From Fimbriimonadaceae bacterium (GTDB lineage: Bacteria; Armatimonadota; Fimbriimonadia; Fimbriimonadales; Fimbriimonadaceae): a stretch of DNA of 64,000 nucleotides. Location: NCBI GenBank assembly GCA_019638775.1, contig JAHBTD010000001.1:558001-622000 (forward strand), in the 5' to 3' direction. The position numbers and the translations under genes are program-made. Shown here in pieces: positions 1 to 64,000 of this stretch. How positions within the stretch are numbered: the first letter of the stretch is position 1; every line of letters begins with the position of its first letter. The notes below the pieces were generated by a model. It searched no databases. It saw only the letters and a list, made by a program, of their open reading frames with translations, and was not told the DNA's origin.

Positions 1-12
1 AAAAACCCTCCC

Positions 13-127
13 CTTCCATTTTTCCGGAAATGGAGGGGAGGGCAGGGTGGGGAGGTCCCCAAAAACTTCCTCGGCTTCCATTTCTCCGGAAATGGAGGGG
101 AGGGTTGGGTGGGGAGGTCCCCCAAAT
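13..127. repeat. Two tandem copies of a 62-bp-period hairpin repeat
   Basis: Two near-identical copies, about 13-66 and 75-127, each hold the inverted repeat CCATTTC-tccg-GAAATGG followed by a GGAGGGGAGGG-type run and GGTGGGGAGGTCCCC. They lie just upstream of the PEP-mutase-family gene. The G-run tail resembles the other REP-like hairpins of this window. The copies may form stable RNA or DNA hairpins; their function is unknown. Confidence 0.8.
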
Positions 128-153
128 CCCCTCCCCCACAGTAAACTCCCACC

Positions 154-984
154 ATGACCGCAACCACCCAAACCACCGCCATCCAAGAGTTCCGCAAGCT
201 CCACGAATCCGGCTGCTTCATCCTCCCCAACCCCTGGGACATCGGCTCCGCTCTCTACCTCCAGCACCTTGGCTTCAAAGCCCTCGCCACAACATCCGCA
301 GGATTTGCCTTCACCCTCGGCAGACCCGACGCCGTCGCTGCCGTGTCCCTCGAAACCGCTCTTGCCCACTTTCAACAAATTGCAGAAGCAACACCCCTCC
401 CCGTCAATGCCGACTTTCAAAACGGCTATGCCGACGATCCAAAAGGCGTCGCCACAAATGTTAAAAGATGCATCGAATCCGGCGTCGCCGGACTCTCCAT
501 CGAAGACGCAACGGGCAACCCAGCGCAACCCCTCTACGAAAGCGAACTCGCCATCGACCGCATCCGCGCCGCGCGGTCAGCCATCGACGCTAGTGATCTC
601 CCAGTCGTCCTTACCGCTCGATGCGAAGCATGGCTGGTCGGAGCAGAGAACCCGCTTGACGTCGCCATAAACCGCCTCATCGCTTTCGCCGAAGCCGGAG
701 CCGATTGCCTTTACGCTCCCGGCGTCCGTGATCTCAAGGAGATTGAACAAATCGTCAAAGCAGTTGCTCCCAAGCCAGTGAACATTCTAGTGGGTTCCCC
801 AAGCCCCGACCTCACACTCACAAACCTATCCGCGATCGGTGTCCGCCGAATCTCTGTCGGAGGAGCGCTCGCCAGAGTTGCCTGGGGCGCATTCATGCGT
901 GCCAGCCAAAGCATCGCCGAAACCGGTACCTTCGACGCGCTGTCCACCGCAGTACCCTCCACCGAAATCATCAAGGCATTCTAA
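154..984 (+). CDS. Isocitrate lyase/PEP mutase family protein
   Basis: The 276-residue product fits a single (beta/alpha)8 barrel of the ICL/PEP-mutase superfamily, whose members cleave or form C-C or P-C bonds next to a carboxylate using Mg2+. Family landmarks are NPWDIGSA near the N terminus, VNADFQNGYADDP (metal/substrate Asp residues), SIEDATG and LTARCEAW. The size suits the small branch (PEP mutase, 2-methylisocitrate lyase, oxaloacetate decarboxylase-like), and the isocitrate lyase KKCGH loop is absent. The substrate cannot be fixed from sequence. It starts at ATG 154 after the repeat tract and appears monocistronic. The family call is firm; the reaction is open. Confidence 0.85.
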   Translation: MTATTQTTAIQEFRKLHESGCFILPNPWDIGSALYLQHLGFKALATTSAGFAFTLGRPDAVAAVSLETALAHFQQIAEATPLPVNADFQNGYADDPKGVATNVKRCIESGVAGLSIEDATGNPAQPLYESELAIDRIRAARSAIDASDLPVVLTARCEAWLVGAENPLDVAINRLIAFAEAGADCLYAPGVRDLKEIEQIVKAVAPKPVNILVGSPSPDLTLTNLSAIGVRRISVGGALARVAWGAFMRASQSIAETGTFDALSTAVPSTEIIKAF

Positions 985-1068
985 GACCCAATCTTCCCCC
1001 AACCGACGAATACCAAGTATTTACACCGGTGTTCCCCCAACCCGGTCGGCGCTGAAAAGAACGTGTTG

Positions 1069-1074
1069 TATAAT
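1069..1074 (+). promoter_or_regulatory. Candidate -10 element for the PEP-CTERM protease gene
   Basis: A perfect TATAAT lies 30 bases upstream of the chosen ATG at 1105. No good -35 hexamer sits 16-18 bases further up. If real, transcription would begin near 1081, which rules out the upstream in-frame start at 1063. Confidence 0.4.
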
Positions 1075-1104
1075 CTATCTTCACCCCAAATTGGACCCAA
1101 CCCC

Positions 1105-1935
1105 ATGAAACTTATTCCTATCGCTCTCGTCGCCGTTGGTGCCAGCATGGCCACTTCTGCCTCTGCAATTATCTGGCGGAATGACATCCCGCAATCGACC
1201 GTTCTTACCTTCGGTAACGACGCAAGATTCCAGGGCGTCGGTCGAGTGACCGTCGGCGGCGGCTCCGGTACCGGAACATTCCTAGGAATCGGCACCGGCG
1301 GGCAGGCGTGGGGCATCTCGGCAAAGCACGTCATCACAACTGGAAACACGGGGTCCTTTACTTTTGAAGACGGAGGCAACTACGCCATCACCCAAGCCAT
1401 CGGGTTTGCGGGTGCCGACGTTTCCATCTTCAAGATCAGCGGCTGGAACCGCAACGTTTTCACACCCGGTCTGCACTCGGCAGGAACCTACGCTGCCGGT
1501 ACAAACCTCGATTCCGCTGGTTATGGACTCTACGGTGCCGAAGGCGGTAGCCCGTGGCAGTGGGACAACAAGCGCCGAGGCATGCAGACAAAGCTCGTCA
1601 ACACTCAAATGATGAACTTTGGCGGCGAAAACCAACTGATGCTGATCGACCGTTTCGACTCACCAAACGATCCCAATGTCCGCCCAGTAGAAGGCTTTGG
1701 AGCCCCCGGAGATAGCGGCAGCATGCTGCTCGATGGTTCAGGACTCATTTGGGGCGTCCTCTCCGGTGGACAGTTCGAGCAGTACGGCGCGCTGAACTGG
1801 TACGCAACCATCACTCCGCAGCTCGCCCAGCAGATCTACACCACCACGGGCATCCCCGTCCCCGAACCGGCAACCCTGATCGTTCTCGGTCTCGGCGCGC
1901 TGGCTCTGCGACGGCGAAAGAACAAGAAGGCGTAA
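1105..1935 (+). CDS. PEP-CTERM-anchored trypsin-like serine protease
   Basis: The 276-residue secreted protein starts at ATG 1105, which directly begins a signal peptide (MKLIPIALVAVGASMATSAS). A catalytic triad in S1/trypsin order is visible: H75 in SAKHV, D105 in GADVSIF and S204 in GAPGDSGSM. The C terminus, from about residue 251, is a textbook PEP-CTERM signal: VPEP, a Leu/Ala-rich membrane segment, then RRRKNKK. Such signals are processed by an exosortase, and none is encoded in this window. A longer in-frame start at 1063 would overlap the putative -10 element and precede the signal peptide. A surface-attached or exopolysaccharide-associated protease is likely; its substrate is unknown. 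Confidence 0.8.
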   Translation: MKLIPIALVAVGASMATSASAIIWRNDIPQSTVLTFGNDARFQGVGRVTVGGGSGTGTFLGIGTGGQAWGISAKHVITTGNTGSFTFEDGGNYAITQAIGFAGADVSIFKISGWNRNVFTPGLHSAGTYAAGTNLDSAGYGLYGAEGGSPWQWDNKRRGMQTKLVNTQMMNFGGENQLMLIDRFDSPNDPNVRPVEGFGAPGDSGSMLLDGSGLIWGVLSGGQFEQYGALNWYATITPQLAQQIYTTTGIPVPEPATLIVLGLGALALRRRKNKKA

Positions 1936-1958
1936 AGAGCGCAAACAGTAATGTTGGA

Positions 1959-1990
1959 AGGGGTAAGGATTGTAAAGAATCCTTACCCCT
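1959..1990 (+). terminator. Hairpin terminator after the PEP-CTERM protease
   Basis: A perfect 13-bp stem (AGGGGTAAGGATT / AATCCTTACCCCT) with a 6-base loop begins 23 bases past the stop codon. No long T run follows, so intrinsic activity is probable rather than certain. Confidence 0.65.
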
Positions 1991-1997
1991 CATTCTT

Positions 1998-2070
1998 GCC
2001 AACCACCTGCCGACTACTTGCCAACCACCTGCCGACTACTTGCCGACCACCTGCCAACCACCTGCCAACG
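1998..2070. repeat. 11-bp tandem repeat array
   Basis: About six and a half units alternate between GCCAACCACCT and GCCGACTACTT, giving a 22-bp higher-order period. The array lies between the terminator and the end of the converging DinB gene. It belongs to the C-rich simple arrays scattered through this window. Confidence 0.85.
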
Positions 2071-2078
2071 CCCCCACT

Positions 2079-2576
2079 TCACCACTTATACGGATCGTCT
2101 CCCCGGCTCCACAAATAAGAAACCAACTGCCCGACGTGGTACCACTCATGCGCCGCAAGGCTCCGAAAAGCCTCACTCGGCTGCATCATCGGCTGACCCA
2201 AAGATTCAAACCATCGATCCGGAAATGGCGCTGGCGTCTCCAACTGCTCCGCAGTCAGCGAGTCCAGATAAGCCAAAGTATCTGCCCGAGCCGACTTCAA
2301 AGCCCCGATCAATTCCTCAAGCGTTGGGTTTCCCTCCGCAAAGGACTCCGCCTCCTTGAAAGTAATGTGACGACCCTCCTTCATCCAGGCCAAAAGCATA
2401 ATTTCCGTAGCCGCAATCTCAATGAACTGCCCGCCAACGGTGCGCATCCCTTCGGTCGGTGCCCAAGACAAATCGCTATCGGATAACCGTGGAAGAATCT
2501 CTTCCAAGTCTTCCCGCACGAGCCGAAGCCTTGCCTTGAGCCGATCATGCAAAGTAAATTCAGCAGGCTTAGCCAC
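2079..2576 (-). CDS. DinB family protein
   Basis: The 165-residue product fits the DinB/YfiT-like four-helix bundle, a fold that often binds a metal through three His and includes thiol-transferase-like enzymes. The motif AHEWYHVGQLVSYLW near the C terminus carries two of the conserved His residues. The GTG start at 2576 follows immediately on the TAG stop of the upstream peptidase gene, and a GGGGGTGA Shine-Dalgarno sequence lies inside that gene's end, so translation is probably coupled. The molecular function of this member is unknown. Confidence 0.8.
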   Translation of the reverse strand: MAKPAEFTLHDRLKARLRLVREDLEEILPRLSDSDLSWAPTEGMRTVGGQFIEIAATEIMLLAWMKEGRHITFKEAESFAEGNPTLEELIGALKSARADTLAYLDSLTAEQLETPAPFPDRWFESLGQPMMQPSEAFRSLAAHEWYHVGQLVSYLWSRGDDPYKW

Positions 2577-5423
2577 CTATTCACCCCCAGCCTGAGCACG
2601 TGGCGGTTGCTGGAGTGACTTGTAGTTCATCGCCGAATTAAACACCATGCTCCAAGACCCCGTCGTAATTCCTCGCCAAAACGGACTCGCTGCAAACAAC
2701 ATAATGTTGCCCTTCCCAACGGGTTGGATCGCAACCGCGGCCTTGCCCTCAAGCTCTTCACCATGCTCCAATGCCCCACTGATGAGAAGCGAATCCACGG
2801 CCGAGAACCGCAGCAACGCACGAGCCGGCGTCAGCCCCGCACCGCCAAAGTTCGGCGTCCGTTGATCTTCGGAAAGCGGTCTCGCCGTATGCGGTGGCCT
2901 GCCCTGAATCACATCGGGATCGTCCAATCCACCCCGCCCGCTCGCACGCCCACTTGATCCTGAACCGCGCCGTCCGCCCGAGCCTCCACCGCCTATCTCC
3001 AGTAAGAGATTGCCCCGGAAGAACACCGGAACCTTCTCGTCATAGCCATACAGTGCGGGGTTGCCCCTCGAATCATTCTCCGTTCGATAGACTCCTCCCG
3101 GTGCGATCAACTGATCCGGGATAGCAACGCTCACGCCCGAAACAAGCCCGTAGTCGATGGGAACACGACAAGTGTTTCCAAGACAAATGATGAGCCCACC
3201 ACCATTAACAAACTTCTGCAAATTCACCATCCCGGAGAGCTCGATCCCACCCCGGATATCATCAGTCTGGTCTGGACCGCCGAGATTGGTAAAGCCCGGC
3301 AAAGCCTTCCACGGAATCGGATCGCCCGTCATCGGTACCCCGTTCACGATGCTCTGAGCGTTGCCCCGCGCCTCGCCCAAAATAATCACGTCGAACTTCG
3401 ACCGCAGGTCCGCCAAATCCCGCAACGTATGCACAGACACATACGCGTACGGAATCCCGAGCTGATCCAGAGCAATCCGCCCCCAACCCTCATCCTGCGT
3501 TGACTGCCACGTATGAACATAGGCGATTCTTGGAGCATCCAGCGCGTGCGTGGGCACGTTGAGCGACTTCAAATCCGCAGTGATGTGGTACCCGCTCAGG
3601 TTTAGCTGTTTCACAAGTCCGGGAATCCGGGCATTGTCGCCACTTCGAATAAGCATCGTCCCTGCCGCAAACTTTTTGCCTCCGTATGTGAACTCCTTCT
3701 CAGCAACCACCGCTTCCGAATCCTTCAGCGCATACCGAAGCTGCGCCCCGGAAACATCCCCCCGCGCATCAAAAATGAACCAATTCTCCTTGCCCGTTCC
3801 TTCGCCCGCCAAGTCCGTAATCCTGCCATCTCTAAACGAACTCGCCAAAGACATCTTCGCATCCAAGATGGACACGTCCTTGACCCGAACCGTCTGCACA
3901 TTAAACAGCGGTCCAAGCGTCCAGCCAGTATCGTCGTAAGGGCGCGGGTCGGAAGTGCTGTAATACTGCCGGTCCAAAAGCATGTCGCCCATCCTGCTAT
4001 AGGGCTGATCCATACGCACGACGTAGCTGCCCGCCGGGAACTCCTGCTCCCCAACCTTCACCGAAGCATCAAGCCGGTGAATCTCAATCCCCTGCCGCAC
4101 CAAAGCCTCCAACAGCAAACTCTGCTGCCCTTTCCGAAGCTCCCCGCCCGGCAAAACCCAAGCAGCCGGACCCTCTGTACGAGCCTTCGCCACCGACCGC
4201 TTCGACTTCAGCCAGTACTCAAAGAGATACTTCTCCTTGTTCGTAGCAACATTGTCCAAACCAAGCAGCAAAGCAGACTGCATCAAGTTCGTGTTGTTGC
4301 GGATCGACCATTGCACGCGCTCATAAGGAGGGTTCGGTCTAAACCAATCGCGATTTGCCGTGCTTCCTGTTGAAACGATAGAAGTGTCGGCGCCGCTCCC
4401 GCCCTGAGTCTCATAAAACCGCCCGATCGCGTTGTGCCCGTTCGCCGCATAAAACGCATAGCCCGGTGACCATCCATCGTAAAAACCATGCGTCCAAACC
4501 CCCGGAACGCCCCGCCGAGTCATCTCCCCAACTTCGTGATAGGCCATCTGATGCCATTGGTCAATGGTCATCGGATCAAGCCATGCGTTGTAAGGCCCCG
4601 TTCCAGTGGAGATATAAAGATAGGACACCGATTCGTGGAGATCGTGCATCACCTGGGGCCGAAACTCAAACCATGTCTTCATCAAGTTCTGGCTCAGCGC
4701 CAAAGTGCTGCACATCGCGTCTCGATTGTTGTCGTGCGCCACGTACTTGCCCCAATACATCAACGGGATTCGCGGCTTATCTGGATTCTTCTTCCGGTAA
4801 AGATAAGTATCGACAAATCGGTCGCGCCCATCTGGCTCCATCACCGGAGTGATCATCACCACCGAGTTATTCCGAATCCGCTGAATGTTCGGCTCCTCCG
4901 AAACCGCCAACCGGTAAGCAAGCTCCATCACCATCTCAGGCGGGCCGCTCTCTGGCGAGTGCAGGCCAGCCGTCGCATAGTAAAACGGCACACCCTCTTT
5001 GATCAGCCGCTGAGCATCAGCATCGCTGATCGTTCGAGGGTCGCCCAACTTCGTGTTGATCTCTTTCAAACGGTCGAGTCGTTTGAGGTTCGCTTCCGAA
5101 GAGACGACCACGCAAATCATCTCGCGCCCCTCTTCGCTCTTGCCCATGCTCACCACTTTCACGCGCGGACTCGCCTTCTCCAGCGCGCGCATATAGCCAT
5201 GTATCTCAGTCGTGTAGTGGAGCACATTCGGCGCCCCGATGATGTCGCCAAAATGCTTCATCGGACTGGGAACGGTACTGCTTGCCGGGAGGTGATCGAC
5301 GAGTTCGGTCAGGAAAAACGGTTCGGTCGTGTATTCACGGATCTTCTTGCCGTAGGCTTCGTCGTTTCCCTGAGCAAAAAGCGCTGCCGGAGCAAGCACA
5401 CAAAGAAGGGCAAACTTGCGCAT
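2577..5423 (-). CDS. Secreted M14 family zinc carboxypeptidase-like protein
   Basis: The 948-residue protein has a signal peptide (MRKFALLCVLAPAALFAQG). The M14 zinc site is visible as H155-x-x-E158 in GLHSPESG, with the third ligand likely H260 or H263 in MHDLHES. The carboxypeptidase domain occupies roughly residues 50-400. The remaining half is a long C-terminal extension, including a flavodoxin/GATase-like stretch (VIILGEARG, GGLIICLGN) and a Gly/Ser/Arg-rich linker near residue 830. Large proteins of this layout are common among secreted peptidases of environmental bacteria. It probably acts in the periplasm on peptides. It forms a two-gene unit with the downstream DinB gene. Confidence 0.8.
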   Translation of the reverse strand: MRKFALLCVLAPAALFAQGNDEAYGKKIREYTTEPFFLTELVDHLPASSTVPSPMKHFGDIIGAPNVLHYTTEIHGYMRALEKASPRVKVVSMGKSEEGREMICVVVSSEANLKRLDRLKEINTKLGDPRTISDADAQRLIKEGVPFYYATAGLHSPESGPPEMVMELAYRLAVSEEPNIQRIRNNSVVMITPVMEPDGRDRFVDTYLYRKKNPDKPRIPLMYWGKYVAHDNNRDAMCSTLALSQNLMKTWFEFRPQVMHDLHESVSYLYISTGTGPYNAWLDPMTIDQWHQMAYHEVGEMTRRGVPGVWTHGFYDGWSPGYAFYAANGHNAIGRFYETQGGSGADTSIVSTGSTANRDWFRPNPPYERVQWSIRNNTNLMQSALLLGLDNVATNKEKYLFEYWLKSKRSVAKARTEGPAAWVLPGGELRKGQQSLLLEALVRQGIEIHRLDASVKVGEQEFPAGSYVVRMDQPYSRMGDMLLDRQYYSTSDPRPYDDTGWTLGPLFNVQTVRVKDVSILDAKMSLASSFRDGRITDLAGEGTGKENWFIFDARGDVSGAQLRYALKDSEAVVAEKEFTYGGKKFAAGTMLIRSGDNARIPGLVKQLNLSGYHITADLKSLNVPTHALDAPRIAYVHTWQSTQDEGWGRIALDQLGIPYAYVSVHTLRDLADLRSKFDVIILGEARGNAQSIVNGVPMTGDPIPWKALPGFTNLGGPDQTDDIRGGIELSGMVNLQKFVNGGGLIICLGNTCRVPIDYGLVSGVSVAIPDQLIAPGGVYRTENDSRGNPALYGYDEKVPVFFRGNLLLEIGGGGSGGRRGSGSSGRASGRGGLDDPDVIQGRPPHTARPLSEDQRTPNFGGAGLTPARALLRFSAVDSLLISGALEHGEELEGKAAVAIQPVGKGNIMLFAASPFWRGITTGSWSMVFNSAMNYKSLQQPPRAQAGGE

Positions 5424-5509
5424 GGCTCAGTCTATCCCTGTCCGAGTGCGCGAACGCAACTGAATTGGTTCCAACGCCAGCCCTCCCCTTGTTAAACTAA
5501 AGGATTGAT

Positions 5510-5577
5510 GGGAGGTCCGTACCTCCCTTCTCCCTGCGAAGCGAGGGAGAGGGGACCGAGGGGTGAGGGTGATTTGA
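5510..5577. repeat. REP-like hairpin element
   Basis: A GGAGGTCC-GTACCTCC hairpin precedes a CTTCTCCCT-gcgaagcg-AGGGAGAGG stem and the tail GGGGTGAGGGTGA. The second stem matches elements inside the 34 kb tract. It lies in the leader between the M14 peptidase (start 5423) and the next gene. Confidence 0.7.
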
Positions 5578-5637
5578 GCCAATTGCGGACTGCAGCCGAA
5601 CCGAGATCCGATTTGCAGGCTTGAGCAATTGTCAAAC

Positions 5638-5703
5638 TCGATCCTTACAGTCTTTACTATCCTTACTATCCTTACTATCCTTACGATCCTTACGACCCTT
5701 ACA
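5638..5703. repeat. 9-bp tandem repeat array
   Basis: About seven units of CCTTACTAT and close variants (CCTTACGAT, CCTTACGAC) lie just beyond the 3' end of the M28 peptidase gene. Confidence 0.85.
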
Positions 5704-5709
5704 CTTGCT

Positions 5710-7092
5710 CTAAATCCCTTCTTCCGAAATCAGCCAGACAAGCGTAGCCATTGCCAAAGCCCCCAACTCCAACTCCCGCCGACTCACCTTGTCAAGCGTG
5801 TCCTTGTGTGAGTGGTGATAATCAAAGTACCGCTGACTCTCCGGCTGCAAGCCAAAAAGCACCGTCCCAACCTCACGCAATGGCCCGACATCCGCACCGC
5901 CACCGCCTCCATAACTAAACTTCTCCGCCTCAAAAACCGACAGCGCAGGCAGCCACTTGCTCACCCTCGCTGACTCCTCTGCCGACACCGACGTGTTAAA
6001 TCCACGTGGTGCAAACCCACCCGCATCCGACTCAAGTGCCGCAATATGCTTCTCGCCCGACTTCTTGGCAAAATCCAGATAAGCCGCCGCTCCCCGGCCT
6101 CCGTTCTCCTCGTTCATGAAAAGCACGACCCGAATCGTCCGCTTCGGCTTCCAACCCAACCCCTTAAACAGCCGCAATGCCTCCAGAGACTGGCAAACCC
6201 CTGCCCCGTCGTCATGCGCCCCCGTGCCCTTGTCCCAACTGTCCAAGTGCCCGCCAACAACGATGACCTCATCCGGAAACTCCGAACCGCGAATCTCCCC
6301 AACCACATTCGCTGAGGGCCCGTCTGGCAGTTGCTTGCAGCTCAAAACGAATCGAACCTTCGCTGGCCCCTTCTTTATTGCCGCGCTCAAACGCTCTGCC
6401 GACTGAATGCCAAGAGCCGCCGCTGGGATCTTCTTCACACCCTCCGCATAACGCATCGCTCCCGTATGCGGCTCGTCGTCCGGATCAAGCGTCATGCTCC
6501 GAACCAAAACCCCTACCGCGCCAAACTTCGCCACCGTCGAAGCCCCCGCCGATCTCTGGCCAACCGCACCCCCATAAGCTCCAAAAGTGCTCACAAGTGT
6601 CGGATCCATCGGACCGTTAAAAAATACGATTTTGCCCTTCGCCTTCTCTCCTAGCTTCCCGGCTTCCTCAAGCGATTTCACCTCAATCACCTCAGCTGTG
6701 ATCCCGTTCGCCGGTGTCCCAACGCTCATCCCAAGCGCCGTCCCATTCAAACGCAGCTTCTGCCCGGACGAAGTGGTCAACGTAAACTCTTCTTTGTCCC
6801 CCCGAACCCAATGAGGCACCATGCAAGGGATTAGCCGGACGTTCTCAAAGCCAAGCTGCTCCATCTTCTTCTGACCCCATGCAACCGCCTTTGCAGCTTC
6901 AGGCGATCCGCTCAGCCGCGCCCCGACGTTCGTCGTCAATTGGTGCAGCATCGCATACGCCCCCATCTCGCGCATCCCTTTCTCAAGCAATGGCTGGGTC
7001 ACTGACGCATAGTCCTCCTGCCCCGCCATTGGAAAATTCGTGGCAGACGAAAGCAGAGGGAATGTCAATAGGAGAGCAATTGGGATTTTCAT
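5710..7092 (-). CDS. Secreted M28 family aminopeptidase with PA domain
   Basis: The 460-residue protein has a signal peptide (MKIPIALLLTFPLLSSA). Residues about 130-250 form a protease-associated (PA) domain. The two-zinc M28 core follows: H282 in HLDSWD, D294 in HDDGAG, the E328-E329 pair in NEENGG, an Asp in ESDAGG and a late His in YHHSHKDT. The ATG at 7092 is chosen over an upstream in-frame codon at 7146 because AAGGAG lies 8 bases ahead and the signal peptide begins there. It probably trims peptides in the periplasm. It is transcribed in the same direction as, and just downstream of, the phosphate transporter genes, with no shared function evident. Confidence 0.88.
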   Translation of the reverse strand: MKIPIALLLTFPLLSSATNFPMAGQEDYASVTQPLLEKGMREMGAYAMLHQLTTNVGARLSGSPEAAKAVAWGQKKMEQLGFENVRLIPCMVPHWVRGDKEEFTLTTSSGQKLRLNGTALGMSVGTPANGITAEVIEVKSLEEAGKLGEKAKGKIVFFNGPMDPTLVSTFGAYGGAVGQRSAGASTVAKFGAVGVLVRSMTLDPDDEPHTGAMRYAEGVKKIPAAALGIQSAERLSAAIKKGPAKVRFVLSCKQLPDGPSANVVGEIRGSEFPDEVIVVGGHLDSWDKGTGAHDDGAGVCQSLEALRLFKGLGWKPKRTIRVVLFMNEENGGRGAAAYLDFAKKSGEKHIAALESDAGGFAPRGFNTSVSAEESARVSKWLPALSVFEAEKFSYGGGGGADVGPLREVGTVLFGLQPESQRYFDYHHSHKDTLDKVSRRELELGALAMATLVWLISEEGI

Positions 7093-7136
7093 GAGGGCTC
7101 CTTCGACCCTAATATATCCCACGAATGCGGGTCGCC

Positions 7137-8141
7137 TTACTTCCAAATTTGGCTAAACACCCAGTACGAACCCGCCGCAACCGCCGCCGAAGCCGGAATC
7201 GTCAACACCCATGCGATAACAACCCGTTGAGCGACACTCCACCGAACCGCCGAGAACCTGCGAGCTGACGCAACGCCAAAAATACTCGTCGTGATCGTAT
7301 GCGTCGTGCTGATCGGCATCCCAAAGAAACCGGCCGCAAGAATGACCATCGCGCCCGAAGTCTCCGCTGCAAATCCGTGAACAGGCTCAAGACGACTGAT
7401 CTTTTGCCCGACGGTATGCATGATCCGCCAACCACCTGCCGCAGTCCCCAGCGCCATGGCTGCTGCGCAAGAAAGCTTCACCCAAAGCGGAACGTGCGCG
7501 TTGTTAGGATCGACAAAACCGTGAGTAACAAGCGCCAGCGTGATAATTCCCATGCTCTTTTGCGCGTCGTTCTGCCCGTGGGCAAACGCCATAAGAGAGG
7601 ATGAGACGACTTGGAGCTTTTTGAAAACAGAACCCACGCGCTGCGCATGCGAGTGGGCAAAAAAGATCGCGATCAGATTCATGATGATAAACCCAATCAC
7701 AAAACCGACAATCGGCGAGCCGATCAGGGGGTAGATCACCTTGTCGAGTAAGCCATCCCAAGTCACAACCGACAGCCCCCCGCTCGCAATCCCCGCTCCA
7801 ACCAAGCCGCCCACCAAAGCGTGAGAAGAACTGCTGGGAATGCCGTAAACCCAAGTAATCAGGTTCCAAACGATCGCCCCAACGATCGCCCCTAAGACAA
7901 CCGTTTCCGTAGCCATCTCGGGGACGATAATCCCCTTGGCAATCGTCTTTGCCACCTTCTCCGCCACCAACGCACCCGCAAAGTTCAAACTTGCCGCAAG
8001 AAAAATGGCGACACGAGGAGAAAGGACTCGGGTAGATACAACCGTCGCGATGGCATTTGCCGTGTCATGAAACCCGTTGATGTAATCAAACACCAACGCC
8101 AAAATCACGGTCAAGATCAGGAGGAACGTGATGTCAGGCAT
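7137..8141 (-). CDS. pit: PiT family inorganic phosphate transporter
   Basis: The 334-residue, strongly hydrophobic protein has the duplicated PiT/PHO4 signature: FDYINGFHDTANAIATVV at the N terminus and the internal repeat FAHGQNDAQKSMGII. These proteins import phosphate as a metal-phosphate complex or by cation symport. Its start overlaps the end of the DUF47 gene by 8 bases, so the pair is one transcription unit. This pairing is typical of low-affinity phosphate uptake. Confidence 0.93.
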   Translation of the reverse strand: MPDITFLLILTVILALVFDYINGFHDTANAIATVVSTRVLSPRVAIFLAASLNFAGALVAEKVAKTIAKGIIVPEMATETVVLGAIVGAIVWNLITWVYGIPSSSSHALVGGLVGAGIASGGLSVVTWDGLLDKVIYPLIGSPIVGFVIGFIIMNLIAIFFAHSHAQRVGSVFKKLQVVSSSLMAFAHGQNDAQKSMGIITLALVTHGFVDPNNAHVPLWVKLSCAAAMALGTAAGGWRIMHTVGQKISRLEPVHGFAAETSGAMVILAAGFFGMPISTTHTITTSIFGVASARRFSAVRWSVAQRVVIAWVLTIPASAAVAAGSYWVFSQIWK

Positions 8142-8766
8142 ACTTGACCAAGATCGTTCCGATGATCGCCGCGATGTGTTCGCACTTGTCTATCGCAGTC
8201 TCAATCCGATCAAAAAGCTCTTTCCACTTGATCACGGTCAGCGCATCGATTCCCGGCTCATCAAATAGGTTCTTGAGCGCCGTACGAAACAGCCTGTCGC
8301 TCTCGTTCTCAACTGTATGAATATCCGTCAATGTCTGCTTCAAGAACTGAGACTTGGCAAAACCGTTGCGCAGTGAAGACACGGCTGTCTCAGTAAGCTG
8401 TGTGATCTTCACAAGCAGTTCGGCAAGCGGCACCAACTCGGCGCGCGGCCCCTTAAGTCCGTAAAGATCGGCCCGTGCCGCCGCCGCCTCAATGTAGTCG
8501 ATCACATCGTCAAGCGCCGAAGACAGCTCCTTGAGATCTTCCTTATCCAACGGAGTGATGAAAACCGCCGCAATCTTGTTCTGAAGCTCATGCGTCAGAT
8601 CGTCGCCTTCGGTCTCCATGTCAGATAGAGTCTGCGCATAGTGCGGCAGCCTCTCAAAATCCCGAGACATCGCCAAAAACTCTTCCGCGGCCTTCGTGTC
8701 GAGTTTCGCCTGAGCCTCAAGCAAGGCATACAGGTTCGTGTCTTTACGGTTCTTCAGCAACATCAT
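8134..8766 (-). CDS. DUF47 (PhoU-like) phosphate transport regulator
   Basis: The 210-residue, helix-rich protein is of the DUF47/PhoU-related family, with the characteristic D-x-x-x-D-rich pattern (METEGDDLTHEL, SALDDVIDYIE, VENESDRLFR). Family members are cytoplasmic partners of PiT transporters and are encoded directly upstream of them, as here, with an 8-base overlap into pit. AGGAA lies about nine bases before the ATG. A separate PhoU is encoded at 33 kb. Confidence 0.88.
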   Translation of the reverse strand: MMLLKNRKDTNLYALLEAQAKLDTKAAEEFLAMSRDFERLPHYAQTLSDMETEGDDLTHELQNKIAAVFITPLDKEDLKELSSALDDVIDYIEAAAARADLYGLKGPRAELVPLAELLVKITQLTETAVSSLRNGFAKSQFLKQTLTDIHTVENESDRLFRTALKNLFDEPGIDALTVIKWKELFDRIETAIDKCEHIAAIIGTILVKYA

Positions 8767-8880
8767 CGGTAGATTCCTAATCCGAAACGGCGTTCATCCG
8801 CAAACTATTATGAATGTTAAGAAATCCAACTGCCGAAAAGCAAGGCCCGCAATCGACGACGTTTTCCACAATCGCTCCAC

Positions 8881-8998
8881 ACTCCCAGCCATCCCGTCCC
8901 CGTTCCTCCCTCCCAGCTATTCCCTCCCAACTATTTCCTCCCAGTTGCTCACTACTCACTCCCAGCTCCTCGCTTCTCGCTCCCTGCTACTTAATCCC
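8881..8998. repeat. Degenerate 7-bp array (CTCCCAG type)
   Basis: Imperfect repeats of CTCCCAG/CTCCCAA/CTCGCT units fill the divergent gap between the DUF47 gene and ribulokinase. The same unit recurs near 51.06, 55.0 and 58.9 kb, always C-rich on the + strand. Confidence 0.7.
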
Positions 8999-9037
8999 GG
9001 GTAAGACAGTGCAAACTGCAAGAATTCAGTGACAACA

Positions 9038-10696
9038 ATGTCGAATCGCAAATTCTCTCTCGGCTTGGACTACGGAACCAACAGCGTCCGTGCCCTCATC
9101 GTCGACATCGCCACCGGCGAAGAAGTCGGCACTGGCGTCTACGACTACCCAAGCGGTGAACAAGGCATCATCGTCGATCCCAAAGACCCCAACCTCGCCC
9201 ACCAACACCCCGGCGACTACATCTCTGGCATCTACGGCTCCATAGAGGTCGCCCTCAAAGATGCCCAAAAGTCAAGCGATTTCTCCCCAGACCGCATCGT
9301 CGGCATCGGTGTAGACACTACCGGCTCCACCCCCATGCCCGTGGACAAGCACTGCGTCCCCCTCGGAACGAAGCTGGAATTCAAAGATAACCCCCACGCC
9401 CAAGCTTGGCTCTGGAAAGATCACACAAGCATCGCTGAAGCCCAAGAGATCACCCAAAAAGCCGCCGATCAGCCCTACCTCGCCAAATGCGGCGGAGCCT
9501 ACTCCAGCGAATGGTTCTGGGCAAAGATGCTCAAGTTCTCGCGGGTGGCTCCCGATGTCGCCGAGCAAACTCACTCCTGGGTCGAACAGTGCGACTTCGT
9601 CACTGCCTACCTCACCGGCCAGTCCGACCCCACCGAAATCCGCCGCAGCGCCTGCGCCGCCGGACACAAGGCGCTGTGGAACTCCCAATGGGGCGGTCTG
9701 CCCTCAAAGGAGTTTCTCTCCACGCTCTCACCCTATCTTGCCGAAATGCATACCCGGCTCTACACCCAAGTCTTTGCCTCCGACAAACTTGCCGGACATC
9801 TCGACCCCGGCATCGCCCAAAAGACCGGACTCCCCGCCAGGATTGGCGTTGCCGTGGGTGCTATTGACGCCCACCTCGGCGCTGTGGGCAGCGGAATCCG
9901 CCCGGGCATTTTGGTGAAAATCCTCGGCACCAGCACCTGCGACATCATGGCCGCCCCCAACGACGGCTCCATCCCCGACATTCCCGGTCTTTGCGGGATT
10001 GCCGAAGAGTCCGTTCTCCCTGGAATGCTCGGCCTGGAAGCAGGCCAAGCCGCTGTGGGCGATCTCTTTAATTGGGGGGCATCCAAACTCGCCGATGGAG
10101 ACCATGACCGCCTCCAACGCGAAGCAGAGGCGCTCAACCCCGGTGCTACCGGACTCCTCGCTCTCGACTGGAACAACGGCAACCGAAACACCCTCGCCGA
10201 TCAAGAACTCACTGGCCTCCTCATCGGGCAAACCCTGCACACCACCGCCGCCGAGATATACCGCGCTCTGATCGAAGCAACCGCCTTCGGCGCACTGCGC
10301 ATCATCCAACGCATCGAGGAATACGGCGTCGCTGTCGACCAAGTGGTCTGCTGCGGAGGAATCGCCGAAAAGAGCTCCTTCGTCATGCAAATCTACGCCG
10401 ACATCCTAAACCGCCCCATCAGCATCACACGATCCAGCCAGGCCTGTGCCCTCGGCGCCGCCATCTGCGGTGCCGTCGCCACGGGCGCACATCCAAACAT
10501 GGAAACCGCCCAAAAAGCCATGTGCGGATTCAAGGACCGGGTTTACAAACCCAACCCCGATGCCCATCGCATCTACGCCAAGCTCGACGCCCTGTACCTC
10601 CAACTTCACAATGCGTTTGGCATTCGTGAAACCCGAACCGACATGAGCGGTGTAATGAAGCAGCTCATCGCCATCCGTCAGGACACCCGCAACTAA
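9038..10696 (+). CDS. araB: Ribulokinase (FGGY carbohydrate kinase)
   Basis: The protein is about 552 residues, the AraB size, with an actin-like FGGY fold. The N-terminal phosphate-binding loop reads GLDYGTNSVRALIVD, followed by AraB-like GVDTTGSTPMP, WKDHT and the C-terminal ATP-site motif VVCCGGIAEKS. It should phosphorylate L-ribulose (or a related ketopentose) to ribulose 5-phosphate in the cytoplasm. A GTG at 9029 is an alternative start; the ATG at 9038 begins the conserved domain more naturally, although neither has a strong Shine-Dalgarno. No araA or araD is adjacent. Confidence 0.87.
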   Translation: MSNRKFSLGLDYGTNSVRALIVDIATGEEVGTGVYDYPSGEQGIIVDPKDPNLAHQHPGDYISGIYGSIEVALKDAQKSSDFSPDRIVGIGVDTTGSTPMPVDKHCVPLGTKLEFKDNPHAQAWLWKDHTSIAEAQEITQKAADQPYLAKCGGAYSSEWFWAKMLKFSRVAPDVAEQTHSWVEQCDFVTAYLTGQSDPTEIRRSACAAGHKALWNSQWGGLPSKEFLSTLSPYLAEMHTRLYTQVFASDKLAGHLDPGIAQKTGLPARIGVAVGAIDAHLGAVGSGIRPGILVKILGTSTCDIMAAPNDGSIPDIPGLCGIAEESVLPGMLGLEAGQAAVGDLFNWGASKLADGDHDRLQREAEALNPGATGLLALDWNNGNRNTLADQELTGLLIGQTLHTTAAEIYRALIEATAFGALRIIQRIEEYGVAVDQVVCCGGIAEKSSFVMQIYADILNRPISITRSSQACALGAAICGAVATGAHPNMETAQKAMCGFKDRVYKPNPDAHRIYAKLDALYLQLHNAFGIRETRTDMSGVMKQLIAIRQDTRN

Positions 10697-10812
10697 CCAT
10701 GAATTTCTATATGTGAGCCAAAAGCGAATCTAAATGGGAGGGTGAGACACCAACTTGCCGAACGTAAAATAGTAAGCGCATTTACACTGATGCGTCAAAA
10801 TCCAAGGACAGC

Positions 10813-11673
10813 ATGAATCCGAAACTTGAGCGCCAACCCTCACTCGCCGAAGTGGAATCCTACCGAACAAACGGATACCTCCTCGCCCGCAACCTCTTCT
10901 CCCAAGAAGAGTGCAAGGGCCTGAGCAAATACTTCACCGACATGGTCGAGCGGGGTGGCGACGGTTGGGCAGAAGGTGGCGTCGATCCCGAAAATCCCGA
11001 TCCGCTGCGCCGCTATCCCCGACTCCTCCAACCACACCGAGGCGATCAGGTTGCCCTTGAGTTCATGCTCGACGAACGCATCCGCGCTTACCTCTCCGCC
11101 TTCTACGAGCGTGACCCCCTCGCCGTCCAAACCATGATCTACTTCAAGCCTCCCGGCGCGAAGGGCCAAGCCCTCCACCAAGATCAACGCTACCTCTGCG
11201 CTGAACCCGGTACCTGCATGGCCGCATGGCTGGCTCTCGAAGACATTGACGAAGAGAACGGATGCCTCACCATCGTTCCCGGATCGCACGACCTACCCAT
11301 GCTCTGCCCCGGACACGCCGACCCCAATGCAAGCTTTACCGACCACCTTGTTCCAATTCCAGAAGGCCTCAAAGCGATTCCCCTCCCCATGAAAGAGGGC
11401 GACATGCTCTTCTTCAACGGTTCACTGATCCACGGCTCGGGGCCAAACCTCTCCGAAGACCGTTTTCGTAGAATCATCGTCGGGCACTACATCGGAGGCG
11501 AAGCCGAAATGGTCGCCGAGTACTACTTCCCCGTCTACAGATTCGATGGAACCACCGTTGATGGTCTTGACGCAGCAAAGACAGGCGGACCTTGCGGGGT
11601 CCTTGTCGACAAAGACGGCAAACAAATCATCGAAATCACCGGTGAAATGGAGGGCGCAAGCTCAGCGCATTGA
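10813..11673 (+). CDS. Phytanoyl-CoA dioxygenase (PhyH) family protein
   Basis: The 286-residue non-heme Fe(II)/2-oxoglutarate oxygenase has the facial triad visible as H-x-D in ALHQDQRYL and a distal His in NGSLIHGSGPN, with a basic 2-oxoglutarate contact likely in DRFRRIIVGHY. The PhyH fold spans nearly the whole protein. Relatives hydroxylate fatty acyl-CoA, ectoine, halogenated or antibiotic substrates, so no substrate can be named. It appears to stand alone, 116 bases downstream of the ribulokinase gene. Confidence 0.87.
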   Translation: MNPKLERQPSLAEVESYRTNGYLLARNLFSQEECKGLSKYFTDMVERGGDGWAEGGVDPENPDPLRRYPRLLQPHRGDQVALEFMLDERIRAYLSAFYERDPLAVQTMIYFKPPGAKGQALHQDQRYLCAEPGTCMAAWLALEDIDEENGCLTIVPGSHDLPMLCPGHADPNASFTDHLVPIPEGLKAIPLPMKEGDMLFFNGSLIHGSGPNLSEDRFRRIIVGHYIGGEAEMVAEYYFPVYRFDGTTVDGLDAAKTGGPCGVLVDKDGKQIIEITGEMEGASSAH

Positions 11674-11683
11674 TTCCAAAAGA

Positions 11684-11714
11684 CTTTGGGAGTGCGAAAT
11701 TATTCGCGCTTTCA
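11684..11714. repeat. Copy 1 of a dispersed GCGAATAATTCGC hairpin
   Basis: The sequence CTTTGGGAGTGCGAA-ATTATTCGCGCTTTCA is nearly identical to one at 62288-62320. The core is an inverted repeat (GCGAAt/ATTCGC). It follows the dioxygenase stop codon by ten bases, so it may also act as its terminator. Confidence 0.7.
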
Positions 11715-11806
11715 TGAGTATCTGTAGGCTTTAGCTCTGCCCCGTCAACTCTGCGCTCTCCGCGACTCTGCGAGAAACAAAGCAACCTATTGGGCTCAGT
11801 GCCACA

Positions 11807-13741
11807 TCACCAACGGTTCTTATCCGTCAACCCCGGCCAATCGTCCGAGCGAAAAGGCGATGCGGGCAAAAGTGCTTTATTAAACAAGTTAGGAATCGCC
11901 GCATCGCCCCAGCCAAATCTCACCGCAACCGGCTTCGCCACTTGGTCCGAAGAAACCACGACCTGGTCGCGCTCAATCACCGCCTTTGCCGGATAGAACT
12001 TTCTGTCCGCACCCGCTACTTCAAAGTGCGTCAACTCTGGCCCCGCCGCGATCAGCCCGCCTCCGATGTAATCAAAGAAGACACGAATCTTTTCACCCTC
12101 GACGCGCATCCCGGTATAGATCGGTCCAGATGGCACGATCTTATGCTTTGCATAGCACTTGTTCAAAGCCCACTGCGCCAGCCGAAGCCCAACATCTTGC
12201 TTGTTGATCGGATGGATATCCTTCACATCGTCGGTGATGTCGGTCGTCACAACCATCCCCGTGTTGGGCTCTCGCATCGCCAACAGCTGTGCCTCCCGAA
12301 GCTCAGGGCTCATCCCATTCCCATAATTGAAAGGCGCGATCTGAACATAAAAGAACGGAAAGTCGCCCAGTCCCCAGGCGCTGCGCCAATCCCGAATCAT
12401 CGCCGGAAAGGCCTTCCGATACTGGTACGCCCGCCCAACATTCGACTCCCCCTGATACCAAATCGCACCCTTCATCGTGTAAGGCAAAAGGGGCGCGATC
12501 ATACCGTTGTAGAGCGTCGAAAACGCCTTAGCTGGCTGCAAAACTGGCTTCGCGAATTTCGAAAGATCAGTCGATGCCTTCCATTTCCAATCGGTCAACT
12601 TGACCACGAGATCGTTGTTCACCCGCACTTCGACATTGGGTCCGCCGAAACCACCTGCTCCACCGGTATCGAGAACGCGCACAGCCACAACATTCTCGCC
12701 AAGCCGCACCAAGTCTTTGGGAACGTCGTACTTCCTGTCGACATTGAAGGAGCCCGTTGCCCCAACCAGCGTGCCGTTCACAAAGGCCGTGTCGATATCA
12801 TCAATCGGACCAAGGTCAAGCCTCACGGAGTTGACGGTCATTTCAGCCGGAACGTTGAATCGACACCGCACCCAGACAAACCCATCAAACTGCGAAAGCC
12901 CAACCTCTTCAAACTTCAAAGGACCAGGAATGCTCGTCCAGTCAGCCTCATCAAGATCAACCGCTTGCCACTTGCCGTTGCCAATATCGGACGCCAATAA
13001 ATCGGCATTCCACTTGGTCAGCGTCGCTTGATTTTCAAGAGACGTTTTCTTGTAGGTGTCGAGCTTCTCACCAAGTTCAGGCACCGTACGCAGACCGCTC
13101 TCGCTTGTCCAAAGTTCAACTTCTGTTCCGCCCCAACTCGTGTGAATCATCCCAATGGGCACACGCAACTGCTCAAAGAGTCTCTGGGCAAAAAAGTAAC
13201 CCGCAGCCGAGAAAGAGCCAACCGTCTGTGGAGTGCAGACCTGCCACTCGCCACCGCATAACTCCTGAGGGGTTGCCGCCATGTTCTTGACGACGTTGAA
13301 CATCCGAATCCTCGGATACTGCGCTCCCGCTATCGCCAACTCTTGATTAAGCAGGGATGGCGGATAACCCTTCTGAACGGTCATCTCCATGTTCGACTGC
13401 CCCGAACACACCCAAACTTCTCCCACAAGCACGTCATCCAGCGTGATCTGCCCATCACCATTGATCGTGACGTCGTACGGCCCGCCTCCTCCCTTCGGAG
13501 TGTTTAATCGACCAAGCCACTTGCCCGCCTTGTCGGCCTCAGCTTCACCAACAGAACCCCAACTCGACTTGATCGAAATCTTCGTCCCCGGCTTAGCCCA
13601 ACCCCATATCGCAACCGCTCGATCACGCTGAAGAACCATGTGATCCTGAAAGGGAGACCCAAGGCGAAGCTGTGCGTGACCGACCGCCCCCGCACACAGA
13701 AACGCACAGGCTAGACCAACACGTAGCCGATTGAACATCAC
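11807..13741 (-). CDS. Secreted sialate O-acetylesterase-like protein
   Basis: The 644-residue protein has a signal peptide (MMFNRLRVGLACAFLCAGAVGHA). The SGNH/GDS-type hydrolase core carries the nucleophile in CSGQSNMEM, the block WYQGESN, and the Asp-His pair in DVKDIHPINK. A beta-sandwich insert (about residues 270-390, FNVPAEM...RVLDTGGAGGFGG) splits the catalytic domain, as is usual in this family. It likely removes acetyl esters from sugars in the periplasm or outside the cell. Sialic acid itself is not implied. The gene is monocistronic. Confidence 0.88.
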   Translation of the reverse strand: MMFNRLRVGLACAFLCAGAVGHAQLRLGSPFQDHMVLQRDRAVAIWGWAKPGTKISIKSSWGSVGEAEADKAGKWLGRLNTPKGGGGPYDVTINGDGQITLDDVLVGEVWVCSGQSNMEMTVQKGYPPSLLNQELAIAGAQYPRIRMFNVVKNMAATPQELCGGEWQVCTPQTVGSFSAAGYFFAQRLFEQLRVPIGMIHTSWGGTEVELWTSESGLRTVPELGEKLDTYKKTSLENQATLTKWNADLLASDIGNGKWQAVDLDEADWTSIPGPLKFEEVGLSQFDGFVWVRCRFNVPAEMTVNSVRLDLGPIDDIDTAFVNGTLVGATGSFNVDRKYDVPKDLVRLGENVVAVRVLDTGGAGGFGGPNVEVRVNNDLVVKLTDWKWKASTDLSKFAKPVLQPAKAFSTLYNGMIAPLLPYTMKGAIWYQGESNVGRAYQYRKAFPAMIRDWRSAWGLGDFPFFYVQIAPFNYGNGMSPELREAQLLAMREPNTGMVVTTDITDDVKDIHPINKQDVGLRLAQWALNKCYAKHKIVPSGPIYTGMRVEGEKIRVFFDYIGGGLIAAGPELTHFEVAGADRKFYPAKAVIERDQVVVSSDQVAKPVAVRFGWGDAAIPNLFNKALLPASPFRSDDWPGLTDKNRW

Positions 13742-13800
13742 AAGGAGATTTTGTCAGAGATCACAGCGGCGTGTCGAGTAGACACCCGCACAGCCTGACC

Positions 13801-14460
13801 TCAGAACGAGCTGTTCGTTAGGAGAGAGTTCCACTTCGCCACGTCAATCCGCGCCATGTTCAGAATCTTAACGCCGTTCCGATACGCGGTCAAAGACTTC
13901 GGATCACGGATGGAGTACCGCACTTCAACCTCGCTGCGAATAACTCCAAACTCCGAAAAAATCGCAACTTCGCCCGTATCTCCGACCTCAAAGCCGCCCT
14001 CCGAAACGAGGCCTAAGCCGCCGGTCGAGATATCGGTAACTGTCACGTCGTGATTGTTCCCTTTGCACTGAAACTGCGCGGTCATCTTATTGACCATCAG
14101 CCGAAACTCTTCAACGGGTCGCGCATAGCGCACTTGACTTGTGATCTCAAACTCAAAGTCCAGCTCTGCAACCGAAATGACCTGAGTATCTGCCCCCTGA
14201 ACAAACTGGAAGTTCGCGTTCTTCAGAACGTCAAGCTCGTCGAAGCTGGTGAGTCGGGCAGTGAATGTTGCCATGGCGTTCAGCCCATGGATCTCAAAGT
14301 AAAAGTTGTCACCTGGGCTCAAAATTGAGTCGGTAGAACCGCGCACGACGATCTGGTTGGCATAAAAGCTCTGAACCCAACCGACGAAGAAGCGGTTGTC
14401 AGTTAGCCGTTGGAACCTGGCCCTCACTCCATTAAAGCTGTGTTGAGAAACGCTCGACAT
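13801..14460 (-). CDS. PilZ-like domain protein
   Basis: The 219-residue cytoplasmic protein has a C-terminal half resembling a PilZ c-di-GMP receptor: VTDISTGGLGLVSEGGFEVG matches the D/N-x-S-x-x-G signature, preceded by an Arg-containing strand (RPVEEFRLMV). Its second motif arginine is less certain. The N-terminal half could be a YcgR-like flanking domain. The ATG at 14460 is preferred to a codon at 14493 because GGAGG lies about 11 bases upstream. It would act as a c-di-GMP-responsive effector if the Arg residues bind nucleotide. Confidence 0.65.
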   Translation of the reverse strand: MSSVSQHSFNGVRARFQRLTDNRFFVGWVQSFYANQIVVRGSTDSILSPGDNFYFEIHGLNAMATFTARLTSFDELDVLKNANFQFVQGADTQVISVAELDFEFEITSQVRYARPVEEFRLMVNKMTAQFQCKGNNHDVTVTDISTGGLGLVSEGGFEVGDTGEVAIFSEFGVIRSEVEVRYSIRDPKSLTAYRNGVKILNMARIDVAKWNSLLTNSSF

Positions 14461-14566
14461 GCAAAAAATCGCCTCCGAAACGGAAACTACCAATTCATAT
14501 CGGAACGATCAAGCTTTTACAGCCGAGCGTTTCTTGTCACGGTTATCGCATATTCACGATGTGAAC

Positions 14567-16093
14567 TCAACGAGAGGGCACATACAACCTATAGGTATAA
14601 GTAATAGTAAGGCTCTTACCGGCCCCAAGCGTTGGCATCCACAAGAGCGCGGTTCTTCCATTAACATCCCTCAAACCCTTTGCCGATTTCGACGTCTTTG
14701 GGTCACCGTCCGTCGATACCAAATCACCGCTGAACTGCTTATCGATCTTCAGCTTGATGGCCTCATCCTTGGGATTGCGAACGACAACAGTGCCACGCAC
14801 CGTAACGAGGTCATACAGGTTCCCATAAGCCCCCTTCAAGGCCCCTCGCTCACGCGCCATCTCCTCTTCGTTCTCCTCCACGCGAACATCCAACGCCTTC
14901 GACATCCGCACAAGCGCCTCCGAGCCGATCGACGTATAACGCAAGGTGTCCTGACCCATAATCTGCCCATCCTTAAAAACGGTTGCAGGCGCAGTTGTTA
15001 AAGGCTGCTTTGCCGTGTTCAAGAACTTGAGCGAATGCCAAACATCGATAGGCATGTCTGGCTGTGGACCCCTCATATTCGGCTCTGACGCTCCGTCGCT
15101 ATCAGGAAGCTTGATAGCATAGATATGCTCATAGCTCGCCTTCGTCTCGAACAGCATGTAAAACGCCCGGTCGCCCTTCTTGAGCGACACCTTAGGCTGC
15201 GTATAAAAGAACAGATCTTCAGACTGCATTCCGGGAACCGGGCTTGTCTCAAAGGAATCCCCAAAGCCGCCAAAACCAGCCGACTGGCTAGCTACATTAC
15301 GCGACATATCCGCGCGTCCCCGGAAGCCCGCATCGGGAATTCCAATCTGCTGCAGATAAGCCACAAACTGATCCACACTTTGCCCGCTCAAAAGCGGTTC
15401 AGCGATCGTAGCCCACGGCACATTTGGGAATCCAGTCACAAACTTCAGATCGACATCCGTAAAGTCGGCAAGGTCGTTCAGCACCGTCGACTTAGCCGAC
15501 AAAGTCAGCGACTTCGGATCGGTAATGTCGATGGCATAAGCCGGAGCCCAAGTAATCCCTCGCTCAAGGCCGTAGACCATCATCGTCCCCGCCCCTTGCG
15601 TCCGAACGCGGAGAACTCGTTCGTTGGTCGTTCGCGTAACCTTGACCTCAGTGCCGTCAGTAAAGCTCACTCGGCGAATCTCCCCTTTAGAAAAGGTCAC
15701 CATCTCCGAGCTCGTCTGCATAGTCACGAGATCGCCATGAGAAGACAGCAGCTTGCCCGACACATTCCCTAAATTAACCGTCGTGACAACAACGGTCTTC
15801 CCGACAACCGCTCCAAGCAGTTCGTTAAAGTTGCTCGGTGGCTCCTCACGCACCGTTTCCCGATTCGTCGAGACGAACTCCTGAATCTTAACGCCCTTCG
15901 ACGTGGCAACCCAAAACGTGCCAAGCGATGCCTGCGGAATGGGTGAAACGATCGTCTCGCCATCCCCCTTCAAATCGTACTCACGGACAACCATCGCAAA
16001 GCCATTCTTAAAAAGCGACGCCGTTCGTATCGGCGACGCGCTTTGCACGGGCTGTCCAACAATGAGCAATCCTGCGATAAACGTTCCAATCAT
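14567..16093 (-). CDS. Secreted DUF4139-like protein
   Basis: The product is about 508 residues and starts with a signal peptide (MIGTFIAGLLIVGQPVQSAS). The central part contains the DUF4139 hallmark of a GITWAPAYAID strand followed by a paired KSTVLNDLADF...DLKFVTGFPNV block, and the C terminus ends in beta strands (SLTITYTYRLYV). The ATG at 16093 has GAGGT five bases upstream, better support than the GTG at 16105. The function is unknown. It is transcribed toward the PilZ-like gene with a 106-base gap. Confidence 0.7.
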   Translation of the reverse strand: MIGTFIAGLLIVGQPVQSASPIRTASLFKNGFAMVVREYDLKGDGETIVSPIPQASLGTFWVATSKGVKIQEFVSTNRETVREEPPSNFNELLGAVVGKTVVVTTVNLGNVSGKLLSSHGDLVTMQTSSEMVTFSKGEIRRVSFTDGTEVKVTRTTNERVLRVRTQGAGTMMVYGLERGITWAPAYAIDITDPKSLTLSAKSTVLNDLADFTDVDLKFVTGFPNVPWATIAEPLLSGQSVDQFVAYLQQIGIPDAGFRGRADMSRNVASQSAGFGGFGDSFETSPVPGMQSEDLFFYTQPKVSLKKGDRAFYMLFETKASYEHIYAIKLPDSDGASEPNMRGPQPDMPIDVWHSLKFLNTAKQPLTTAPATVFKDGQIMGQDTLRYTSIGSEALVRMSKALDVRVEENEEEMARERGALKGAYGNLYDLVTVRGTVVVRNPKDEAIKLKIDKQFSGDLVSTDGDPKTSKSAKGLRDVNGRTALLWMPTLGAGKSLTITYTYRLYVPSR

Positions 16094-16287
16094 TGAATAC
16101 CTCACTTAGAGAGACGATGCAGCCCCACCCGCATTACAGTAATAGTAGTCTTTGCCCGATCAACCAGGTCCTTAGTGACATCAACATGCTAAATAGCACC
16201 ACCGACTAACGGAAGTCCATAGGTGTTTCCTACCGATTCCCCTCAAACCGACATTCATAAGCCCATACTTCCGTGTAACCTCTGCCA

Positions 16288-17151
16288 ATGAGACTGGTAA
16301 TCGTCGGATGCAAGGAGTCGGACAACATCTCCCAAGATGACATCGTCCTCTCGAAAGCATTGGCGAGCCGAGGAGTCGATGCCCATCGAGCCGTATGGTC
16401 AGACCCCAATATCGACTGGGCACAATACGATCTTGCCGTCATACGAACAACCTGGGATTACCATCTTGCACCCCAGCAATTCCTCGAATGGATCAATTAC
16501 GTATCCAGAACGACGCGTATACTAAACACGCCCCAAGTAATCCGCTGGAATATCCATAAGGGCTACCTCCGCGAGCTTGAATCAAAGGGAGTCCCTACTG
16601 TTCCTACCCTGATTTGCAAGCAAGACTCGACAGCCGTTCCACCCGAAGCTCAATCCTGGGGACGAATCGTCGTCAAACCAGCCATCAGCGCAAGTGCCCA
16701 TGCGACCATCGTCACAGATTTCGACTCTCCAGAAGCGGAAGCCCACTTACGCCTCCTTTGCAAACAAGGAGATGCCCTGGTCCAGCCATTCCTTTCCGCA
16801 ATTCTTGAAGGCTACGAAATCAGCCTTGTCTACATCGACGGAGAGTTCACCCACGCCGTAAGGAAATGGCCCGGCGCAGGCGATTTTCGAGTTCAGGTTG
16901 ACCATGGTGGTCGCTACGAATCCGCTATCCCGACGGAATCCGAGAAGCGAGTCGGCGACCTCGCGATGAGCGCGTGCGACTTCAGGCCACTTTTCGCCAG
17001 AGTAGACGTATGCCGAACAGCCGAAGGAGAGGACGTTGTCATGGAACTGGAACTGATTGAACCCGAACTTTGGCTGAGCGCCTGCCCTGAAGCGCTTGAG
17101 CGCTTATGCCGCGCCATCGAACAACAGGCGCAACTCGCTCCTCAAACTTGA
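16288..17151 (+). CDS. ATP-grasp domain protein
   Basis: The 287-residue cytoplasmic protein has a pre-ATP-grasp N terminus (MRLVIVGCKESDN...YDLAVIRTTWDYH) and an ATP-grasp core: VVKPAISASAH, ALVQPFLSAILEGYEISLVYIDGEF, and the metal-binding end MELELIEPELW. This layout matches RimK/glutathione-synthetase-like ligases that couple a carboxylate to an amine through an acyl phosphate. The substrate is unknown. The gene stands alone between oppositely oriented genes. Confidence 0.75.
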   Translation: MRLVIVGCKESDNISQDDIVLSKALASRGVDAHRAVWSDPNIDWAQYDLAVIRTTWDYHLAPQQFLEWINYVSRTTRILNTPQVIRWNIHKGYLRELESKGVPTVPTLICKQDSTAVPPEAQSWGRIVVKPAISASAHATIVTDFDSPEAEAHLRLLCKQGDALVQPFLSAILEGYEISLVYIDGEFTHAVRKWPGAGDFRVQVDHGGRYESAIPTESEKRVGDLAMSACDFRPLFARVDVCRTAEGEDVVMELELIEPELWLSACPEALERLCRAIEQQAQLAPQT

Positions 17152-17171
17152 TCAAAACAGCCACAGAAAGA

Positions 17172-20100
17172 TCACTTCTTCTCAAGCTCGCGAATCGTCT
17201 CTTCAACCCTTTCACGAACAAGCTTGGCTAACTCCGGCATCCTATCAGAGAGCCCCTCAATCTCAATCGTCTTCAAGTTCTTGCGGCTCTGCTGACTGTC
17301 GAACTTCTGCACAACTAACCTGAGCTTCACGACCTTTGTATCGTTATTGCGACTATAAGTCCCCGCAATCCGATACACATTGGGATGCTTCGTGATGTCC
17401 GTCCACAGCTTAACGGCTTGCGATTCGCGCATAACGCCGACAATCGCATTCTCCAAGCCTAACGGATCGACCTCGTCCTCATCGAACGTGCCCATGATCA
17501 CCACAGGCAACGGAGGCTTAAGCCCAAGCTCCCCCCGAAACTCAGGACGAGTGACGCCAATATCAAAACTGCCACCAGACCGCGAGCGCTTGAACTCAGG
17601 GCGTTGTATGCCAGAAATCCCGACCTCGTTCTTCAAAGAATCGACACGCCCTGCCGCATAGCTGAGCCATCGCTCAACATCGACAAAAAGATCACCACCG
17701 CTCGCGCTTCTCAACCCATCCGAGGAGGCTTTATTGATCGCCTCAAGAAGGGAGTAAGTCAGCATGCCGTGCTCGACATTGTTCGATTCATAGCTAAGCT
17801 GATCCGCGGCTGCTCCTGCCAACAGCCACGTCCCGCTCCCATCCTTAATCGACTCATACGCACGGGCAAAGTCGCTGCTCACACTCCTGTCCGACTGCAG
17901 CAAAGTGCTCGCCGCTGCTCCGCTATGACACGTGTCCAGAATGATCACTTGCTTACTCGCCGGTATCGCCGCAAGCTTCTTCTGAAGATCGTCTCCTGTG
18001 ATTGTCGAGGTCCCGATAATGCTCGCCGTCACTTCACTCGGGTCAGCATCCGCCGTCAAGAAGAAATAGCCACGCTGCCCCCCGATCGCGCTTGTGCCGT
18101 GCCCGGCAAAGAAAACAACGATGATATCGCTCGAAGTCGCCTTCTTCGCGATGGCATCAAACCAGCCAAGAATCGCCTGCCTTGTCGGTCTAAGTTCGGG
18201 GTTCTCGTTGTCGGTCGTCAACTCCGTGACGTGCACTCTCTTTGGCAACAACCGCCCGCCCGTCTTCAAAACCGCTTCACCAAGCTTCTCTGCATCGCTT
18301 GCCGGAGCCTTCAAGTCACGCTTATTGCCAACGTAGTCGCTCACCCCAACGAACAACCCATACAGGTTCACATCCGGCGTCTGCAAACCCTTCGGTATCC
18401 CAAGATCGACAACTTCAGCTCGACTGGTCAGATCTCCGCTCTTGTTGGTCGCATAAACCTGCAATAGATTGCCTCGCCCCTCAACGAGCCTTGCCGCAGG
18501 CAAAAAGTACTGAGCATAATCCGACGTGTCCACATTGAAGAAGCCGGTGCCCTCCTTCTTCATAACCTCTTTTCCATTGATCAACACATGCACCGTGCCG
18601 ATCCCTCCACCGTCGCGCTCGGTCAAAGCCACTTCAACACGATTGGGATTGCGCTCGCTCGGCGTGAGCTTGATCTCCGGGTAAAGCCGAACATTCGCAA
18701 GGTTAGGAACGCTCCGCAAAGGCTCATCATTTGTGCCCAAAAGCTTCGCAAGCAGCCCCGGCTCGTAATACAAGGACTTCAGCTGCGAAACCTCGATCGG
18801 CTCAAGGCCGCCCTCCCACTCCAACACATACGACGCCCCCGTCACATTGGAAGGATCGCTCGCATCATATCGTCCGTTGCCGTCCATCGCCAACCAAGAC
18901 TGGTCGCGCATCACAACAAACGACCCTAGCTTGCGATACGTCATCGGGGACTCGGGACCATTCCCCGGAACAAACTGCGTGGCATCCCAGATCGTCGCTT
19001 GCTCCGTCGCATCGGAGATGATCAATCGCTTGGAATCCAGCGTATAAGCCAAGCTGCTTATGGTGTCTGTCAGGTCGATCCTCGCAACCGGCTTCCCCTC
19101 ACTCATGCTGTGCAGAGTCACCGACCGAGTATCCGTAGCGACGAACACCTTCCCGTCAGGGCTGATGCGGCTCGCTATGGATTGCCCATTAAGGCTGCTT
19201 TCACACGAGAGCGAGAACCTCTGTTTGCCCGAAACCGCGTCGATGAACACAAACTGTCCGTACCCGCCCACGATCAAGGTCTGACTGTCTGGACCAAAAG
19301 CAATTTGATCAATCAGCGATCTTTCTTCGTCCTTGTACTTCGCCTTTGCCATCGGTATAGTGGCAAGGGCCTTACCGGATTCAAGATCGACCACAACGTA
19401 GCTCCCGCCCACCATATGAACCAGGCGCTTAGAGTCGGGAGAGATAGCGATCTGTTCACGAAGAGCGCTGTCCGTCTTTCCCAAGTCGTATTTCTGGGCA
19501 TTTCCGTTTAACCCAAAAACATGCAAACCAAGCTCGCTATCCAAAGCGACTCCCCATCGGTTATCCTGGCTCATCCAGGCCAGTGCCATTTTCGCTGAAC
19601 TGGTAGCAAAAGGAGTGGCAACATAAGAGGGTCCCGCCATATCAAAGTGCAAGACCTCTGTGTCGGTCCAACCCAAAAGCTCCTCTTTGCCACCCCAAAC
19701 CACGCCCTCAAAACTATCTTGGAAGCCCCAAACGAGCTTGTCAGTGGTCACATCCCAGATAGCCTTCGTCACCTTGTCTTTGCCATCTTCATCCTTGTAG
19801 TAAGCCCGCCCCAGCGCTAGCCTGCCAGTGTCGGAACACAAGAGATGCCTGCCGTCGACCTGATACACAACCGACCCTGTCGGATTCTGTGGATCAAAAA
19901 GCGTGAATCTCCTCTCAACGCCCAACCTTCCATAAGAGGGCCGCGAGTAATAAAAACGTCCGCTCACACCCAATGGATAAAAGCCTTCAAATGCCTGAAC
20001 TGAACCAATCGTTTCGGTGTGAATGCTCCCATCACTGAGCTGATGTCGGCGGATACTGCCATCCTCATATCCAACCCAGAAGTACCGAGCGTCCGGACTA

Positions 20101-21218
20101 AACTCACCCGCTGTCGGACCGCCAACCCCACGCGTAAAGGGATGTTCCTTCGCCGAAGGAACGTCCCAAACCTTCAACGGCTCATTCGTCTTTGAGTACT
20201 CTTCGTCGGCATAAGTTGCGACCTTTAAGCCATCGCGGGATTTCCGAATCTCACGAACCGCACCCTTATAGCCAATCAACTTGCGCAAAAGCGTGCCGGA
20301 CTTGCGATCATAGATCGTCATCGTCCCCGTCGGCCCAGCAACCAAAACCTCATCAAAGGACTTGCCTACAAAAATGGCGGCCATCAGGGTGTTCGGCATG
20401 AACCCCTTATTCCCAATAATGTGCTCCCACTCTTGCTGCTTCTCACCCGTGTCCACCGACCACAGGTAAGCCTTGTTATCCAGGCCCGTAACTAAAACTT
20501 GCTTTGAATCGTGCGAGAGCTCAATCCATCCCGAGCCCTCCTGAGGGCCCGCAAACTCCCGAACTGGCTTCCGTCCTACGACTTCCCAAACAATCAGCGA
20601 CGTGCCATTGCAGCAGCTTGCAACGCGCTTGCCATCGTTGGAGATGTTAATGTCACGAACAAACGGCTGCTTATCCTCAGAGGCTTCCCCATGCTTTCCG
20701 AGTAAGGCGATCTTTGAACCGGCTTTCGTCTCTGCCGTCCAAACCTCACCCAACTCGCCGCCGATAACGACAAAGCCGTTATCGCGCGAAATTCGCGCTT
20801 CAGAAAAATACTGGCCAGCCTTAACATCTGCCGACCATTCCGCAATCAGCTTTGCAGAGCGAGAATCCCACAGCCGCACCATGTCGCGGGACCGAGTGAT
20901 GATGCGAGACCCATCCCAAGACATCTCTGCCCGCTGGATTGGGAAGAGCGGATGCCCGCCCAAAACGCCCAACATCCGCATGGACTTGGGCTCCCACAGC
21001 CTCGGAGCAAAACCCCTGTCGTGAGTAATCAGCCGAGTGCCGTCGGGCGACTCCTGAATGTCCTCAAGCCGCTGATCGCTAACGATCGGAACCAGCCGTA
21101 GACGGCTCTCTTCCGACTTCTTCGTTTCGCTTAGCCCGAAAGACGCTGCAAATAATAGGGCCGCCAAACCCCAAGTCATAACGTGGCGGCCGACGTTTGT
21201 AAGGGTTTGACGGCCCAT
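17172..21218 (-). CDS. Secreted beta-propeller/caspase fusion protein
   Basis: The 1348-residue protein has an N-terminal signal segment (MTWGLAALLFAASFGLSE, after a short basic lead). Residues about 45-740 are WD40/PD40-like repeats (SPDGTRLITHD, RMVRLWD-type and SPDSKRLVH motifs), enough for two propellers. A linker with Ig-like character follows. The C-terminal caspase (C14) domain, about 920-1190, has the dyad H1040 in FFAGHGTSA and C1097 in ILDTCHSG. AAGGAG before the ATG supports the start. It sits 27 bases downstream of a second caspase gene, which suggests a shared transcript. Bacterial caspase-propeller fusions are usually thought to sense partners through the propeller. Secretion makes this one an envelope protein. 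Confidence 0.85.
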   Translation of the reverse strand: MGRQTLTNVGRHVMTWGLAALLFAASFGLSETKKSEESRLRLVPIVSDQRLEDIQESPDGTRLITHDRGFAPRLWEPKSMRMLGVLGGHPLFPIQRAEMSWDGSRIITRSRDMVRLWDSRSAKLIAEWSADVKAGQYFSEARISRDNGFVVIGGELGEVWTAETKAGSKIALLGKHGEASEDKQPFVRDINISNDGKRVASCCNGTSLIVWEVVGRKPVREFAGPQEGSGWIELSHDSKQVLVTGLDNKAYLWSVDTGEKQQEWEHIIGNKGFMPNTLMAAIFVGKSFDEVLVAGPTGTMTIYDRKSGTLLRKLIGYKGAVREIRKSRDGLKVATYADEEYSKTNEPLKVWDVPSAKEHPFTRGVGGPTAGEFSPDARYFWVGYEDGSIRRHQLSDGSIHTETIGSVQAFEGFYPLGVSGRFYYSRPSYGRLGVERRFTLFDPQNPTGSVVYQVDGRHLLCSDTGRLALGRAYYKDEDGKDKVTKAIWDVTTDKLVWGFQDSFEGVVWGGKEELLGWTDTEVLHFDMAGPSYVATPFATSSAKMALAWMSQDNRWGVALDSELGLHVFGLNGNAQKYDLGKTDSALREQIAISPDSKRLVHMVGGSYVVVDLESGKALATIPMAKAKYKDEERSLIDQIAFGPDSQTLIVGGYGQFVFIDAVSGKQRFSLSCESSLNGQSIASRISPDGKVFVATDTRSVTLHSMSEGKPVARIDLTDTISSLAYTLDSKRLIISDATEQATIWDATQFVPGNGPESPMTYRKLGSFVVMRDQSWLAMDGNGRYDASDPSNVTGASYVLEWEGGLEPIEVSQLKSLYYEPGLLAKLLGTNDEPLRSVPNLANVRLYPEIKLTPSERNPNRVEVALTERDGGGIGTVHVLINGKEVMKKEGTGFFNVDTSDYAQYFLPAARLVEGRGNLLQVYATNKSGDLTSRAEVVDLGIPKGLQTPDVNLYGLFVGVSDYVGNKRDLKAPASDAEKLGEAVLKTGGRLLPKRVHVTELTTDNENPELRPTRQAILGWFDAIAKKATSSDIIVVFFAGHGTSAIGGQRGYFFLTADADPSEVTASIIGTSTITGDDLQKKLAAIPASKQVIILDTCHSGAAASTLLQSDRSVSSDFARAYESIKDGSGTWLLAGAAADQLSYESNNVEHGMLTYSLLEAINKASSDGLRSASGGDLFVDVERWLSYAAGRVDSLKNEVGISGIQRPEFKRSRSGGSFDIGVTRPEFRGELGLKPPLPVVIMGTFDEDEVDPLGLENAIVGVMRESQAVKLWTDITKHPNVYRIAGTYSRNNDTKVVKLRLVVQKFDSQQSRKNLKTIEIEGLSDRMPELAKLVRERVEETIRELEKK

Positions 21219-21245
21219 ATTGAGTTCTCCTTAGATAAAGTGAGG

Positions 21246-22196
21246 CTAAGCCCCAATCAAGATCGGCTTGCTTGCCCGAGATTTGCTGGACTCAAAGTTC
21301 GGTCCCTGTGTAAAGCCTTCGCGATTCTTGTCCTGCTCCTTGATCTTCTTATTGATATCCTCAAGCACAGCATCAATTGCATCGTACATGTCCTTGACCG
21401 CAATCTTGGGTTCGTCCTCTAGCATGGCAAGTACGAGAAGCGTGAACAGCCCGTGGGGCTGGATGTCCTTCATCCCAGAGACGTCCGAGCTCGGCTTTGT
21501 CTCTTGGCTTGCGAACAGAAACGCGGCTTCACCCATCGGAGCTTGCCCACGATTGATCTGCTTCGGTCGGACCGAAACCAGGCTCGATCGAACGCTCTCC
21601 ATCGCTCCCGCACTCTTGGGTGTGACGGTTCCCATGGTTTTCCATCTTTCCTGAATCGCACCGTCAACCTTTCGAGACATCCCACCGCTAAAGCAGCTGT
21701 CGAAGTAGAACGTCGTATTCACGCCATTCACGTTGAGAAGGTTGGCAAGCTCACCAAAGAAATTCCCCGGAATAAGCTGCATATCCGCAAGAACGATAAC
21801 TTCCTGAATACCATCGGCCTCTTTGTCATCCTTCACCTGCGCACCGTGACCGGAGTAAACAAAAACGACCTGGTCGCCAGCCTTGGCATTTGCCGCAAGC
21901 CACTTGATTCCGTCTAAAAACTTCTCAAGGCTGGCCTCTTTGTCATAAAGCGATTTGATGTTCTTATCCTTAACCCCGAACTTCTTGATGAAAACATCCT
22001 TCAATGCTTTGGCGTCGTTGACGCACCCTTTCAGGTCGTTGTCGACGGGGGTACCATCTTCACGCTTCACTTCCGGATAGTCGTTGATACCAATGCAAAA
22101 CGCATAAGTCTCGGCATAAGCCGCAACAGAAATAATGCCGAGAGCGGCAATAGCGACGAGTCTTTTAATTGCGATAGCGTATGAACCAAACTTCAT
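21246..22196 (-). CDS. Secreted metacaspase-like protease (C14)
   Basis: The 316-residue protein has a signal peptide (about residues 1-29, LVAIAALGIISVAAYAE). The caspase domain begins at YAFCIGINDYPEV and carries the dyad H117 in VYSGHGAQV and C168 in YFDSCFSGG, the D-x-C spacing typical of metacaspases and orthocaspases. These enzymes usually cleave after Arg or Lys. It is the first gene of a probable two-gene unit with the propeller/caspase fusion. Confidence 0.87.
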   Translation of the reverse strand: MKFGSYAIAIKRLVAIAALGIISVAAYAETYAFCIGINDYPEVKREDGTPVDNDLKGCVNDAKALKDVFIKKFGVKDKNIKSLYDKEASLEKFLDGIKWLAANAKAGDQVVFVYSGHGAQVKDDKEADGIQEVIVLADMQLIPGNFFGELANLLNVNGVNTTFYFDSCFSGGMSRKVDGAIQERWKTMGTVTPKSAGAMESVRSSLVSVRPKQINRGQAPMGEAAFLFASQETKPSSDVSGMKDIQPHGLFTLLVLAMLEDEPKIAVKDMYDAIDAVLEDINKKIKEQDKNREGFTQGPNFESSKSRASKPILIGA

Positions 22197-22349
22197 GTTG
22201 ATCTCCGGGAGAACCTGACGGGCGGCCTTCCAGCCGGTTACAGATTATGGTCCGACGGTCCCAAAAGGATACAACAAGAAAGGAAAAGTCGCGCAAACCG
22301 AAGCGAGCCAGGGAGACAGACTCCATGCCACCTCCCCAACATCCACACA

Positions 22350-22856
22350 CTACATTTGTGGCGTATGCCACTCCATGTCGCCATAAATGGTCTGGATATA
22401 GTCCATTTGTGACGCATGGTTATTCATGTGCAGCCCCGGCAAGAACATAAAGAACTGAATGGGCGCTGTCATCATCGGAAGCTCAGCCATCCCAAAAACG
22501 CGCTCGTCCGAGAGATCGTTAAGGGCATCCATGACCTCCTGAGTCGAGGCTTCGACTTCGCGAACTGCCTGTTCGCGAGAGACGATCGTCGCCTCAAAAT
22601 CTCGAGTGGCCTGATTGATCTCTTCCCAGGTGGTTTGCTCCACCTTATCGCGAAGAATCCCCGCAAAGGCGCGATTGGACCAAGCGACGTGACCCGCCAA
22701 TTGAAGCGGGGCCCGCGCTGTTTCAGCGGGAGTCCAAGTCAGTCTGTCATCCGGCGTTCCGGCAAGGGTCGCCAAGAAAAATCCTTTGCCCATTTGAGCG
22801 TTTTGTTGAGCCTGCGCTACCATTTGGCGGGCGGGCGATAGTGTTTCTGCTTGCAT
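22350..22856 (-). CDS. DinB family protein
   Basis: The 168-residue DinB-like four-helix protein (AQQNAQMGKGFFLATLAG...HVAWSNRAFAG...HMNNHASQMDY) has His residues placed as in metal-binding family members. The ATG at 22856 is preferred because GGAGGAG lies six bases upstream. It is the last gene of a three-gene operon arsR - SRPBCC - dinB, with an 18-base gap. Its role is unknown, perhaps stress-related. Confidence 0.8.
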   Translation of the reverse strand: MQAETLSPARQMVAQAQQNAQMGKGFFLATLAGTPDDRLTWTPAETARAPLQLAGHVAWSNRAFAGILRDKVEQTTWEEINQATRDFEATIVSREQAVREVEASTQEVMDALNDLSDERVFGMAELPMMTAPIQFFMFLPGLHMNNHASQMDYIQTIYGDMEWHTPQM

Positions 22857-22874
22857 AAATTTCTCCTCCAATTT

Positions 22875-23330
22875 TTACTTCTGAACAAAGCTTGTTAGGC
22901 GAGCCAAGCAACCAGCCCAACCCTGGCCATGCTTGTCTCTCGACTCCTCTGTCGAAAACTTGCTGTGGGTCAGCCTAAGAAGTGTGCCTTCACCCTTGGG
23001 CTCAAACTCCACGCACACAAAAGTCTCTTCCGAGTCAGGCGCGTCGTGAGTCCAACGCCAAGAGAATTCAAGCTTCTTGTTCACAACGACGTCGCGGTAA
23101 ACCCCAGACATAATAAAAACGTCGCCATCCGGATGAGTCATTTCCACGGTCAGCTTGCCACCCGCCCGAAGGTCCAAATCACGGATTACCGTTTTCATCT
23201 CTTCAGTCGGTGCCATCCACTGCTGAAAGAGATCCTTCTCGGTCCAAGCGCGAAAAACCGTCTCCGGCTTCGCCTTGATCTCTTGCGTCAGTTCAAGCTG
23301 GTGTGTATTCAAATTCACTGTTTCCTGCAT
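22875..23330 (-). CDS. SRPBCC/AHSA1 domain protein
   Basis: The 151-residue START-like fold protein of the AHSA1/SRPBCC type reads PETVFRAWTEKDLFQQWMAP...DLRAGGKLTVEM...GVYRDVV...LRLTHSKFSTEE...GWAGCLARLTSFV. Small-ligand binding is expected. The ATG at 23330 overlaps the arsR stop codon (TAATG) and has GGAGGAG five bases upstream inside arsR, so translation is coupled. An ArsR-SRPBCC pair is a common bacterial arrangement. Confidence 0.88.
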   Translation of the reverse strand: MQETVNLNTHQLELTQEIKAKPETVFRAWTEKDLFQQWMAPTEEMKTVIRDLDLRAGGKLTVEMTHPDGDVFIMSGVYRDVVVNKKLEFSWRWTHDAPDSEETFVCVEFEPKGEGTLLRLTHSKFSTEESRDKHGQGWAGCLARLTSFVQK

Positions 23331-23665
23331 TACTTCTCCTCCAACTTTTCGGCAAGCGCCGCCAAGGCGTCCAATCGTGGAATCCAAAACGCTCGCGACC
23401 TACTCAGCCACTGCGCCGCATCCTCCATAGCTGAAGGCTCAAAACGGCAATACCGAGTCCGTCCCCGCTTCTCCGTAACCACAAGTCCGCTGGATTCAAG
23501 CACCCGAAGATGCTTCACTACTGCCGGCATCGAAATGCTAAGCGGCTTGGCCAGTTGACCGACGGTCATCTCTGCATCGCCCAATTGAGATATCAATTGA
23601 CGCCGAGTTTCGTCTGAAAGCGCTTGAAAAACACGATCAAGTCGCTCTGCTGAACACTTAACCAT
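23330..23665 (-). CDS. ArsR family transcriptional regulator
   Basis: The 111-residue winged helix-turn-helix protein contains QALSDETRRQLISQLG, a recognition-helix region (MTVGQLAKPLSISMPAVVKHL) and the wing LVVTEKRGRTRYCRFEP. There is no obvious Cys metal site, so it is not necessarily metal responsive. It heads the operon with the SRPBCC and DinB genes and probably represses that operon. Confidence 0.88.
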   Translation of the reverse strand: MVKCSAERLDRVFQALSDETRRQLISQLGDAEMTVGQLAKPLSISMPAVVKHLRVLESSGLVVTEKRGRTRYCRFEPSAMEDAAQWLSRSRAFWIPRLDALAALAEKLEEK

Positions 23666-23820
23666 TTGGTTCAGTATTCACTATTTCTCATAAGAATGCA
23701 AGGTGTTTTGATTTTTCGTCGTACAGCTCACACATTCCCGTTCCTCAGCGCAAGAATCTCAACCGAAGCCTCCTAGAGGTTTCGGTTTCAAGGTCGAATC
23801 GAACATGATGTAGTCATAAA

Positions 23821-25557
23821 GTGAGACCAGAACTCCTCTACGCTCTCGGAACGCTTTCCTACTGGCTGGGTTGGTTGCTCGCCCTTCGTGGCCTATACCT
23901 GCTGACAAAACTGTGGAGCAAAGTAAAAGCATCCCCCTCCCAAGCCCACATGCGCGGTCTCCTTATCAGCGGAGCATTCTCTGCCGTCGCGTTCGCCATC
24001 GCCTACAGTATGCCGATGGAACTTGGCAGACCCCGCGAGCCCGGCCTCCACATCCCCATCGTCTGGTTCGTCATGCCCTGGACCGCGTGGATGGTGGCGC
24101 TCTGTACCGTGATGGCTGTGATCGGGATCGGGCAGACGATCCTGGCTCTGAATTCGGAGGAACGACGGGGCAGAATCAAATCCAGCGCCGTCTGGGCAAT
24201 CTTCGGAATGATCTTTCTGTGGTTCTACAGCCGGTCGGAGATTCCAATCGAAGTCTTGCGCGGCACCGTTTCAACCAGCCCTGCAATCATTGTTGGCTTT
24301 GTCGTCCTCGCCTTCGCCACGATGGCCGCAATGGCGCTAACGGCAAACGCCGTTACGGGAAGGCGCAAATCAAAAGCCGTCGCAACCCATCTGGCGCTGC
24401 TCGCCGGTTCCATCGTCTTTGGGCTCCCATTCGCCTGGCTGCTCGTCACCAGCTTCAAAGAAGACCGCGACATGGCCTCACCAGAGGGGCTCGTTTGGGT
24501 ACCCCAAGTATCCCAAACCGTCGAGTACATGGATGAAGAGAATCCCTTGATCGAAGCTCAACTTGAAGACAAGACCGTTTACGGGTACATCATCGAAACC
24601 TATGCCGATGGTAGCTGCAAAATCGAAGTAGACCGTCCCGGCGTCCTGCGCGGAAGAACCACCGTCGCTCACGCCCCCCTGAAGATGGTCCCCAAACAAA
24701 TCCCTCTTGTTGTCTTCGACCAAGAAGGAACAGAGACCATCGGCAAGGTCATCAAAGACAATCCCGACGGCACTCGAACAATCGTCATCACCTCACCGCC
24801 AAGCATGGCGGGGCAAACGGTCAGCAGAATCCAAACGGAAGTCGAACCCTTTCGCAAGATTGGCCTCCGCCTGCAGAACTACTCAGACGCACTGGACTTC
24901 CTTCCCCTCGAAACCAACCGAGGTCTCGTATACGTCAAGAACACGCTCATCCTCGTCATCTTCAGCGTCCTCGGAACCCTGCTCTCCTCTTCCATCGTCG
25001 CCTATGCCTTCGCCCGGCTCAAGTTCCCCGGAAAGAACTTCCTCTTCGCTCTGCTTCTGAGCACGATGATGCTCCCCGCCGCCGTCACACTCCTCCCCCA
25101 ATTCCTCATCTTCCGTTCATTGGGCTGGATTGACACGCTGTACCCGCTGTGGGTGCCCGCCTTTTTCGGCAGTGCGTTCAATATCTTCCTTCTTCGACAA
25201 TTCTTCATGGGCATTCCCACCGAGCTCGAAGACGCCGCCAAAATCGACGGTTGCAGCTATCTCAAGAGCTTTTGGAGAGTGATGCTCCCCCAAATCAAGC
25301 CTGCCCTTGCCGTTATCGCCATCTGGACGTTCATGGGTGCGTGGAACAACTTCATGGGGCCGCTCGTGTACATCAACTCCCCCGAAAAGATGCCCATCGC
25401 CTACGCTATCCAACTTTTCCAGGGCGACCGCAGCGGCGAGCCGGGACTTCTCATGGCCTTCGCCGCAATGGGGATGCTCCCCGTACTCGCGCTATTCTTC
25501 GGCGCACAGAAGTATTTTATCGAGGGCGTCACCCTCAGCGGACTCGGCGGACGTTAG
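23821..25557 (+). CDS. Carbohydrate ABC transporter permease (MalG-like) with large insert
   Basis: The 578-residue permease starts at GTG; typical MalG-type permeases are near 280 residues. An extra N-terminal membrane region with about four or five segments precedes the usual first helix (about residues 190-212). After TSFKEDRDM there is a hydrophilic insert of roughly 130 residues with repeated beta-like pieces (YIIETYADGSCKIEVD, VIKDNPDGTRTIVIT). The standard core follows, with the EAA loop EDAAKIDGCSYLKSFWRVML. No binding protein, second permease or ATPase is adjacent. It likely contributes to sugar uptake; partners must be elsewhere. Confidence 0.85.
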   Translation: MRPELLYALGTLSYWLGWLLALRGLYLLTKLWSKVKASPSQAHMRGLLISGAFSAVAFAIAYSMPMELGRPREPGLHIPIVWFVMPWTAWMVALCTVMAVIGIGQTILALNSEERRGRIKSSAVWAIFGMIFLWFYSRSEIPIEVLRGTVSTSPAIIVGFVVLAFATMAAMALTANAVTGRRKSKAVATHLALLAGSIVFGLPFAWLLVTSFKEDRDMASPEGLVWVPQVSQTVEYMDEENPLIEAQLEDKTVYGYIIETYADGSCKIEVDRPGVLRGRTTVAHAPLKMVPKQIPLVVFDQEGTETIGKVIKDNPDGTRTIVITSPPSMAGQTVSRIQTEVEPFRKIGLRLQNYSDALDFLPLETNRGLVYVKNTLILVIFSVLGTLLSSSIVAYAFARLKFPGKNFLFALLLSTMMLPAAVTLLPQFLIFRSLGWIDTLYPLWVPAFFGSAFNIFLLRQFFMGIPTELEDAAKIDGCSYLKSFWRVMLPQIKPALAVIAIWTFMGAWNNFMGPLVYINSPEKMPIAYAIQLFQGDRSGEPGLLMAFAAMGMLPVLALFFGAQKYFIEGVTLSGLGGR

Positions 25558-25614
25558 CGCGAAACGCCTACTCGCCTTGCGCGATGAACCCGGAAAGGTC
25601 TAACCTCTTGGCGC

Positions 25615-26484
25615 ATGTTCAAGCGCTTGATGCAACAGGTAGACCGGATGCTCGGCCGGGGAGTAATCGACGAGCAACTCTACGAGGAGCTCGAAGAGGC
25701 CCTACTCCAAACGGACGCCAGCGTCACCGTCACCCACCAAATCCTCGCCGAACTGCGCCGCGCCGTCCGAGAGGAAAAGATCACCGAACCGGGCGACATG
25801 AAGGCTCGTCTGCAAAAGGCCATTGCGGATCGCTTCCGTCACGAAGCCGCAGGAGTTGAAGTCAACGACGTTCCGCCCACCGTCTATCTCTTCGTTGGCG
25901 TCAATGGCGTTGGCAAAACCACCACAATCGCCAAGCTGGCCTACCTCCTAAAGCGCAAGGGCTTCTCCGTCCTGATGGCTGCCGGCGACACCTTCCGAGC
26001 CGCCGCCATCGAACAGATTGACATCTGGGCTCAACGCATCGGCGTCGAGATCGTCAAGAGTCAGCCCGGCTCTGACTCGGCATCGGTCATCTTCGACGCC
26101 ATCACCGCTGCAAAGGCAAGAGGCATCGACTTCGTTTTGTGCGACACTGCCGGTCGCCAACACAGCAAGGGCAACCTCATGGCCGAGCTTGGCAAAGTCG
26201 CCAAAGTCGCAGAAAAGGGCCTCGGACGCAAACCCGACGAAATCCTCCTCATCCTCGACGCCAACACCGGCCAAAACGCCATCCGCCAAGCCGAAGAGTT
26301 CGTAAAACATGCCGGGGTCACCGGCTTAGTGCTCACCAAACTCGACGGAACCTCTCGCGGCGGAGCCATGCTCGGCGTCTACGAACAGTTCCGATTGCCC
26401 ATCAAATTCATCGGGGTCGGCGAGAAAATGGAAGACCTCAAGGACTTCAAACCCGACCAGTTCGCTGCCCAACTCTTTGAATGA
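25615..26484 (+). CDS. ftsY: Signal recognition particle receptor FtsY
   Basis: The 289-residue SRP-type GTPase has an N domain from about residues 1-90 and then the G domain: GVNGVGKTTTIAKLA (P-loop), DTFRAAA, DTAGRQHSKGNLM and TKLDGTSRGGA. The C terminus GVGEKMEDLKDF is typical of FtsY rather than Ffh, as no M domain follows. It docks SRP-bound ribosomes at the membrane. The acidic N-terminal A domain is missing, as in many bacteria. Confidence 0.94.
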   Translation: MFKRLMQQVDRMLGRGVIDEQLYEELEEALLQTDASVTVTHQILAELRRAVREEKITEPGDMKARLQKAIADRFRHEAAGVEVNDVPPTVYLFVGVNGVGKTTTIAKLAYLLKRKGFSVLMAAGDTFRAAAIEQIDIWAQRIGVEIVKSQPGSDSASVIFDAITAAKARGIDFVLCDTAGRQHSKGNLMAELGKVAKVAEKGLGRKPDEILLILDANTGQNAIRQAEEFVKHAGVTGLVLTKLDGTSRGGAMLGVYEQFRLPIKFIGVGEKMEDLKDFKPDQFAAQLFE

Positions 26485-26500
26485 TCCACCAACCACCCCA

Positions 26501-26533
26501 CGCCTAACGCCTAACGCCTAACGCCTAACGCCT
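26501..26533. repeat. 7-bp tandem array (CGCCTAA)
   Basis: Four perfect units of CGCCTAA plus a fifth imperfect one lie 17 bases after the ftsY stop codon. Confidence 0.9.
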
Positions 26534-26540
26534 TTCCTTT

Positions 26541-26720
26541 TCCAATTCATCATTCATCGTTCATAACTCATCGTTATCCCCACCCCCCCCCTCTGCGTAC
26601 TTAGCCCCTCTGCGCCCTTTGCGTGAAATCCCGGGAAATGGATCGCGCTCTTTGTTCCAGACACAGACGCAATGCCCACAACTTGCGGTTTCACTTTTCC
26701 CAATTCATCATTCATCGTTC
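26541..26720. repeat. Intergenic repeats before the M29 aminopeptidase
   Basis: A CAATTCATCATTCATCGTTC word occurs at about 26542 and again at about 26701. Between them, 26594-26630 carries one copy of the CTGCGTACTT...CTTTGCGTGAAATC element that is tandemly repeated at 29.8-30.0 kb. The rest of the 26485-26773 gap shows no gene. Confidence 0.75.
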
Positions 26721-26773
26721 CTACTTCATCTCTTCCCCTCCCACCGCCCCAAATAAAGTAACCTAACTCCACC

Positions 26774-27895
26774 ATGCTCGACCCCCGAATCACCAAGCTC
26801 GCTGAAGTCTTGGCAGGCCACTCAACCAAGCTCGGCCCCGACGACAAAGTCCTTATCCACGCCTTCGACATCCCCGAAGAAGCCGTCGCCGAAATGGTCC
26901 GCGTCTGCCAGAGCAAGGGCGCCCAAGTCGCCGTCCGACTCGAAAGCAACCTCGTCCGCCGACAACTGCTTCTCGGCATGACCGAGGAAAACACAAAAAC
27001 GATCGCCAGCGTCGAGAAGTACGAAATGGAGCAGATGACCGCCTACATCTCTCTGCGCGGAACCCACAACGTCACCGAACATAGCGACGTACCCAGCGCA
27101 ACCATGACGATGTGGCAGAAATTCTACGCAATCCCCGTGGTCTTTGAAGTCCGAGTTCCGAACACGAAGTGGGTTGCTCTACGCTGGCCCACCCCAGGCA
27201 TGGCCCAACAAGCTGGAATCTCAACTGCCGCATTTGAAGAGTTCTTCTTCCGGGTCTGCACCCTCGACTACGCAAAGATGTCCAGAGCCTGCGCCCCCTT
27301 GGAGGACCTGATGAACAAAACCGACATGGTCCAGATCAAGAGCCCCGGCACCGACCTCACCTTCAGCATCAAAGACATCGGAGCCGTTGCCTGCACCGGA
27401 GAAGCAAACATCCCCGACGGCGAATGCTTCTCCTGCCCCGTCAAGGACTCGATGAACGGGACTATCCAGTACAACACCGCGTCGCTCTATCAAGGCACCA
27501 AGTTTGAAAACATCCGCTACGAGGTGAAAAACGGACGCATCGAAGTCGCCGAAGCAGGAGCCCTCACAAACAAGCTAAACGAGATCCTCGACACCGACGA
27601 GGGCGCACGTTACTTCGGAGAATGGGCCATCGGGTTCAACCCTTACATCCTCCACCCCATGCTCGACACTCTGTTCGACGAGAAGATCGCTGGATCATTC
27701 CATCTCACGCCCGGCAACGCCTACCCGCCCCCGGGCGGCAACGGCAACAAGTCGGCGATTCACTGGGATACCGTGCTCATCCAAAGACCCGAATACGGCG
27801 GTGGCGAGATCTGGTTCGATGGACGGCTGATCCGCAAAGATGGGCTCTTCGTGATTCCCGAACTAGAGGCGCTTAACCCAGATCAGCTGGGTTAA
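26774..27895 (+). CDS. M29 family aminopeptidase
   Basis: The 373-residue cytoplasmic metallopeptidase matches the thermophilic aminopeptidase T / AmpS family (M29). Landmarks are the N-terminal VLIHAFDIPEEAV, the metal-site region GECFSCPVKDSMNGTIQY, EWAIGFNPYI and the C-terminal GNGNKSAIHWDTVL with conserved His and Asp. These enzymes bind two divalent metals and release N-terminal residues with broad specificity. The ATG lies downstream of the repeat-rich gap and the gene is monocistronic. Confidence 0.9.
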   Translation: MLDPRITKLAEVLAGHSTKLGPDDKVLIHAFDIPEEAVAEMVRVCQSKGAQVAVRLESNLVRRQLLLGMTEENTKTIASVEKYEMEQMTAYISLRGTHNVTEHSDVPSATMTMWQKFYAIPVVFEVRVPNTKWVALRWPTPGMAQQAGISTAAFEEFFFRVCTLDYAKMSRACAPLEDLMNKTDMVQIKSPGTDLTFSIKDIGAVACTGEANIPDGECFSCPVKDSMNGTIQYNTASLYQGTKFENIRYEVKNGRIEVAEAGALTNKLNEILDTDEGARYFGEWAIGFNPYILHPMLDTLFDEKIAGSFHLTPGNAYPPPGGNGNKSAIHWDTVLIQRPEYGGGEIWFDGRLIRKDGLFVIPELEALNPDQLG

Positions 27896-28032
27896 GGCCT
27901 ATTTTATCAAGACCAAGCAACGCAACAGTCGGCGATCCGGTTTACAATGCCATACGGCAATCAACAGCGCCGCACCTCGGCGTAGGTGCATAATGCCATA
28001 CCGAACTTAACCGCCCAGAGCAACGTGCAAAG

Positions 28033-28758
28033 ATGCTTGACTTCATCCAAAACATTCCGGAAGAGCTGAAAGACGTTGTGAAGATGTACGGTTTCTGGAC
28101 CTACGGCATCCTCTTCCTCATCGTCTTTGCCGAAACCGGACTCGTGATAGCGCCATTTCTGCCCGGTGACTCTCTCATCTTCGCCGCCGGTGTGGTCGCC
28201 GCAAATCAAGAAGTCGACATCAGCGTGGTGATGCTCTGGGTGATCTTTATCACTGCTGCATTCTGCGGCGACAATGTCAATTACACGATCGGGCGCTACT
28301 TCGGTCCCCGGCTCTTCAAGCACGAGCACGCAAAGATTTTCAAACCGTCAAACCTCCAAAAAACTCGCGAGTTCATGGAGAAGCACGGACGTTGGGCTAT
28401 TCTCGTCGCCCGCTTTGTGCCATTTATGAGAACGTATGTGCCGTTCACCGCTGGCCTCAGCCGGATGAACTACCGCAACTACATCAGCTACAGCGTTTCA
28501 AGCGCGATCATCTGGGTCACCGTTTGCCTATTCCCAGGCTACTTCCTCGGAAAAATCCCATTCGTGCGTGAAAACTTCGAAGTCGCAATCTACGTGATCA
28601 TTGGATTTGCCGTTGGACCGATCCTCATCCACGCGCTCATTACCATCCTTAAGCGCAAGAAAGCCGCAAAGCTCGCCCAAAAGCAATCGACCGTGACTCC
28701 CAGCGAAGAGCCAAGCAAAGCCGAAGCGCTTTCAGTCGACTCAGTTTCTGGCGAGTAA
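28033..28758 (+). CDS. DedA family membrane protein
   Basis: The 241-residue polytopic membrane protein of the DedA/VTT family contains FLPGDSLIFAAGVVAA, the GDNVNYTIGRYFGP loop and the signature FVPFMRTYVPFTAGLSRMNY with its conserved Arg and Pro. Family members act as undecaprenyl-phosphate or phospholipid flippases or support proton-dependent envelope homeostasis. A charged cytoplasmic tail (KRKKAAKLAQK...) ends the protein. It converges with the epimerase gene six bases away. Confidence 0.92.
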   Translation: MLDFIQNIPEELKDVVKMYGFWTYGILFLIVFAETGLVIAPFLPGDSLIFAAGVVAANQEVDISVVMLWVIFITAAFCGDNVNYTIGRYFGPRLFKHEHAKIFKPSNLQKTREFMEKHGRWAILVARFVPFMRTYVPFTAGLSRMNYRNYISYSVSSAIIWVTVCLFPGYFLGKIPFVRENFEVAIYVIIGFAVGPILIHALITILKRKKAAKLAQKQSTVTPSEEPSKAEALSVDSVSGE

Positions 28759-28764
28759 ACGGCT

Positions 28765-29799
28765 CTACTTAAGCGACGCCCCATGCCCAGGTGCGTCCGA
28801 AGGCATCACAACCCCTTCAATCATCGATACACCCATAGCCGGATCGGGATTCAAGTTTGTATGCGAATCCAAGTCGATGTAGTCGAAAAGACTCCCAATC
28901 GCCGCCCCCGCCGCAATCGCAATGCTCGATTCGCTCATGCACCCGATCATCGTCTGCAATCCGTGCGCCCGAGCCGTCGCCACAATCCGCAACGCCTCAG
29001 TTATTCCCCCACACTTCATCAGCTTCAGGTTCACACCGTCCACCCGATCCGCCACCTTTGTAACGTCCGGGCTGAACCGACAAGATTCATCCACGAAAAT
29101 CGGCAACCTACGTACCTTAAACAACTCCGGTAGCTGATCCTCCGAACCCTCCGGCAAGGGCTGCTCCACATAGTCCACTCCCCGATCTGCCAGCCAACCC
29201 ACCATCATTTTCGCCGTCTCAAGCGTCCAGCCTCCATTCGCATCCACGCGTAACTTCACCCCGTAAGGCTTGCCCGCTTCCCGAGCCGCCTCAAAGTTCG
29301 CCTGATCGTGCTCAAACCCCTGGGGCGATCCCAACTTGATCTTCAAGCACTTGCCCCCTGTCAGCTCCAGTATCTTAGGTACACGCTCCCGGATAATCTC
29401 GGGCGTCTCAATTCCAATCGTCACCGAGGTCGGCGCGGTCGGCAAAGACAAGCCAAGCACCTGATAAAGTGGCTTCCCACACTTTTTAGCCAGGAGGTCC
29501 CACAACGCCACATCTAAAGCCGCCATCGCTGGAGGATCAATTTTCGCCTCACGCATCAAGGCGTAAATCTCATGAATCGACTCGTCTCCGCGTAAGCCCG
29601 CCGTGAATCTCTCAAGCTGCTCGCGACCGTTCGCTGCCGTCCACGCCGAAGCCGTCGCGGGGCTAAGCTCACCGATCCCTCTATGTCCGTCAGCTTCGGC
29701 AAAGACAAACAGGTTCTCAGAAACAGTCACCGTCCCACGACTGATCGTCAACGGAAAGAGCTTGGGCAATTGGAGCGATTGGAACCGAAAGGAGGGCAT
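28765..29799 (-). CDS. Dipeptide epimerase-like enolase superfamily enzyme
   Basis: The 344-residue protein has the enolase-superfamily capping domain followed by a barrel with the MLE/AEE catalytic set: K-x-K in CLKIKLG, metal ligands D in RVDANGGW, E in YVEQPL and D in FVDESC, and a second Lys in NLKLMKCGG. This Lys/Lys arrangement fits L-Ala-D/L-Glu-type dipeptide epimerases used in murein peptide recycling, although muconate-cycloisomerase-like members look alike. Confidence 0.85.
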   Translation of the reverse strand: MPSFRFQSLQLPKLFPLTISRGTVTVSENLFVFAEADGHRGIGELSPATASAWTAANGREQLERFTAGLRGDESIHEIYALMREAKIDPPAMAALDVALWDLLAKKCGKPLYQVLGLSLPTAPTSVTIGIETPEIIRERVPKILELTGGKCLKIKLGSPQGFEHDQANFEAAREAGKPYGVKLRVDANGGWTLETAKMMVGWLADRGVDYVEQPLPEGSEDQLPELFKVRRLPIFVDESCRFSPDVTKVADRVDGVNLKLMKCGGITEALRIVATARAHGLQTMIGCMSESSIAIAAGAAIGSLFDYIDLDSHTNLNPDPAMGVSMIEGVVMPSDAPGHGASLK

Positions 29800-29829
29800 T
29801 GCGACGATAGATTACCGCGAGCCAAAAGC

Positions 29830-30010
29830 CCAACACCTCCCGAATCTCCTTCGCGTTCCTTGCCCCCACCACGCTTCGCGTGAAATCCTCCAACACCCCC
29901 GAATCTCCTTTGTGTTCTTTGCCCCATTGCACACTTTGCGTGAAATCCCTCAACACCTGCCGAATCTCCCTTGCGTACTTTGCCCCACTGCGCGCTTTGC
30001 GTGAAATCAC
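29830..30010. repeat. Three tandem ~60-bp repeats ending CTTTGCGTGAAATC
   Basis: Three units start near 29830, 29890 and 29950. Each contains CAACACC-(C/T)-CCGAATCTCC, a GCGT-TACTTTGCCCC-like centre and CGCTTTGCGTGAAATC. A single relative sits at 26594-26630. They fill the gap upstream of the epimerase gene start and the secreted protein gene; no coding signal is seen. Confidence 0.85.
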
Positions 30011-30011
30011 C

Positions 30012-30046
30012 GCTCCCCGCTCCCCGCTCCTCGCTGCTCGCCCCCC
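30012..30046. repeat. Short 7-bp array (CGCTCCC)
   Basis: About four units of CGCTCCC/CGCTCCT directly follow the 60-bp repeats. Confidence 0.75.
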
Positions 30047-30157
30047 AACTGGGACAAACGGCACTTTCCACGTACGACGCCCCAGTAGATTCGTCAAAGA
30101 ACTATTGACGCCTCATATTGAAAGGGGCGCTAAGAGTTCAATGACAAGGAGAACAAA

Positions 30158-30988
30158 ATGAAAACGCTACGATTCATGTTAACTTTGATGACGGCGCTGA
30201 TCGCAGCTGGCGCAATGGCCCAGAGCGACAAATCTATCTGGGAGCTCAACAAGACTTACCGGGGCGACGGCGAAGAGACCGTCAACAACAAGAGGAACAG
30301 AGATTTCTCAAGCGTAAACGTAAACCTACGCAACGATGGAACCGCAACCGTCCGATTCATGGGCGACAAAAACACCGATTTCAACGGACGCTGGCGCGGA
30401 CCCACAAACAACATCGTGACCGTAGACGTTCACGAACGCGATTCCACAGGCTACTTCCGAGTCTTTCTTGAGGACCGTGAGATCCGTCGCGTCGAGGGCA
30501 CAGTCCGCCGCAAAGATGACGCCATCCGTATCGTCTTCAAGTGCGAAATCGTGCGCGGAGCGCAGCGCCCAGGATGGGATCGCGACGAGAAAGACCAGGG
30601 CCACGACCGTGATCGCGACCGGAGTGAGCGAGACTTTGATTCCCTTTTTGGAACCAAGTCGAACAAGGCCGTTCTCGATACGGGCGGACGAGGTTCGCTT
30701 CGAAGAGATCGCAACGACTGGCAAGTCAAGCGCGCCAAAGTCGAGATCAAGGACGATGGCAACATCATGATCCAGATCAAAGGCGACAAGAATGAGACGT
30801 TCCGTGGTAAATGGCGACGCGACAGCAACGGCCGCATCAGCTTCACAATCACCGACGCCTTTGGCGACAAAAAGGCCACAGGCTCAGGCTGGCTCACCTT
30901 CAAAGAGAAGGATGAAGTCGACCTCATCCGCGCAAACTTCCGCGCCAAAAAGGAAGATTATTCCCTCGGCTTCACCCGAGAGAAGTAA
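30158..30988 (+). CDS. Secreted protein with internally duplicated domain
   Basis: The 276-residue protein has a signal peptide (MKTLRFMLTLMTALIAAGAMAQ); AAGGAG seven bases ahead supports the start. The mature part contains two copies of a beta-rich unit of about 110 residues: copy one with NDGTATVRFMGDKNTDFNGRW, copy two with DDGNIMIQIKGDKNETFRGKW. A highly charged Asp/Arg/Lys linker (EKDQGHDRDRDRSERD) joins them. No family was recognised. The repeated GDKN-x-x-F-x-G-x-W motif suggests a lipocalin-like or calycin-like sheet, which is inference only. Confidence 0.75.
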   Translation: MKTLRFMLTLMTALIAAGAMAQSDKSIWELNKTYRGDGEETVNNKRNRDFSSVNVNLRNDGTATVRFMGDKNTDFNGRWRGPTNNIVTVDVHERDSTGYFRVFLEDREIRRVEGTVRRKDDAIRIVFKCEIVRGAQRPGWDRDEKDQGHDRDRDRSERDFDSLFGTKSNKAVLDTGGRGSLRRDRNDWQVKRAKVEIKDDGNIMIQIKGDKNETFRGKWRRDSNGRISFTITDAFGDKKATGSGWLTFKEKDEVDLIRANFRAKKEDYSLGFTREK

Positions 30989-30993
30989 GCTCC

Positions 30994-31106
30994 GATCCCC
31001 CTCCTCTTGCGACGAAGTCGGAGGAGGGACCCAAAAAGGGTCTCAGATTCCCCCTCCCTCGTCAACGCCGAAGGCTTGATGAGGGAGGGGTTAGGGGTGG
31101 GAGATC
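30994..31106. repeat. Two REP-like hairpins
   Basis: The first hairpin is CCCTCCTC-ttgcgacgaagtc-GGAGGAGGG, related to one at 44.3 kb. The second, 31053-31092, pairs CCTCCCTCGTCAA with TTGATGAGGGAGG around cgccgaaggc. Its 40 bases are identical to 60534-60573. It lies between converging genes and could terminate both. Confidence 0.85.
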
Positions 31107-31151
31107 CGGTCCCGCTAAAGCGGACCATAGGCAAGTCCAACAAGCTTGTAA

Positions 31152-32933
31152 TCACCCCTTCAAAGCCACCGCAAACTGCTGCTTAAACAACCCGGCGTAA
31201 ATCCCATCCAAAGCTAAAAGCTCCTCGTGCGTCCCCTGCTCCACAACAACACCCTTCTCCAAAACCAAAATCTGATCCGCTTTCACAATCGTCGAAAGCC
31301 GATGCGCGATTACAAACGACGTCCGCCCCTTCATCAGATTATCCAAGGCCTGCTGCAAAAGCGACTCGGTCTGTGAATCCAAAGAAGACGTCGCCTCATC
31401 CAAAATCAAAATCTTCGGGTTGGCAATCAGAGCCCGCGCAATCGCCAGACGCTGCTTCTCCCCGACCGACAGAGACACACCATCCTCACCAATCTTTGTC
31501 TCATAGCCATTCTCCATCGCCATGATCGTGTCGTGTATCCTGGCCGCCTTTGCGGCATCTTCTACCTCCAAGTCGGTCGCATTCAAACGACCATAGCGAA
31601 TATTCTCGCGGATTGTCGTGTTAAACAGAATGCTCTCTTGCGGCACAACCCCAACCTGCTCTCGATAGCTCAACAGCCGGACGGTCTTGATATCGGTCCC
31701 GTCAATCACGATCTGCCCATCAACCGGATCGTAATGCCGCAGCAGTAGTGAGGCCATCGTCGTCTTTCCACTGCCCGACTGCCCCACAAAAGCGATCATC
31801 TGCCCTGGCTTCGCATGGAGGTCGATCCCCTTCAAAACCGGGATGCCCTTCTCATACTCAAACCAAACGTTCTCAAACTTTACATCGCCCTTGATCTCCG
31901 CCATGCTCGGCGCATCCGAAACATCCTCAACGTTACTGCTGGTCTCAAGCGTACGGAAGATGCGGGACAGCGCCGACTGCGAGCGTGCAATAGGATCAAG
32001 AACCACCAAGAACCGCACGATAGGGCCATACACATAGTTGATCGCGTAGAGCATGAACATCACCAACGTGCCCGCTTCGATCTTGCCCTGGATACAAAGA
32101 TAACCCCCGTAAGCCAAGACCAAGCCCTGCCCAATCCCAGTCAGAGCATCGGCAATCGTCCAAAGCCCGCCACCCAGCGCGCCCTGCTTCACGTTCAAGC
32201 CCATCAGGTCGCGCGTCGTCCCCAAAAAGCTCTTGGCTTCCCGCGTCTCCTGCCCAAACGACTTCACCACCTGCACGCCCGCCAGCTTCTCCTGCATCTC
32301 CCCGAACATCACATCGCGCTTGTGCCGGATATCCTCGCTCGTATCCTCAATCGGCCTCAAGAACCGCCTAAAATTCAAGATATAGAGCGGGGCGATGCTA
32401 AAGCTAAGCAGCGCCATGATCGGGTTGATGTAGAACAAAACGCCGGTCACAATCACCAACTGACAAAAGTCGCTGATCATCGTGTTCACGTGCCCAGTGA
32501 TCAACTGGTTGACCGTGCTCGCATCGTTGATGATGTTGCTGACCAGCTTTCCCGTCTGGTTCTTCTCGAAGTAGCTCAGGCTCAGCGTCTGCATGTGCGC
32601 ATAAAGTCGCTCCCGCATCGCGAGCAACACTCTCTGCCCCAACAAACTCGTCAAAATTCCCGCGACGTAGCCAAGAAGGCCCGAAATCATTGCGAAGCCA
32701 ACGACGTAGGAAAGATAGAGCCACGCATTGATCGGCTCACCTCGCTGTAATCGGTTGACGATATCGCCCAAGATAAGGGGAGGAACAAAACCGAACGCGG
32801 ACTGAGCGATCGCCAATAGGGCACAGGAAACCTGCAATCCCCAAAAGGGACGCAACTCACGAGCCAGCTTGCGAACCAGAGGCCAACCCCAATTCGCTTT
32901 GCGTCGTGCGTCCTGATCGGCTACGACAGCCAT
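31152..32933 (-). CDS. ABC transporter, fused permease and ATPase (exporter type)
   Basis: The 593-residue half-transporter has six transmembrane helices (about residues 20-320). The ATPase follows: GQSGSGKTT (Walker A), the Q-loop VGVVPQESILF, signature LSVGEKQRLAIARAL, KILILDEATSSLD (Walker B) and AHRLST (H-loop). It resembles MsbA/LmrA-type lipid or multidrug exporters and would work as a homodimer. It diverges from phoU across an 88-base gap. The substrate is not predictable. Confidence 0.92.
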   Translation of the reverse strand: MAVVADQDARRKANWGWPLVRKLARELRPFWGLQVSCALLAIAQSAFGFVPPLILGDIVNRLQRGEPINAWLYLSYVVGFAMISGLLGYVAGILTSLLGQRVLLAMRERLYAHMQTLSLSYFEKNQTGKLVSNIINDASTVNQLITGHVNTMISDFCQLVIVTGVLFYINPIMALLSFSIAPLYILNFRRFLRPIEDTSEDIRHKRDVMFGEMQEKLAGVQVVKSFGQETREAKSFLGTTRDLMGLNVKQGALGGGLWTIADALTGIGQGLVLAYGGYLCIQGKIEAGTLVMFMLYAINYVYGPIVRFLVVLDPIARSQSALSRIFRTLETSSNVEDVSDAPSMAEIKGDVKFENVWFEYEKGIPVLKGIDLHAKPGQMIAFVGQSGSGKTTMASLLLRHYDPVDGQIVIDGTDIKTVRLLSYREQVGVVPQESILFNTTIRENIRYGRLNATDLEVEDAAKAARIHDTIMAMENGYETKIGEDGVSLSVGEKQRLAIARALIANPKILILDEATSSLDSQTESLLQQALDNLMKGRTSFVIAHRLSTIVKADQILVLEKGVVVEQGTHEELLALDGIYAGLFKQQFAVALKG

Positions 32934-32957
32934 GAATACTTTGATTCTGGACCTATC

Positions 32958-32986
32958 CTTAACGTTCTGGAAACCGTCTTAACGTT
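32958..32986. promoter_or_regulatory. Direct repeat CTTAACGTT in the divergent exporter/phoU gap
   Basis: CTTAACGTT occurs twice, at 32958-32966 and 32978-32986, spaced exactly 20 bp (about two helical turns). The second copy extends to the palindrome TTAACGTTAA. This resembles TTAACA-type PhoP boxes only loosely. An operator controlling phoU or both divergent genes is plausible. Confidence 0.4.
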
Positions 32987-33021
32987 AATATTCAGGAATT
33001 GAGTCAAGGGACCCGAAATCT

Positions 33022-33660
33022 ATGCACTATCGAGAAGAATACGATTCCAAGCTAAACGAGATCAAGACTTCAGTCCTCCAGATGGGCTCCATCGCTGGTG
33101 AGATGGTAAAGCTTGCCAGTGAAATCGCGATCACCGGCAACGCCGATCTTGTGGCAAAAGTCCAAGAGATGGACGATAAGATCGATCAAATGGAGACCGA
33201 CATCGTGACCGAATCGATGGTCACCATCATGCGCGAATCTCCTGTAGCAAGCGACCTGCGAACGCTGACGTCGACCATTGGAGTCGTTAGCGAGATTGAA
33301 AAAATCGGCGACCACGCCGTAAAACTTGCCAAGCGCTCAAACAAACTCTCAGGGAACCTCCCAGCCGAATTCCGAAAGCTCCTGATCGAAATGAGCGAAG
33401 ACGCTCGCCAAATGTTCGGATCGGCCCTGCACCTCTACGACGCTTGGGACGCCGACCTCGCCGAAAGCATCATCGCCTCCGACAAAGAAGTGGACGATAA
33501 ATACGGCGAATCAAAACGACAGATCATCGGCATGATCCAAAGCGTGCCCGATTCAACAGCCCACCTCCTGCGAGTCCTGCGCGTATTCCAAGCCATCGAA
33601 CACGTCGCCGACAACGCGGTCGAAATCGCCAAACGCATGCGCATGCACTACTCACACTAG
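33022..33660 (+). CDS. phoU: Phosphate signalling protein PhoU
   Basis: The 212-residue protein is two three-helix bundles with the duplicated PhoU metal-site pattern: MDDKIDQMETDIV...EIEKIGDHAVKLAKR in repeat one and SDKEVDDKYGES...AIEHVADNAVEIAKR in repeat two. PhoU links the Pst transporter to the PhoR sensor. No pst or phoBR genes are nearby, so the gene is isolated here. The DUF47 relative at 8.1 kb serves the PiT transporter. Confidence 0.93.
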   Translation: MHYREEYDSKLNEIKTSVLQMGSIAGEMVKLASEIAITGNADLVAKVQEMDDKIDQMETDIVTESMVTIMRESPVASDLRTLTSTIGVVSEIEKIGDHAVKLAKRSNKLSGNLPAEFRKLLIEMSEDARQMFGSALHLYDAWDADLAESIIASDKEVDDKYGESKRQIIGMIQSVPDSTAHLLRVLRVFQAIEHVADNAVEIAKRMRMHYSH

Positions 33661-33796
33661 AACTTTCTACAGATACGGACAGTAGTTACAGACTTGCCAA
33701 AGTCGCCCACCGCTGCACAAGTCCACAACCCAAGTCAAAATCGCACCTCTCTCCCCTGATGGGAACGGGTGACGATAACCGCTTCTCTCGGCCTTA

Positions 33797-33982
33797 GCCT
33801 CCACCTGGCAATTACCGTGATAGCTAGAGGGTCGCTGTCTTCAGTGACCAATATTCATGCCTCCACCTCGCAATTGCGGTGATAGCTGGAGGGTCACTGT
33901 CCTCAGTGACCAATAATCATGCCTCCACTTCGCAATTGCGGGAATAGCTGGAGGGTCACTGTCCTCAGTGACCAATACTCAT
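33797..33982. repeat. Three tandem 62-bp double-hairpin repeats
   Basis: Units lie at 33797-33858, 33859-33920 and 33921-33982, each exactly 62 bp with a few substitutions. Each unit holds a CCTCCA...TGGAGG stem enclosing CGCAATTGCG, then a perfect hairpin GGTCACTG-tcct-CAGTGACC. The array follows phoU by about 135 bases. It is not a CRISPR because the units abut without spacers. Confidence 0.9.
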
Positions 33983-34527
33983 GCCTCCACCCTCCCAAAG
34001 GGTGGAGGCTACACCTCAAAACCCCGCCCGAACTCGGCAAAATCCCCTCTCCCTTGATGGGAGAGGGTGACGAACACTTCGGCCTTCTGGCGCACCTCTC
34101 CGAGCAACTCCCACGGTGATGCAATCAAACTCCCCTCGCCCTGCGACGCAGGAGCGAGGGAGAGGGGGCAGGGGGTGAGGGTCAGCCCCGACGTAGTCGG
34201 GGGAAGCATCAGGACGAACTGTCGGATTCACGCCTCCACCCTCCCAAAGGGTGGAGGCTACACCTCAAAACCCGGCCCGAACTCGGGAAAATCCCCTCTC
34301 CCTTGATAGGAGAGGGGCAAGGGGAGAGGGTGACGAACACTTCGGCCTTCTGGCACACCTCTCCGTGCATCTCCCACGGTGATGGAATCAAACTCCCCTC
34401 GCCCTGCGACGTAGGAGCGAGGGAGAGGGGCAGGGGGTGAGGGTCAGGCCCGACGTAGTCGGGGGAAGCATCGGGACGAACTGTCGGATTCACGCGTCCA
34501 CCCTCCCAAAGGGTAGAGGCTGCACAC
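33983..34527. repeat. Two tandem ~250-bp composite repeats plus a partial third
   Basis: Copy 1 is 33983-34231 (249 bp), copy 2 is 34232-34493 (262 bp) and a partial third begins at 34494. Each starts with the hairpin CCTCCACCCT-cccaa-AGGGTGGAGG-like stem. Each then contains CTCTCCC-ttgat-GGGAGAG, a GCGAGGGAGAGGGG-type element and CCCGACGTAGTCGGG. The first bases (GCCTCCACC) match the start of the 62-bp units, so the two arrays share an ancestor. With the upstream array, this fills the 886-base gene-free stretch 33661-34546. Confidence 0.9.
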
Positions 34528-34546
34528 AAACTCAAACTGCTGCCAG

Positions 34547-34888
34547 CTAACCAGGGCCACTCACAACCTGAAACCAATACCCATCCGGGTCCTGAAACGT
34601 AGTGCATTCATCGCCATCACCAGTCGATAGCTCAACACCATTCGCCCCCAATCGCTCCAAATAGCCACTAAGGTCATCCGCATAAAGCACAATCGCCGAC
34701 CCCATCCGATAGGCATCTCCCGATACCGGCGTCCCGGGCCTTAGCAAAATCTCCATCTCCCCGGCCTTGACCCACTCCAATCCGCCCGGCTGAGACACAA
34801 CGGGCTCAAAGCCAAGCACATCCACATAGAACCGCAACGACGCCCATGTGTCCTTTACAAACCTCTCTAAATGGCCAATTCGCACCAT
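34547..34888 (-). CDS. VOC superfamily (glyoxalase-like) protein
   Basis: The 113-residue single-unit protein of the glyoxalase/bleomycin-resistance/dioxygenase superfamily reads VRIGHLERFVKDTWASLRFYVDVLGFEPV...ECTTFQDPDGYWFQVV, with the metal-site His and the C-terminal DPDG-W block. ATG 34888 is the simplest start; GTG 34912 would add eight residues and cannot be excluded. A metal-dependent enzyme or a binding protein is possible. Confidence 0.75.
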   Translation of the reverse strand: MVRIGHLERFVKDTWASLRFYVDVLGFEPVVSQPGGLEWVKAGEMEILLRPGTPVSGDAYRMGSAIVLYADDLSGYLERLGANGVELSTGDGDECTTFQDPDGYWFQVVSGPG

Positions 34889-35076
34889 AACTGCCCCACG
34901 TATCATCTCCACTCTACGCCAACATCAAGCACCAGAATCCCCCTCATCGTTGAATCTGCACGCATCGCCGGCGAGCCCATTTTCAAGAATCTCACGCATT
35001 CATGGGCTCTTGTGCTGAAATGCCAACGTGCCGCGATGCCGAAACCCGCTCTCGTCAGGTACATTTGTTCGGACCC

Positions 35077-36375
35077 ATGACCGAATGGCTGCTGCAGCAA
35101 AACGATATCGTTAAGGCACTAATACGGGCCGCCCTGATCGTCGTTCCAATCCTAACACTTGTTCCAGGATTGATCTGGTGGGAACGTCGACTCCTTAGCT
35201 GGATGCAGGACCGGATCGGTCCAAACCGCGTCGCAACCTTTACCTTTTCGCAGAAATTCCCCATCGCTGGTCTACGCGGCAAGAAGCTCCGCATTTTTGG
35301 ACTCCTGCAACCCATCGCCGACGGCGTCAAGCTCTTCTTTAAAGAGGACATCACCCCCGCGTCGATCGACAAGATGATCTATTTCATCGCTCCGGCCCTG
35401 GCGCTGTTCCCGGCCTTTGCCATCGGCGCGACCATGCCGTGGGGGCCAAATTTAGCCTGGACTCCGGTCGCCGACGTCAACATCGGCATCCTTTACATGC
35501 TCGCCATCAGTTCACTCGGCGTGTATGGTGTCGTCCTCGCCGGATATGCCTCAAACAACAAGTATTCGCTTCTCGGCGGATTGCGCGCCTCAGCCCAGCT
35601 CATCAGCTATGAACTCGCGATGGGCATGTCGCTCGCCGCAATAGTGGTCGTAACTGGCTCGCTCAAGATGACCGAAATGGTGACCGCCCAGCAAGGCCCA
35701 TGGCTCGGCCTTGTCGCGTGGTTTCAAAACTGGAACTTGTTCACACCCACCGGATTTATCGCCGGAATCATCTTCCTCATCTGCATGGTCGCCGAGACAA
35801 ACCGCGCACCGTTCGATCTTCCCGAAGCAGAAAACGAACTCATCGCGGGCTATCACACCGAATACAGCTCGATGAAGTTCGCCGTCTTCTTCATGGGCGA
35901 ATACGCCACGATGATGATCTTCTCCGGCATCTTCGCGGTCGTTTTCCTTGGCGGATACAATCTGCCTATCAACGTAGCAGCCGTGACTGAATTTGCAACG
36001 GTAGCAGCGCCACTGATCTTCATGGTTAAGGTCGCTGCCGTCTTCTCCATCTTCATCTGGCTGCGCGCAACGCTCCCACGCCTGCGCTACGACCAGCTCA
36101 TGAATCTCGGATGGAAGTCGCTCCTGCCGCTTGCCGTTGCAAACTTTATCATCGCTGCGGTTTACGTTCTCGTTTCCGAGGTTTACAGCCCGGCAGCAGG
36201 CGCGTTCTCGTGGATTGCATCGTTCGTTCTGCTCTACATTCTCTGGTCAGCGCTCAAAGCCGCCGGATCAAAGTCGCTGAACAAGCAGCTTGGAAAACGC
36301 ACCGTCACGCTCGTCAATCCGTCTGCGGGGGGAGTGCCGGAGATCGCAGAACCTGCCGTCTCTCCGGGGACCTAA
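35077..36375 (+). CDS. nuoH: NADH-quinone oxidoreductase subunit H
   Basis: The product is about 432 residues, longer than the usual 320-350 because of the C-terminal tail. It has the conserved WWERRLLSWMQDRIGPNRV loop, LQPIADGVKLFFKEDI and the quinone-cavity segment AETNRAPFDLPEAENELIAGYHTEYS. The ATG at 35077 gives a standard NuoH N terminus; an earlier in-frame codon at 35002 adds a non-homologous stretch. It joins the hydrophilic and membrane arms of complex I. The genes for subunits A-G and I are not adjacent. Confidence 0.94.
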   Translation: MTEWLLQQNDIVKALIRAALIVVPILTLVPGLIWWERRLLSWMQDRIGPNRVATFTFSQKFPIAGLRGKKLRIFGLLQPIADGVKLFFKEDITPASIDKMIYFIAPALALFPAFAIGATMPWGPNLAWTPVADVNIGILYMLAISSLGVYGVVLAGYASNNKYSLLGGLRASAQLISYELAMGMSLAAIVVVTGSLKMTEMVTAQQGPWLGLVAWFQNWNLFTPTGFIAGIIFLICMVAETNRAPFDLPEAENELIAGYHTEYSSMKFAVFFMGEYATMMIFSGIFAVVFLGGYNLPINVAAVTEFATVAAPLIFMVKVAAVFSIFIWLRATLPRLRYDQLMNLGWKSLLPLAVANFIIAAVYVLVSEVYSPAAGAFSWIASFVLLYILWSALKAAGSKSLNKQLGKRTVTLVNPSAGGVPEIAEPAVSPGT

Positions 36376-36389
36376 TATTTTTGGAAGGG

Positions 36390-36445
36390 AAGGAAAGTGA
36401 GGCAAGCCTGGCCTCGCTTTCGTCATGAAGGCGTCGCCTTCAAAG
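36390..36445. repeat. Hairpins between nuoH and nuoJ
   Basis: AAAGTGAGG-caagcctgg-CCTCGCTTT forms a stem with one G-U pair around 36399-36421, and TGAAGGCG-t-CGCCTTCA is a perfect palindrome at 36425-36441. They occupy the 92-base gap where nuoI stands in many operons. They could attenuate or process the transcript; this is inference. Confidence 0.55.
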
Positions 36446-36467
36446 GCAAAGGGTAAGGGAAAACTAG

Positions 36468-36971
36468 GTGGATACCTCGTTATTGATCTTTGGAGCCTTG
36501 GCTGGAGTCGCAGCGCTCTCGGCTGTCGGCGTCGTTGCGTTCGGCAGTCCCGTGCGCTCGGCGTTGTGCTTGGTCGTGAACTTCTTCACGCTCGCGTTCC
36601 TGTACTTCAAGCTGAATGCGGAGTTGCTCGGCATCGTCCAGATTCTCGTCTACACCGGCGCGATCATGGTGCTGTTCCTCTTCGTCGTCATGTTGTTGCA
36701 TCTGGGAGGGCCAGCGGCGTTGATGGAGTCCCGTGATATAAAACGTGTCTTTGGCGCGACTCTGGGCGTAGCCCTATTTGCGGTTCTCGTAAGCCAAGTC
36801 ATCCTTCCCTTGCGCTTAGTCACAACCGGCTCTGCTCCCGAAGGTTTCGGCGCTCCACCAGCGATGGGAAGAGCGCTGTTTACGGAGTACGCTTGGCCTT
36901 TTGAAGTCGCCAGCATCCTGCTCCTGATAGGCGTCGTCGGCTCGATCCTGCTGGCAAAGAGGAAAATCTAA
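36468..36971 (+). CDS. nuoJ: NADH-quinone oxidoreductase subunit J
   Basis: The 167-residue, five-helix membrane protein starts with GTG. The pi-bulge helix segment [19 protein letters not shown] is highly characteristic, preceded by [14 protein letters not shown] lies about nine bases before the GTG. Its stop overlaps the nuoK start (TAATG). It sits in the membrane arm next to NuoK. Confidence 0.93.
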
Positions 36972-37315
36972 TGCCCGAGATGAATCAGCTTTTCCCCTAT
37001 CTCGTCCTCGGAGCATTCATGTTTTGTACCGGGGTCGTCGGCGTTATCATCCGCCGAAACCCGATTGTGATCTTCATGTGCATTGAGCTCATGCTCAACG
37101 CCGTGAACCTCACCTTCCTCGCTTTCGCCCGATACCATCCTGCAGCGACGACCGAAGAAGCGTCGCTTCGAACCGCGATGGACGGGCAGATGATGGTGAT
37201 CTTCGTCATGGCTGTCGCCGCTGCCGAAGTTGCTGTCGGCCTGGGAATTATCATGGCTATTTTCCGTCTGCGTAACGAAGTGGACATCGACGATATGAAC
37301 TTGTTGAGAGGCTAA
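36971..37315 (+). CDS. nuoK: NADH-quinone oxidoreductase subunit K
   Basis: The 114-residue, three-helix protein carries the proton-channel glutamates in [16 protein letters not shown] and [12 protein letters not shown]. It is slightly longer than the usual ~100 residues, with an 18-residue loop ([18 protein letters not shown]) between helices 2 and 3. It overlaps nuoJ by one base and is followed by nuoL after three bases. Confidence 0.95.
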
Positions 37316-37318
37316 AGC

Positions 37319-39511
37319 ATGGGTGGAACAGCAGATCTAATCAAATTAGTCATTCTTTTGCCCCTCATCGGCTTCTTCGTCCAGGCATTTGTCGGCAAAG
37401 CTGTGGTCAATAAGCTCGGCGCCGCCAAGGGCAAAAGGTTCATGGGCGGTCTGGCCGTGCTCTTCGTTGCGGTTCCGTTCGTGCTTGGTGCCATCATCAC
37501 CGCTGCCCTGGCTAAGATGGGACACGTTGAGCGGTCTGTCGTTGTCCAAGGCTTCGACTGGATCAACATAGCCGGGCTCAACATCCCCTTCGAATTCATC
37601 GTCGATCCTCTGTCCATGACGATGGTCCTCGTCATCACCGGCATCGGCGCGCTCATCCACCTCTACGCCACCGGATATATGGCAGAGGAAAAGGACTACA
37701 CCCGATTTTTCACCTATCTGAACCTGTTTATCGTCGCGATGCTCCTCTTGGTCTGCGGCAATAACCTGGTTTTGATGTTTATCGGCTGGGAAGGCGTCGG
37801 CCTCTGCTCCTACCTTCTCATCGGCTTTTGGTACAAGGACATCGCCAACGCCAAAGCCGCCAACAAAGCCTTCATCGTCAACCGAATCGGTGACTGGGGC
37901 TTCATGCTCGGCATGTTTGGCCTCATCGCTCTGCTCGCCGGCAACGCCTCCGCACTCGGCACCGAGGACCAACGCTGGCTCAGCTACGACGTGATCTTCC
38001 CCGCCATCATCGACATCCTTCGGCAGAACCCTGGCTGGGCAACGATCATCGCACTGCTGCTGTTCGTCGGTGCGATGGGCAAATCTGCACAGTTCCCGCT
38101 CTATTTCTGGCTTCCCGACGCGATGGCAGGCCCCACGCCCGTCTCCGCACTTATCCACGCCGCCACCATGGTCACCGCTGGTGTTGTCATGCTGAACCGC
38201 ATGCACCCCATCTTCGAGATGTCCACGGTCGCGATGGGTGTTGTCGCATGCATCGGCGCATTCACGGCGTTGTTTGCGGCCCTTGTCGCATTCGGGCAAA
38301 CCGACATCAAAAAAGTCCTCGCCTACTCCACCGTCTCCCAACTTGGCTTCATGTTCGTTGCCTGCGGAGTCGGTGCGTTTTGGGTAGGAATGTTCCACGT
38401 CATCACCCACGCCTTCTTCAAGGCCCTGCTCTTCCTTGGCTCCGGTGCGGTCATCCACGCCATGGCCCACGAGCAGGACATGCGCAAGTATGGCAACCTC
38501 CTCAAGTACATCAAGATCACGTCCTGGACCATGATCATTGGCTGGCTGGCGATCGCCGGATTCCCGCTCCTATCGGGCTTCTGGTCCAAAGAAGCGATCC
38601 TCGGCAACGCCCTCGGCAACAGCGTCGCCTACTTCGGAGACACAAACGTCGGCATCATCGCGGGATGGATTCTCCTCATCGTCGCTGTCCTCACAGCGGC
38701 TTACATGACAAGGCTAACGTTCCTAACATTCGGCTTCCCCGGGGTTTCAAACGAGGAGCGCTGGCGGGCGATACCAGCCCATGCTGAGCATCACGACGAC
38801 CACGCGCATGATCACCACGAGGAGCATGCCCACGATCACGGCCCTGATGTTCACGGCTTCTTCTTCACCGACGAAGAGCGAGCAGCCCACCCCGAAGAGC
38901 ACGAACACCATCATGCCCTGGACAAGGACCATAACCCACACGAGGTCCCGCCAAGCATGTGGATACCGCTCGCCGTCCTCGCTGTCCTCTCAATCGGCGG
39001 CGGCTGGATTCTCCACAACAACCACCTGCTCCAACACTGGCTCTACCCAGAAGGCTTAAGCACGCTCTCCCCCGAGGTCGTTGGCGGCCACCCGGGCGGA
39101 TGGGTTGGGAATTGGCTGATGGTGATGGGTATCGGCGCTGGATTCGCCGGAATCATATACGGTTTCATCGTCTACCGCAAGGGACTGCCCAAGCGGGAGA
39201 ACGAAGAGAAAGATTGGGACGACTTCCGCACCCAAGCCGGAAACCAATTTGGTTACGACAAATTCGTCATGGAAGCAGGAACAGAAGGCGGTGCAACCGT
39301 CGCAAGCTGGTTCTACAAAGCGTTCGATAAGGGCTTTATCGACGGCATCGTCCACGGACTTGCCTTCATCAGCACCCAGATCGGACGTGGTCTTAGGATG
39401 TTCCAAACAGGCTATGCAAGGATGTACGCATTGATGATGCTCGCCGGAGCGGTTGGACTTCTTGTCTACTTCGCCCTGATCGCCCAAAGGCTTAGCGGAG
39501 GTGGCAACTAA
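37319..39511 (+). CDS. nuoL: NADH-quinone oxidoreductase subunit L with His-rich insert
   Basis: The 730-residue antiporter-like subunit is about 80-100 residues longer than usual. The core motifs are intact: FIGWEGVGLCSYLLIGFW, QFPLYFWLPDAMAGPTPVSALIHAATMVTAGV and KKVLAYSTVSQLGFM. Residues about 487-543 form a hydrophilic insert packed with His and Asp/Glu (HHDDHAHDHHEEHAHDHG), just before the conserved HEVPPSMWIPL block. The C-terminal lateral helix region follows. It translocates protons at the distal end of complex I. Confidence 0.93.
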   Translation: MGGTADLIKLVILLPLIGFFVQAFVGKAVVNKLGAAKGKRFMGGLAVLFVAVPFVLGAIITAALAKMGHVERSVVVQGFDWINIAGLNIPFEFIVDPLSMTMVLVITGIGALIHLYATGYMAEEKDYTRFFTYLNLFIVAMLLLVCGNNLVLMFIGWEGVGLCSYLLIGFWYKDIANAKAANKAFIVNRIGDWGFMLGMFGLIALLAGNASALGTEDQRWLSYDVIFPAIIDILRQNPGWATIIALLLFVGAMGKSAQFPLYFWLPDAMAGPTPVSALIHAATMVTAGVVMLNRMHPIFEMSTVAMGVVACIGAFTALFAALVAFGQTDIKKVLAYSTVSQLGFMFVACGVGAFWVGMFHVITHAFFKALLFLGSGAVIHAMAHEQDMRKYGNLLKYIKITSWTMIIGWLAIAGFPLLSGFWSKEAILGNALGNSVAYFGDTNVGIIAGWILLIVAVLTAAYMTRLTFLTFGFPGVSNEERWRAIPAHAEHHDDHAHDHHEEHAHDHGPDVHGFFFTDEERAAHPEEHEHHHALDKDHNPHEVPPSMWIPLAVLAVLSIGGGWILHNNHLLQHWLYPEGLSTLSPEVVGGHPGGWVGNWLMVMGIGAGFAGIIYGFIVYRKGLPKRENEEKDWDDFRTQAGNQFGYDKFVMEAGTEGGATVASWFYKAFDKGFIDGIVHGLAFISTQIGRGLRMFQTGYARMYALMMLAGAVGLLVYFALIAQRLSGGGN

Positions 39512-41262
39512 TGGAACCCACCGGCTTCGGGATCATCAGCATCGTCACGTTCCTTCCCCTACTCGGAGCTTTGCTGCTCGGGTTCTTGCCAAAAGAGCAA
39601 CTCAAGGGGATCCGGTACGTCGCGCTCGGGGCATCGATCCTGACCTTCATCCTTTCGCTTTTAATGTACGCCAAATTCACCGGCGGAACCTACCACTTCC
39701 AAATGGTCGAGTTCATGCCGTGGATCGAAAAAGCGGGCATCCATTACCGAATGGGCGTGGACGGTATCAGCATCTGGCTGATCATGCTCTCCACATTCTT
39801 GAGCATCATCGCCATCTGGTTTAGCTTCTACGTCGATAAACGAGTCAAGGAGTACATGATCATCCTTCTTGTGCTCGAAACCGCCATGCTCGGCGTCTTC
39901 GTGTCACTCGACCTGATCCTGTTCTATGTCTTCTTTGAAGCGTCCCTCATCCCAATGTGGCTGCTCATCAGCATCTGGGGAGGGGAAAAGCGCATCTACG
40001 CCGGACTCAAGTTCTTCCTGTTCACCTTCGCCGGGTCCATATTCATGCTCATCGGCATGATCACCATGGCGTGGCTTCAGCAGAAAACCACCGGCACCTG
40101 GTCGTTCAACATTATCGACATCCAAAGCAACGTCGCCAACGGCTCACTATGGACCGGCGCGCTCCAACTGCAAAGCTGGATCTTCTGGGCCTTCGCCATC
40201 GCGTTCTTGGTCAAGTGTCCGGCGTTCCCACTCCATACCTGGCTGCCCGACGCCCACACCGAAGCCCCGACCGCTGGCTCCGTCATCCTTGCTGGCGTGC
40301 TCCTAAAAATGGGCACCTACGGGATGCTCCGATTCGTCCTGCCATTCTTCCCCGACGTCATCCAAACCTACGTGCCCTGGCTCATGGCCCTTGCCGTCAT
40401 CGGCATCATTTATGGGGCCGTCGTAGCCGCCGTACAGCCCGACGTCAAACGGCTGGTCGCCTACTCATCGGTCGCCCACATGGGATTCGTCCTGCTCGGC
40501 ATCTTCTCGCTCACCCACAGCGGCATGATGGGCGGAGCCATGCAGCAGCTCAATCACGGCATCAGCACCGGCGCGCTCTTCCTTCTCGTCGGCCTCATCT
40601 ACGAGCGAAGACACACCCGACTGTTCAAGGACTACGGCGGCCTCAAAGCCCAAATGCCGATCTACGCCGCGATCTTCCTGATCGTCATGCTCAGTTCGGT
40701 CGGACTCCCCGGCATGAACGGATTCGTTGGCGAGTTCCTTGCCATGGTCGGCGCATTTGAAGCTGGCGTAAACAACCTCTTTGGCCTCAACATCTGGTAC
40801 GTCGTCATCGCCGGAGCCGGTGTCATCCTCGCTGCGGTCTACCTGCTGGTCATGTACCAAAAGATGTTCTACGGGCCAAACAACAACCCCGAAAACAAGC
40901 GCCTGAAAGACCTCAAGCCATGGGAAATCGCCATGTGCGCAACACTCATTCTGTTCATCTTCTGGGGCGGCCTCAAGCCAAACACCTTCCTCAAACCTAT
41001 GGAGGCAAGTATCGGCGCCGCCCGAATGATGGCGATCAACCCCGAAGGGCAACGCCCAACCTGGAATGATCTCACGATGGAGATCGACTCCAAGGGCAAC
41101 CTCGCCCGGGTCGAAGAGAGAACCGCCGCCGATATCGAACTCAAAGAGCCAACTTTCCGAGAGATCATCGCTCCCGGAAACATCCATCATCCCTTTAACC
41201 CGACCAAACCGGAAGCCGATGATGTAGCCGCTCTCACAACTGCCGTAGGGGAGGGCCATTGA
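39511..41262 (+). CDS. nuoM: NADH-quinone oxidoreductase subunit M
   Basis: The 583-residue antiporter-like subunit has FFEASLIPMWLLISIWGG, KCPAFPLHTWLPDAHTEAPTAGSVILAGVLLKMG and KRLVAYSSVAHMGFVLLG. Its ATG overlaps the nuoL stop by one base. Beyond the last helix (about residue 490) there is a hydrophilic tail of some 70-80 residues, which is unusual for NuoM. The tail contains MEIDSKGNLARVEERTAAD and ends just where the UroD-like gene begins. Confidence 0.93.
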   Translation: MEPTGFGIISIVTFLPLLGALLLGFLPKEQLKGIRYVALGASILTFILSLLMYAKFTGGTYHFQMVEFMPWIEKAGIHYRMGVDGISIWLIMLSTFLSIIAIWFSFYVDKRVKEYMIILLVLETAMLGVFVSLDLILFYVFFEASLIPMWLLISIWGGEKRIYAGLKFFLFTFAGSIFMLIGMITMAWLQQKTTGTWSFNIIDIQSNVANGSLWTGALQLQSWIFWAFAIAFLVKCPAFPLHTWLPDAHTEAPTAGSVILAGVLLKMGTYGMLRFVLPFFPDVIQTYVPWLMALAVIGIIYGAVVAAVQPDVKRLVAYSSVAHMGFVLLGIFSLTHSGMMGGAMQQLNHGISTGALFLLVGLIYERRHTRLFKDYGGLKAQMPIYAAIFLIVMLSSVGLPGMNGFVGEFLAMVGAFEAGVNNLFGLNIWYVVIAGAGVILAAVYLLVMYQKMFYGPNNNPENKRLKDLKPWEIAMCATLILFIFWGGLKPNTFLKPMEASIGAARMMAINPEGQRPTWNDLTMEIDSKGNLARVEERTAADIELKEPTFREIIAPGNIHHPFNPTKPEADDVAALTTAVGEGH

Positions 41263-41930
41263 CCGCTCGCCAACGGTTAACCGCCATCGCATCCGGTACA
41301 GCAAACGGGACCAAGCCAACTGTGGCATGGCCCGGAAATGACGCATCTTCCGATGTCGTCATCGTATCGTCCCCCTCCGAGATCGACACCAAGCGCGACC
41401 CCGACAAGTTGATCCTCGTCGAAGTCTCCAACCCGTTCGGGCTTGCCCTGCAAGCTGGGGTTGACCTCAACCAAGCCCAGAAGGATGACCCGGTAGCAGG
41501 CGGTGCGAAACTCGCCGAGTTCACCGCGAAGACAAAGGCCGCCATCTCCGCAGCCCTAAGTGCCGGGGCCGACGGGATCCTCTACAAACTCTACGGTGCC
41601 ACCGAGCAGTTTTGCACTCCAATGCAATACGGCGGCTACTACCTCGAGATCGACCGAGAGATTCTCGCCGAGGCCGAGCCAGCCACGTTCAATTTGCTTT
41701 ATATCGTCGGCGACGCCGACACGTTCATCGACTTCGTGTCCGATCTCCCCGCCCATGCTTTTGCTTGGGACATCCAGTCCACCGGCTTCTCCGTCTCTGC
41801 TGTACGCGAACTCCGGCCCGGCGCATTGTGCGCAAATGATCCCGAAGCCGACATCCTTCTCCAAACCGCCACCGGAAAGGAAACAACCGCTCAGTTTTTA
41901 ACCCTACAGGTGAATGGCAGCCATGCTTGA
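41259..41930 (+). CDS. UroD-like barrel protein inside the nuo operon
   Basis: The 223-residue product resembles the C-terminal two thirds of uroporphyrinogen decarboxylase/methyltransferase barrels (ISAALSAGADGILYKLYGA, FNLLYIVGDADTFIDFVSDLPAHAFAWDIQSTGFSVSAVREL). It is shorter than HemE (~340) and lacks HemE's N-terminal catalytic signature, so it is not expected to make coproporphyrinogen. It begins at TTG overlapping the nuoM stop (TTGA) and ends 17 bases inside nuoN, so it is co-translated with complex I. A role in assembly is possible but unproven. Confidence 0.6.
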   Translation: MTARQRLTAIASGTANGTKPTVAWPGNDASSDVVIVSSPSEIDTKRDPDKLILVEVSNPFGLALQAGVDLNQAQKDDPVAGGAKLAEFTAKTKAAISAALSAGADGILYKLYGATEQFCTPMQYGGYYLEIDREILAEAEPATFNLLYIVGDADTFIDFVSDLPAHAFAWDIQSTGFSVSAVRELRPGALCANDPEADILLQTATGKETTAQFLTLQVNGSHA

Positions 41931-43458
41931 GACTCTTTATAAGCCACCGACAATCGACTGGCAGACCATGCTCCCGGTCTTCATCGTCATGGGTACGGGC
42001 ATCGTCGCCCTCATCATCGAGATGCTGCGCCCGAAGCACAACAACAACGCTATCGTTGCCGCAAGCCTCATTGGCCTCACCGTGGCGGGCTACTTCGTGT
42101 GCCAACAGTTCGGCTCCGATCAGATAGAGACGTTCGGCGCAACCGTCGTCCGCGATCAGTTTGGGCTCGCCATACAGCTGCTTCTCATCATCTCAACCGG
42201 CATCGCCATCCTCTTTAGCGATGGCTACCTCCGTGAGAAACGCATATCCTTTGGCGAGTTCTATCCTCTCGTGCTCTGGTCCATCTCCGGCGCGATGATC
42301 ATGGCGAGCACCAAGAACCTGCTGATGATCTTCCTCGGCATTGAGGTCCTCAGCATCGCCCTGTACGTCCTCGCCGGACTTAGCAGGAAAGAAACGAAGT
42401 CAGAGGAATCGGCCCTCAAGTACTTCCTTCTCGGAGCCTTTGCCAGCGCATTCCTACTCTACGGTATTGCCTTCGTCTACGGAGCCACCGGCACCCTTCA
42501 CCTCGATACCATCGCCAACGGCTTGGCCACCTCGCAAGGAACCGACGGCCTGCTGATCTTTGGCCTTGGCCTCATCCTCATTGGCCTCGGCTTCAAGGCC
42601 GCCTTCGTGCCGTTCCACCAATGGACACCCGACGTCTATCAAGGCGCACCCACAAATGTCACCGCCTTCATGGCCGCTGGCTCCAAAATCGCCGCGATCG
42701 CCGTTCTCTACCGCGTGCTCGACGCCTTCGGTGGCTTCCAAGCTTTCTGGCTTCCGGCCCTCTTCTGGATCGCCATCGCAACGATGACCGTCGGAAACCT
42801 GGTCGCCCTCGTGCAGCGAGATGTCAAACGCATCCTTGCTTACTCCAGCATCGCCCACGCCGGATACCTGCTCGTCGCAATCCTGGCCCACGCCAAAGCC
42901 CCCGATAAGGTTGGCTTCACAACTACCGTCTATTACCTCCTAGCCTACAGCTTCATGACCATCGGAGCCTTTGCCGTTGTCTCAATCACCGCCCGCAAAG
43001 GTCAGGAAGGCACACGCTTAACAGACCTTAACGGCCTCTACCGAAAGTCCCCACTGCTCGGTGCCGCCATGCTCATCTTCATGGCATCGCTAATCGGCAT
43101 TCCCCCCGCTGCCGGATTCTTTGGCAAGTGGCAAATCTTCCAAGACGCTGTGGCCGCCGACCTTGTCGCGCTTGCCATCGTGCTCGCTGTGAACTCGGTC
43201 ATCAGCATCGCCTACTATCTCAGCATCGTCAAGGCTGTCCTCATCGACGAAGGGGAGGGAGACGGCCCGCCCATCGGCAAAGTCAACGGCGGGCTCCGCG
43301 CCGCCACCATCATCTGCCTCGCTGGCGTCATCGTCGCCGGAATGCTGCTTGATCCCATTTCAAAATTCTTGGGCGGAGAGTCGGGCGGCATCAAAGAGCC
43401 CCCCATCATCCGAACGGAGCAACCCAGCCCCGTCGCCCTATCCGGTATCCGCTTATGA
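41914..43458 (+). CDS. nuoN: NADH-quinone oxidoreductase subunit N
   Basis: The 514-residue antiporter-like subunit has LGIEVLSIALYVLAGLSR, AAFVPFHQWTPDVYQGAPTN and VKRILAYSSIAHAGYLLVA. ATG 41914 follows AGGTG closely; ATG 41923 (three residues shorter) has better Shine-Dalgarno spacing and is an equal choice. It is the last complex I gene of this unit, and its stop overlaps the next gene's start (ATGA). Confidence 0.94.
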   Translation: MAAMLETLYKPPTIDWQTMLPVFIVMGTGIVALIIEMLRPKHNNNAIVAASLIGLTVAGYFVCQQFGSDQIETFGATVVRDQFGLAIQLLLIISTGIAILFSDGYLREKRISFGEFYPLVLWSISGAMIMASTKNLLMIFLGIEVLSIALYVLAGLSRKETKSEESALKYFLLGAFASAFLLYGIAFVYGATGTLHLDTIANGLATSQGTDGLLIFGLGLILIGLGFKAAFVPFHQWTPDVYQGAPTNVTAFMAAGSKIAAIAVLYRVLDAFGGFQAFWLPALFWIAIATMTVGNLVALVQRDVKRILAYSSIAHAGYLLVAILAHAKAPDKVGFTTTVYYLLAYSFMTIGAFAVVSITARKGQEGTRLTDLNGLYRKSPLLGAAMLIFMASLIGIPPAAGFFGKWQIFQDAVAADLVALAIVLAVNSVISIAYYLSIVKAVLIDEGEGDGPPIGKVNGGLRAATIICLAGVIVAGMLLDPISKFLGGESGGIKEPPIIRTEQPSPVALSGIRL

Positions 43459-44309
43459 GCATCAACATCGGCGTGAGTATGTGGAGTTACGTCCGCCCAT
43501 TCCAGGCGGGCAATTTCGACATTCCTGCATTCATCCATGAGGCTCAGAGAGCTGGGGCCGAAGGAGTAGAACTCCTCGACTTCTTCTACCAAAACGAAGG
43601 CATCGACGAAAAGTGCGCCGCCGCTCTTGCCGCGCTCGAAGAAACTGGGCTCCCCTGCCCGATCTTCTCCGTCGCCCAAAACTTCGCCAAGCTCGCCGAA
43701 AGCGACCGCCACAAGGAGCTCCAAAAGATCGTCTTTGGCGTCGACGAGGCGTTGAAATTCGGCTCCGGCGTCGTTCGCGTCTTTGCCGGAGACGTTGCCG
43801 AAGGGATCACCTTTGACCAAGCTCGTGCCTGGATCGTCCAAGGCCTCGCCGAAGCTTCAAAGTACGCTGCCAGTCACAATATCAAACTCGCTCTTGAAAA
43901 TCACGGAACCCTGGCTGGACGAAGCGATCAAGTGCGCGGGCTCATCGACGACGTTCGTCAAATGTCTGGCGTAGACGCCCTCGGCGCAAACCCCGACACC
44001 GGCAACTTCCAACTCGTGTGCCAACCCAGCCACGAAGCCATCAAAGACGTCGCCCCCTACGCAAACATGGTCCACTTCAAAGACTTCATGAAGGCTCCTG
44101 TAACCCACGAAGGTTGGGCCTACACCGATCTCAATGGACAGAAGTTTCTCGGCACGGCGGTCGGCGAAGGAGATGTCAACCTTGCCCAATGTATCCAAGA
44201 GCTAAAAGACGCCGGATACAACGGATGGCTAAGCGTCGAGTACGAAGGCGAAGAAGACCCATTCCAAGCCGTCCCCCGCTCCATCGCAAATGCCCGCAAA
44301 TTCCTCTGA
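43455..44309 (+). CDS. Sugar phosphate isomerase/epimerase-like TIM barrel
   Basis: The 284-residue AP-endonuclease-2-type barrel has metal-site landmarks at LALENHGTLAGRSDQV (Glu), GANPDTGNF (Asp), VHFKDF (His) and WLSVEYEGEED (Glu). Such enzymes epimerise or isomerise keto sugars or inosose with a divalent metal. It overlaps nuoN by four bases, so it may be expressed with complex I, although no functional link is known. Confidence 0.85.
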   Translation: MSINIGVSMWSYVRPFQAGNFDIPAFIHEAQRAGAEGVELLDFFYQNEGIDEKCAAALAALEETGLPCPIFSVAQNFAKLAESDRHKELQKIVFGVDEALKFGSGVVRVFAGDVAEGITFDQARAWIVQGLAEASKYAASHNIKLALENHGTLAGRSDQVRGLIDDVRQMSGVDALGANPDTGNFQLVCQPSHEAIKDVAPYANMVHFKDFMKAPVTHEGWAYTDLNGQKFLGTAVGEGDVNLAQCIQELKDAGYNGWLSVEYEGEEDPFQAVPRSIANARKFL

Positions 44310-44500
44310 ACCCCTCACGTTGCGACGTAGTCAGAGGAGGAGGGGGGCCACTTCTGGGAGTAGCCAACTATTTCCCGTCCTCATACGACTCTGTCGGAGG
44401 GGGGACCAGCGCAGTGAAGATGAATGCCCCATTGGCAGATCGCAGCCCATGGAGATGGAATTCCTCGCCCTTGAGGGAGAGGACCTGTGAACGCGGTGAA
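44310..44500. repeat. REP-like hairpin cluster
   Basis: TTGCGACGTAGTCAGAGGAG (near 44329) matches the element at about 31 kb. Further CTCATACGACTCTGTCGGAGG and GCCCTTGAGGGAGAGG hairpins follow. Together with the adjoining array they fill the 383-base gap after the isomerase; no gene is seen. Confidence 0.65.
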
Positions 44501-44520
44501 CAGAGGTGAGGGTGCCCACC

Positions 44521-44697
44521 CCTTACGCCTTACGCCTCACCCCTCACGCCTCACGCCTTACGCCCCACGCCTTACGCCTCACCCCTCACCCCTCACCCCT
44601 CACCCCTCACCCCTCACCCCTCACCCCTCACCCCTCACCCCTCACGCCTCACGCCCCACGCCTTACGCCCCACGCCTCACGCCTTACCATCCTTACC
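44521..44697. repeat. Long 7-bp tandem array (CCCTCAC / ACGCCTT family)
   Basis: About 25 heptamers lie here. The centre (near 44581-44645) is a nearly perfect run of CCCTCAC, flanked by CCTTACG / CCTCACG variants. It ends within the last codons of the pyroglutamyl peptidase gene, so the array abuts that coding sequence. An open frame through it encodes only Leu-Thr-Pro repeats and is not taken as a gene. Confidence 0.93.
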
Positions 44698-45229
44698 CCT
44701 CAATAAGCCCCAAAACATCCCACAAAACCCCCAACTGCCGCTCCAAATCCATCTTCTCCACCGGCGGCACATGCAAAAAACCAACCCGCTTCCCCGGATG
44801 AACCTGCAACGACCGATACAAGAGGTAATTGCACAGATAGCCCCCCGCATCCACACTTGGCTGGCTCACCTCGGTATCCACAAAGGCTGAAGGAACGTCC
44901 CAAAGCGTTGCCCCAATCTGCGGAGGCCCAAAAGCATCGATCTTCCCCGGACCCTGCACCTCGCCGAGCACATCGTGAGTCGGCCCGATAACATTCCGTG
45001 CCGTCGTCTCAAACCGCATCCGCTCCGCTCCACCCGCAACCCCAAGGTGCAAGAGCGTATCAAAGCCTTCCGTCTCCCCCGAAGCCAAAAACTCCTCCAC
45101 GCCCTGAAAACTGACTTCAAGAATCCGAAAAGGCAACGCCGACCGCTCGGCAAGCCACTGCGATGGGTTCTCGCCAACATTAAGAAAGGGGCCAAATCCG
45201 GTGATTAGAATCGACTCCACCGGTGTCAC
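44693..45229 (-). CDS. pcp: Pyroglutamyl peptidase I (C15)
   Basis: The product is about 178 residues, a little shorter than the usual 200-215. The catalytic triad is present: Glu in RFETTARN, Cys in DAGGYLCNYLLY and His in GFLHVPP. The N terminus ILITGFGPF is typical. The GTG at 45229 overlaps the upstream gene's stop (GTGA); GTG 45220 is an alternative. It removes N-terminal pyroglutamate from peptides in the cytoplasm. Its 3' end touches the 7-bp array. Confidence 0.88.
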   Translation of the reverse strand: MTPVESILITGFGPFLNVGENPSQWLAERSALPFRILEVSFQGVEEFLASGETEGFDTLLHLGVAGGAERMRFETTARNVIGPTHDVLGEVQGPGKIDAFGPPQIGATLWDVPSAFVDTEVSQPSVDAGGYLCNYLLYRSLQVHPGKRVGFLHVPPVEKMDLERQLGVLWDVLGLIEG

Positions 45230-45540
45230 CGCCGCAAGTTCCGAATCCCAATAATCGCGCCAGAAACAAACGCCCCGCCGATCATTCCAAACAGCGCGCC
45301 AATAATCACCCACACGCGCCACCCAGCCTCAGGATCCCAATAGGCCGGACCCACAAAAGGCATCACAATGATCCCAACAAAGATCGAAGCCCCCACAAAC
45401 TTCGCCTGAAAGATATTGTCCTCCTTGCGCAGGCTGGGCGTCATCCCAATCTTGTCGGATACGAACTGCCGTGTCTCCTCATAGGTCACCGGCTTTTGAG
45501 GTGGAGGGCGTTCGCCCTCTGGCTTTTGATACTCGTTCAT
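45226..45540 (-). CDS. Small membrane protein
   Basis: The 104-residue protein has a hydrophilic, Pro-rich N terminus (MNEYQKPEGERPPPQKPVTYE) and two predicted transmembrane helices (AKFVGASIFVGIIVMPFVG and VWVIIGALFGMIGGAFVSGAI). ATG 45540 is preceded by AGAAGG; an upstream in-frame start at 45570 has no better support. It overlaps pcp by four bases. No family was recognised. Confidence 0.65.
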   Translation of the reverse strand: MNEYQKPEGERPPPQKPVTYEETRQFVSDKIGMTPSLRKEDNIFQAKFVGASIFVGIIVMPFVGPAYWDPEAGWRVWVIIGALFGMIGGAFVSGAIIGIRNLRR

Positions 45541-45626
45541 ATGGCCTTCTGTATCGCACATTACCCCCACTCACACAAAGAAAATCCCTCCCACGAATGG
45601 AAGGGATAAACATATTCGCTGGCAGA

Positions 45627-46403
45627 TCAGAAGCTGATCGAATACCCAACGACAAATCGGTAGTCCGTCCGTGGCGCACCCCGCGTCGCAAAGACATCGG
45701 CTTCAAGCCCAAAGTCGATCACCGAACGCACACCAACCTGCTTTCGCAAACCAATGCCCGCCGTGCCCGTCCAGCCTTGAGACCGCATCGCGCTCTGCTG
45801 AACAGCAAACTCCGCCACAAGGGTCTGGTCGAACCGAGTTGGATAACCGACTGGCGCAGAATATCCCAAAATTGCGCCCAGCGTGACGTCGCGTTCGCCA
45901 TCATGCGGCTGCGAAGCATAGGCCACGTCCACGTTCAAATGGACCTTGTCATACTGGTGCAGCGCCTTGGTCATGATCCCGCGAAAGCGGACCTCAACCC
46001 CTTGAGCATCGCGCCCTGTCGGAATGCCAACGTCGAGGCGGTATCCCAATGCGGGCTGATTATCTATCTCCCGCCGAACCCCGTGGAAATACGTCAGCTC
46101 AATGTCGTTCGTGTCGAACCGCTTCATTCCCGAGTCGTACGTCGGCTCAAAGGCAATCCCAATATCCTTGTTCTTCGCATGCCCATACTTGAGCTCCGAC
46201 TTGAACCCATAAAGCGGAGCATTCCGCCTCCACACGTCCATGCTAAAGCCCAGTTCAAGCGCACGCTCGCCAAAAGCGATGCTGTAAGCATCATCGAACC
46301 TTAGCGGACGGCCACCATCGATGTTGTTATGATCGATAGCCAACCCAAGCGAAGAGGCCGTTATCGTGGCTCCCACAAAGAGTAGCCTTGCCGTAGACTT
46401 CAA
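45627..46403 (-). CDS. Outer-membrane beta-barrel protein
   Basis: The 258-residue protein has a signal peptide (MKSTARLLFVGATITASSLGLA). It shows alternating amphipathic strands throughout (ALELGFSMDVWR, IELTYFHGVR, LGYRLDVGIPTG) and ends in the aromatic outer-membrane signature YSISF. It resembles small transporter-like barrels found in copper or phenol clusters, but no exact family is claimed. It starts inside the stop codon of the 521-residue gene (ATGA) and is the last gene of the putative metal operon. Confidence 0.72.
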   Translation of the reverse strand: MKSTARLLFVGATITASSLGLAIDHNNIDGGRPLRFDDAYSIAFGERALELGFSMDVWRRNAPLYGFKSELKYGHAKNKDIGIAFEPTYDSGMKRFDTNDIELTYFHGVRREIDNQPALGYRLDVGIPTGRDAQGVEVRFRGIMTKALHQYDKVHLNVDVAYASQPHDGERDVTLGAILGYSAPVGYPTRFDQTLVAEFAVQQSAMRSQGWTGTAGIGLRKQVGVRSVIDFGLEADVFATRGAPRTDYRFVVGYSISF

Positions 46404-47965
46404 CGCCCACCTCCAAGCGCCCCAATCAAGCGCATCAAAACCGGCGGCTTGTAAGGATTCGGTTTGTCAATCTTTCTGTAGGTATCTGGAGTGCCCGCAT
46501 TTTGCTGAGCCCACTCCACAAGCGAAATCGGCTTAGCGTCCTTGTATTCTTCGTGGCTTTCCACATACTTGCGGAAAGCATCTGCCGAAGTAAATGCCCG
46601 TGACCACGCCGAGCACTCCGGGTGGTCCCCAGGAGTCTCTAAGAACACAACGCCAGGAATGTTCGGCTTCCAGTTGCCCTCTTCGTCAGAGATCATCACC
46701 AGCATCCGATTGGGGTCTTCGGTCGCTGCCCGAATGATCGCCCGGCCAGGCGTCTCCGCAGCCATGTCTCTGGCACACAAAAGGCAGCGCACCGTCATTG
46801 TCCAACCATCCGCCGTAACCGTCGCGCCCCACGGGTTCGACTCGGGCAGTCGAATCGAACAGTGAGCACATTCGCCCATGTCCATCCAGCCCATACCCGA
46901 CATGTACATCAGGTCGTCCTCGCTCCCCTTCATCATCCCCATTCCGGGCATGCTTGTCGGGTGGCGATGGTCATGGAGCGTCATCGGCTCCCCGTCACCC
47001 GCCTCTTCACGCGCATGAGTCGAGGCCAGAACGCGGTAGATCGCGATCTTCACTTGCTCCTGCTTCTGTGCTTCCGTCAAATGGGTCTGAGCCAAAATGT
47101 CGTTCACATTGTCGTGCAGCATGTGCAGGTTATCGAACGAATTCGCGATCATGGGAAAGCGCTTCGCAAACCGCGGGCTCATCTCCGCCGCCATCGGCAT
47201 AAAATCCCGATCCGTTTTGTAGAGCTCGGTTCCCCGGTACCGCTCGCCAATCACTTCATACTGAGGTCCCTGGTCGGCAACCGGCACACGATAAAGCATG
47301 TCGTAATTCACCGTCTGAAGCCAGTGATATCCCCAAAACAGCCCGTTCACCTTTGGATAGTCCGTTCGGAACTTTCCGCTGTAAAAGAAGCTGTCGAGAT
47401 ACTCCATGTTCATCGGAAGGCCGGTGATCGCATAAGGCTGAGAGTTGTAGAACTGCCAAAGCCGCTCAATCTCTGCCTCCTTTTGCTCCTCCGTCCAGCC
47501 CGGATACATGAACACGTCGATAGTCTGGAAGTGCAGCAGGTGCGCCCAGTCAAACACCTTCTCAAGATAGCCATACCGACGCAAAAACGTGGGTGAAATC
47601 GCCCCTTCATCCACTGGGATCGAGGGCTGGTTCTTCAGCACACGGTCAATCGTCGAGAAAACCTTCGTCTCAAGTTGGCCCGCCTTTCCACGCACGAGCG
47701 CTTCATAGGCCATTGCATGACCAACACCCGTCGCATACATATCCTTCGCAAACAGGGGGATTCGAGTGATCGCCCAGTTATAAGGAGCAGGCTTGTAAAA
47801 GAGGTGATCCGCCCCCGGATCGTTGAGCCATTTCGGCATGTCCGAGGGCATCTTGGGAAGCTCAGCGCTCTGCGCAGCCACAGTCACATCCTGCTTATGA
47901 ACAGGCTGTGAGTCATGCTGCAAGAACGGTAGCCCCGCCAAAGCAAGCAGTGCAATCGTACTCAT
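46400..47965 (-). CDS. Secreted protein with NosL-like double-CxxC module
   Basis: The 521-residue protein has a signal peptide (MSTIALLALAGLPFLQHDS). A helical N-terminal region of about 340 residues is not recognised. Next is a His/Met-rich stretch (TLHDHRHPTSMPGMGMMKG, DLMYMSGMGWMDMG). The C-terminal module then has CAHC (about 366-369), RCLLC (about 392-396), WKPNIPGVVFLET and HPECSAWSRAFTSADAFRKYVE. That module aligns by eye with the 161-residue neighbour. Met-rich plus Cys-pair motifs suggest binding of copper or another soft metal in the periplasm. This is inference; no enzyme activity is assigned. Confidence 0.65.
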   Translation of the reverse strand: MSTIALLALAGLPFLQHDSQPVHKQDVTVAAQSAELPKMPSDMPKWLNDPGADHLFYKPAPYNWAITRIPLFAKDMYATGVGHAMAYEALVRGKAGQLETKVFSTIDRVLKNQPSIPVDEGAISPTFLRRYGYLEKVFDWAHLLHFQTIDVFMYPGWTEEQKEAEIERLWQFYNSQPYAITGLPMNMEYLDSFFYSGKFRTDYPKVNGLFWGYHWLQTVNYDMLYRVPVADQGPQYEVIGERYRGTELYKTDRDFMPMAAEMSPRFAKRFPMIANSFDNLHMLHDNVNDILAQTHLTEAQKQEQVKIAIYRVLASTHAREEAGDGEPMTLHDHRHPTSMPGMGMMKGSEDDLMYMSGMGWMDMGECAHCSIRLPESNPWGATVTADGWTMTVRCLLCARDMAAETPGRAIIRAATEDPNRMLVMISDEEGNWKPNIPGVVFLETPGDHPECSAWSRAFTSADAFRKYVESHEEYKDAKPISLVEWAQQNAGTPDTYRKIDKPNPYKPPVLMRLIGALGGGR

Positions 47966-47992
47966 CTTCGTTCTCCTTTCAGCACGAGTGCG

Positions 47993-48478
47993 TTAGCCAG
48001 CCGGCTTTGCAACAATAGCGATGAGCTCTTCGAGAGTCAAAGCCTTCGCATCTTTCACGGCGTTGACCTCAACGTACTTGTCAAACGCCTTCCTCGACGA
48101 GAATGCCCGAGAAAGCTCGGAGCAGTCGGCGTGCTTCTTGAACGTGTTCAAAAAGACCGTGCTTTCCGGTGCCGACCACTTGCCGTTGGTGCGCTTGAGA
48201 ACGACCGGCTCGCCAATCTTCTCGCTGGGCGCATAAACGACAAGGTCGCTCTTGTATCGGCCCTGGTCCTTGAAAACGCAGTACACACATCGGTACTCGA
48301 TGCGCTTGTTGCCCATCTTCAGCACGACTTCGTTATCCTGCTCCTTGGTGTTCTGAACGATTTTGAGTTTGCAGTACGGGCAGTCGGCTTCGTGAGCCGA
48401 TGCAATTGCCGAGAAGCCCAGCATGCCGACCACGGCAAGCAAAGCGAGAATTCTTCGAATTCCATTAATTGTGTTCAT
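47993..48478 (-). CDS. Small secreted double-CxxC (NosL-like) protein
   Basis: The 161-residue protein begins with a signal peptide (LALLAVVGMLGFSAIASA). The mature part has C33-x-x-C36 (CPYC), R-C64-x-x-C67 (RCVYC), then KWSAPESTVFLNT, C119 in HADCSELSRAFSS and AFDKYVEVN. NosL, a periplasmic copper chaperone for nitrous oxide reductase, has a comparable Cys-pair fold, but no nos genes are present. It starts upstream of the larger paralogue, in the same operon. The 48478 start is chosen because the signal peptide begins there. Confidence 0.68.
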   Translation of the reverse strand: MNTINGIRRILALLAVVGMLGFSAIASAHEADCPYCKLKIVQNTKEQDNEVVLKMGNKRIEYRCVYCVFKDQGRYKSDLVVYAPSEKIGEPVVLKRTNGKWSAPESTVFLNTFKKHADCSELSRAFSSRKAFDKYVEVNAVKDAKALTLEELIAIVAKPAG

Positions 48479-48532
48479 AAAATTGTTCCTCTTTGGTCGT
48501 TGGCAAGGGATCGGTCTCATCCCTTGCCCGTT

Positions 48533-49153
48533 TTAGAATCGCCGGCCAAACATCAAGGCCGGACTCTTCGCATCAATCAGATACACGCCGCCGAACCACT
48601 CTCCTTGCCCGTAGGTCAAGAATGGATGCGCCTGGTGTCCGTCAAGTTGGAGTCCAAGAGTGAATCCACTCCTATCCATCCACTTCGCGCCAAGCACCCC
48701 GTGATAGTGCGACTCGTTTGAACGGAAACCCGCGCCGACAAACATATTCGCCGTACCTGCGTCCGATTTCCAGTTCTTCTCCAACGTCGCCGAATAACCC
48801 GGGTTGCCCGTGCCGATGCCTTGCACACCAGCCGAAACACTGACGGAGGGCATCGTTGGTGTCTCTGTCAACAGCTGATAAGAGCCTAGCCAGCGAAAAG
48901 CGTTCTGCTTCCAAAGGTGAGCAACACCAAGCTGGAGTCTGGGAGCTGCCCGATACCATAGAAAGGTTTCAGCGGTTGTCACTGTCGTAGGTGCATACAC
49001 CGTGTTGATTAGCCATTTGCTGTCCGAAGCCGAACCGGCTCCGTATCCGCCAGCAACTCACAGAGGGCACCGCGCTTCCCCTGCCCCCTCTTGCGCGACG
49101 GCGGCAAGTGCAAGGCTCGACAACACTAACGTTGCAAAAATGCGTTTTTTCAT
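48533..49153 (-). pseudogene. Beta-barrel protein gene interrupted by an in-frame TGA
   Basis: One continuous frame runs from ATG 49153 to 48533 (207 codons) except for TGA at codon 32 (49058-49060). Before it lies a clear signal peptide (MKKRIFATLVLSSLALAAVA) with GAGGTGA six bases upstream, its ATG overlapping the preceding gene's stop (ATGA). After it, the same frame continues as GGYGAGSASDSKW and amphipathic strands ending in LMFGRRF, an outer-membrane barrel terminus. No ribosome site precedes the internal GTG at 49000. A nonsense mutation, a sequence error or readthrough are the options. I call it an interrupted gene. Confidence 0.75.
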
Positions 49154-50376
49154 GACTTCACCTCGACGACGAATCCAAGCGTCTTAATGCCTCCACGCCA
49201 GTCAAATTGGGCATAGGCTTTGTAAAGGCCAGGCTTTGGAAAGCGTCCATTGAATCGAACGATGCCCTTCTTCACAAGCGCCTCGTTATCGTGGTCCTCA
49301 GCCGGATGGCTGTGTACAACCGTTTTGCCGTCCTGATGGAAAATCATCAGGTGTCCCGCCGCACCGAGCCACGGCACGGTGTCGCCAGCAGCTTGCCCGG
49401 TCTTCGCATCGAACAGCTTGACTTGAAGAGTCGTCATGCGCCCGACCGGAATCTTGCCGTCAACTGAAGCAAAAAGCCCCTTGAGGCCTCCATCTGTCGC
49501 TGAAGTCGATGGAATCAGCTTGGTATTCCAAGTCGGTGGCGGACCTGACAACTTTACGCCCGTCATCAAGATATTCGAGCCCTTGCCAAAAGGAGCCACG
49601 TCGCCATAGACGCCGTACTCTCCACCCGCCGGGAACGTGATCGAAATCGTCCAAGTGCCGTCCGGCTGCATCACCGGGTGCTCGTGGATGAACCAATTCA
49701 AGTCCTTGCTGGCAATCAGCAAGTGAAACTCCTGCTCGTGCGCTATATCAAACTTTGTCTGAATCTTGCCTGTTTTGGTGTCCATCACCCGCAGTTGAAG
49801 ATCGATCGGCTTCCCCGCAACCGCTTCCTTCGGCCAATTGACGACATCAAGCCGATAAGGCAGCTCTTTTGCCATCTTCGAGGGCCGTTCGTCTCCAACG
49901 CTAACTGTGAAGGATGCCTTCTTAACGCCATCGCCAGGGATGTTCAGGCTCAAATCAATCTGATAATCACCGCCATGCGGGAAGTACAGAACGATTCCGT
50001 AATCGCCCGGAACTCCTTCCCGATGAATCTGAGGCTTAGCCGAAGGCATACCTGGCATGCTCGGCATCGTCACAACTCCCGTCGCTTCAATGCCCCCCAC
50101 ACCCTTGAAACCTACTTCAACCGGGTCTTTCTTGGTCGTGTCGGTTACGCGAAACTCGACGTCGACCTCTTCCTGCGCAAAAAGACCACCTTCGGGCACA
50201 CGAAGCTCAATCTCATACTTGCCGACGCGAACCTTGGTTGGGTGCGCCTTTTGTGCCTTAGCCGGGGCATGATGCTCATGCTGGCTCCCAATGAAGGCAT
50301 GAATATCCCCGCTTGTTTGAGGCGCTCCAAGCCCCGCTCCTGCCGCAACAACCGTTGCGATTAATGTGTGAATCAT
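49150..50376 (-). CDS. Secreted Met/His-rich multi-domain protein, probable metal handling
   Basis: The 408-residue protein has a signal peptide (MIHTLIATVVAAGAGLGA); AGGAG six bases before ATG 50376 fixes the start. A His-rich N terminus (HAFIGSQHEHHAPAKAQKAH) leads into three Ig-like/FixH-like beta domains. Domain one carries TMPSMPGMPSAKP. Domain two has FHLLIASKDLNWFIHEHPVMQPDGTW. Domain three has GHLMIFHQDGKTVVHSHPAEDHD. Such H-x-H-P and Met-rich motifs are seen in proteins encoded near copper efflux genes. It lies in one transcription unit with the barrel and Cys-rich genes. Confidence 0.7.
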   Translation of the reverse strand: MIHTLIATVVAAGAGLGAPQTSGDIHAFIGSQHEHHAPAKAQKAHPTKVRVGKYEIELRVPEGGLFAQEEVDVEFRVTDTTKKDPVEVGFKGVGGIEATGVVTMPSMPGMPSAKPQIHREGVPGDYGIVLYFPHGGDYQIDLSLNIPGDGVKKASFTVSVGDERPSKMAKELPYRLDVVNWPKEAVAGKPIDLQLRVMDTKTGKIQTKFDIAHEQEFHLLIASKDLNWFIHEHPVMQPDGTWTISITFPAGGEYGVYGDVAPFGKGSNILMTGVKLSGPPPTWNTKLIPSTSATDGGLKGLFASVDGKIPVGRMTTLQVKLFDAKTGQAAGDTVPWLGAAGHLMIFHQDGKTVVHSHPAEDHDNEALVKKGIVRFNGRFPKPGLYKAYAQFDWRGGIKTLGFVVEVKS

Positions 50377-50449
50377 GTTTTCTCCTGTCGTAATAATCCG
50401 TGAACAACGAAGTCCAACAGGCATCAATAAGCCCGCTGGGGACGTGTGT

Positions 50450-50938
50450 TCAGGCGACAGGAGGAGCGCGGGACGCGCCAAAAAGATAAGGCCGGTCAAC
50501 GGGTGGACCCGAATCGTTACCGAAGATGCCCGGTTCCGCGATCAGGCTGCGAACCAGAGGTATCTCGGTCCAAACCGGAAGGATTGCCGATGCATCAAAC
50601 GAAGTGCGAAGGGCCTTATCAGCATCGGGAATCTGAACCGCTACCGTCTGACAACTCGCCATCTGACCGCAGTTGCACTGGCCTTGGTTCACCGAAGCCA
50701 TCTGCGAGGCTTCATCATCAGAATTGTCCGTCAGCTTTGCTGCGCCCTTGCTCGGGCAGCAGCTATGTTGCGTGGAAACTGCAACCTCGGCGGAATCGGC
50801 CTCAATCTTAGGAAGCGGAGTCGCAACGGAGGTCGCCCCCATCGCGCAACCCTGGGCACACAAAGCCGCCGGCACAGCCTGCACAAAGAGTGCAAGCCCC
50901 AGCAACAACGTAAGCCATGGTTTTGCGAATCGGGTCAT
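50450..50938 (-). CDS. Small secreted Cys-rich protein
   Basis: The 162-residue protein has a signal peptide (PWLTLLLGLALFVQAVPA). Cysteines cluster at C27, C31, C60-C61 (HSCCPS), C88, C90 and C96 (CNCGQMASC), suggesting metal binding or several disulfides. No family was recognised. It is the first gene of the putative metal operon and ends 73 bases before the next start. The upstream region contains the palindrome GTTAAC but no clear promoter. Confidence 0.6.
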   Translation of the reverse strand: MTRFAKPWLTLLLGLALFVQAVPAALCAQGCAMGATSVATPLPKIEADSAEVAVSTQHSCCPSKGAAKLTDNSDDEASQMASVNQGQCNCGQMASCQTVAVQIPDADKALRTSFDASAILPVWTEIPLVRSLIAEPGIFGNDSGPPVDRPYLFGASRAPPVA

Positions 50939-51076
50939 CTGACAGTTTATGTTAACACAATTGGCAAAAAGGAGTTCCCTCCCCAGGCTTGAAGAACTAT
51001 CCCGGTCGGCGCGCTGCTCCGCGCTCCTGCTGCAAGCTCTCGCTTGTCGCTCCCAGCTAACAGCTCCCTGCTAATC

Positions 51077-51162
51077 TGGTGCCCGGGGCGGGACTCGAAC
51101 CCGCACGCTCTTGCGAGCAACGGATTTTAAGTCCGCTGCGTCTACCATTCCGCCACCCGGGC
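51077..51162 (-). tRNA. tRNA-Leu (anticodon TAA)
   Basis: The 86-nt class II tRNA folds with acceptor GCCCGGG/CCCGGGC, discriminator A, an encoded 3' CCA, D-arm TGGCGGAATGGTAGACGCA, anticodon loop CTTAAAA with TAA at 51127-51129, a long variable arm (TTGCTCGCAAGAGCG) and the T-arm GCGGGTTCGAGTCCCGC. It is transcribed leftward, toward the metal gene cluster. Confidence 0.97.
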
Positions 51163-51240
51163 TTGGGCTCAGCGATTATACCGAGCAGGCTTGCCAGCGA
51201 GCTATGAGGGCTCACGGAGAGACACTCCACCCAACCTCAA

Positions 51241-51275
51241 TCCAAAATCCAAAATCCAAAATCCAAAATCCAAAA
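51241..51275. repeat. Perfect 7-bp tandem array (TCCAAAA x5)
   Basis: Five exact copies of TCCAAAA end five bases before the last codons of the arsenate reductase-like gene. Confidence 0.95.
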
Positions 51276-51279
51276 GGGA

Positions 51280-51672
51280 TTATTGTTTCAGCATCGCCAA
51301 AACTCTCGCCCGAATCTCATCCCGGATCTCCCGAACCCGCTCAATCGGCGCTCCATGCGGGTCGTCAAGCTCCCAATCCTCAGTCAGCAAAAACTTAGCC
51401 GGACATGCTTCTGCATCCACTCCACAACCCATCGAAATGATTTGATCCGCCCGATCAGCCATCTCTTGCGTTAGGAGTTTCGGCTGGCCCGTCATCGGAA
51501 CCCCAACCTCCGCCATCGCCCGAATCGCCAAAGCATTGAGTGACTTGCCCCCGAGAGTGCCCGCCGATTCCGCCACAACATCCAACCCCAACTGCCGGGC
51601 AAAAAAGTTCACAAACGCCTCTGCCATCTGCGAACGGCCTGCATTGTGAACGCACACAAAAAGAACTCTCAT
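51280..51672 (-). CDS. arsC: Arsenate reductase / low-molecular-weight phosphatase (ArsC, thioredoxin-linked type)
   Basis: The 130-residue protein has the P-loop VCVHNAGRSQMAEAF and the redox cysteines in SMGCGVDAEACP, matching the C10/C82/C89 triad of Staphylococcus-type ArsC; the last Cys pair distinguishes it from plain tyrosine phosphatases. The ATG at 51672 gives the standard N terminus MRVLFVC; in-frame sequence upstream is non-homologous. It would reduce arsenate using thioredoxin. No arsR or arsenite pump is adjacent. Confidence 0.87.
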   Translation of the reverse strand: MRVLFVCVHNAGRSQMAEAFVNFFARQLGLDVVAESAGTLGGKSLNALAIRAMAEVGVPMTGQPKLLTQEMADRADQIISMGCGVDAEACPAKFLLTEDWELDDPHGAPIERVREIRDEIRARVLAMLKQ

Positions 51673-51715
51673 CGCCTTAATAGCATGAAGTGTAGAACAT
51701 GAAGGTTGGGTTAAG

Positions 51716-52678
51716 TTATCGCAAACTTTGAAGGTCCAAAGCCGACGGCGTCGCCACACCAACATGCCGCACAACGCATGCCGAAGTCTGCGCCGCAAGC
51801 TCAAAGACCGACGCCTCAAAACCAACCGCAGCGAACCCAAGAGCAACCGTTGCTATCACTGTGTCACCCGCGCCCGCCGTGTCGTAAACCTCAACCCGAG
51901 GCGCAGAAACGCGGATCGTGCTTGAGCCAACCGCCGTCATACCCGCCTCACCCAAAGTCACCAAGATCGCGCCAACGCCATAACGGTCACGCAGGTCTCG
52001 ACCGACGGCCTCAGCAGCCTCCACATCAATCGCCCGATGCTCACCGCTCGCTTCCGTAGCTTCGGCTCTGTTCAAGCTCAAAAGATTCGCTCCGCGAAAA
52101 GAGGCCGCTGATCGAGGCTTCGGATTGGCAACCACCGCCACACCCCGTTTCACAGCTTCATCAATGCAAAATCGAACTACAGGCTCGGCAAGCGTCCCCT
52201 TCAGATAATCACTCAGAACGATCACGTCAACACCATCCAAACGCTCAGCAAAAGCCGAACGCAGCCGATCTTGCACCTCAGCCGAAGCAATCACATCGTT
52301 CTCCGCATCAATCCTCAAAACCTGATGCGAATGGTCGGCGACCACCCTCGTCTTTCGCGTCGTGCTCCGCGCCGAATCCCGAACCAAAGTGTGATCGCCA
52401 AGTCCGCTTAGCTGCAACGATTGCTCAAGCATCGTCGCCGCCTCATCATCCCCAACCAGCCCAATCGTCGTCACCTGCGCACCCAACGCCGCAAGGTTCC
52501 GCGCCACATTCGCGGCCCCACCCGGCAGCCTCTTTGTAGACTCCTGCCGAATCACCATCACTGGCGCTTCGGGGCTGATCCGCGTCGCCTTCCCAAAGAT
52601 GTATTCGTCGAGCATTAAGTCGCCAACAACCATCGCCCGCATACCCTGAAACCGGTCCAGCAAAGCAGCAAAGCTCAT
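51716..52678 (-). CDS. rfaE1: Heptose-7-phosphate kinase (PfkB family, RfaE1/HldE-N type)
   Basis: The 320-residue ribokinase-fold sugar kinase has RfaE-typical VVGDLMLDEYIFGKATRISPEAPV at the N terminus, PGGAANVARNLAALG, and the catalytic DTAGAGDTV anion hole near the C terminus. It should phosphorylate D-glycero-beta-D-manno-heptose 7-phosphate on the path to ADP-heptose for lipopolysaccharide. The nucleotidyltransferase domain of bifunctional HldE is absent. Its ATG overlaps the lgt stop (ATGA). Confidence 0.88.
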   Translation of the reverse strand: MSFAALLDRFQGMRAMVVGDLMLDEYIFGKATRISPEAPVMVIRQESTKRLPGGAANVARNLAALGAQVTTIGLVGDDEAATMLEQSLQLSGLGDHTLVRDSARSTTRKTRVVADHSHQVLRIDAENDVIASAEVQDRLRSAFAERLDGVDVIVLSDYLKGTLAEPVVRFCIDEAVKRGVAVVANPKPRSAASFRGANLLSLNRAEATEASGEHRAIDVEAAEAVGRDLRDRYGVGAILVTLGEAGMTAVGSSTIRVSAPRVEVYDTAGAGDTVIATVALGFAAVGFEASVFELAAQTSACVVRHVGVATPSALDLQSLR

Positions 52679-53469
52679 GATGCCGTGACCTCTTCTGCGA
52701 CCCTTTTATCACGCCTCAAAACCCAAACCACACAACCGCCAACAATCATCAAGACCGCCACAAGCTGTGCATCCGTAATCGGCAAACCGGGCATATACGT
52801 CGAAGTCGCCGCTCCCGAATTCACCTGTTCAACCGTGCCCGCCCGCCAAAACTCATAGATAAATCGCGAGAGCCCCATCAGCGCAACCCCCAGCCCAAAG
52901 ACTCGTCCAAGAGGCTGCCCCCGTTTCTCCACTTGCCAAACCACAAGCGCAAAAACACCGAGCATGATTGTCTCGTAAAGCTGCGCTGGATGATGCAAAT
53001 GTGGGCTGTTCTCCACCGGGATAGCCCACGGCAGAGTACATGCTCCACCATAACAGCACCCATTCAAAAAGCACCCGACGCGCCCAAACGCAAACCCAAT
53101 CAAAGCCGGAACCATAAAGAGATCAAGCAACGACCAAGGCGAAATCTTAAAGCGCTTAGCAAAAAATAGCAGCGTCGGAATGGCAAACAGAACGCCCCCA
53201 AAGCTCGTCAGCCCCGCGAACTTGCCGATGATCTCACCCGGATTCTTAATATAGTGCGGCAAGTCCTGAACGATGAATACGACGCGCGCGCCCAGAACCC
53301 CCATGATAAGAGTCCATATCGATGTGTCCAGCACTTGCTCTTTCGTCAGCCCATAACGCGCCGCTTTCGCCCGAGCCACCATCAATCCCACGAAGAAGCC
53401 TGCCATCAGCAGCAGCGCATACGTGTGGATCTCCAATCCGAACGGTTTAAAGGGGAGCAAGGGGTACAT
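52675..53469 (-). CDS. lgt: Prolipoprotein diacylglyceryl transferase
   Basis: The 264-residue, seven-helix membrane enzyme has the Lgt signature GRVGCFLNGCCYGG and the catalytic-region HLHHPAQLYE block. It transfers diacylglycerol from phosphatidylglycerol to the lipobox Cys, the first step of lipoprotein maturation at the inner membrane. It is coupled to the heptose kinase gene. A lipoprotein gene lies about 0.5 kb away on the other strand, probably coincidentally. Confidence 0.95.
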   Translation of the reverse strand: MYPLLPFKPFGLEIHTYALLLMAGFFVGLMVARAKAARYGLTKEQVLDTSIWTLIMGVLGARVVFIVQDLPHYIKNPGEIIGKFAGLTSFGGVLFAIPTLLFFAKRFKISPWSLLDLFMVPALIGFAFGRVGCFLNGCCYGGACTLPWAIPVENSPHLHHPAQLYETIMLGVFALVVWQVEKRGQPLGRVFGLGVALMGLSRFIYEFWRAGTVEQVNSGAATSTYMPGLPITDAQLVAVLMIVGGCVVWVLRRDKRVAEEVTAS

Positions 53470-53507
53470 GGAACCGACCGATTCTACCTGTCTCTACCGA
53501 ACCCGAA

Positions 53508-53942
53508 TTAGGCTCCCGAAGTTCCGTCCGGGGGGATGATCGTGACCCTCCGTCCACTACCCCAAAACTCTATCTGAACCTGCCAGCAAGCCGTCGTAGC
53601 AATGAGACTCCCCAAACGATCAGGCCACTCCACAAAGCACAAATGACTTTCTAAATAGTCCTCAAGCCCAATCCCCTTTGCAGATTCCACTCGATAAAGG
53701 TCGGCATGCATTACCGGAGGGTCGGTTTCAAAAGCCTGAATAAGGTCAAACGTAGGGGATCGTACGGGTTCAGTGTAGTCCAAAGCCTCCAAAACTCCAC
53801 GCACAAAAGTCGTCTTCCCCGCACCCAATTCGCCACTCAACAACACGGTTACCCCCGCCCCCCACCGGCCTACCCATTCACCCGCAAATGCGCGCATCGA
53901 TTCTTCAGAAGGAATTTCTATACGCAACGCAGAATCGGACAC
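53508..53942 (-). CDS. tsaE: tRNA threonylcarbamoyladenosine biosynthesis protein TsaE
   Basis: The 144-residue P-loop ATPase has LSGELGAGKTTFVRGVLEALD (Walker A), VRSPTFDLIQAF and MHADLYRVE. It works with TsaB and TsaD in t6A37 modification of tRNAs. No tsaB or tsaD is adjacent. It is encoded upstream of lgt after a 38-base gap and diverges from the lipoprotein gene by 41 bases. Confidence 0.93.
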   Translation of the reverse strand: MSDSALRIEIPSEESMRAFAGEWVGRWGAGVTVLLSGELGAGKTTFVRGVLEALDYTEPVRSPTFDLIQAFETDPPVMHADLYRVESAKGIGLEDYLESHLCFVEWPDRLGSLIATTACWQVQIEFWGSGRRVTIIPPDGTSGA

Positions 53943-53983
53943 CTGCGTAATGTACCGCGATCATCGAAATTGAGACCAAAAAC

Positions 53984-54643
53984 ATGAAAAACTCAACCCT
54001 AATCGCTATGTTCGGCGTCATGATCTGCCTGGTCGCACCCGGATGCAAAAAAGGCGAGGTCACGATGCTTGAGACCAATGTGCCGCTCAACACACCGGAG
54101 TATTGGCGGCTGCACACCGTTACCAAGGACGGGTTTACCATCTGCGCTCCGTCGAATTGGGTTCTCAAGTCGGAGCTAAGTCCCTTCGCAGGCACCGGCA
54201 TGGATATGGATTTTAGCAATATGATGAGCGATGAACCAAGCCGTACTATGCAGCCCGATCCGCCCAAGCCCAAAGGACCAACCACAACCGAAACCGGGCT
54301 TGTTCTGTTCGACCAAGGATCAAGAATGCTTGCGGGCGAAGTCTCAACCCAGATCGTCTTCAAGCATGAAAAGATCGGAGCTGCTCTGCTCAAAGATCAA
54401 GCCGCAATCAAAAAAGATGGCCTCGGCAAATCCATCACTTCGCAGCAAACGCTGCAACTCCCGATCGGACCATGTGAGGAATTCACAACAAAAACCGTGA
54501 ATATCTCGGGTGACGAAGTGTTCGAAAGATACTACGTCCTCTGCCATGACGATAATCGCTGGATCGTCAAGTTCGTGGCAACGAATAACGAGTCCGCGAT
54601 CGCCGGAGCGCCGGAGATCATGGCAACGTTCCGAATCAAGTAG
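53984..54643 (+). CDS. Putative lipoprotein
   Basis: The 219-residue protein has a lipoprotein signal peptide ending in LVAPGC, with the modified Cys at about residue 21 followed by KKGE. The mature part is a mixed alpha/beta sequence without a recognised family (WRLHTVTKDGFTICAPSNWVL, GPCEEFTTKTVNISGDEVFERYYVL), somewhat like PsbP/DUF-type domains that start with FTI-x-x-P-x-x-W. It diverges from tsaE within 41 bases. Confidence 0.75.
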   Translation: MKNSTLIAMFGVMICLVAPGCKKGEVTMLETNVPLNTPEYWRLHTVTKDGFTICAPSNWVLKSELSPFAGTGMDMDFSNMMSDEPSRTMQPDPPKPKGPTTTETGLVLFDQGSRMLAGEVSTQIVFKHEKIGAALLKDQAAIKKDGLGKSITSQQTLQLPIGPCEEFTTKTVNISGDEVFERYYVLCHDDNRWIVKFVATNNESAIAGAPEIMATFRIK

Positions 54644-54710
54644 ACCGTCCGTTTCTCCCCCGAAAAGCGAACGCCGATTGGGGGGCTAAGTTTCCTTAGC
54701 TAGCAGCCTT

Positions 54711-54814
54711 CAATCCCCAATCTCCAATCTCCAATCTCCAATCTACAATCCCCAATCCCCAATCCCCAATCCCCAATCTCCAATCCACAATCTACAATCT
54801 ACAATCTACAATCA
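54711..54814. repeat. 7-bp tandem array (CCCCAAT / CTCCAAT / CTACAAT)
   Basis: About 15 heptamers run without interruption, with position-specific drift from CCCCAAT through CTCCAAT to CTACAAT. With the following hairpin and a short CTCCCAG array they fill the 399-base gap to the VOC gene. Confidence 0.95.
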
Positions 54815-54845
54815 GCAAAGACCCATCTCTTGAAAAATCGTCATC

Positions 54846-54892
54846 CTCCCCCTCGACGGGGGAGGACCGAGGTGGGGGTGGCACCTCGGTCG
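54846..54892. repeat. REP-like hairpins
   Basis: CCTCCCCCTCG-ac-GGGGGAGG is followed by ACCGAGGTG-ggggtgg-CACCTCGGT, two strong stems back to back. The second could act as a terminator for the lipoprotein gene or the converging VOC gene. Confidence 0.75.
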
Positions 54893-55006
54893 AGCGCACA
54901 TCCCACTCCTTACTCAACCCAAAGACGCTTTCACAAACCTAAAGCGAACTGTCAGGAGTGCCCCCAAACGCTAGACTGGAGGTTGACCGTAACTGCAGTT
55001 TCGGGT

Positions 55007-55040
55007 TCTCCCAGCTCCTCGCTCTTAGCTCCCAGCACTT
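55007..55040. repeat. Short 7-bp array (CTCCCAG type)
   Basis: CTCCCAG, CTCCTCG, CTCTTAG, CTCCCAG: four units directly before the 3' end of the VOC gene. Confidence 0.7.
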
Positions 55041-55042
55041 AT

Positions 55043-55426
55043 CTACTCCTTCAAGTCTTTCGTACTCACGCCTGACTGCATCGCCTGGAGCGCATTCCCG
55101 TCCGGGTCTTCAAAATCGAGAACGACCCCGCCGGGAATGTCGTGAAACTCATCCGCCACCCAAACGTCCGCATTCTGCAGCCGAGCCCTAAACGAAAGGA
55201 TGTCGTCCACGCCCACCCCGATAATCCAGCCTTTGCCCCGAATCGCATAGGGCGCAGTTGATCCATCAAAAGGCGGATGCAACCCGATCTTGAGATCACC
55301 CAAACTAAAATCGCTCCAGTAAGGGCTCGTATATCCCGCCGACAAGCCCAAAACATCGCGATAGAAGCCAACCGCTCGATCCATATCGGACACCTGGCAG
55401 AGTAGAGTGCTAACAGAATTGACCAT
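55043..55426 (-). CDS. VOC superfamily (glyoxalase-like) protein
   Basis: The 127-residue protein has STLLCQVSDMDRAVGFYRDVLGLSAGY, IGLHPPFDG and GGVVLDFEDPDGNALQAMQ, two beta-alpha-beta-beta units of the glyoxalase/bleomycin-resistance superfamily. ATG 55426 is preferred because GAAGGG lies nine bases upstream; the open frame continues upstream without homology. Its substrate is unknown. Confidence 0.85.
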   Translation of the reverse strand: MVNSVSTLLCQVSDMDRAVGFYRDVLGLSAGYTSPYWSDFSLGDLKIGLHPPFDGSTAPYAIRGKGWIIGVGVDDILSFRARLQNADVWVADEFHDIPGGVVLDFEDPDGNALQAMQSGVSTKDLKE

Positions 55427-55516
55427 GGTACAAAACCCTTCGCCCCTCATTATGCGGCAGCGACAATCAAGCCGCAACCCAACAAAGCGTACAGTGCGCC
55501 GCATCGAAGTATCGAC

Positions 55517-55855
55517 ATGAAAGTAAGAACCAGCTCCGCAGAAAGCGTGCCGTACCTGATCGTATTCGCAGCCGCCTTTTCCATCATCGGTGCGTTTCAA
55601 TTCGGCGGGGCCTACGCGATCTGGCTGATCTTTGCCGTGCCATACATTCTTGCCAGCTTCGCGTCTGCGTGGGGAATCTATCGTCAAGACCCTGCCGGAT
55701 ACGTGCTCCAATCGCTTCTCGGATTAGCTGGATTGGCAGTAGTGCTGCTTTTTCCGTCCTTCCCTCCAACGATATTCATCGTCCCTGTCAATATCTTGAT
55801 TGCACCCTACTCAATCTATCTGCTGATCAAAACTCGACGCGATAAAAAAAGCTGA
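55517..55855 (+). CDS. Small integral membrane protein
   Basis: The 112-residue protein has four predicted transmembrane helices (VPYLIVFAAAFSIIGAF, IWLIFAVPYILASFASAW, LLGLAGLAVVLLFP, IFIVPVNILIAPYSIYLL) and a basic C terminus (KTRRDKKS). No family was recognised. Its TGA stop lies inside the terminator stem that follows. Confidence 0.65.
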   Translation: MKVRTSSAESVPYLIVFAAAFSIIGAFQFGGAYAIWLIFAVPYILASFASAWGIYRQDPAGYVLQSLLGLAGLAVVLLFPSFPPTIFIVPVNILIAPYSIYLLIKTRRDKKS

Positions 55856-55878
55856 GCAGGCTTCTGCCTGCTCAGCTT
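55849..55878. terminator. Bidirectional terminator overlapping a stop codon
   Basis: A perfect 12-bp stem AAGCTGAGCAGG / CCTGCTCAGCTT with a 6-base loop is preceded on the + side by AAAAAA, which is a T run for the leftward pspA transcript. The TGA of the membrane protein gene (55853-55855) lies within the stem. It sits between converging genes. Confidence 0.85.
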
Positions 55879-55897
55879 CACAAACGATGATTGCAGC

Positions 55898-56707
55898 CTA
55901 ACTGCCCGGATTAACCCGCTTCTCAAGCTCTTCAAGCTGCTTGTCGATCTCCGACATCGGCGCTTCTGGGGTTTGCTCAGCCGATGCCGTGCCGCCACCA
56001 TCCGTCACCACAACCTGCTCTTCGCTTGCCTGAGTCGTCGATGCCTGGTTCATCCCTAGCCGCGCCTCCATCTTCTGAAGTTCGGCCTCGGCCTCCATAT
56101 CCATCGACTGGTCCTCCATCTGCATGATCTTGCCCTGCAGACTGTTGGCCATCATCTCATTGCGCGCAGAAACCTCAGCCTGAGCCTCTTTGATCCTCTC
56201 GGAAGCTGCGCCAAATCCCTCAAACTGGTTCTCAAAAGTGAGCCCCTCAAGGGCCTTCGAAATAGAATTCTGAATCTGGGCTTGCTTCCACTGCGCCTTC
56301 AGAGCGAGGGCTTCCGCAGTCTTGCGGCGAACCTCTTCTTCTTGTCGCTTGATAGCAACCTTGACGTTCTGCACCGCTTCATCGGCTTGGGCATGACTCG
56401 CCTCAAGCTGACCAAGCACCACGTCATTGTTCGCCTTTTCACGGATGAATTGACGCGCAAGATCGCGGTTGCCCTGCTTCAAAGCAGTCTCGGCCTGACG
56501 CTCAAGCTGCGCGGATTTCTTCCTCGCTTCGTCGAGCATCCCAGCCAATCGGTTTCGCTGTGTTATGGCTTGGACAGCTTTTTCGCGGTTGGAGACCATC
56601 GCCTCCTGCATATCGCGCCGTGCCTGATCCAGCATCATATCTGGATCTTCTAGCTTGTCCATCCCGCGATTGAACAGCGCCTTGAGCCATCGGAAAAATC
56701 GTTTCAT
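55898..56707 (-). CDS. pspA: PspA/IM30 family protein
   Basis: The 269-residue protein is mostly long coiled-coil helices with the family pattern: an amphipathic N terminus (MKRFFRWLKALFNRGMDKLEDPDMML), Ala/Gln/Glu/Arg-rich helices (about 30-150) and the segment ALEGLTFENQFEGFGAASERIKE. A flexible tail with Ser/Thr/Ala precedes a final helix, as in IM30/Vipp1. It should bind and stabilise the inner membrane as an ESCRT-III-like oligomer. No pspF or pspBC is nearby. Confidence 0.87.
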   Translation of the reverse strand: MKRFFRWLKALFNRGMDKLEDPDMMLDQARRDMQEAMVSNREKAVQAITQRNRLAGMLDEARKKSAQLERQAETALKQGNRDLARQFIREKANNDVVLGQLEASHAQADEAVQNVKVAIKRQEEEVRRKTAEALALKAQWKQAQIQNSISKALEGLTFENQFEGFGAASERIKEAQAEVSARNEMMANSLQGKIMQMEDQSMDMEAEAELQKMEARLGMNQASTTQASEEQVVVTDGGGTASAEQTPEAPMSEIDKQLEELEKRVNPGS

Positions 56708-56879
56708 GTTCAGCCCACGAAGGTTTAACTTTAAGGGTACGGGAATTATTGCACATCGGGTTTCATCGGGCTCTGGAAAACAGGCATTTGTGCGAGAAAC
56801 ACGCCCGATACCGAGATTTCATGAGATTTTTCGCCTCAATCCGAACATCGCTGGGACAACAATAGTCAACAATACGTGA

Positions 56880-57153
56880 GCTGAGCATAGTGTCAATAAA
56901 ACGACCCTATGTCCCCAAACCAGATGGCCGAGCGGGCAAATTAGTCCGCAAAACTAAAGGGGGCGGGTACAGTATCACACGGCGGCAGACATTCGGCGGC
57001 GTCTTCTTGTCTCTGTTTTTTGGGTGGCAATAGCCTCCAGACGGGCATGTGGTCCCGAATCTCCCCGCAATTTTGTGAGTTTATTTCGGCAGAGCTATGT
57101 TTGGCCTGCGGCTTGAAGGATACAGGTTATTAGCTTCTGACGGGGATGCAACT
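56880..57153 (+). other. Long leader upstream of a PEP-CTERM gene
   Basis: The 446-base gap 56708-57153 has no gene. Its later part holds stretches that could fold, such as TTAGT-ccgcaaa-ACTAA and GGCGGCAGACATTCGGCGGC. A GCAAAACTAAAGGGGGC word is faintly like a c-di-GMP-I riboswitch core, but the obligatory first hairpin is missing. It is recorded as an unexplained, possibly structured leader. Confidence 0.3.
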
Positions 57154-57780
57154 ATGAAAATGAAAACGATTCTAACGGTTGGTGTAATGCTTGGCACAAT
57201 GACGGCAGCAACGACGGCGTCTGCTGCTATTCAATTTGATTTCTCGGTACTCGCAACGGGCTCGACCCCGAGTGGTACTGCCCCATGGGCAACGCTGGTC
57301 GGCACCCAAAACGGATCGGACCGCGTCGACTTCACGTTCACCCACAATGCGAGTTCTACAGCAGGACAGTTCATCACACGACTGTATATGAACATCGCTC
57401 CGTTTCCCGGAAACCTGAACTTGACGCTGATCGGTTCTCCCCCGCAATACAGCAGCCATTCGTTCAGCCAAAACGGACATAACGATGCAAGCTCAAGCTT
57501 TGACTTCGAGATGCAGTTCGGCACGTCCAACGCAAACGGTGGTCTCGCCAGACTTGAGCCCGGCGAGTCGATGAGCTTCTTCATCACCGGAACTGGCCTC
57601 ACCGAGAGCAGCTTCGACGTGATGTCGGCAGGCACAGCGCGTAAAGCGATGATCCACCTGCAAGGCATTCCTGGTGGACAATCGGGCAAACTGACGCCCG
57701 TACCGGAACCAACATCCATGGCTGTCCTCGGAATCGGCGCTCTGGCGCTGTTGCGACGCCGCAAGAAGCGCACTGGCTAA
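57154..57780 (+). CDS. PEP-CTERM sorting domain protein
   Basis: The 208-residue secreted protein has a signal peptide (MKMKTILTVGVMLGTMTAATTASA). A single beta-rich domain follows, with no recognised family (RVDFTFTHNASSTAGQFITRLYMNI, LEPGESMSFFITGTGL). The C-terminal sorting signal is VPEPTSMAVLGIGALALLRRRKKR. It starts at ATG 57154, where the signal peptide begins. It is probably exported and anchored or released by an exosortase into an extracellular matrix. It follows a long non-coding leader and is closed by a strong terminator. Confidence 0.85.
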   Translation: MKMKTILTVGVMLGTMTAATTASAAIQFDFSVLATGSTPSGTAPWATLVGTQNGSDRVDFTFTHNASSTAGQFITRLYMNIAPFPGNLNLTLIGSPPQYSSHSFSQNGHNDASSSFDFEMQFGTSNANGGLARLEPGESMSFFITGTGLTESSFDVMSAGTARKAMIHLQGIPGGQSGKLTPVPEPTSMAVLGIGALALLRRRKKRTG

Positions 57781-57809
57781 ACCTGCAACCCCACCCTCAG
57801 TAGCAAAAA

Positions 57810-57850
57810 GAACGGGTCGGCTTCCTGGATTCCAGGAAGCCGACCCGTTC
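57810..57850. terminator. Long bidirectional terminator hairpin
   Basis: A perfect 19-bp stem (GAACGGGTCGGCTTCCTGG paired with its complement at 57832-57850) with a 3-base loop lies 29 bases after the PEP-CTERM stop and 30 bases before the end of the converging barrel gene. AAAAA precedes it, so it also works leftward. Confidence 0.88.
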
Positions 57851-57879
57851 GTCTTTGTTAACTCGTCAAGCTGATCGGT

Positions 57880-58605
57880 CTAAAACCGCATCGTGTAGCT
57901 CATTTTGAACATCGCCTTCGAAGCGTAAGAACCGATCTCCACAAAGAACTCATCCTTGTGAGCATAGCGAAGAGCAAGGTTCATGTTCTTCGTGTCCCAT
58001 TCGCCGATGCCGCTAAAGCCACGGTCGAACAGCAACTCCGCGCCACCAAAAGGCTTCTCGCTAAAGTATCCCGTGCCCGCGCCAGCATGAACGCGCAGAC
58101 CAACAGCGCCTCGCTGCGCCGCAAAATCCGGCACATACACATCAGCCGATCCCACGAAATAAAACGTCTGGTTGATCGCATCAACCGCGTCCATTACTCC
58201 AACCCCAATCTCAAACCAGTCGAAATTGCTCGGGATAATGTGGACCTTCGCATTGGCGATCGATTTGTTCGACATCCCAACACGATCAACATAAGCGCCA
58301 CCAACTTCGATGTCGCGCAAAATGCCGTAGTTAATGCTCCCCGCGCTGAAGTCCTTGGTCATGCCCACGCCCCAACCAAAGGCCTTGCTGTCGGTCGTGT
58401 AAGCCGTCGGGATGAAAATCAACCCCGTCGGCCCCCAAAGCGAGTTTGCTAACCGCAACGCTGTTCGCGTACCCTTGACCGTTTGCGGTGTGCCCGCTAC
58501 ATTTTCTAAGTTGGCTCCGACTTCGGGCAACTTATCGTTGTCTGCGGCAAAAGCGGTGGCTCCCACCAATGCAAATACCGTAAGAAATAGTGTTCTTTTA
58601 CTCAT
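57880..58605 (-). CDS. Outer-membrane beta-barrel protein, YjbH-like
   Basis: The 241-residue protein has a signal peptide (MSKRTLFLTVFALVGATAFA). The segment GPTGLIFIPTAYTTDSKAFGWGVGM and LRDIEVGGAYVDR resemble the YjbH/exopolysaccharide-associated barrel family. Strands alternate to the C-terminal FKMSYTMRF, an outer-membrane terminus. A role in polysaccharide export is possible. It converges with the PEP-CTERM gene. The call rests on pattern only. Confidence 0.65.
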   Translation of the reverse strand: MSKRTLFLTVFALVGATAFAADNDKLPEVGANLENVAGTPQTVKGTRTALRLANSLWGPTGLIFIPTAYTTDSKAFGWGVGMTKDFSAGSINYGILRDIEVGGAYVDRVGMSNKSIANAKVHIIPSNFDWFEIGVGVMDAVDAINQTFYFVGSADVYVPDFAAQRGAVGLRVHAGAGTGYFSEKPFGGAELLFDRGFSGIGEWDTKNMNLALRYAHKDEFFVEIGSYASKAMFKMSYTMRF

Positions 58606-58883
58606 AATGCCACATACATCCGTGTTAATTTAAGACGAACACGCTTAGGTGTTCGATTCAAGTCCGGGCGCTGTCAATTCAAGCCAGCTTCCCGCCTATC
58701 TCCGCGCTCCAAAAAAATAAATGGATGAACTGCAAAGGGTTAAGCCCCCGCAAAATTAGTGTAATTGTACCACATCGGAGCCTTCTTGAGCCCAAATTCA
58801 GCCCGATCAAAGAGGTCGAAAGCAGTCAAGCAAGTGCTATTACATCGGTAGCCCGGACCCCTAAACAGGCTTCAAGCTTTAGA

Positions 58884-58980
58884 CCCTCACTCCCTACTCC
58901 CAGCTCCCAGCTCCCAGCCCACTCCAAGCTACTCCCTCTCGGCTCCAATCTCATAGCTCATCGCTCCCAGCTATCAATCA
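58884..58980. repeat. 7-bp array (CTCCCAG type) upstream of atpD
   Basis: Perfect CTCCCAG copies near 58898-58918 decay into CTCCAAG, CTCCCTC, CTCATAG and CTCCCAG variants. The array occupies part of the 479-base gap between the divergent barrel gene and atpD. The remainder (58606-58883) shows no gene. Confidence 0.85.
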
Positions 58981-58993
58981 GGCCTATGACGGG

Positions 58994-59022
58994 TTCTCAA
59001 AAGCAGACCTCAGGGGTATAAT
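58994..59022 (+). promoter_or_regulatory. Candidate promoter of atpDC
   Basis: TATAAT at 59017-59022 lies 17 bases after the weak -35 TTCTCA (58994-58999). Transcription would start near 59029, and GGAGG lies about 11 bases before the atpD ATG. It lies just after the 7-bp array. Confidence 0.5.
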
Positions 59023-59051
59023 CTCGCGGACTGCCAGTCGGACCAGACTGA

Positions 59052-60521
<1,470 letters not shown>

Positions 60522-60530
60522 CCCCAGCCC

Positions 60531-60588
60531 TCCCCTCCCTCGTCAACGCCGAAGGCTTGATGAGGGAGGGGTTGGGGGAGGGAGAAAA
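60531..60588. repeat. REP-like hairpin inside the atpDC unit
   Basis: Bases 60534-60573 are identical to 31053-31092 and pair CCTCCCTCGTCAA with TTGATGAGGGAGG. The element fills the 75-base spacer between atpD and atpC, and its GGGAGG tail lies where the atpC ribosome site is needed. Confidence 0.88.
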
Positions 60589-60596
60589 TTCAACCC

Positions 60597-61004
60597 ATGG
60601 CAAAAGCATTCGATCTATCCGTAGTCGCACCCGACCGCTCAGTGGTCGAGGATCAAGCAGTCTCGGTCATCATTCCCGGTGCCGAAGGCTACTTCGGTGT
60701 CCAGGCCGGACACATCCCCATGATCGCCGCCCTCAAAGCCGGAGTCATGGAGTACACGATCCCCAGCGGATTACGGAGTTACATCTCCGTAGGTGGCGGA
60801 TTCGCCGAAGTCGTCGGAACCAAGGTCACCATCCTCGCTGATGCAGCCGAGCGAGCCGACGAGATCGACATTCAGCGCGCCCAAGAAGCCCTTGAAAAGG
60901 CCCGACGAGCGCTCAAAGGCGAAGATAGCAGCATGACCTCAGAAGAGGCCACAGCCGCGCTCGACCGAGCCATGACTCGCGTCCGAGCAGCCAAGAACCA
61001 ATAA
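60597..61004 (+). CDS. atpC: ATP synthase F1 subunit epsilon
   Basis: The 135-residue protein has the N-terminal beta-sandwich (FDLSVVAPDRSVVEDQAVSVIIPGAEGYFGVQAGHIPMIAAL) and a helical hairpin (ADEIDIQRAQEALEKARRALK), as usual for epsilon. It belongs to the central stalk and inhibits ATP hydrolysis through the C-terminal helices. GGGAGG from the upstream repeat lies about ten bases before the ATG. Confidence 0.94.
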   Translation: MAKAFDLSVVAPDRSVVEDQAVSVIIPGAEGYFGVQAGHIPMIAALKAGVMEYTIPSGLRSYISVGGGFAEVVGTKVTILADAAERADEIDIQRAQEALEKARRALKGEDSSMTSEEATAALDRAMTRVRAAKNQ

Positions 61005-61025
61005 GAACTCTCTGTCCAAAAGAAG

Positions 61026-61053
61026 ACGGGCGATCCAAATATGGATCGCCCGT
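61026..61053. terminator. Terminator after atpC
   Basis: A perfect 11-bp stem ACGGGCGATCC / GGATCGCCCGT with a 6-base loop lies 21 bases after atpC, between converging genes. It is followed by a partial T stretch. Confidence 0.85.
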
Positions 61054-61074
61054 TTCAGTTTCAGGAGAACTCGG

Positions 61075-62229
61075 TTACAGCCCCGGACCTCGAGGTTTTA
61101 AGGCAAAGGCCAAATCGGATGTCAACGGAGCTTGACTAGAACCCGTAGGGTTCATACTCATCACCTCGCGGAATCCGTTAAGCTCGCGTGTAAAGAAGAT
61201 CTTTGTCCCAGCTGCGTTATACGACGGCTCACCATCAAACTGTGAGGTATTCGTAAGCCTTGTCTGACTACCACCCGCCGCCGTCATCTTCATGATCTGC
61301 CCGTTCGGGTTGCCCCCTGGACCATAGTCGCGAACATAGGTGATCGACGCCCCATCGGGGCTCCAAGCCGGTTGATTCTCGTCCGACGAGTGGCTCGTCA
61401 GTTGGGTTATCCCCGTCCCATCGGCATTCATCACATAGATATCGTCGCTCGTACTGCCACCCACAAACACGATCTTCGTGCCATCCGGACTGTAGCGTCC
61501 CTGATAAGCGCCATCCGCAAGACTCGTGAGCTGAGTAAGTCCTGTCCCCGTCGCATTGATGCGATAGAGTTGCGGCAGCCCGTTCCGGTTCGATGTAAAC
61601 AAGATCTTCGTTCCGTCAGGCGAAAAGCTCGGATCAAAGCTGTCAAAGGCTCCACCATCAAGCAGTGTTGCCGTGCCACCGGTCGCATCCACAAGATAAA
61701 GCGCTCGGAAGATGTCCGTCGCCACAAAAGCAACCTTCGAACCGTCGAAACTCAACGCCGCGTCGCTCGCATCAATCGTTCCCGTACTGATCTGTGAGCG
61801 TCCGGTGCCATTGTCGTTCATCTTATAGATGCCGTAAAAACCGCTAACGTCCGACGAAAAAACGAAGTATCCAGAAGCGCCACCCGTGCTGCCCGTCGTC
61901 GAGCCGGTCGTACTGCCTGTCGTTGAGCCAGTTGTTGAGCCCGTTGTCGAACCGGTTGTGGAGCCTGTGGTAGACGAAGTTCCCGTCGTCGAGGTCGTGC
62001 CGGTCGTAGCGCTGCTCCCCGTTGTCGCTGAGCTCCCCGTCGTTGCCGTACTGCCAGTAGTAGCGCCGCCCGTCGCACCGCCGGTGGCCGTCGCTGTCGT
62101 CGGTGCACTGCTGCCACCGCCACCGCCTCCGCAGCCAATAATCGCTGCACCAAGCACGAAAGCAAAGAATGCCACTGTGGGCTGCAAACGAATCCGCTTC
62201 CCTTTGAAAATAGTGTTCGAACCAAGCAT
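61075..62229 (-). CDS. TolB-like beta-propeller lipoprotein with Thr/Gly/Ser linker
   Basis: The product is about 384 residues. A lipoprotein signal ends in GAAIIGC and is followed by GGGGGGSS. Residues about 45-120 are a low-complexity linker of TTGS tetrapeptides, encoded by 12-base repeats at about 61870-62070. The C-terminal part holds five or more PD40 repeats (SPDGTKILFTSN, SPDGTKIVFVGG, SPDGASITYVRD), a TolB-like propeller. ATG 62229 is preferred to GTG 62250. It is probably anchored to a membrane; its partner is unknown. Confidence 0.8.
   Translation of the reverse strand: MLGSNTIFKGKRIRLQPTVAFFAFVLGAAIIGCGGGGGGSSAPTTATATGGATGGATTGSTATTGSSATTGSSATTGTTSTTGTSSTTGSTTGSTTGSTTGSTTGSTTGSTTGSTGGASGYFVFSSDVSGFYGIYKMNDNGTGRSQISTGTIDASDAALSFDGSKVAFVATDIFRALYLVDATGGTATLLDGGAFDSFDPSFSPDGTKILFTSNRNGLPQLYRINATGTGLTQLTSLADGAYQGRYSPDGTKIVFVGGSTSDDIYVMNADGTGITQLTSHSSDENQPAWSPDGASITYVRDYGPGGNPNGQIMKMTAAGGSQTRLTNTSQFDGEPSYNAAGTKIFFTRELNGFREVMSMNPTGSSQAPLTSDLAFALKPRGPGL
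61870..62070. repeat. 12-bp coding tandem repeat (TTGS linker)
   Basis: Imperfect 12-base units coding Ser-Thr-Thr-Gly on the - strand give about 15 copies. The region near 61890-61970 is the most regular. Copy number probably varies between strains. Confidence 0.85.
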
Positions 62230-62287
62230 TTCTACGGGAATTGTCGGCACAAATGCTCTTGGTCCTCACCGGTCCCTGGTCGTTCCA

Positions 62288-62320
62288 CTTTGGGAGTGCG
62301 CGAATTTATTCGCGCTTTCA
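62288..62320. repeat. Copy 2 of the dispersed GCGCGAATTTATTCGCGC hairpin
   Basis: CTTTGGGAGTGCG-CGAATTTATTCGCG-CTTTCA, with a longer stem than copy 1 at 11684-11714. It lies upstream of the lipoprotein gene. It is followed by AAGAAGCGATTCATCGCTTC and by CCCTCCACCGC-ttgc-GGTGGAGGG near 62349-62370, two further hairpins. Confidence 0.8.
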
Positions 62321-62492
62321 AAGAAGCGATTCATCGCTTCCCATCCCTCCACCGCTTGCGGTGGAGGGTCTCCTCCAATCTGCGGTTTTGCTTTGACGAT
62401 TGACAGTTGAGTCTCTGCGAGCGAACCGCTTATGGTGGAAAGTCTCATCGGCAATTGCGGGAAAGACAACGCCCTCGAGAAGTGGCACCGAA

Positions 62493-63908
62493 CTACCCCA
62501 ACAACTCAACCCGCTCAGCAAGACTGCTGTAAAGCAACCCATCAGGGTCCAACTCCCGCTTCAAACCCCGGAACTTCGCCAAAACTTCCTCACCCAAATA
62601 CGCCCTCACATCCGCTGGTCGCAAAGTGCTGTCCTTTGCAAAATAGAACCGCCCACCAGCCTGCAAAACGAGGTCATTCATCTTATGACAAAGCGCCTGG
62701 ACCCTAGGCCAATTCTTCGCCGTCACCTTAAAATCCAAGGCCAAGGAGAATCCATCAACACCATGGGAAAGCAAAAAGTCATCCGGCTTATGCCGCTTCA
62801 ACACCCCTAAGAAAGCCTCCATCTTGGCCTCCTGCATCAACCGCACCTGCTCGGCAAAGACACGCGGTGCATGCTCCTTGGGAACGAAGCTCTGATACTG
62901 GATAAACCCACCCGGCAAATACGCCCACCGCCAATTCGGCACATAGTCAAGCAGGAACGAAAACCCAACCAGACTCTCCGAAATCGGCTTCCCATTGCCC
63001 AACTTCTTCGAAGCCGCGTATTTCGCCCAGTTCAGCTTCCGCATCCCCCACCGACGGTTCAGCTTCTTCAAAAACCGCCACACCATCGACTTTGGCAAAA
63101 AACCCATCACCGTATCCGGCAAATCCTGATGGCTCTGCTTAAAGCTGCTCGGAAACTCAGAGCCTTCATCCTGATACCAGGCAACATGAACCAGCCCCCG
63201 CCCAGCCTTGGAACCTTTGGCAAAGCAGTCCACCCAGCTCACCATGTAGTCCGCCTTATCGTCAAACTCCAACAAGGTCGCAAACTGCTCATCCCAACCC
63301 GCGGCGCTGATCGGCAGCACCCGCAGATCCCCCGAATGCACCTTTTTCATCTGGAGCTTTACCCGAGTGATCACCCCCAACAACCCCGCCGAGCTGATCA
63401 CCGCGAAAAACAGCTCGTCACCGTTCTTCACCGTGCGAAGTTCGCCCGTCGGCACCACCAAATCAAACTCCAAAACGTGATTCCCTATCGGCCCCACCGC
63501 AAACGCATTCTTCCCGTGAATATTCATCGCCAGCGCCCCCGCCAGCGTCGGATACATCGTCCCACTCACCACCGGAGGCCACCAGCCATCCTCCAACGTA
63601 TGCCGCCAAAGCCCCTCGATCGTCACCCCCGCCTCAACCTCAATCACGCCCGACTCCGAATCCCACGACAGAATCCGATTCATCTTCGTGATATCAAGAA
63701 CGAGAGCTTCTGGAAGAATCGAGGCATCCCCATAGCTCCGCCCCGCACCACGAAGCACCACCTTGCGCCCCGTCTCGGCAGCAAGATTGAAAACCTCCTG
63801 CACAGCCTCAACCGAGGTCGGACGAAAGACATATCCATCCGCCGCGCTGCCCATGCCGAACCCGGCAATCCGCGCAATCCGTTCTGGAGAGATGGGGAGA
63901 GAACTCAT
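62493..63908 (-). CDS. FAD-linked oxidase, DprE1-like
   Basis: The 471-residue protein has a PCMH-type FAD domain (VVLRGAGRSYGDASILPEALVLDITKMNRIL, VEAGVTIEGLWRHTLEDGWWPPVVSGTMYPTLAGALAMNIHGKN). The C-terminal block RFYFAKDSTLRPADVRAYLG matches decaprenylphosphoryl-ribose oxidase (DprE1) and aldonolactone oxidases. It is coupled by an ATGA overlap to an SDR gene, the usual DprE1-DprE2 pairing that epimerises polyprenyl-phosphoribose to arabinose. The substrate in this diderm is not certain. Confidence 0.82.
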   Translation of the reverse strand: MSSLPISPERIARIAGFGMGSAADGYVFRPTSVEAVQEVFNLAAETGRKVVLRGAGRSYGDASILPEALVLDITKMNRILSWDSESGVIEVEAGVTIEGLWRHTLEDGWWPPVVSGTMYPTLAGALAMNIHGKNAFAVGPIGNHVLEFDLVVPTGELRTVKNGDELFFAVISSAGLLGVITRVKLQMKKVHSGDLRVLPISAAGWDEQFATLLEFDDKADYMVSWVDCFAKGSKAGRGLVHVAWYQDEGSEFPSSFKQSHQDLPDTVMGFLPKSMVWRFLKKLNRRWGMRKLNWAKYAASKKLGNGKPISESLVGFSFLLDYVPNWRWAYLPGGFIQYQSFVPKEHAPRVFAEQVRLMQEAKMEAFLGVLKRHKPDDFLLSHGVDGFSLALDFKVTAKNWPRVQALCHKMNDLVLQAGGRFYFAKDSTLRPADVRAYLGEEVLAKFRGLKRELDPDGLLYSSLAERVELLG

Positions 63909-64000
63909 ACTTTCAGCTTGTGGAAGATGCTGCTCGGGAAGTTGCGGATGATCGCAAAGATCACCTTATGCGAGAACTTCAAATAATGCTCGCCCGACTT
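63905..64000 (-). CDS. Short-chain dehydrogenase C terminus (DprE2-like), partial
   Basis: Only the last 31 codons lie in the window, running off the right edge. They end in KVIFAIIRNFPSSIFHKLKV and stop with TGA overlapping the oxidase ATG. A hydrophobic-basic tail of this type closes DprE2-like SDR proteins. The tail and the coupling to a DprE1-like gene are the only evidence. Confidence 0.5.
   Translation of the reverse strand, partial: KSGEHYLKFSHKVIFAIIRNFPSSIFHKLKV

Follow-up and report, generated by a model that had tools for sequence, protein, structure and literature searches.

Among the described proteins closest to those of the locus analysed here are NosL (PF05573), the copper chaperone of nitrous oxide reductase, a Cu(I) chaperone that is required under copper scarcity (PMC7558416), and the organomercurial lyase MerB (PF03243). 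The CusCFBA and Cop/Pco systems handle copper in the envelope by means of periplasmic Met/His proteins and an outer-membrane component, and known selenoproteins include an MtrB/PioB barrel, an FCYXU TonB receptor and a UxxU metal-binding protein (PMC13188914). We describe a locus with likenesses to each of these, found in a window of 64,000 nucleotides (the whole stretch of DNA that was analysed) from a Fimbriimonadaceae genome of 4.3 Mb. It is a leftward operon of six genes, built mostly from undescribed protein families, and its likely role, judged from the sequences, is the capture and relay of periplasmic copper, with the products of the last two genes, P5 and P6, as the core.

All six genes lie on the reverse strand. 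P1 (50450..50938) encodes a small Cys-rich exported protein whose family has cysteines of the CxMxCC...CxC type and a DSGPP...RAPP tail, and P2 (49150..50376) an exported Met/His protein with a YtkA-like N-terminal part. They are followed by P3 (48533..49153), a beta-rich exported protein with a CxxU motif, by the exported proteins P4 (47993..48478) and P5 (46400..47965), with one and two domains respectively, and by P6 (45627..46403), which is an outer-membrane beta-barrel. The open reading frames of all six consecutive genes for exported products proposed in an earlier note on this DNA were found, with an export-type hydrophobic start that is clear by eye in P1 to P4 and P6 and weaker in P5. 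Four-base overlaps, which the note had placed at several junctions, are present at P2/P3 (ATGA) and P5/P6 (TTGA) but at only these two of the five. A terminator-like hairpin 3' of P6 (45584..45607, reverse strand) is a consensus match only, and hairpins of this kind are about as frequent in the region as in shuffled sequences.

The relatives compared are Fimbriimonadaceae MAGs, as are MAGs most of the genomes compared in total. P5 is present in 45 of the 291 genomes of the phylum Armatimonadota, and inspection of 20 kb neighbourhoods showed the order P2-P4-P5-P6 almost throughout the family, in about 25 loci, frequently together with P1, a P1-type Cys-rich protein preceding the operon in many loci of the family. 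Because dozens of genomes share the gene order and the metal-ligand residues, the operon is more than a chance arrangement. Co-occurrence in other genomes holds for these genes; P3 is absent from most relatives' operons. The place that P3 has in the window, between P2 and P4, is taken in several relatives by a membrane protein of the DUF2231 family with a CxxCH-like motif (L039:14361-15173 and L032:7382-8302).

Database searches placed P2 in a known family and left P1 unassigned. P1 has no Pfam or NCBIfam family match and was unmatched by a CopL/DUF2946-like profile, its likeness to such proteins consisting in the Cys content and the RAPP tail only. P2 matches the YtkA-like family PF13115 with 28.9 bits (cut-off 25.9), and copA/csoR clusters on plasmids of Staphylococcus and Rhodococcus also carry its C-terminal half. 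A P2-type protein belongs to a CsoR-CopA-CopZ cluster in the Staphylococcus plasmid, and others adjoin a P-type ATPase and a CsoR-type regulator in the Rhodococcus plasmid and a P-type ATPase and DUF305 in Hymenobacter. This presence in copper clusters of other phyla supports the copper link independently.

The neighbourhood of the operon in its relatives points in the same direction. Of 34 relatives, 17 have a copper-type P1B ATPase (TIGR01511 over cut-off) no more than 10 kb from P5, with CsoR and CusA/CzcA as frequent companions, and the other 17 have none at that distance; positions were compared by hand, and in one genome (G080) the distance was taken from the NosL-like part of P5. With about 1.4 such genes per genome of about 3 Mb, the chance expectation for this linkage is about 1%, the linkage events not being independent because the genomes are related. 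The neighbours comprise, besides the copper-type ATPase, a second ATPase that is ZntA-like, a CsoR/RicR-type repressor (PF02583), CusA/CzcA and CopM/DUF305. Copper ATPase, RND pump, multicopper oxidase and nosL are all absent from the window itself, as had been observed earlier and as profile searches of the genome confirm. Two copper-type ATPases over cut-off are found on contigs C2 and C14, both outside the window, with one CsoR close to the ATPase on C2, and a CusA/CzcA pump (TIGR00914) lies at C1:82227, again outside the window.

We consider the handling of copper (soft metal) in the envelope to be the probable role of the operon, in which P1 to P4 would capture the metal and relay it via P5 with P6. 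The earlier proposal of an envelope soft-metal, copper-like system is supported in that the homologues are not scattered, their order is kept and copper-export genes adjoin them in relatives. Against it speak the half of the relatives that have no copper ATPase beside the operon and, in the window genome itself, the position of CopA, CsoR and CusA away from it. The locus shares with CusCFBA and Cop/Pco the handling of copper in the envelope, periplasmic Met/His proteins and an outer-membrane component, and CusA and CopA are neighbours in relatives. Unlike Cop/Pco, it lies in a genome without the multicopper oxidase PcoA/CopA (no match to PF07732, Cu-oxidase_3); moreover, the N-terminal domain of P5 and the whole of P3 have no counterpart in CusCFBA or Cop/Pco, and the barrel type of P6 differs from that of CusC.

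The AlphaFold model of P5 (pLDDT 87.5) consists of two domains, joined by a linker rich in HDH and Met motifs (46877..46972, reverse strand; HDHRHP...MPGMGMM...MSGMGWMDM), which is conserved in the alignment as HDH...GMG...MGWM. In this model the C-terminal domain (46466..46876, reverse strand) has the MerB/NosL fold: its best fold match is MerB (Z 12.1, 126 residues, 3.2 A), and NosL of the NosDFYL complex is matched with Z 7.6 over 118 residues at 3.6 A, in agreement with the earlier guess of a NosL-like protein. P4 is a single-domain relative of this domain and belongs with it to the MerB/NosL superfamily. The double CxxC noted before is present in both proteins, to which a fifth conserved Cys has to be added. 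What P4 and the P5 C-terminal domain have in common with NosL is the fold, export and Cys/Met ligands for Cu(I), while the two CxxC pairs with the fifth Cys, and in P5 the fusion to a His-rich helical domain, set them apart. Membership of the NosL family by profile was rejected, neither P4 nor P5 matching PF05573, and the genome has neither a PF05573 match nor nos genes. Matches to the MerB profile are weak and below the cut-off (E 0.075 for P4; 21-25 bits for relatives of P4 and P5, cut-off 27). P4 and P5 also differ from MerB in being exported, and the spacing of their motifs suggests that they would have CxxC in place of the CxxD (Cys96, Asp99) of its catalytic Cys-Asp-Cys.

A profile search of solved structures with P5 and P4 gave chance matches only, including repetitive designed TIM barrels, a tblastn search with P4 found no match in plasmids, and a literature search on NosL-like copper proteins found nothing relevant. 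Counts of two TGA codons in P4-type matches arose from runs beyond the gene end and do not represent selenocysteine. In other armatimonads a thioredoxin-like part is fused to a MerB/NosL-like CxxC...CxxC domain that is over the MerB cut-off (L156, L157, L159), and in one relative a NosL-like domain and a porin-type outer-membrane barrel are fused in one protein (L068:7480-9198).

The NosL fold of the P5 C-terminal domain, together with the role of NosL when copper is scarce (PMC7558416), raises the alternative that the locus serves copper supply and not defence, P4 and P5 acting like NosL to provide a cuproenzyme, for instance an oxidase, with the scarce metal and P6 being an uptake pore; a nuo cluster, seen by eye nearby in the window, would suit this alternative. 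We regard it as unlikely, since it is genes for export and resistance (CopA, CsoR, CusA/CzcA, CopM) that surround the operon in relatives, the genome has no nosL family member and the homologues of P3 follow metallothionein-like genes. A further alternative is that the operon protects against an organometal or a soft metal other than copper (Hg, Ag, Cd, organomercury), the MerB-fold domains being a lyase or a binder. This accords with MerB as the best fold match, with MerR-class regulators in cyanobacteria and with the ZntA-like ATPases among the linked ones, which make another soft metal possible. Selenocysteine binds mercury strongly, and this also speaks for such a role. We nevertheless hold it to be improbable, because the relatives of P4 and P5 stay below the MerB cut-off, because the spacing of the motifs suggests CxxC in place of the catalytic CxxD, and because the CopA- and CsoR-type neighbours are of copper types.

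The N-terminal helical domain of P5 (46973..47860, reverse strand), taken as the first 331 residues of P5 and called P5N, is a separate family that the earlier note did not single out, without a Pfam or NCBIfam family. The genome collection yielded 148 stretches with P5N, of which 80 were kept, and its hosts include Armatimonadota, cyanobacteria (Microcystis, Chroococcus, Chlorogloeopsis), Nitrospira and others, as well as plasmids of Gemmatirosa and Methylobacterium. By tblastn, 114 of 119 loci have P6 together with P5N, and inspection by eye adds at least one more (L073); P6 directly follows P5N in nearly all of them and precedes it in Gemmatirosa. Six His residues (83, 142, 145, 214, 281 and 284) are among the 24 near-invariant positions of P5N (hypergeometric 2.6e-5), and in the model (pLDDT 93.6) they sit on four helices. 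Compared with the PDB, this model had no match with Z of 5 or more, the matches being weak and to unrelated helical proteins such as GPCRs (best Z 4.8), a result that falls short of proving a new fold. For P6, 13 of 28 homologues match PF13557 (Phenol_MetA_deg; best E 3.8e-8) and the P6 of the window does not; the homologues appear to be outer-membrane barrels of the Phenol_MetA_deg type. The cyanobacterial P5N-P6 pairs often have CopA at a distance of no more than 10 kb, and the two cyanobacterial loci examined show a MerR/CueR-class regulator upstream of the pair. The Nitrospira pairs are without clear copper neighbours, which suggests that the core function of P5N-P6 may be wider than copper defence.

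P3 had been taken for an interrupted barrel, a reading that is overturned by the conservation of its single in-frame TGA (49058..49060, reverse strand; context AQEGAGEARCPL*VAGGYG), which is interpreted as coding for selenocysteine in the second position of CPLU. Homologues were detected by a read-through search in 34 of 85 genomes of the family. Where these genes have the CPL(stop) motif, the stop is TGA in 22 of 22 and TAA or TAG in none, and it occupies the place of the second Cys of CPxC, where other homologues have Cys (ARCPLC in G119 and G120, and in a further eight genes FCPIC or FCPVC). A few homologues have TGA at both motif positions (GGUPLU, SGUPIU), and VPTUTGUPGEG is seen in weaker ones. 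Every genome with the UGA form has SelB over cut-off, except for two incomplete ones that have a strong tRNA-Sec match instead, while the eight Cys-only genomes have neither; the probability of this split is about 2e-7 if genomes are treated as independent and kinship is ignored. The window genome has SelA, SelB, SelD and tRNA-Sec. In addition, a SECIS-type hairpin with a 7-pair stem and a (G/A)GUUC loop (49025..49043, reverse strand) begins about 14 nt 3' of the UGA. Six of its seven pairs change on both sides, 90.3% of cells are paired, and double-change cells number 29 against 7.6 in shuffles, none of 500 shuffles being as high; slid structures lose the covariation signal.

By this comparative evidence P3 is a predicted selenoprotein. 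No Pfam or NCBIfam model matches it, a list of 119 selenoprotein families (PMC13188914) does not contain it, and a literature search on selenoproteins in Armatimonadetes found nothing relevant. With the MtrB/PioB barrel, the FCYXU TonB receptor and the UxxU protein P3 shares a UGA at a Cys position and a CxxU/UxxU-type motif, but it forms a separate family, and judged by sequence against Pfam, NCBIfam and that list it is a new selenoprotein family, unlisted before. A decayed pseudogene or an assembly error, to which the in-frame stop near the start and the position of P3 outside most relatives' operons might point, was rejected as highly improbable, because the same TGA is conserved in 22 homologous genes, Cys replaces it in genomes without the Sec machinery, a covarying hairpin follows it and the window genome has the Sec genes.

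The SelD gene of the window genome (G000:C3:202514-203419, L223) itself has one in-frame TGA and probably encodes a selenoprotein. A weak tRNA-Sec match (G000:C1:609081-609162) proved to be the ordinary tRNA at window positions 51080-51162.

A metallothionein-like, very Cys-rich gene is directly upstream of the P3 homologue, on the same strand, in 9 of 20 P3 loci (11-20 kb examined). All 20 loci together contain, as other such Cys-rich open reading frames, one beside one of these nine and one elsewhere, and YHS-domain genes adjoin the P3 homologue in two further loci. The metallothionein-like neighbours thus place P3 in soft-metal company independently of the window. These genes encode 38-164 aa with 12-33 Cys (L168, L169, L171, L173, L174, L176-L178), and some are preceded by P1-like Cys-rich genes with RAPP or RGPP tails. 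Relatives of P3 with two in-frame TGA codons (UPLU, UPIU, VPTUTGUPGEG), candidate double-selenocysteine proteins, were seen in L200, L201 and L204 (G102), in L218 (G077) and in L205, L208, L219 and L221, those of the VPTUTGUPGEG type lying between the operon and a copper ATPase in G077, G135 and G145.

In the mechanism that we propose, copper would reach the periplasm through CopA or from outside, and four proteins would capture it there, namely P1 with its many cysteines, P2 with its Met and His residues, the selenoprotein P3 with its CxxU motif and P4, which is NosL-like. The metal would then be handed to P5, where the NosL-like domain and the Met linker may feed the His cluster of the helical domain, and P5 with the barrel P6 would either keep the copper in store or discharge it from the periplasm. 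The CxxU pair of P3 would most likely serve thiol/selenol redox or very tight binding of Cu(I). More tentatively, and with less confidence than doubt, P5N-P6 could be a new two-protein route that moves or stores copper at the outer membrane in several phyla, with a six-His metal site in a helical fold that the PDB does not yet contain, to which the armatimonad form would add NosL-like domains and the new CxxU selenoprotein as a selenium-using arm of copper defence. The analysis adds a previously unlisted selenoprotein family whose member P3 an annotation pipeline would shorten or call a pseudogene, and a widespread unnamed pair, P5N-P6, tied to copper handling. It opens the questions whether selenium aids copper defence and whether P5N holds a multinuclear metal site beside an outer-membrane barrel.

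Two features flank the operon in the window. A low-molecular-weight phosphatase/arsenate-reductase-like gene (51280-51846, same strand, identified by eye) lies just upstream of the tRNA and the operon, and an array of short GGGGTGA-type repeats (44510-44700) follows a pyroglutamyl-peptidase-like gene.
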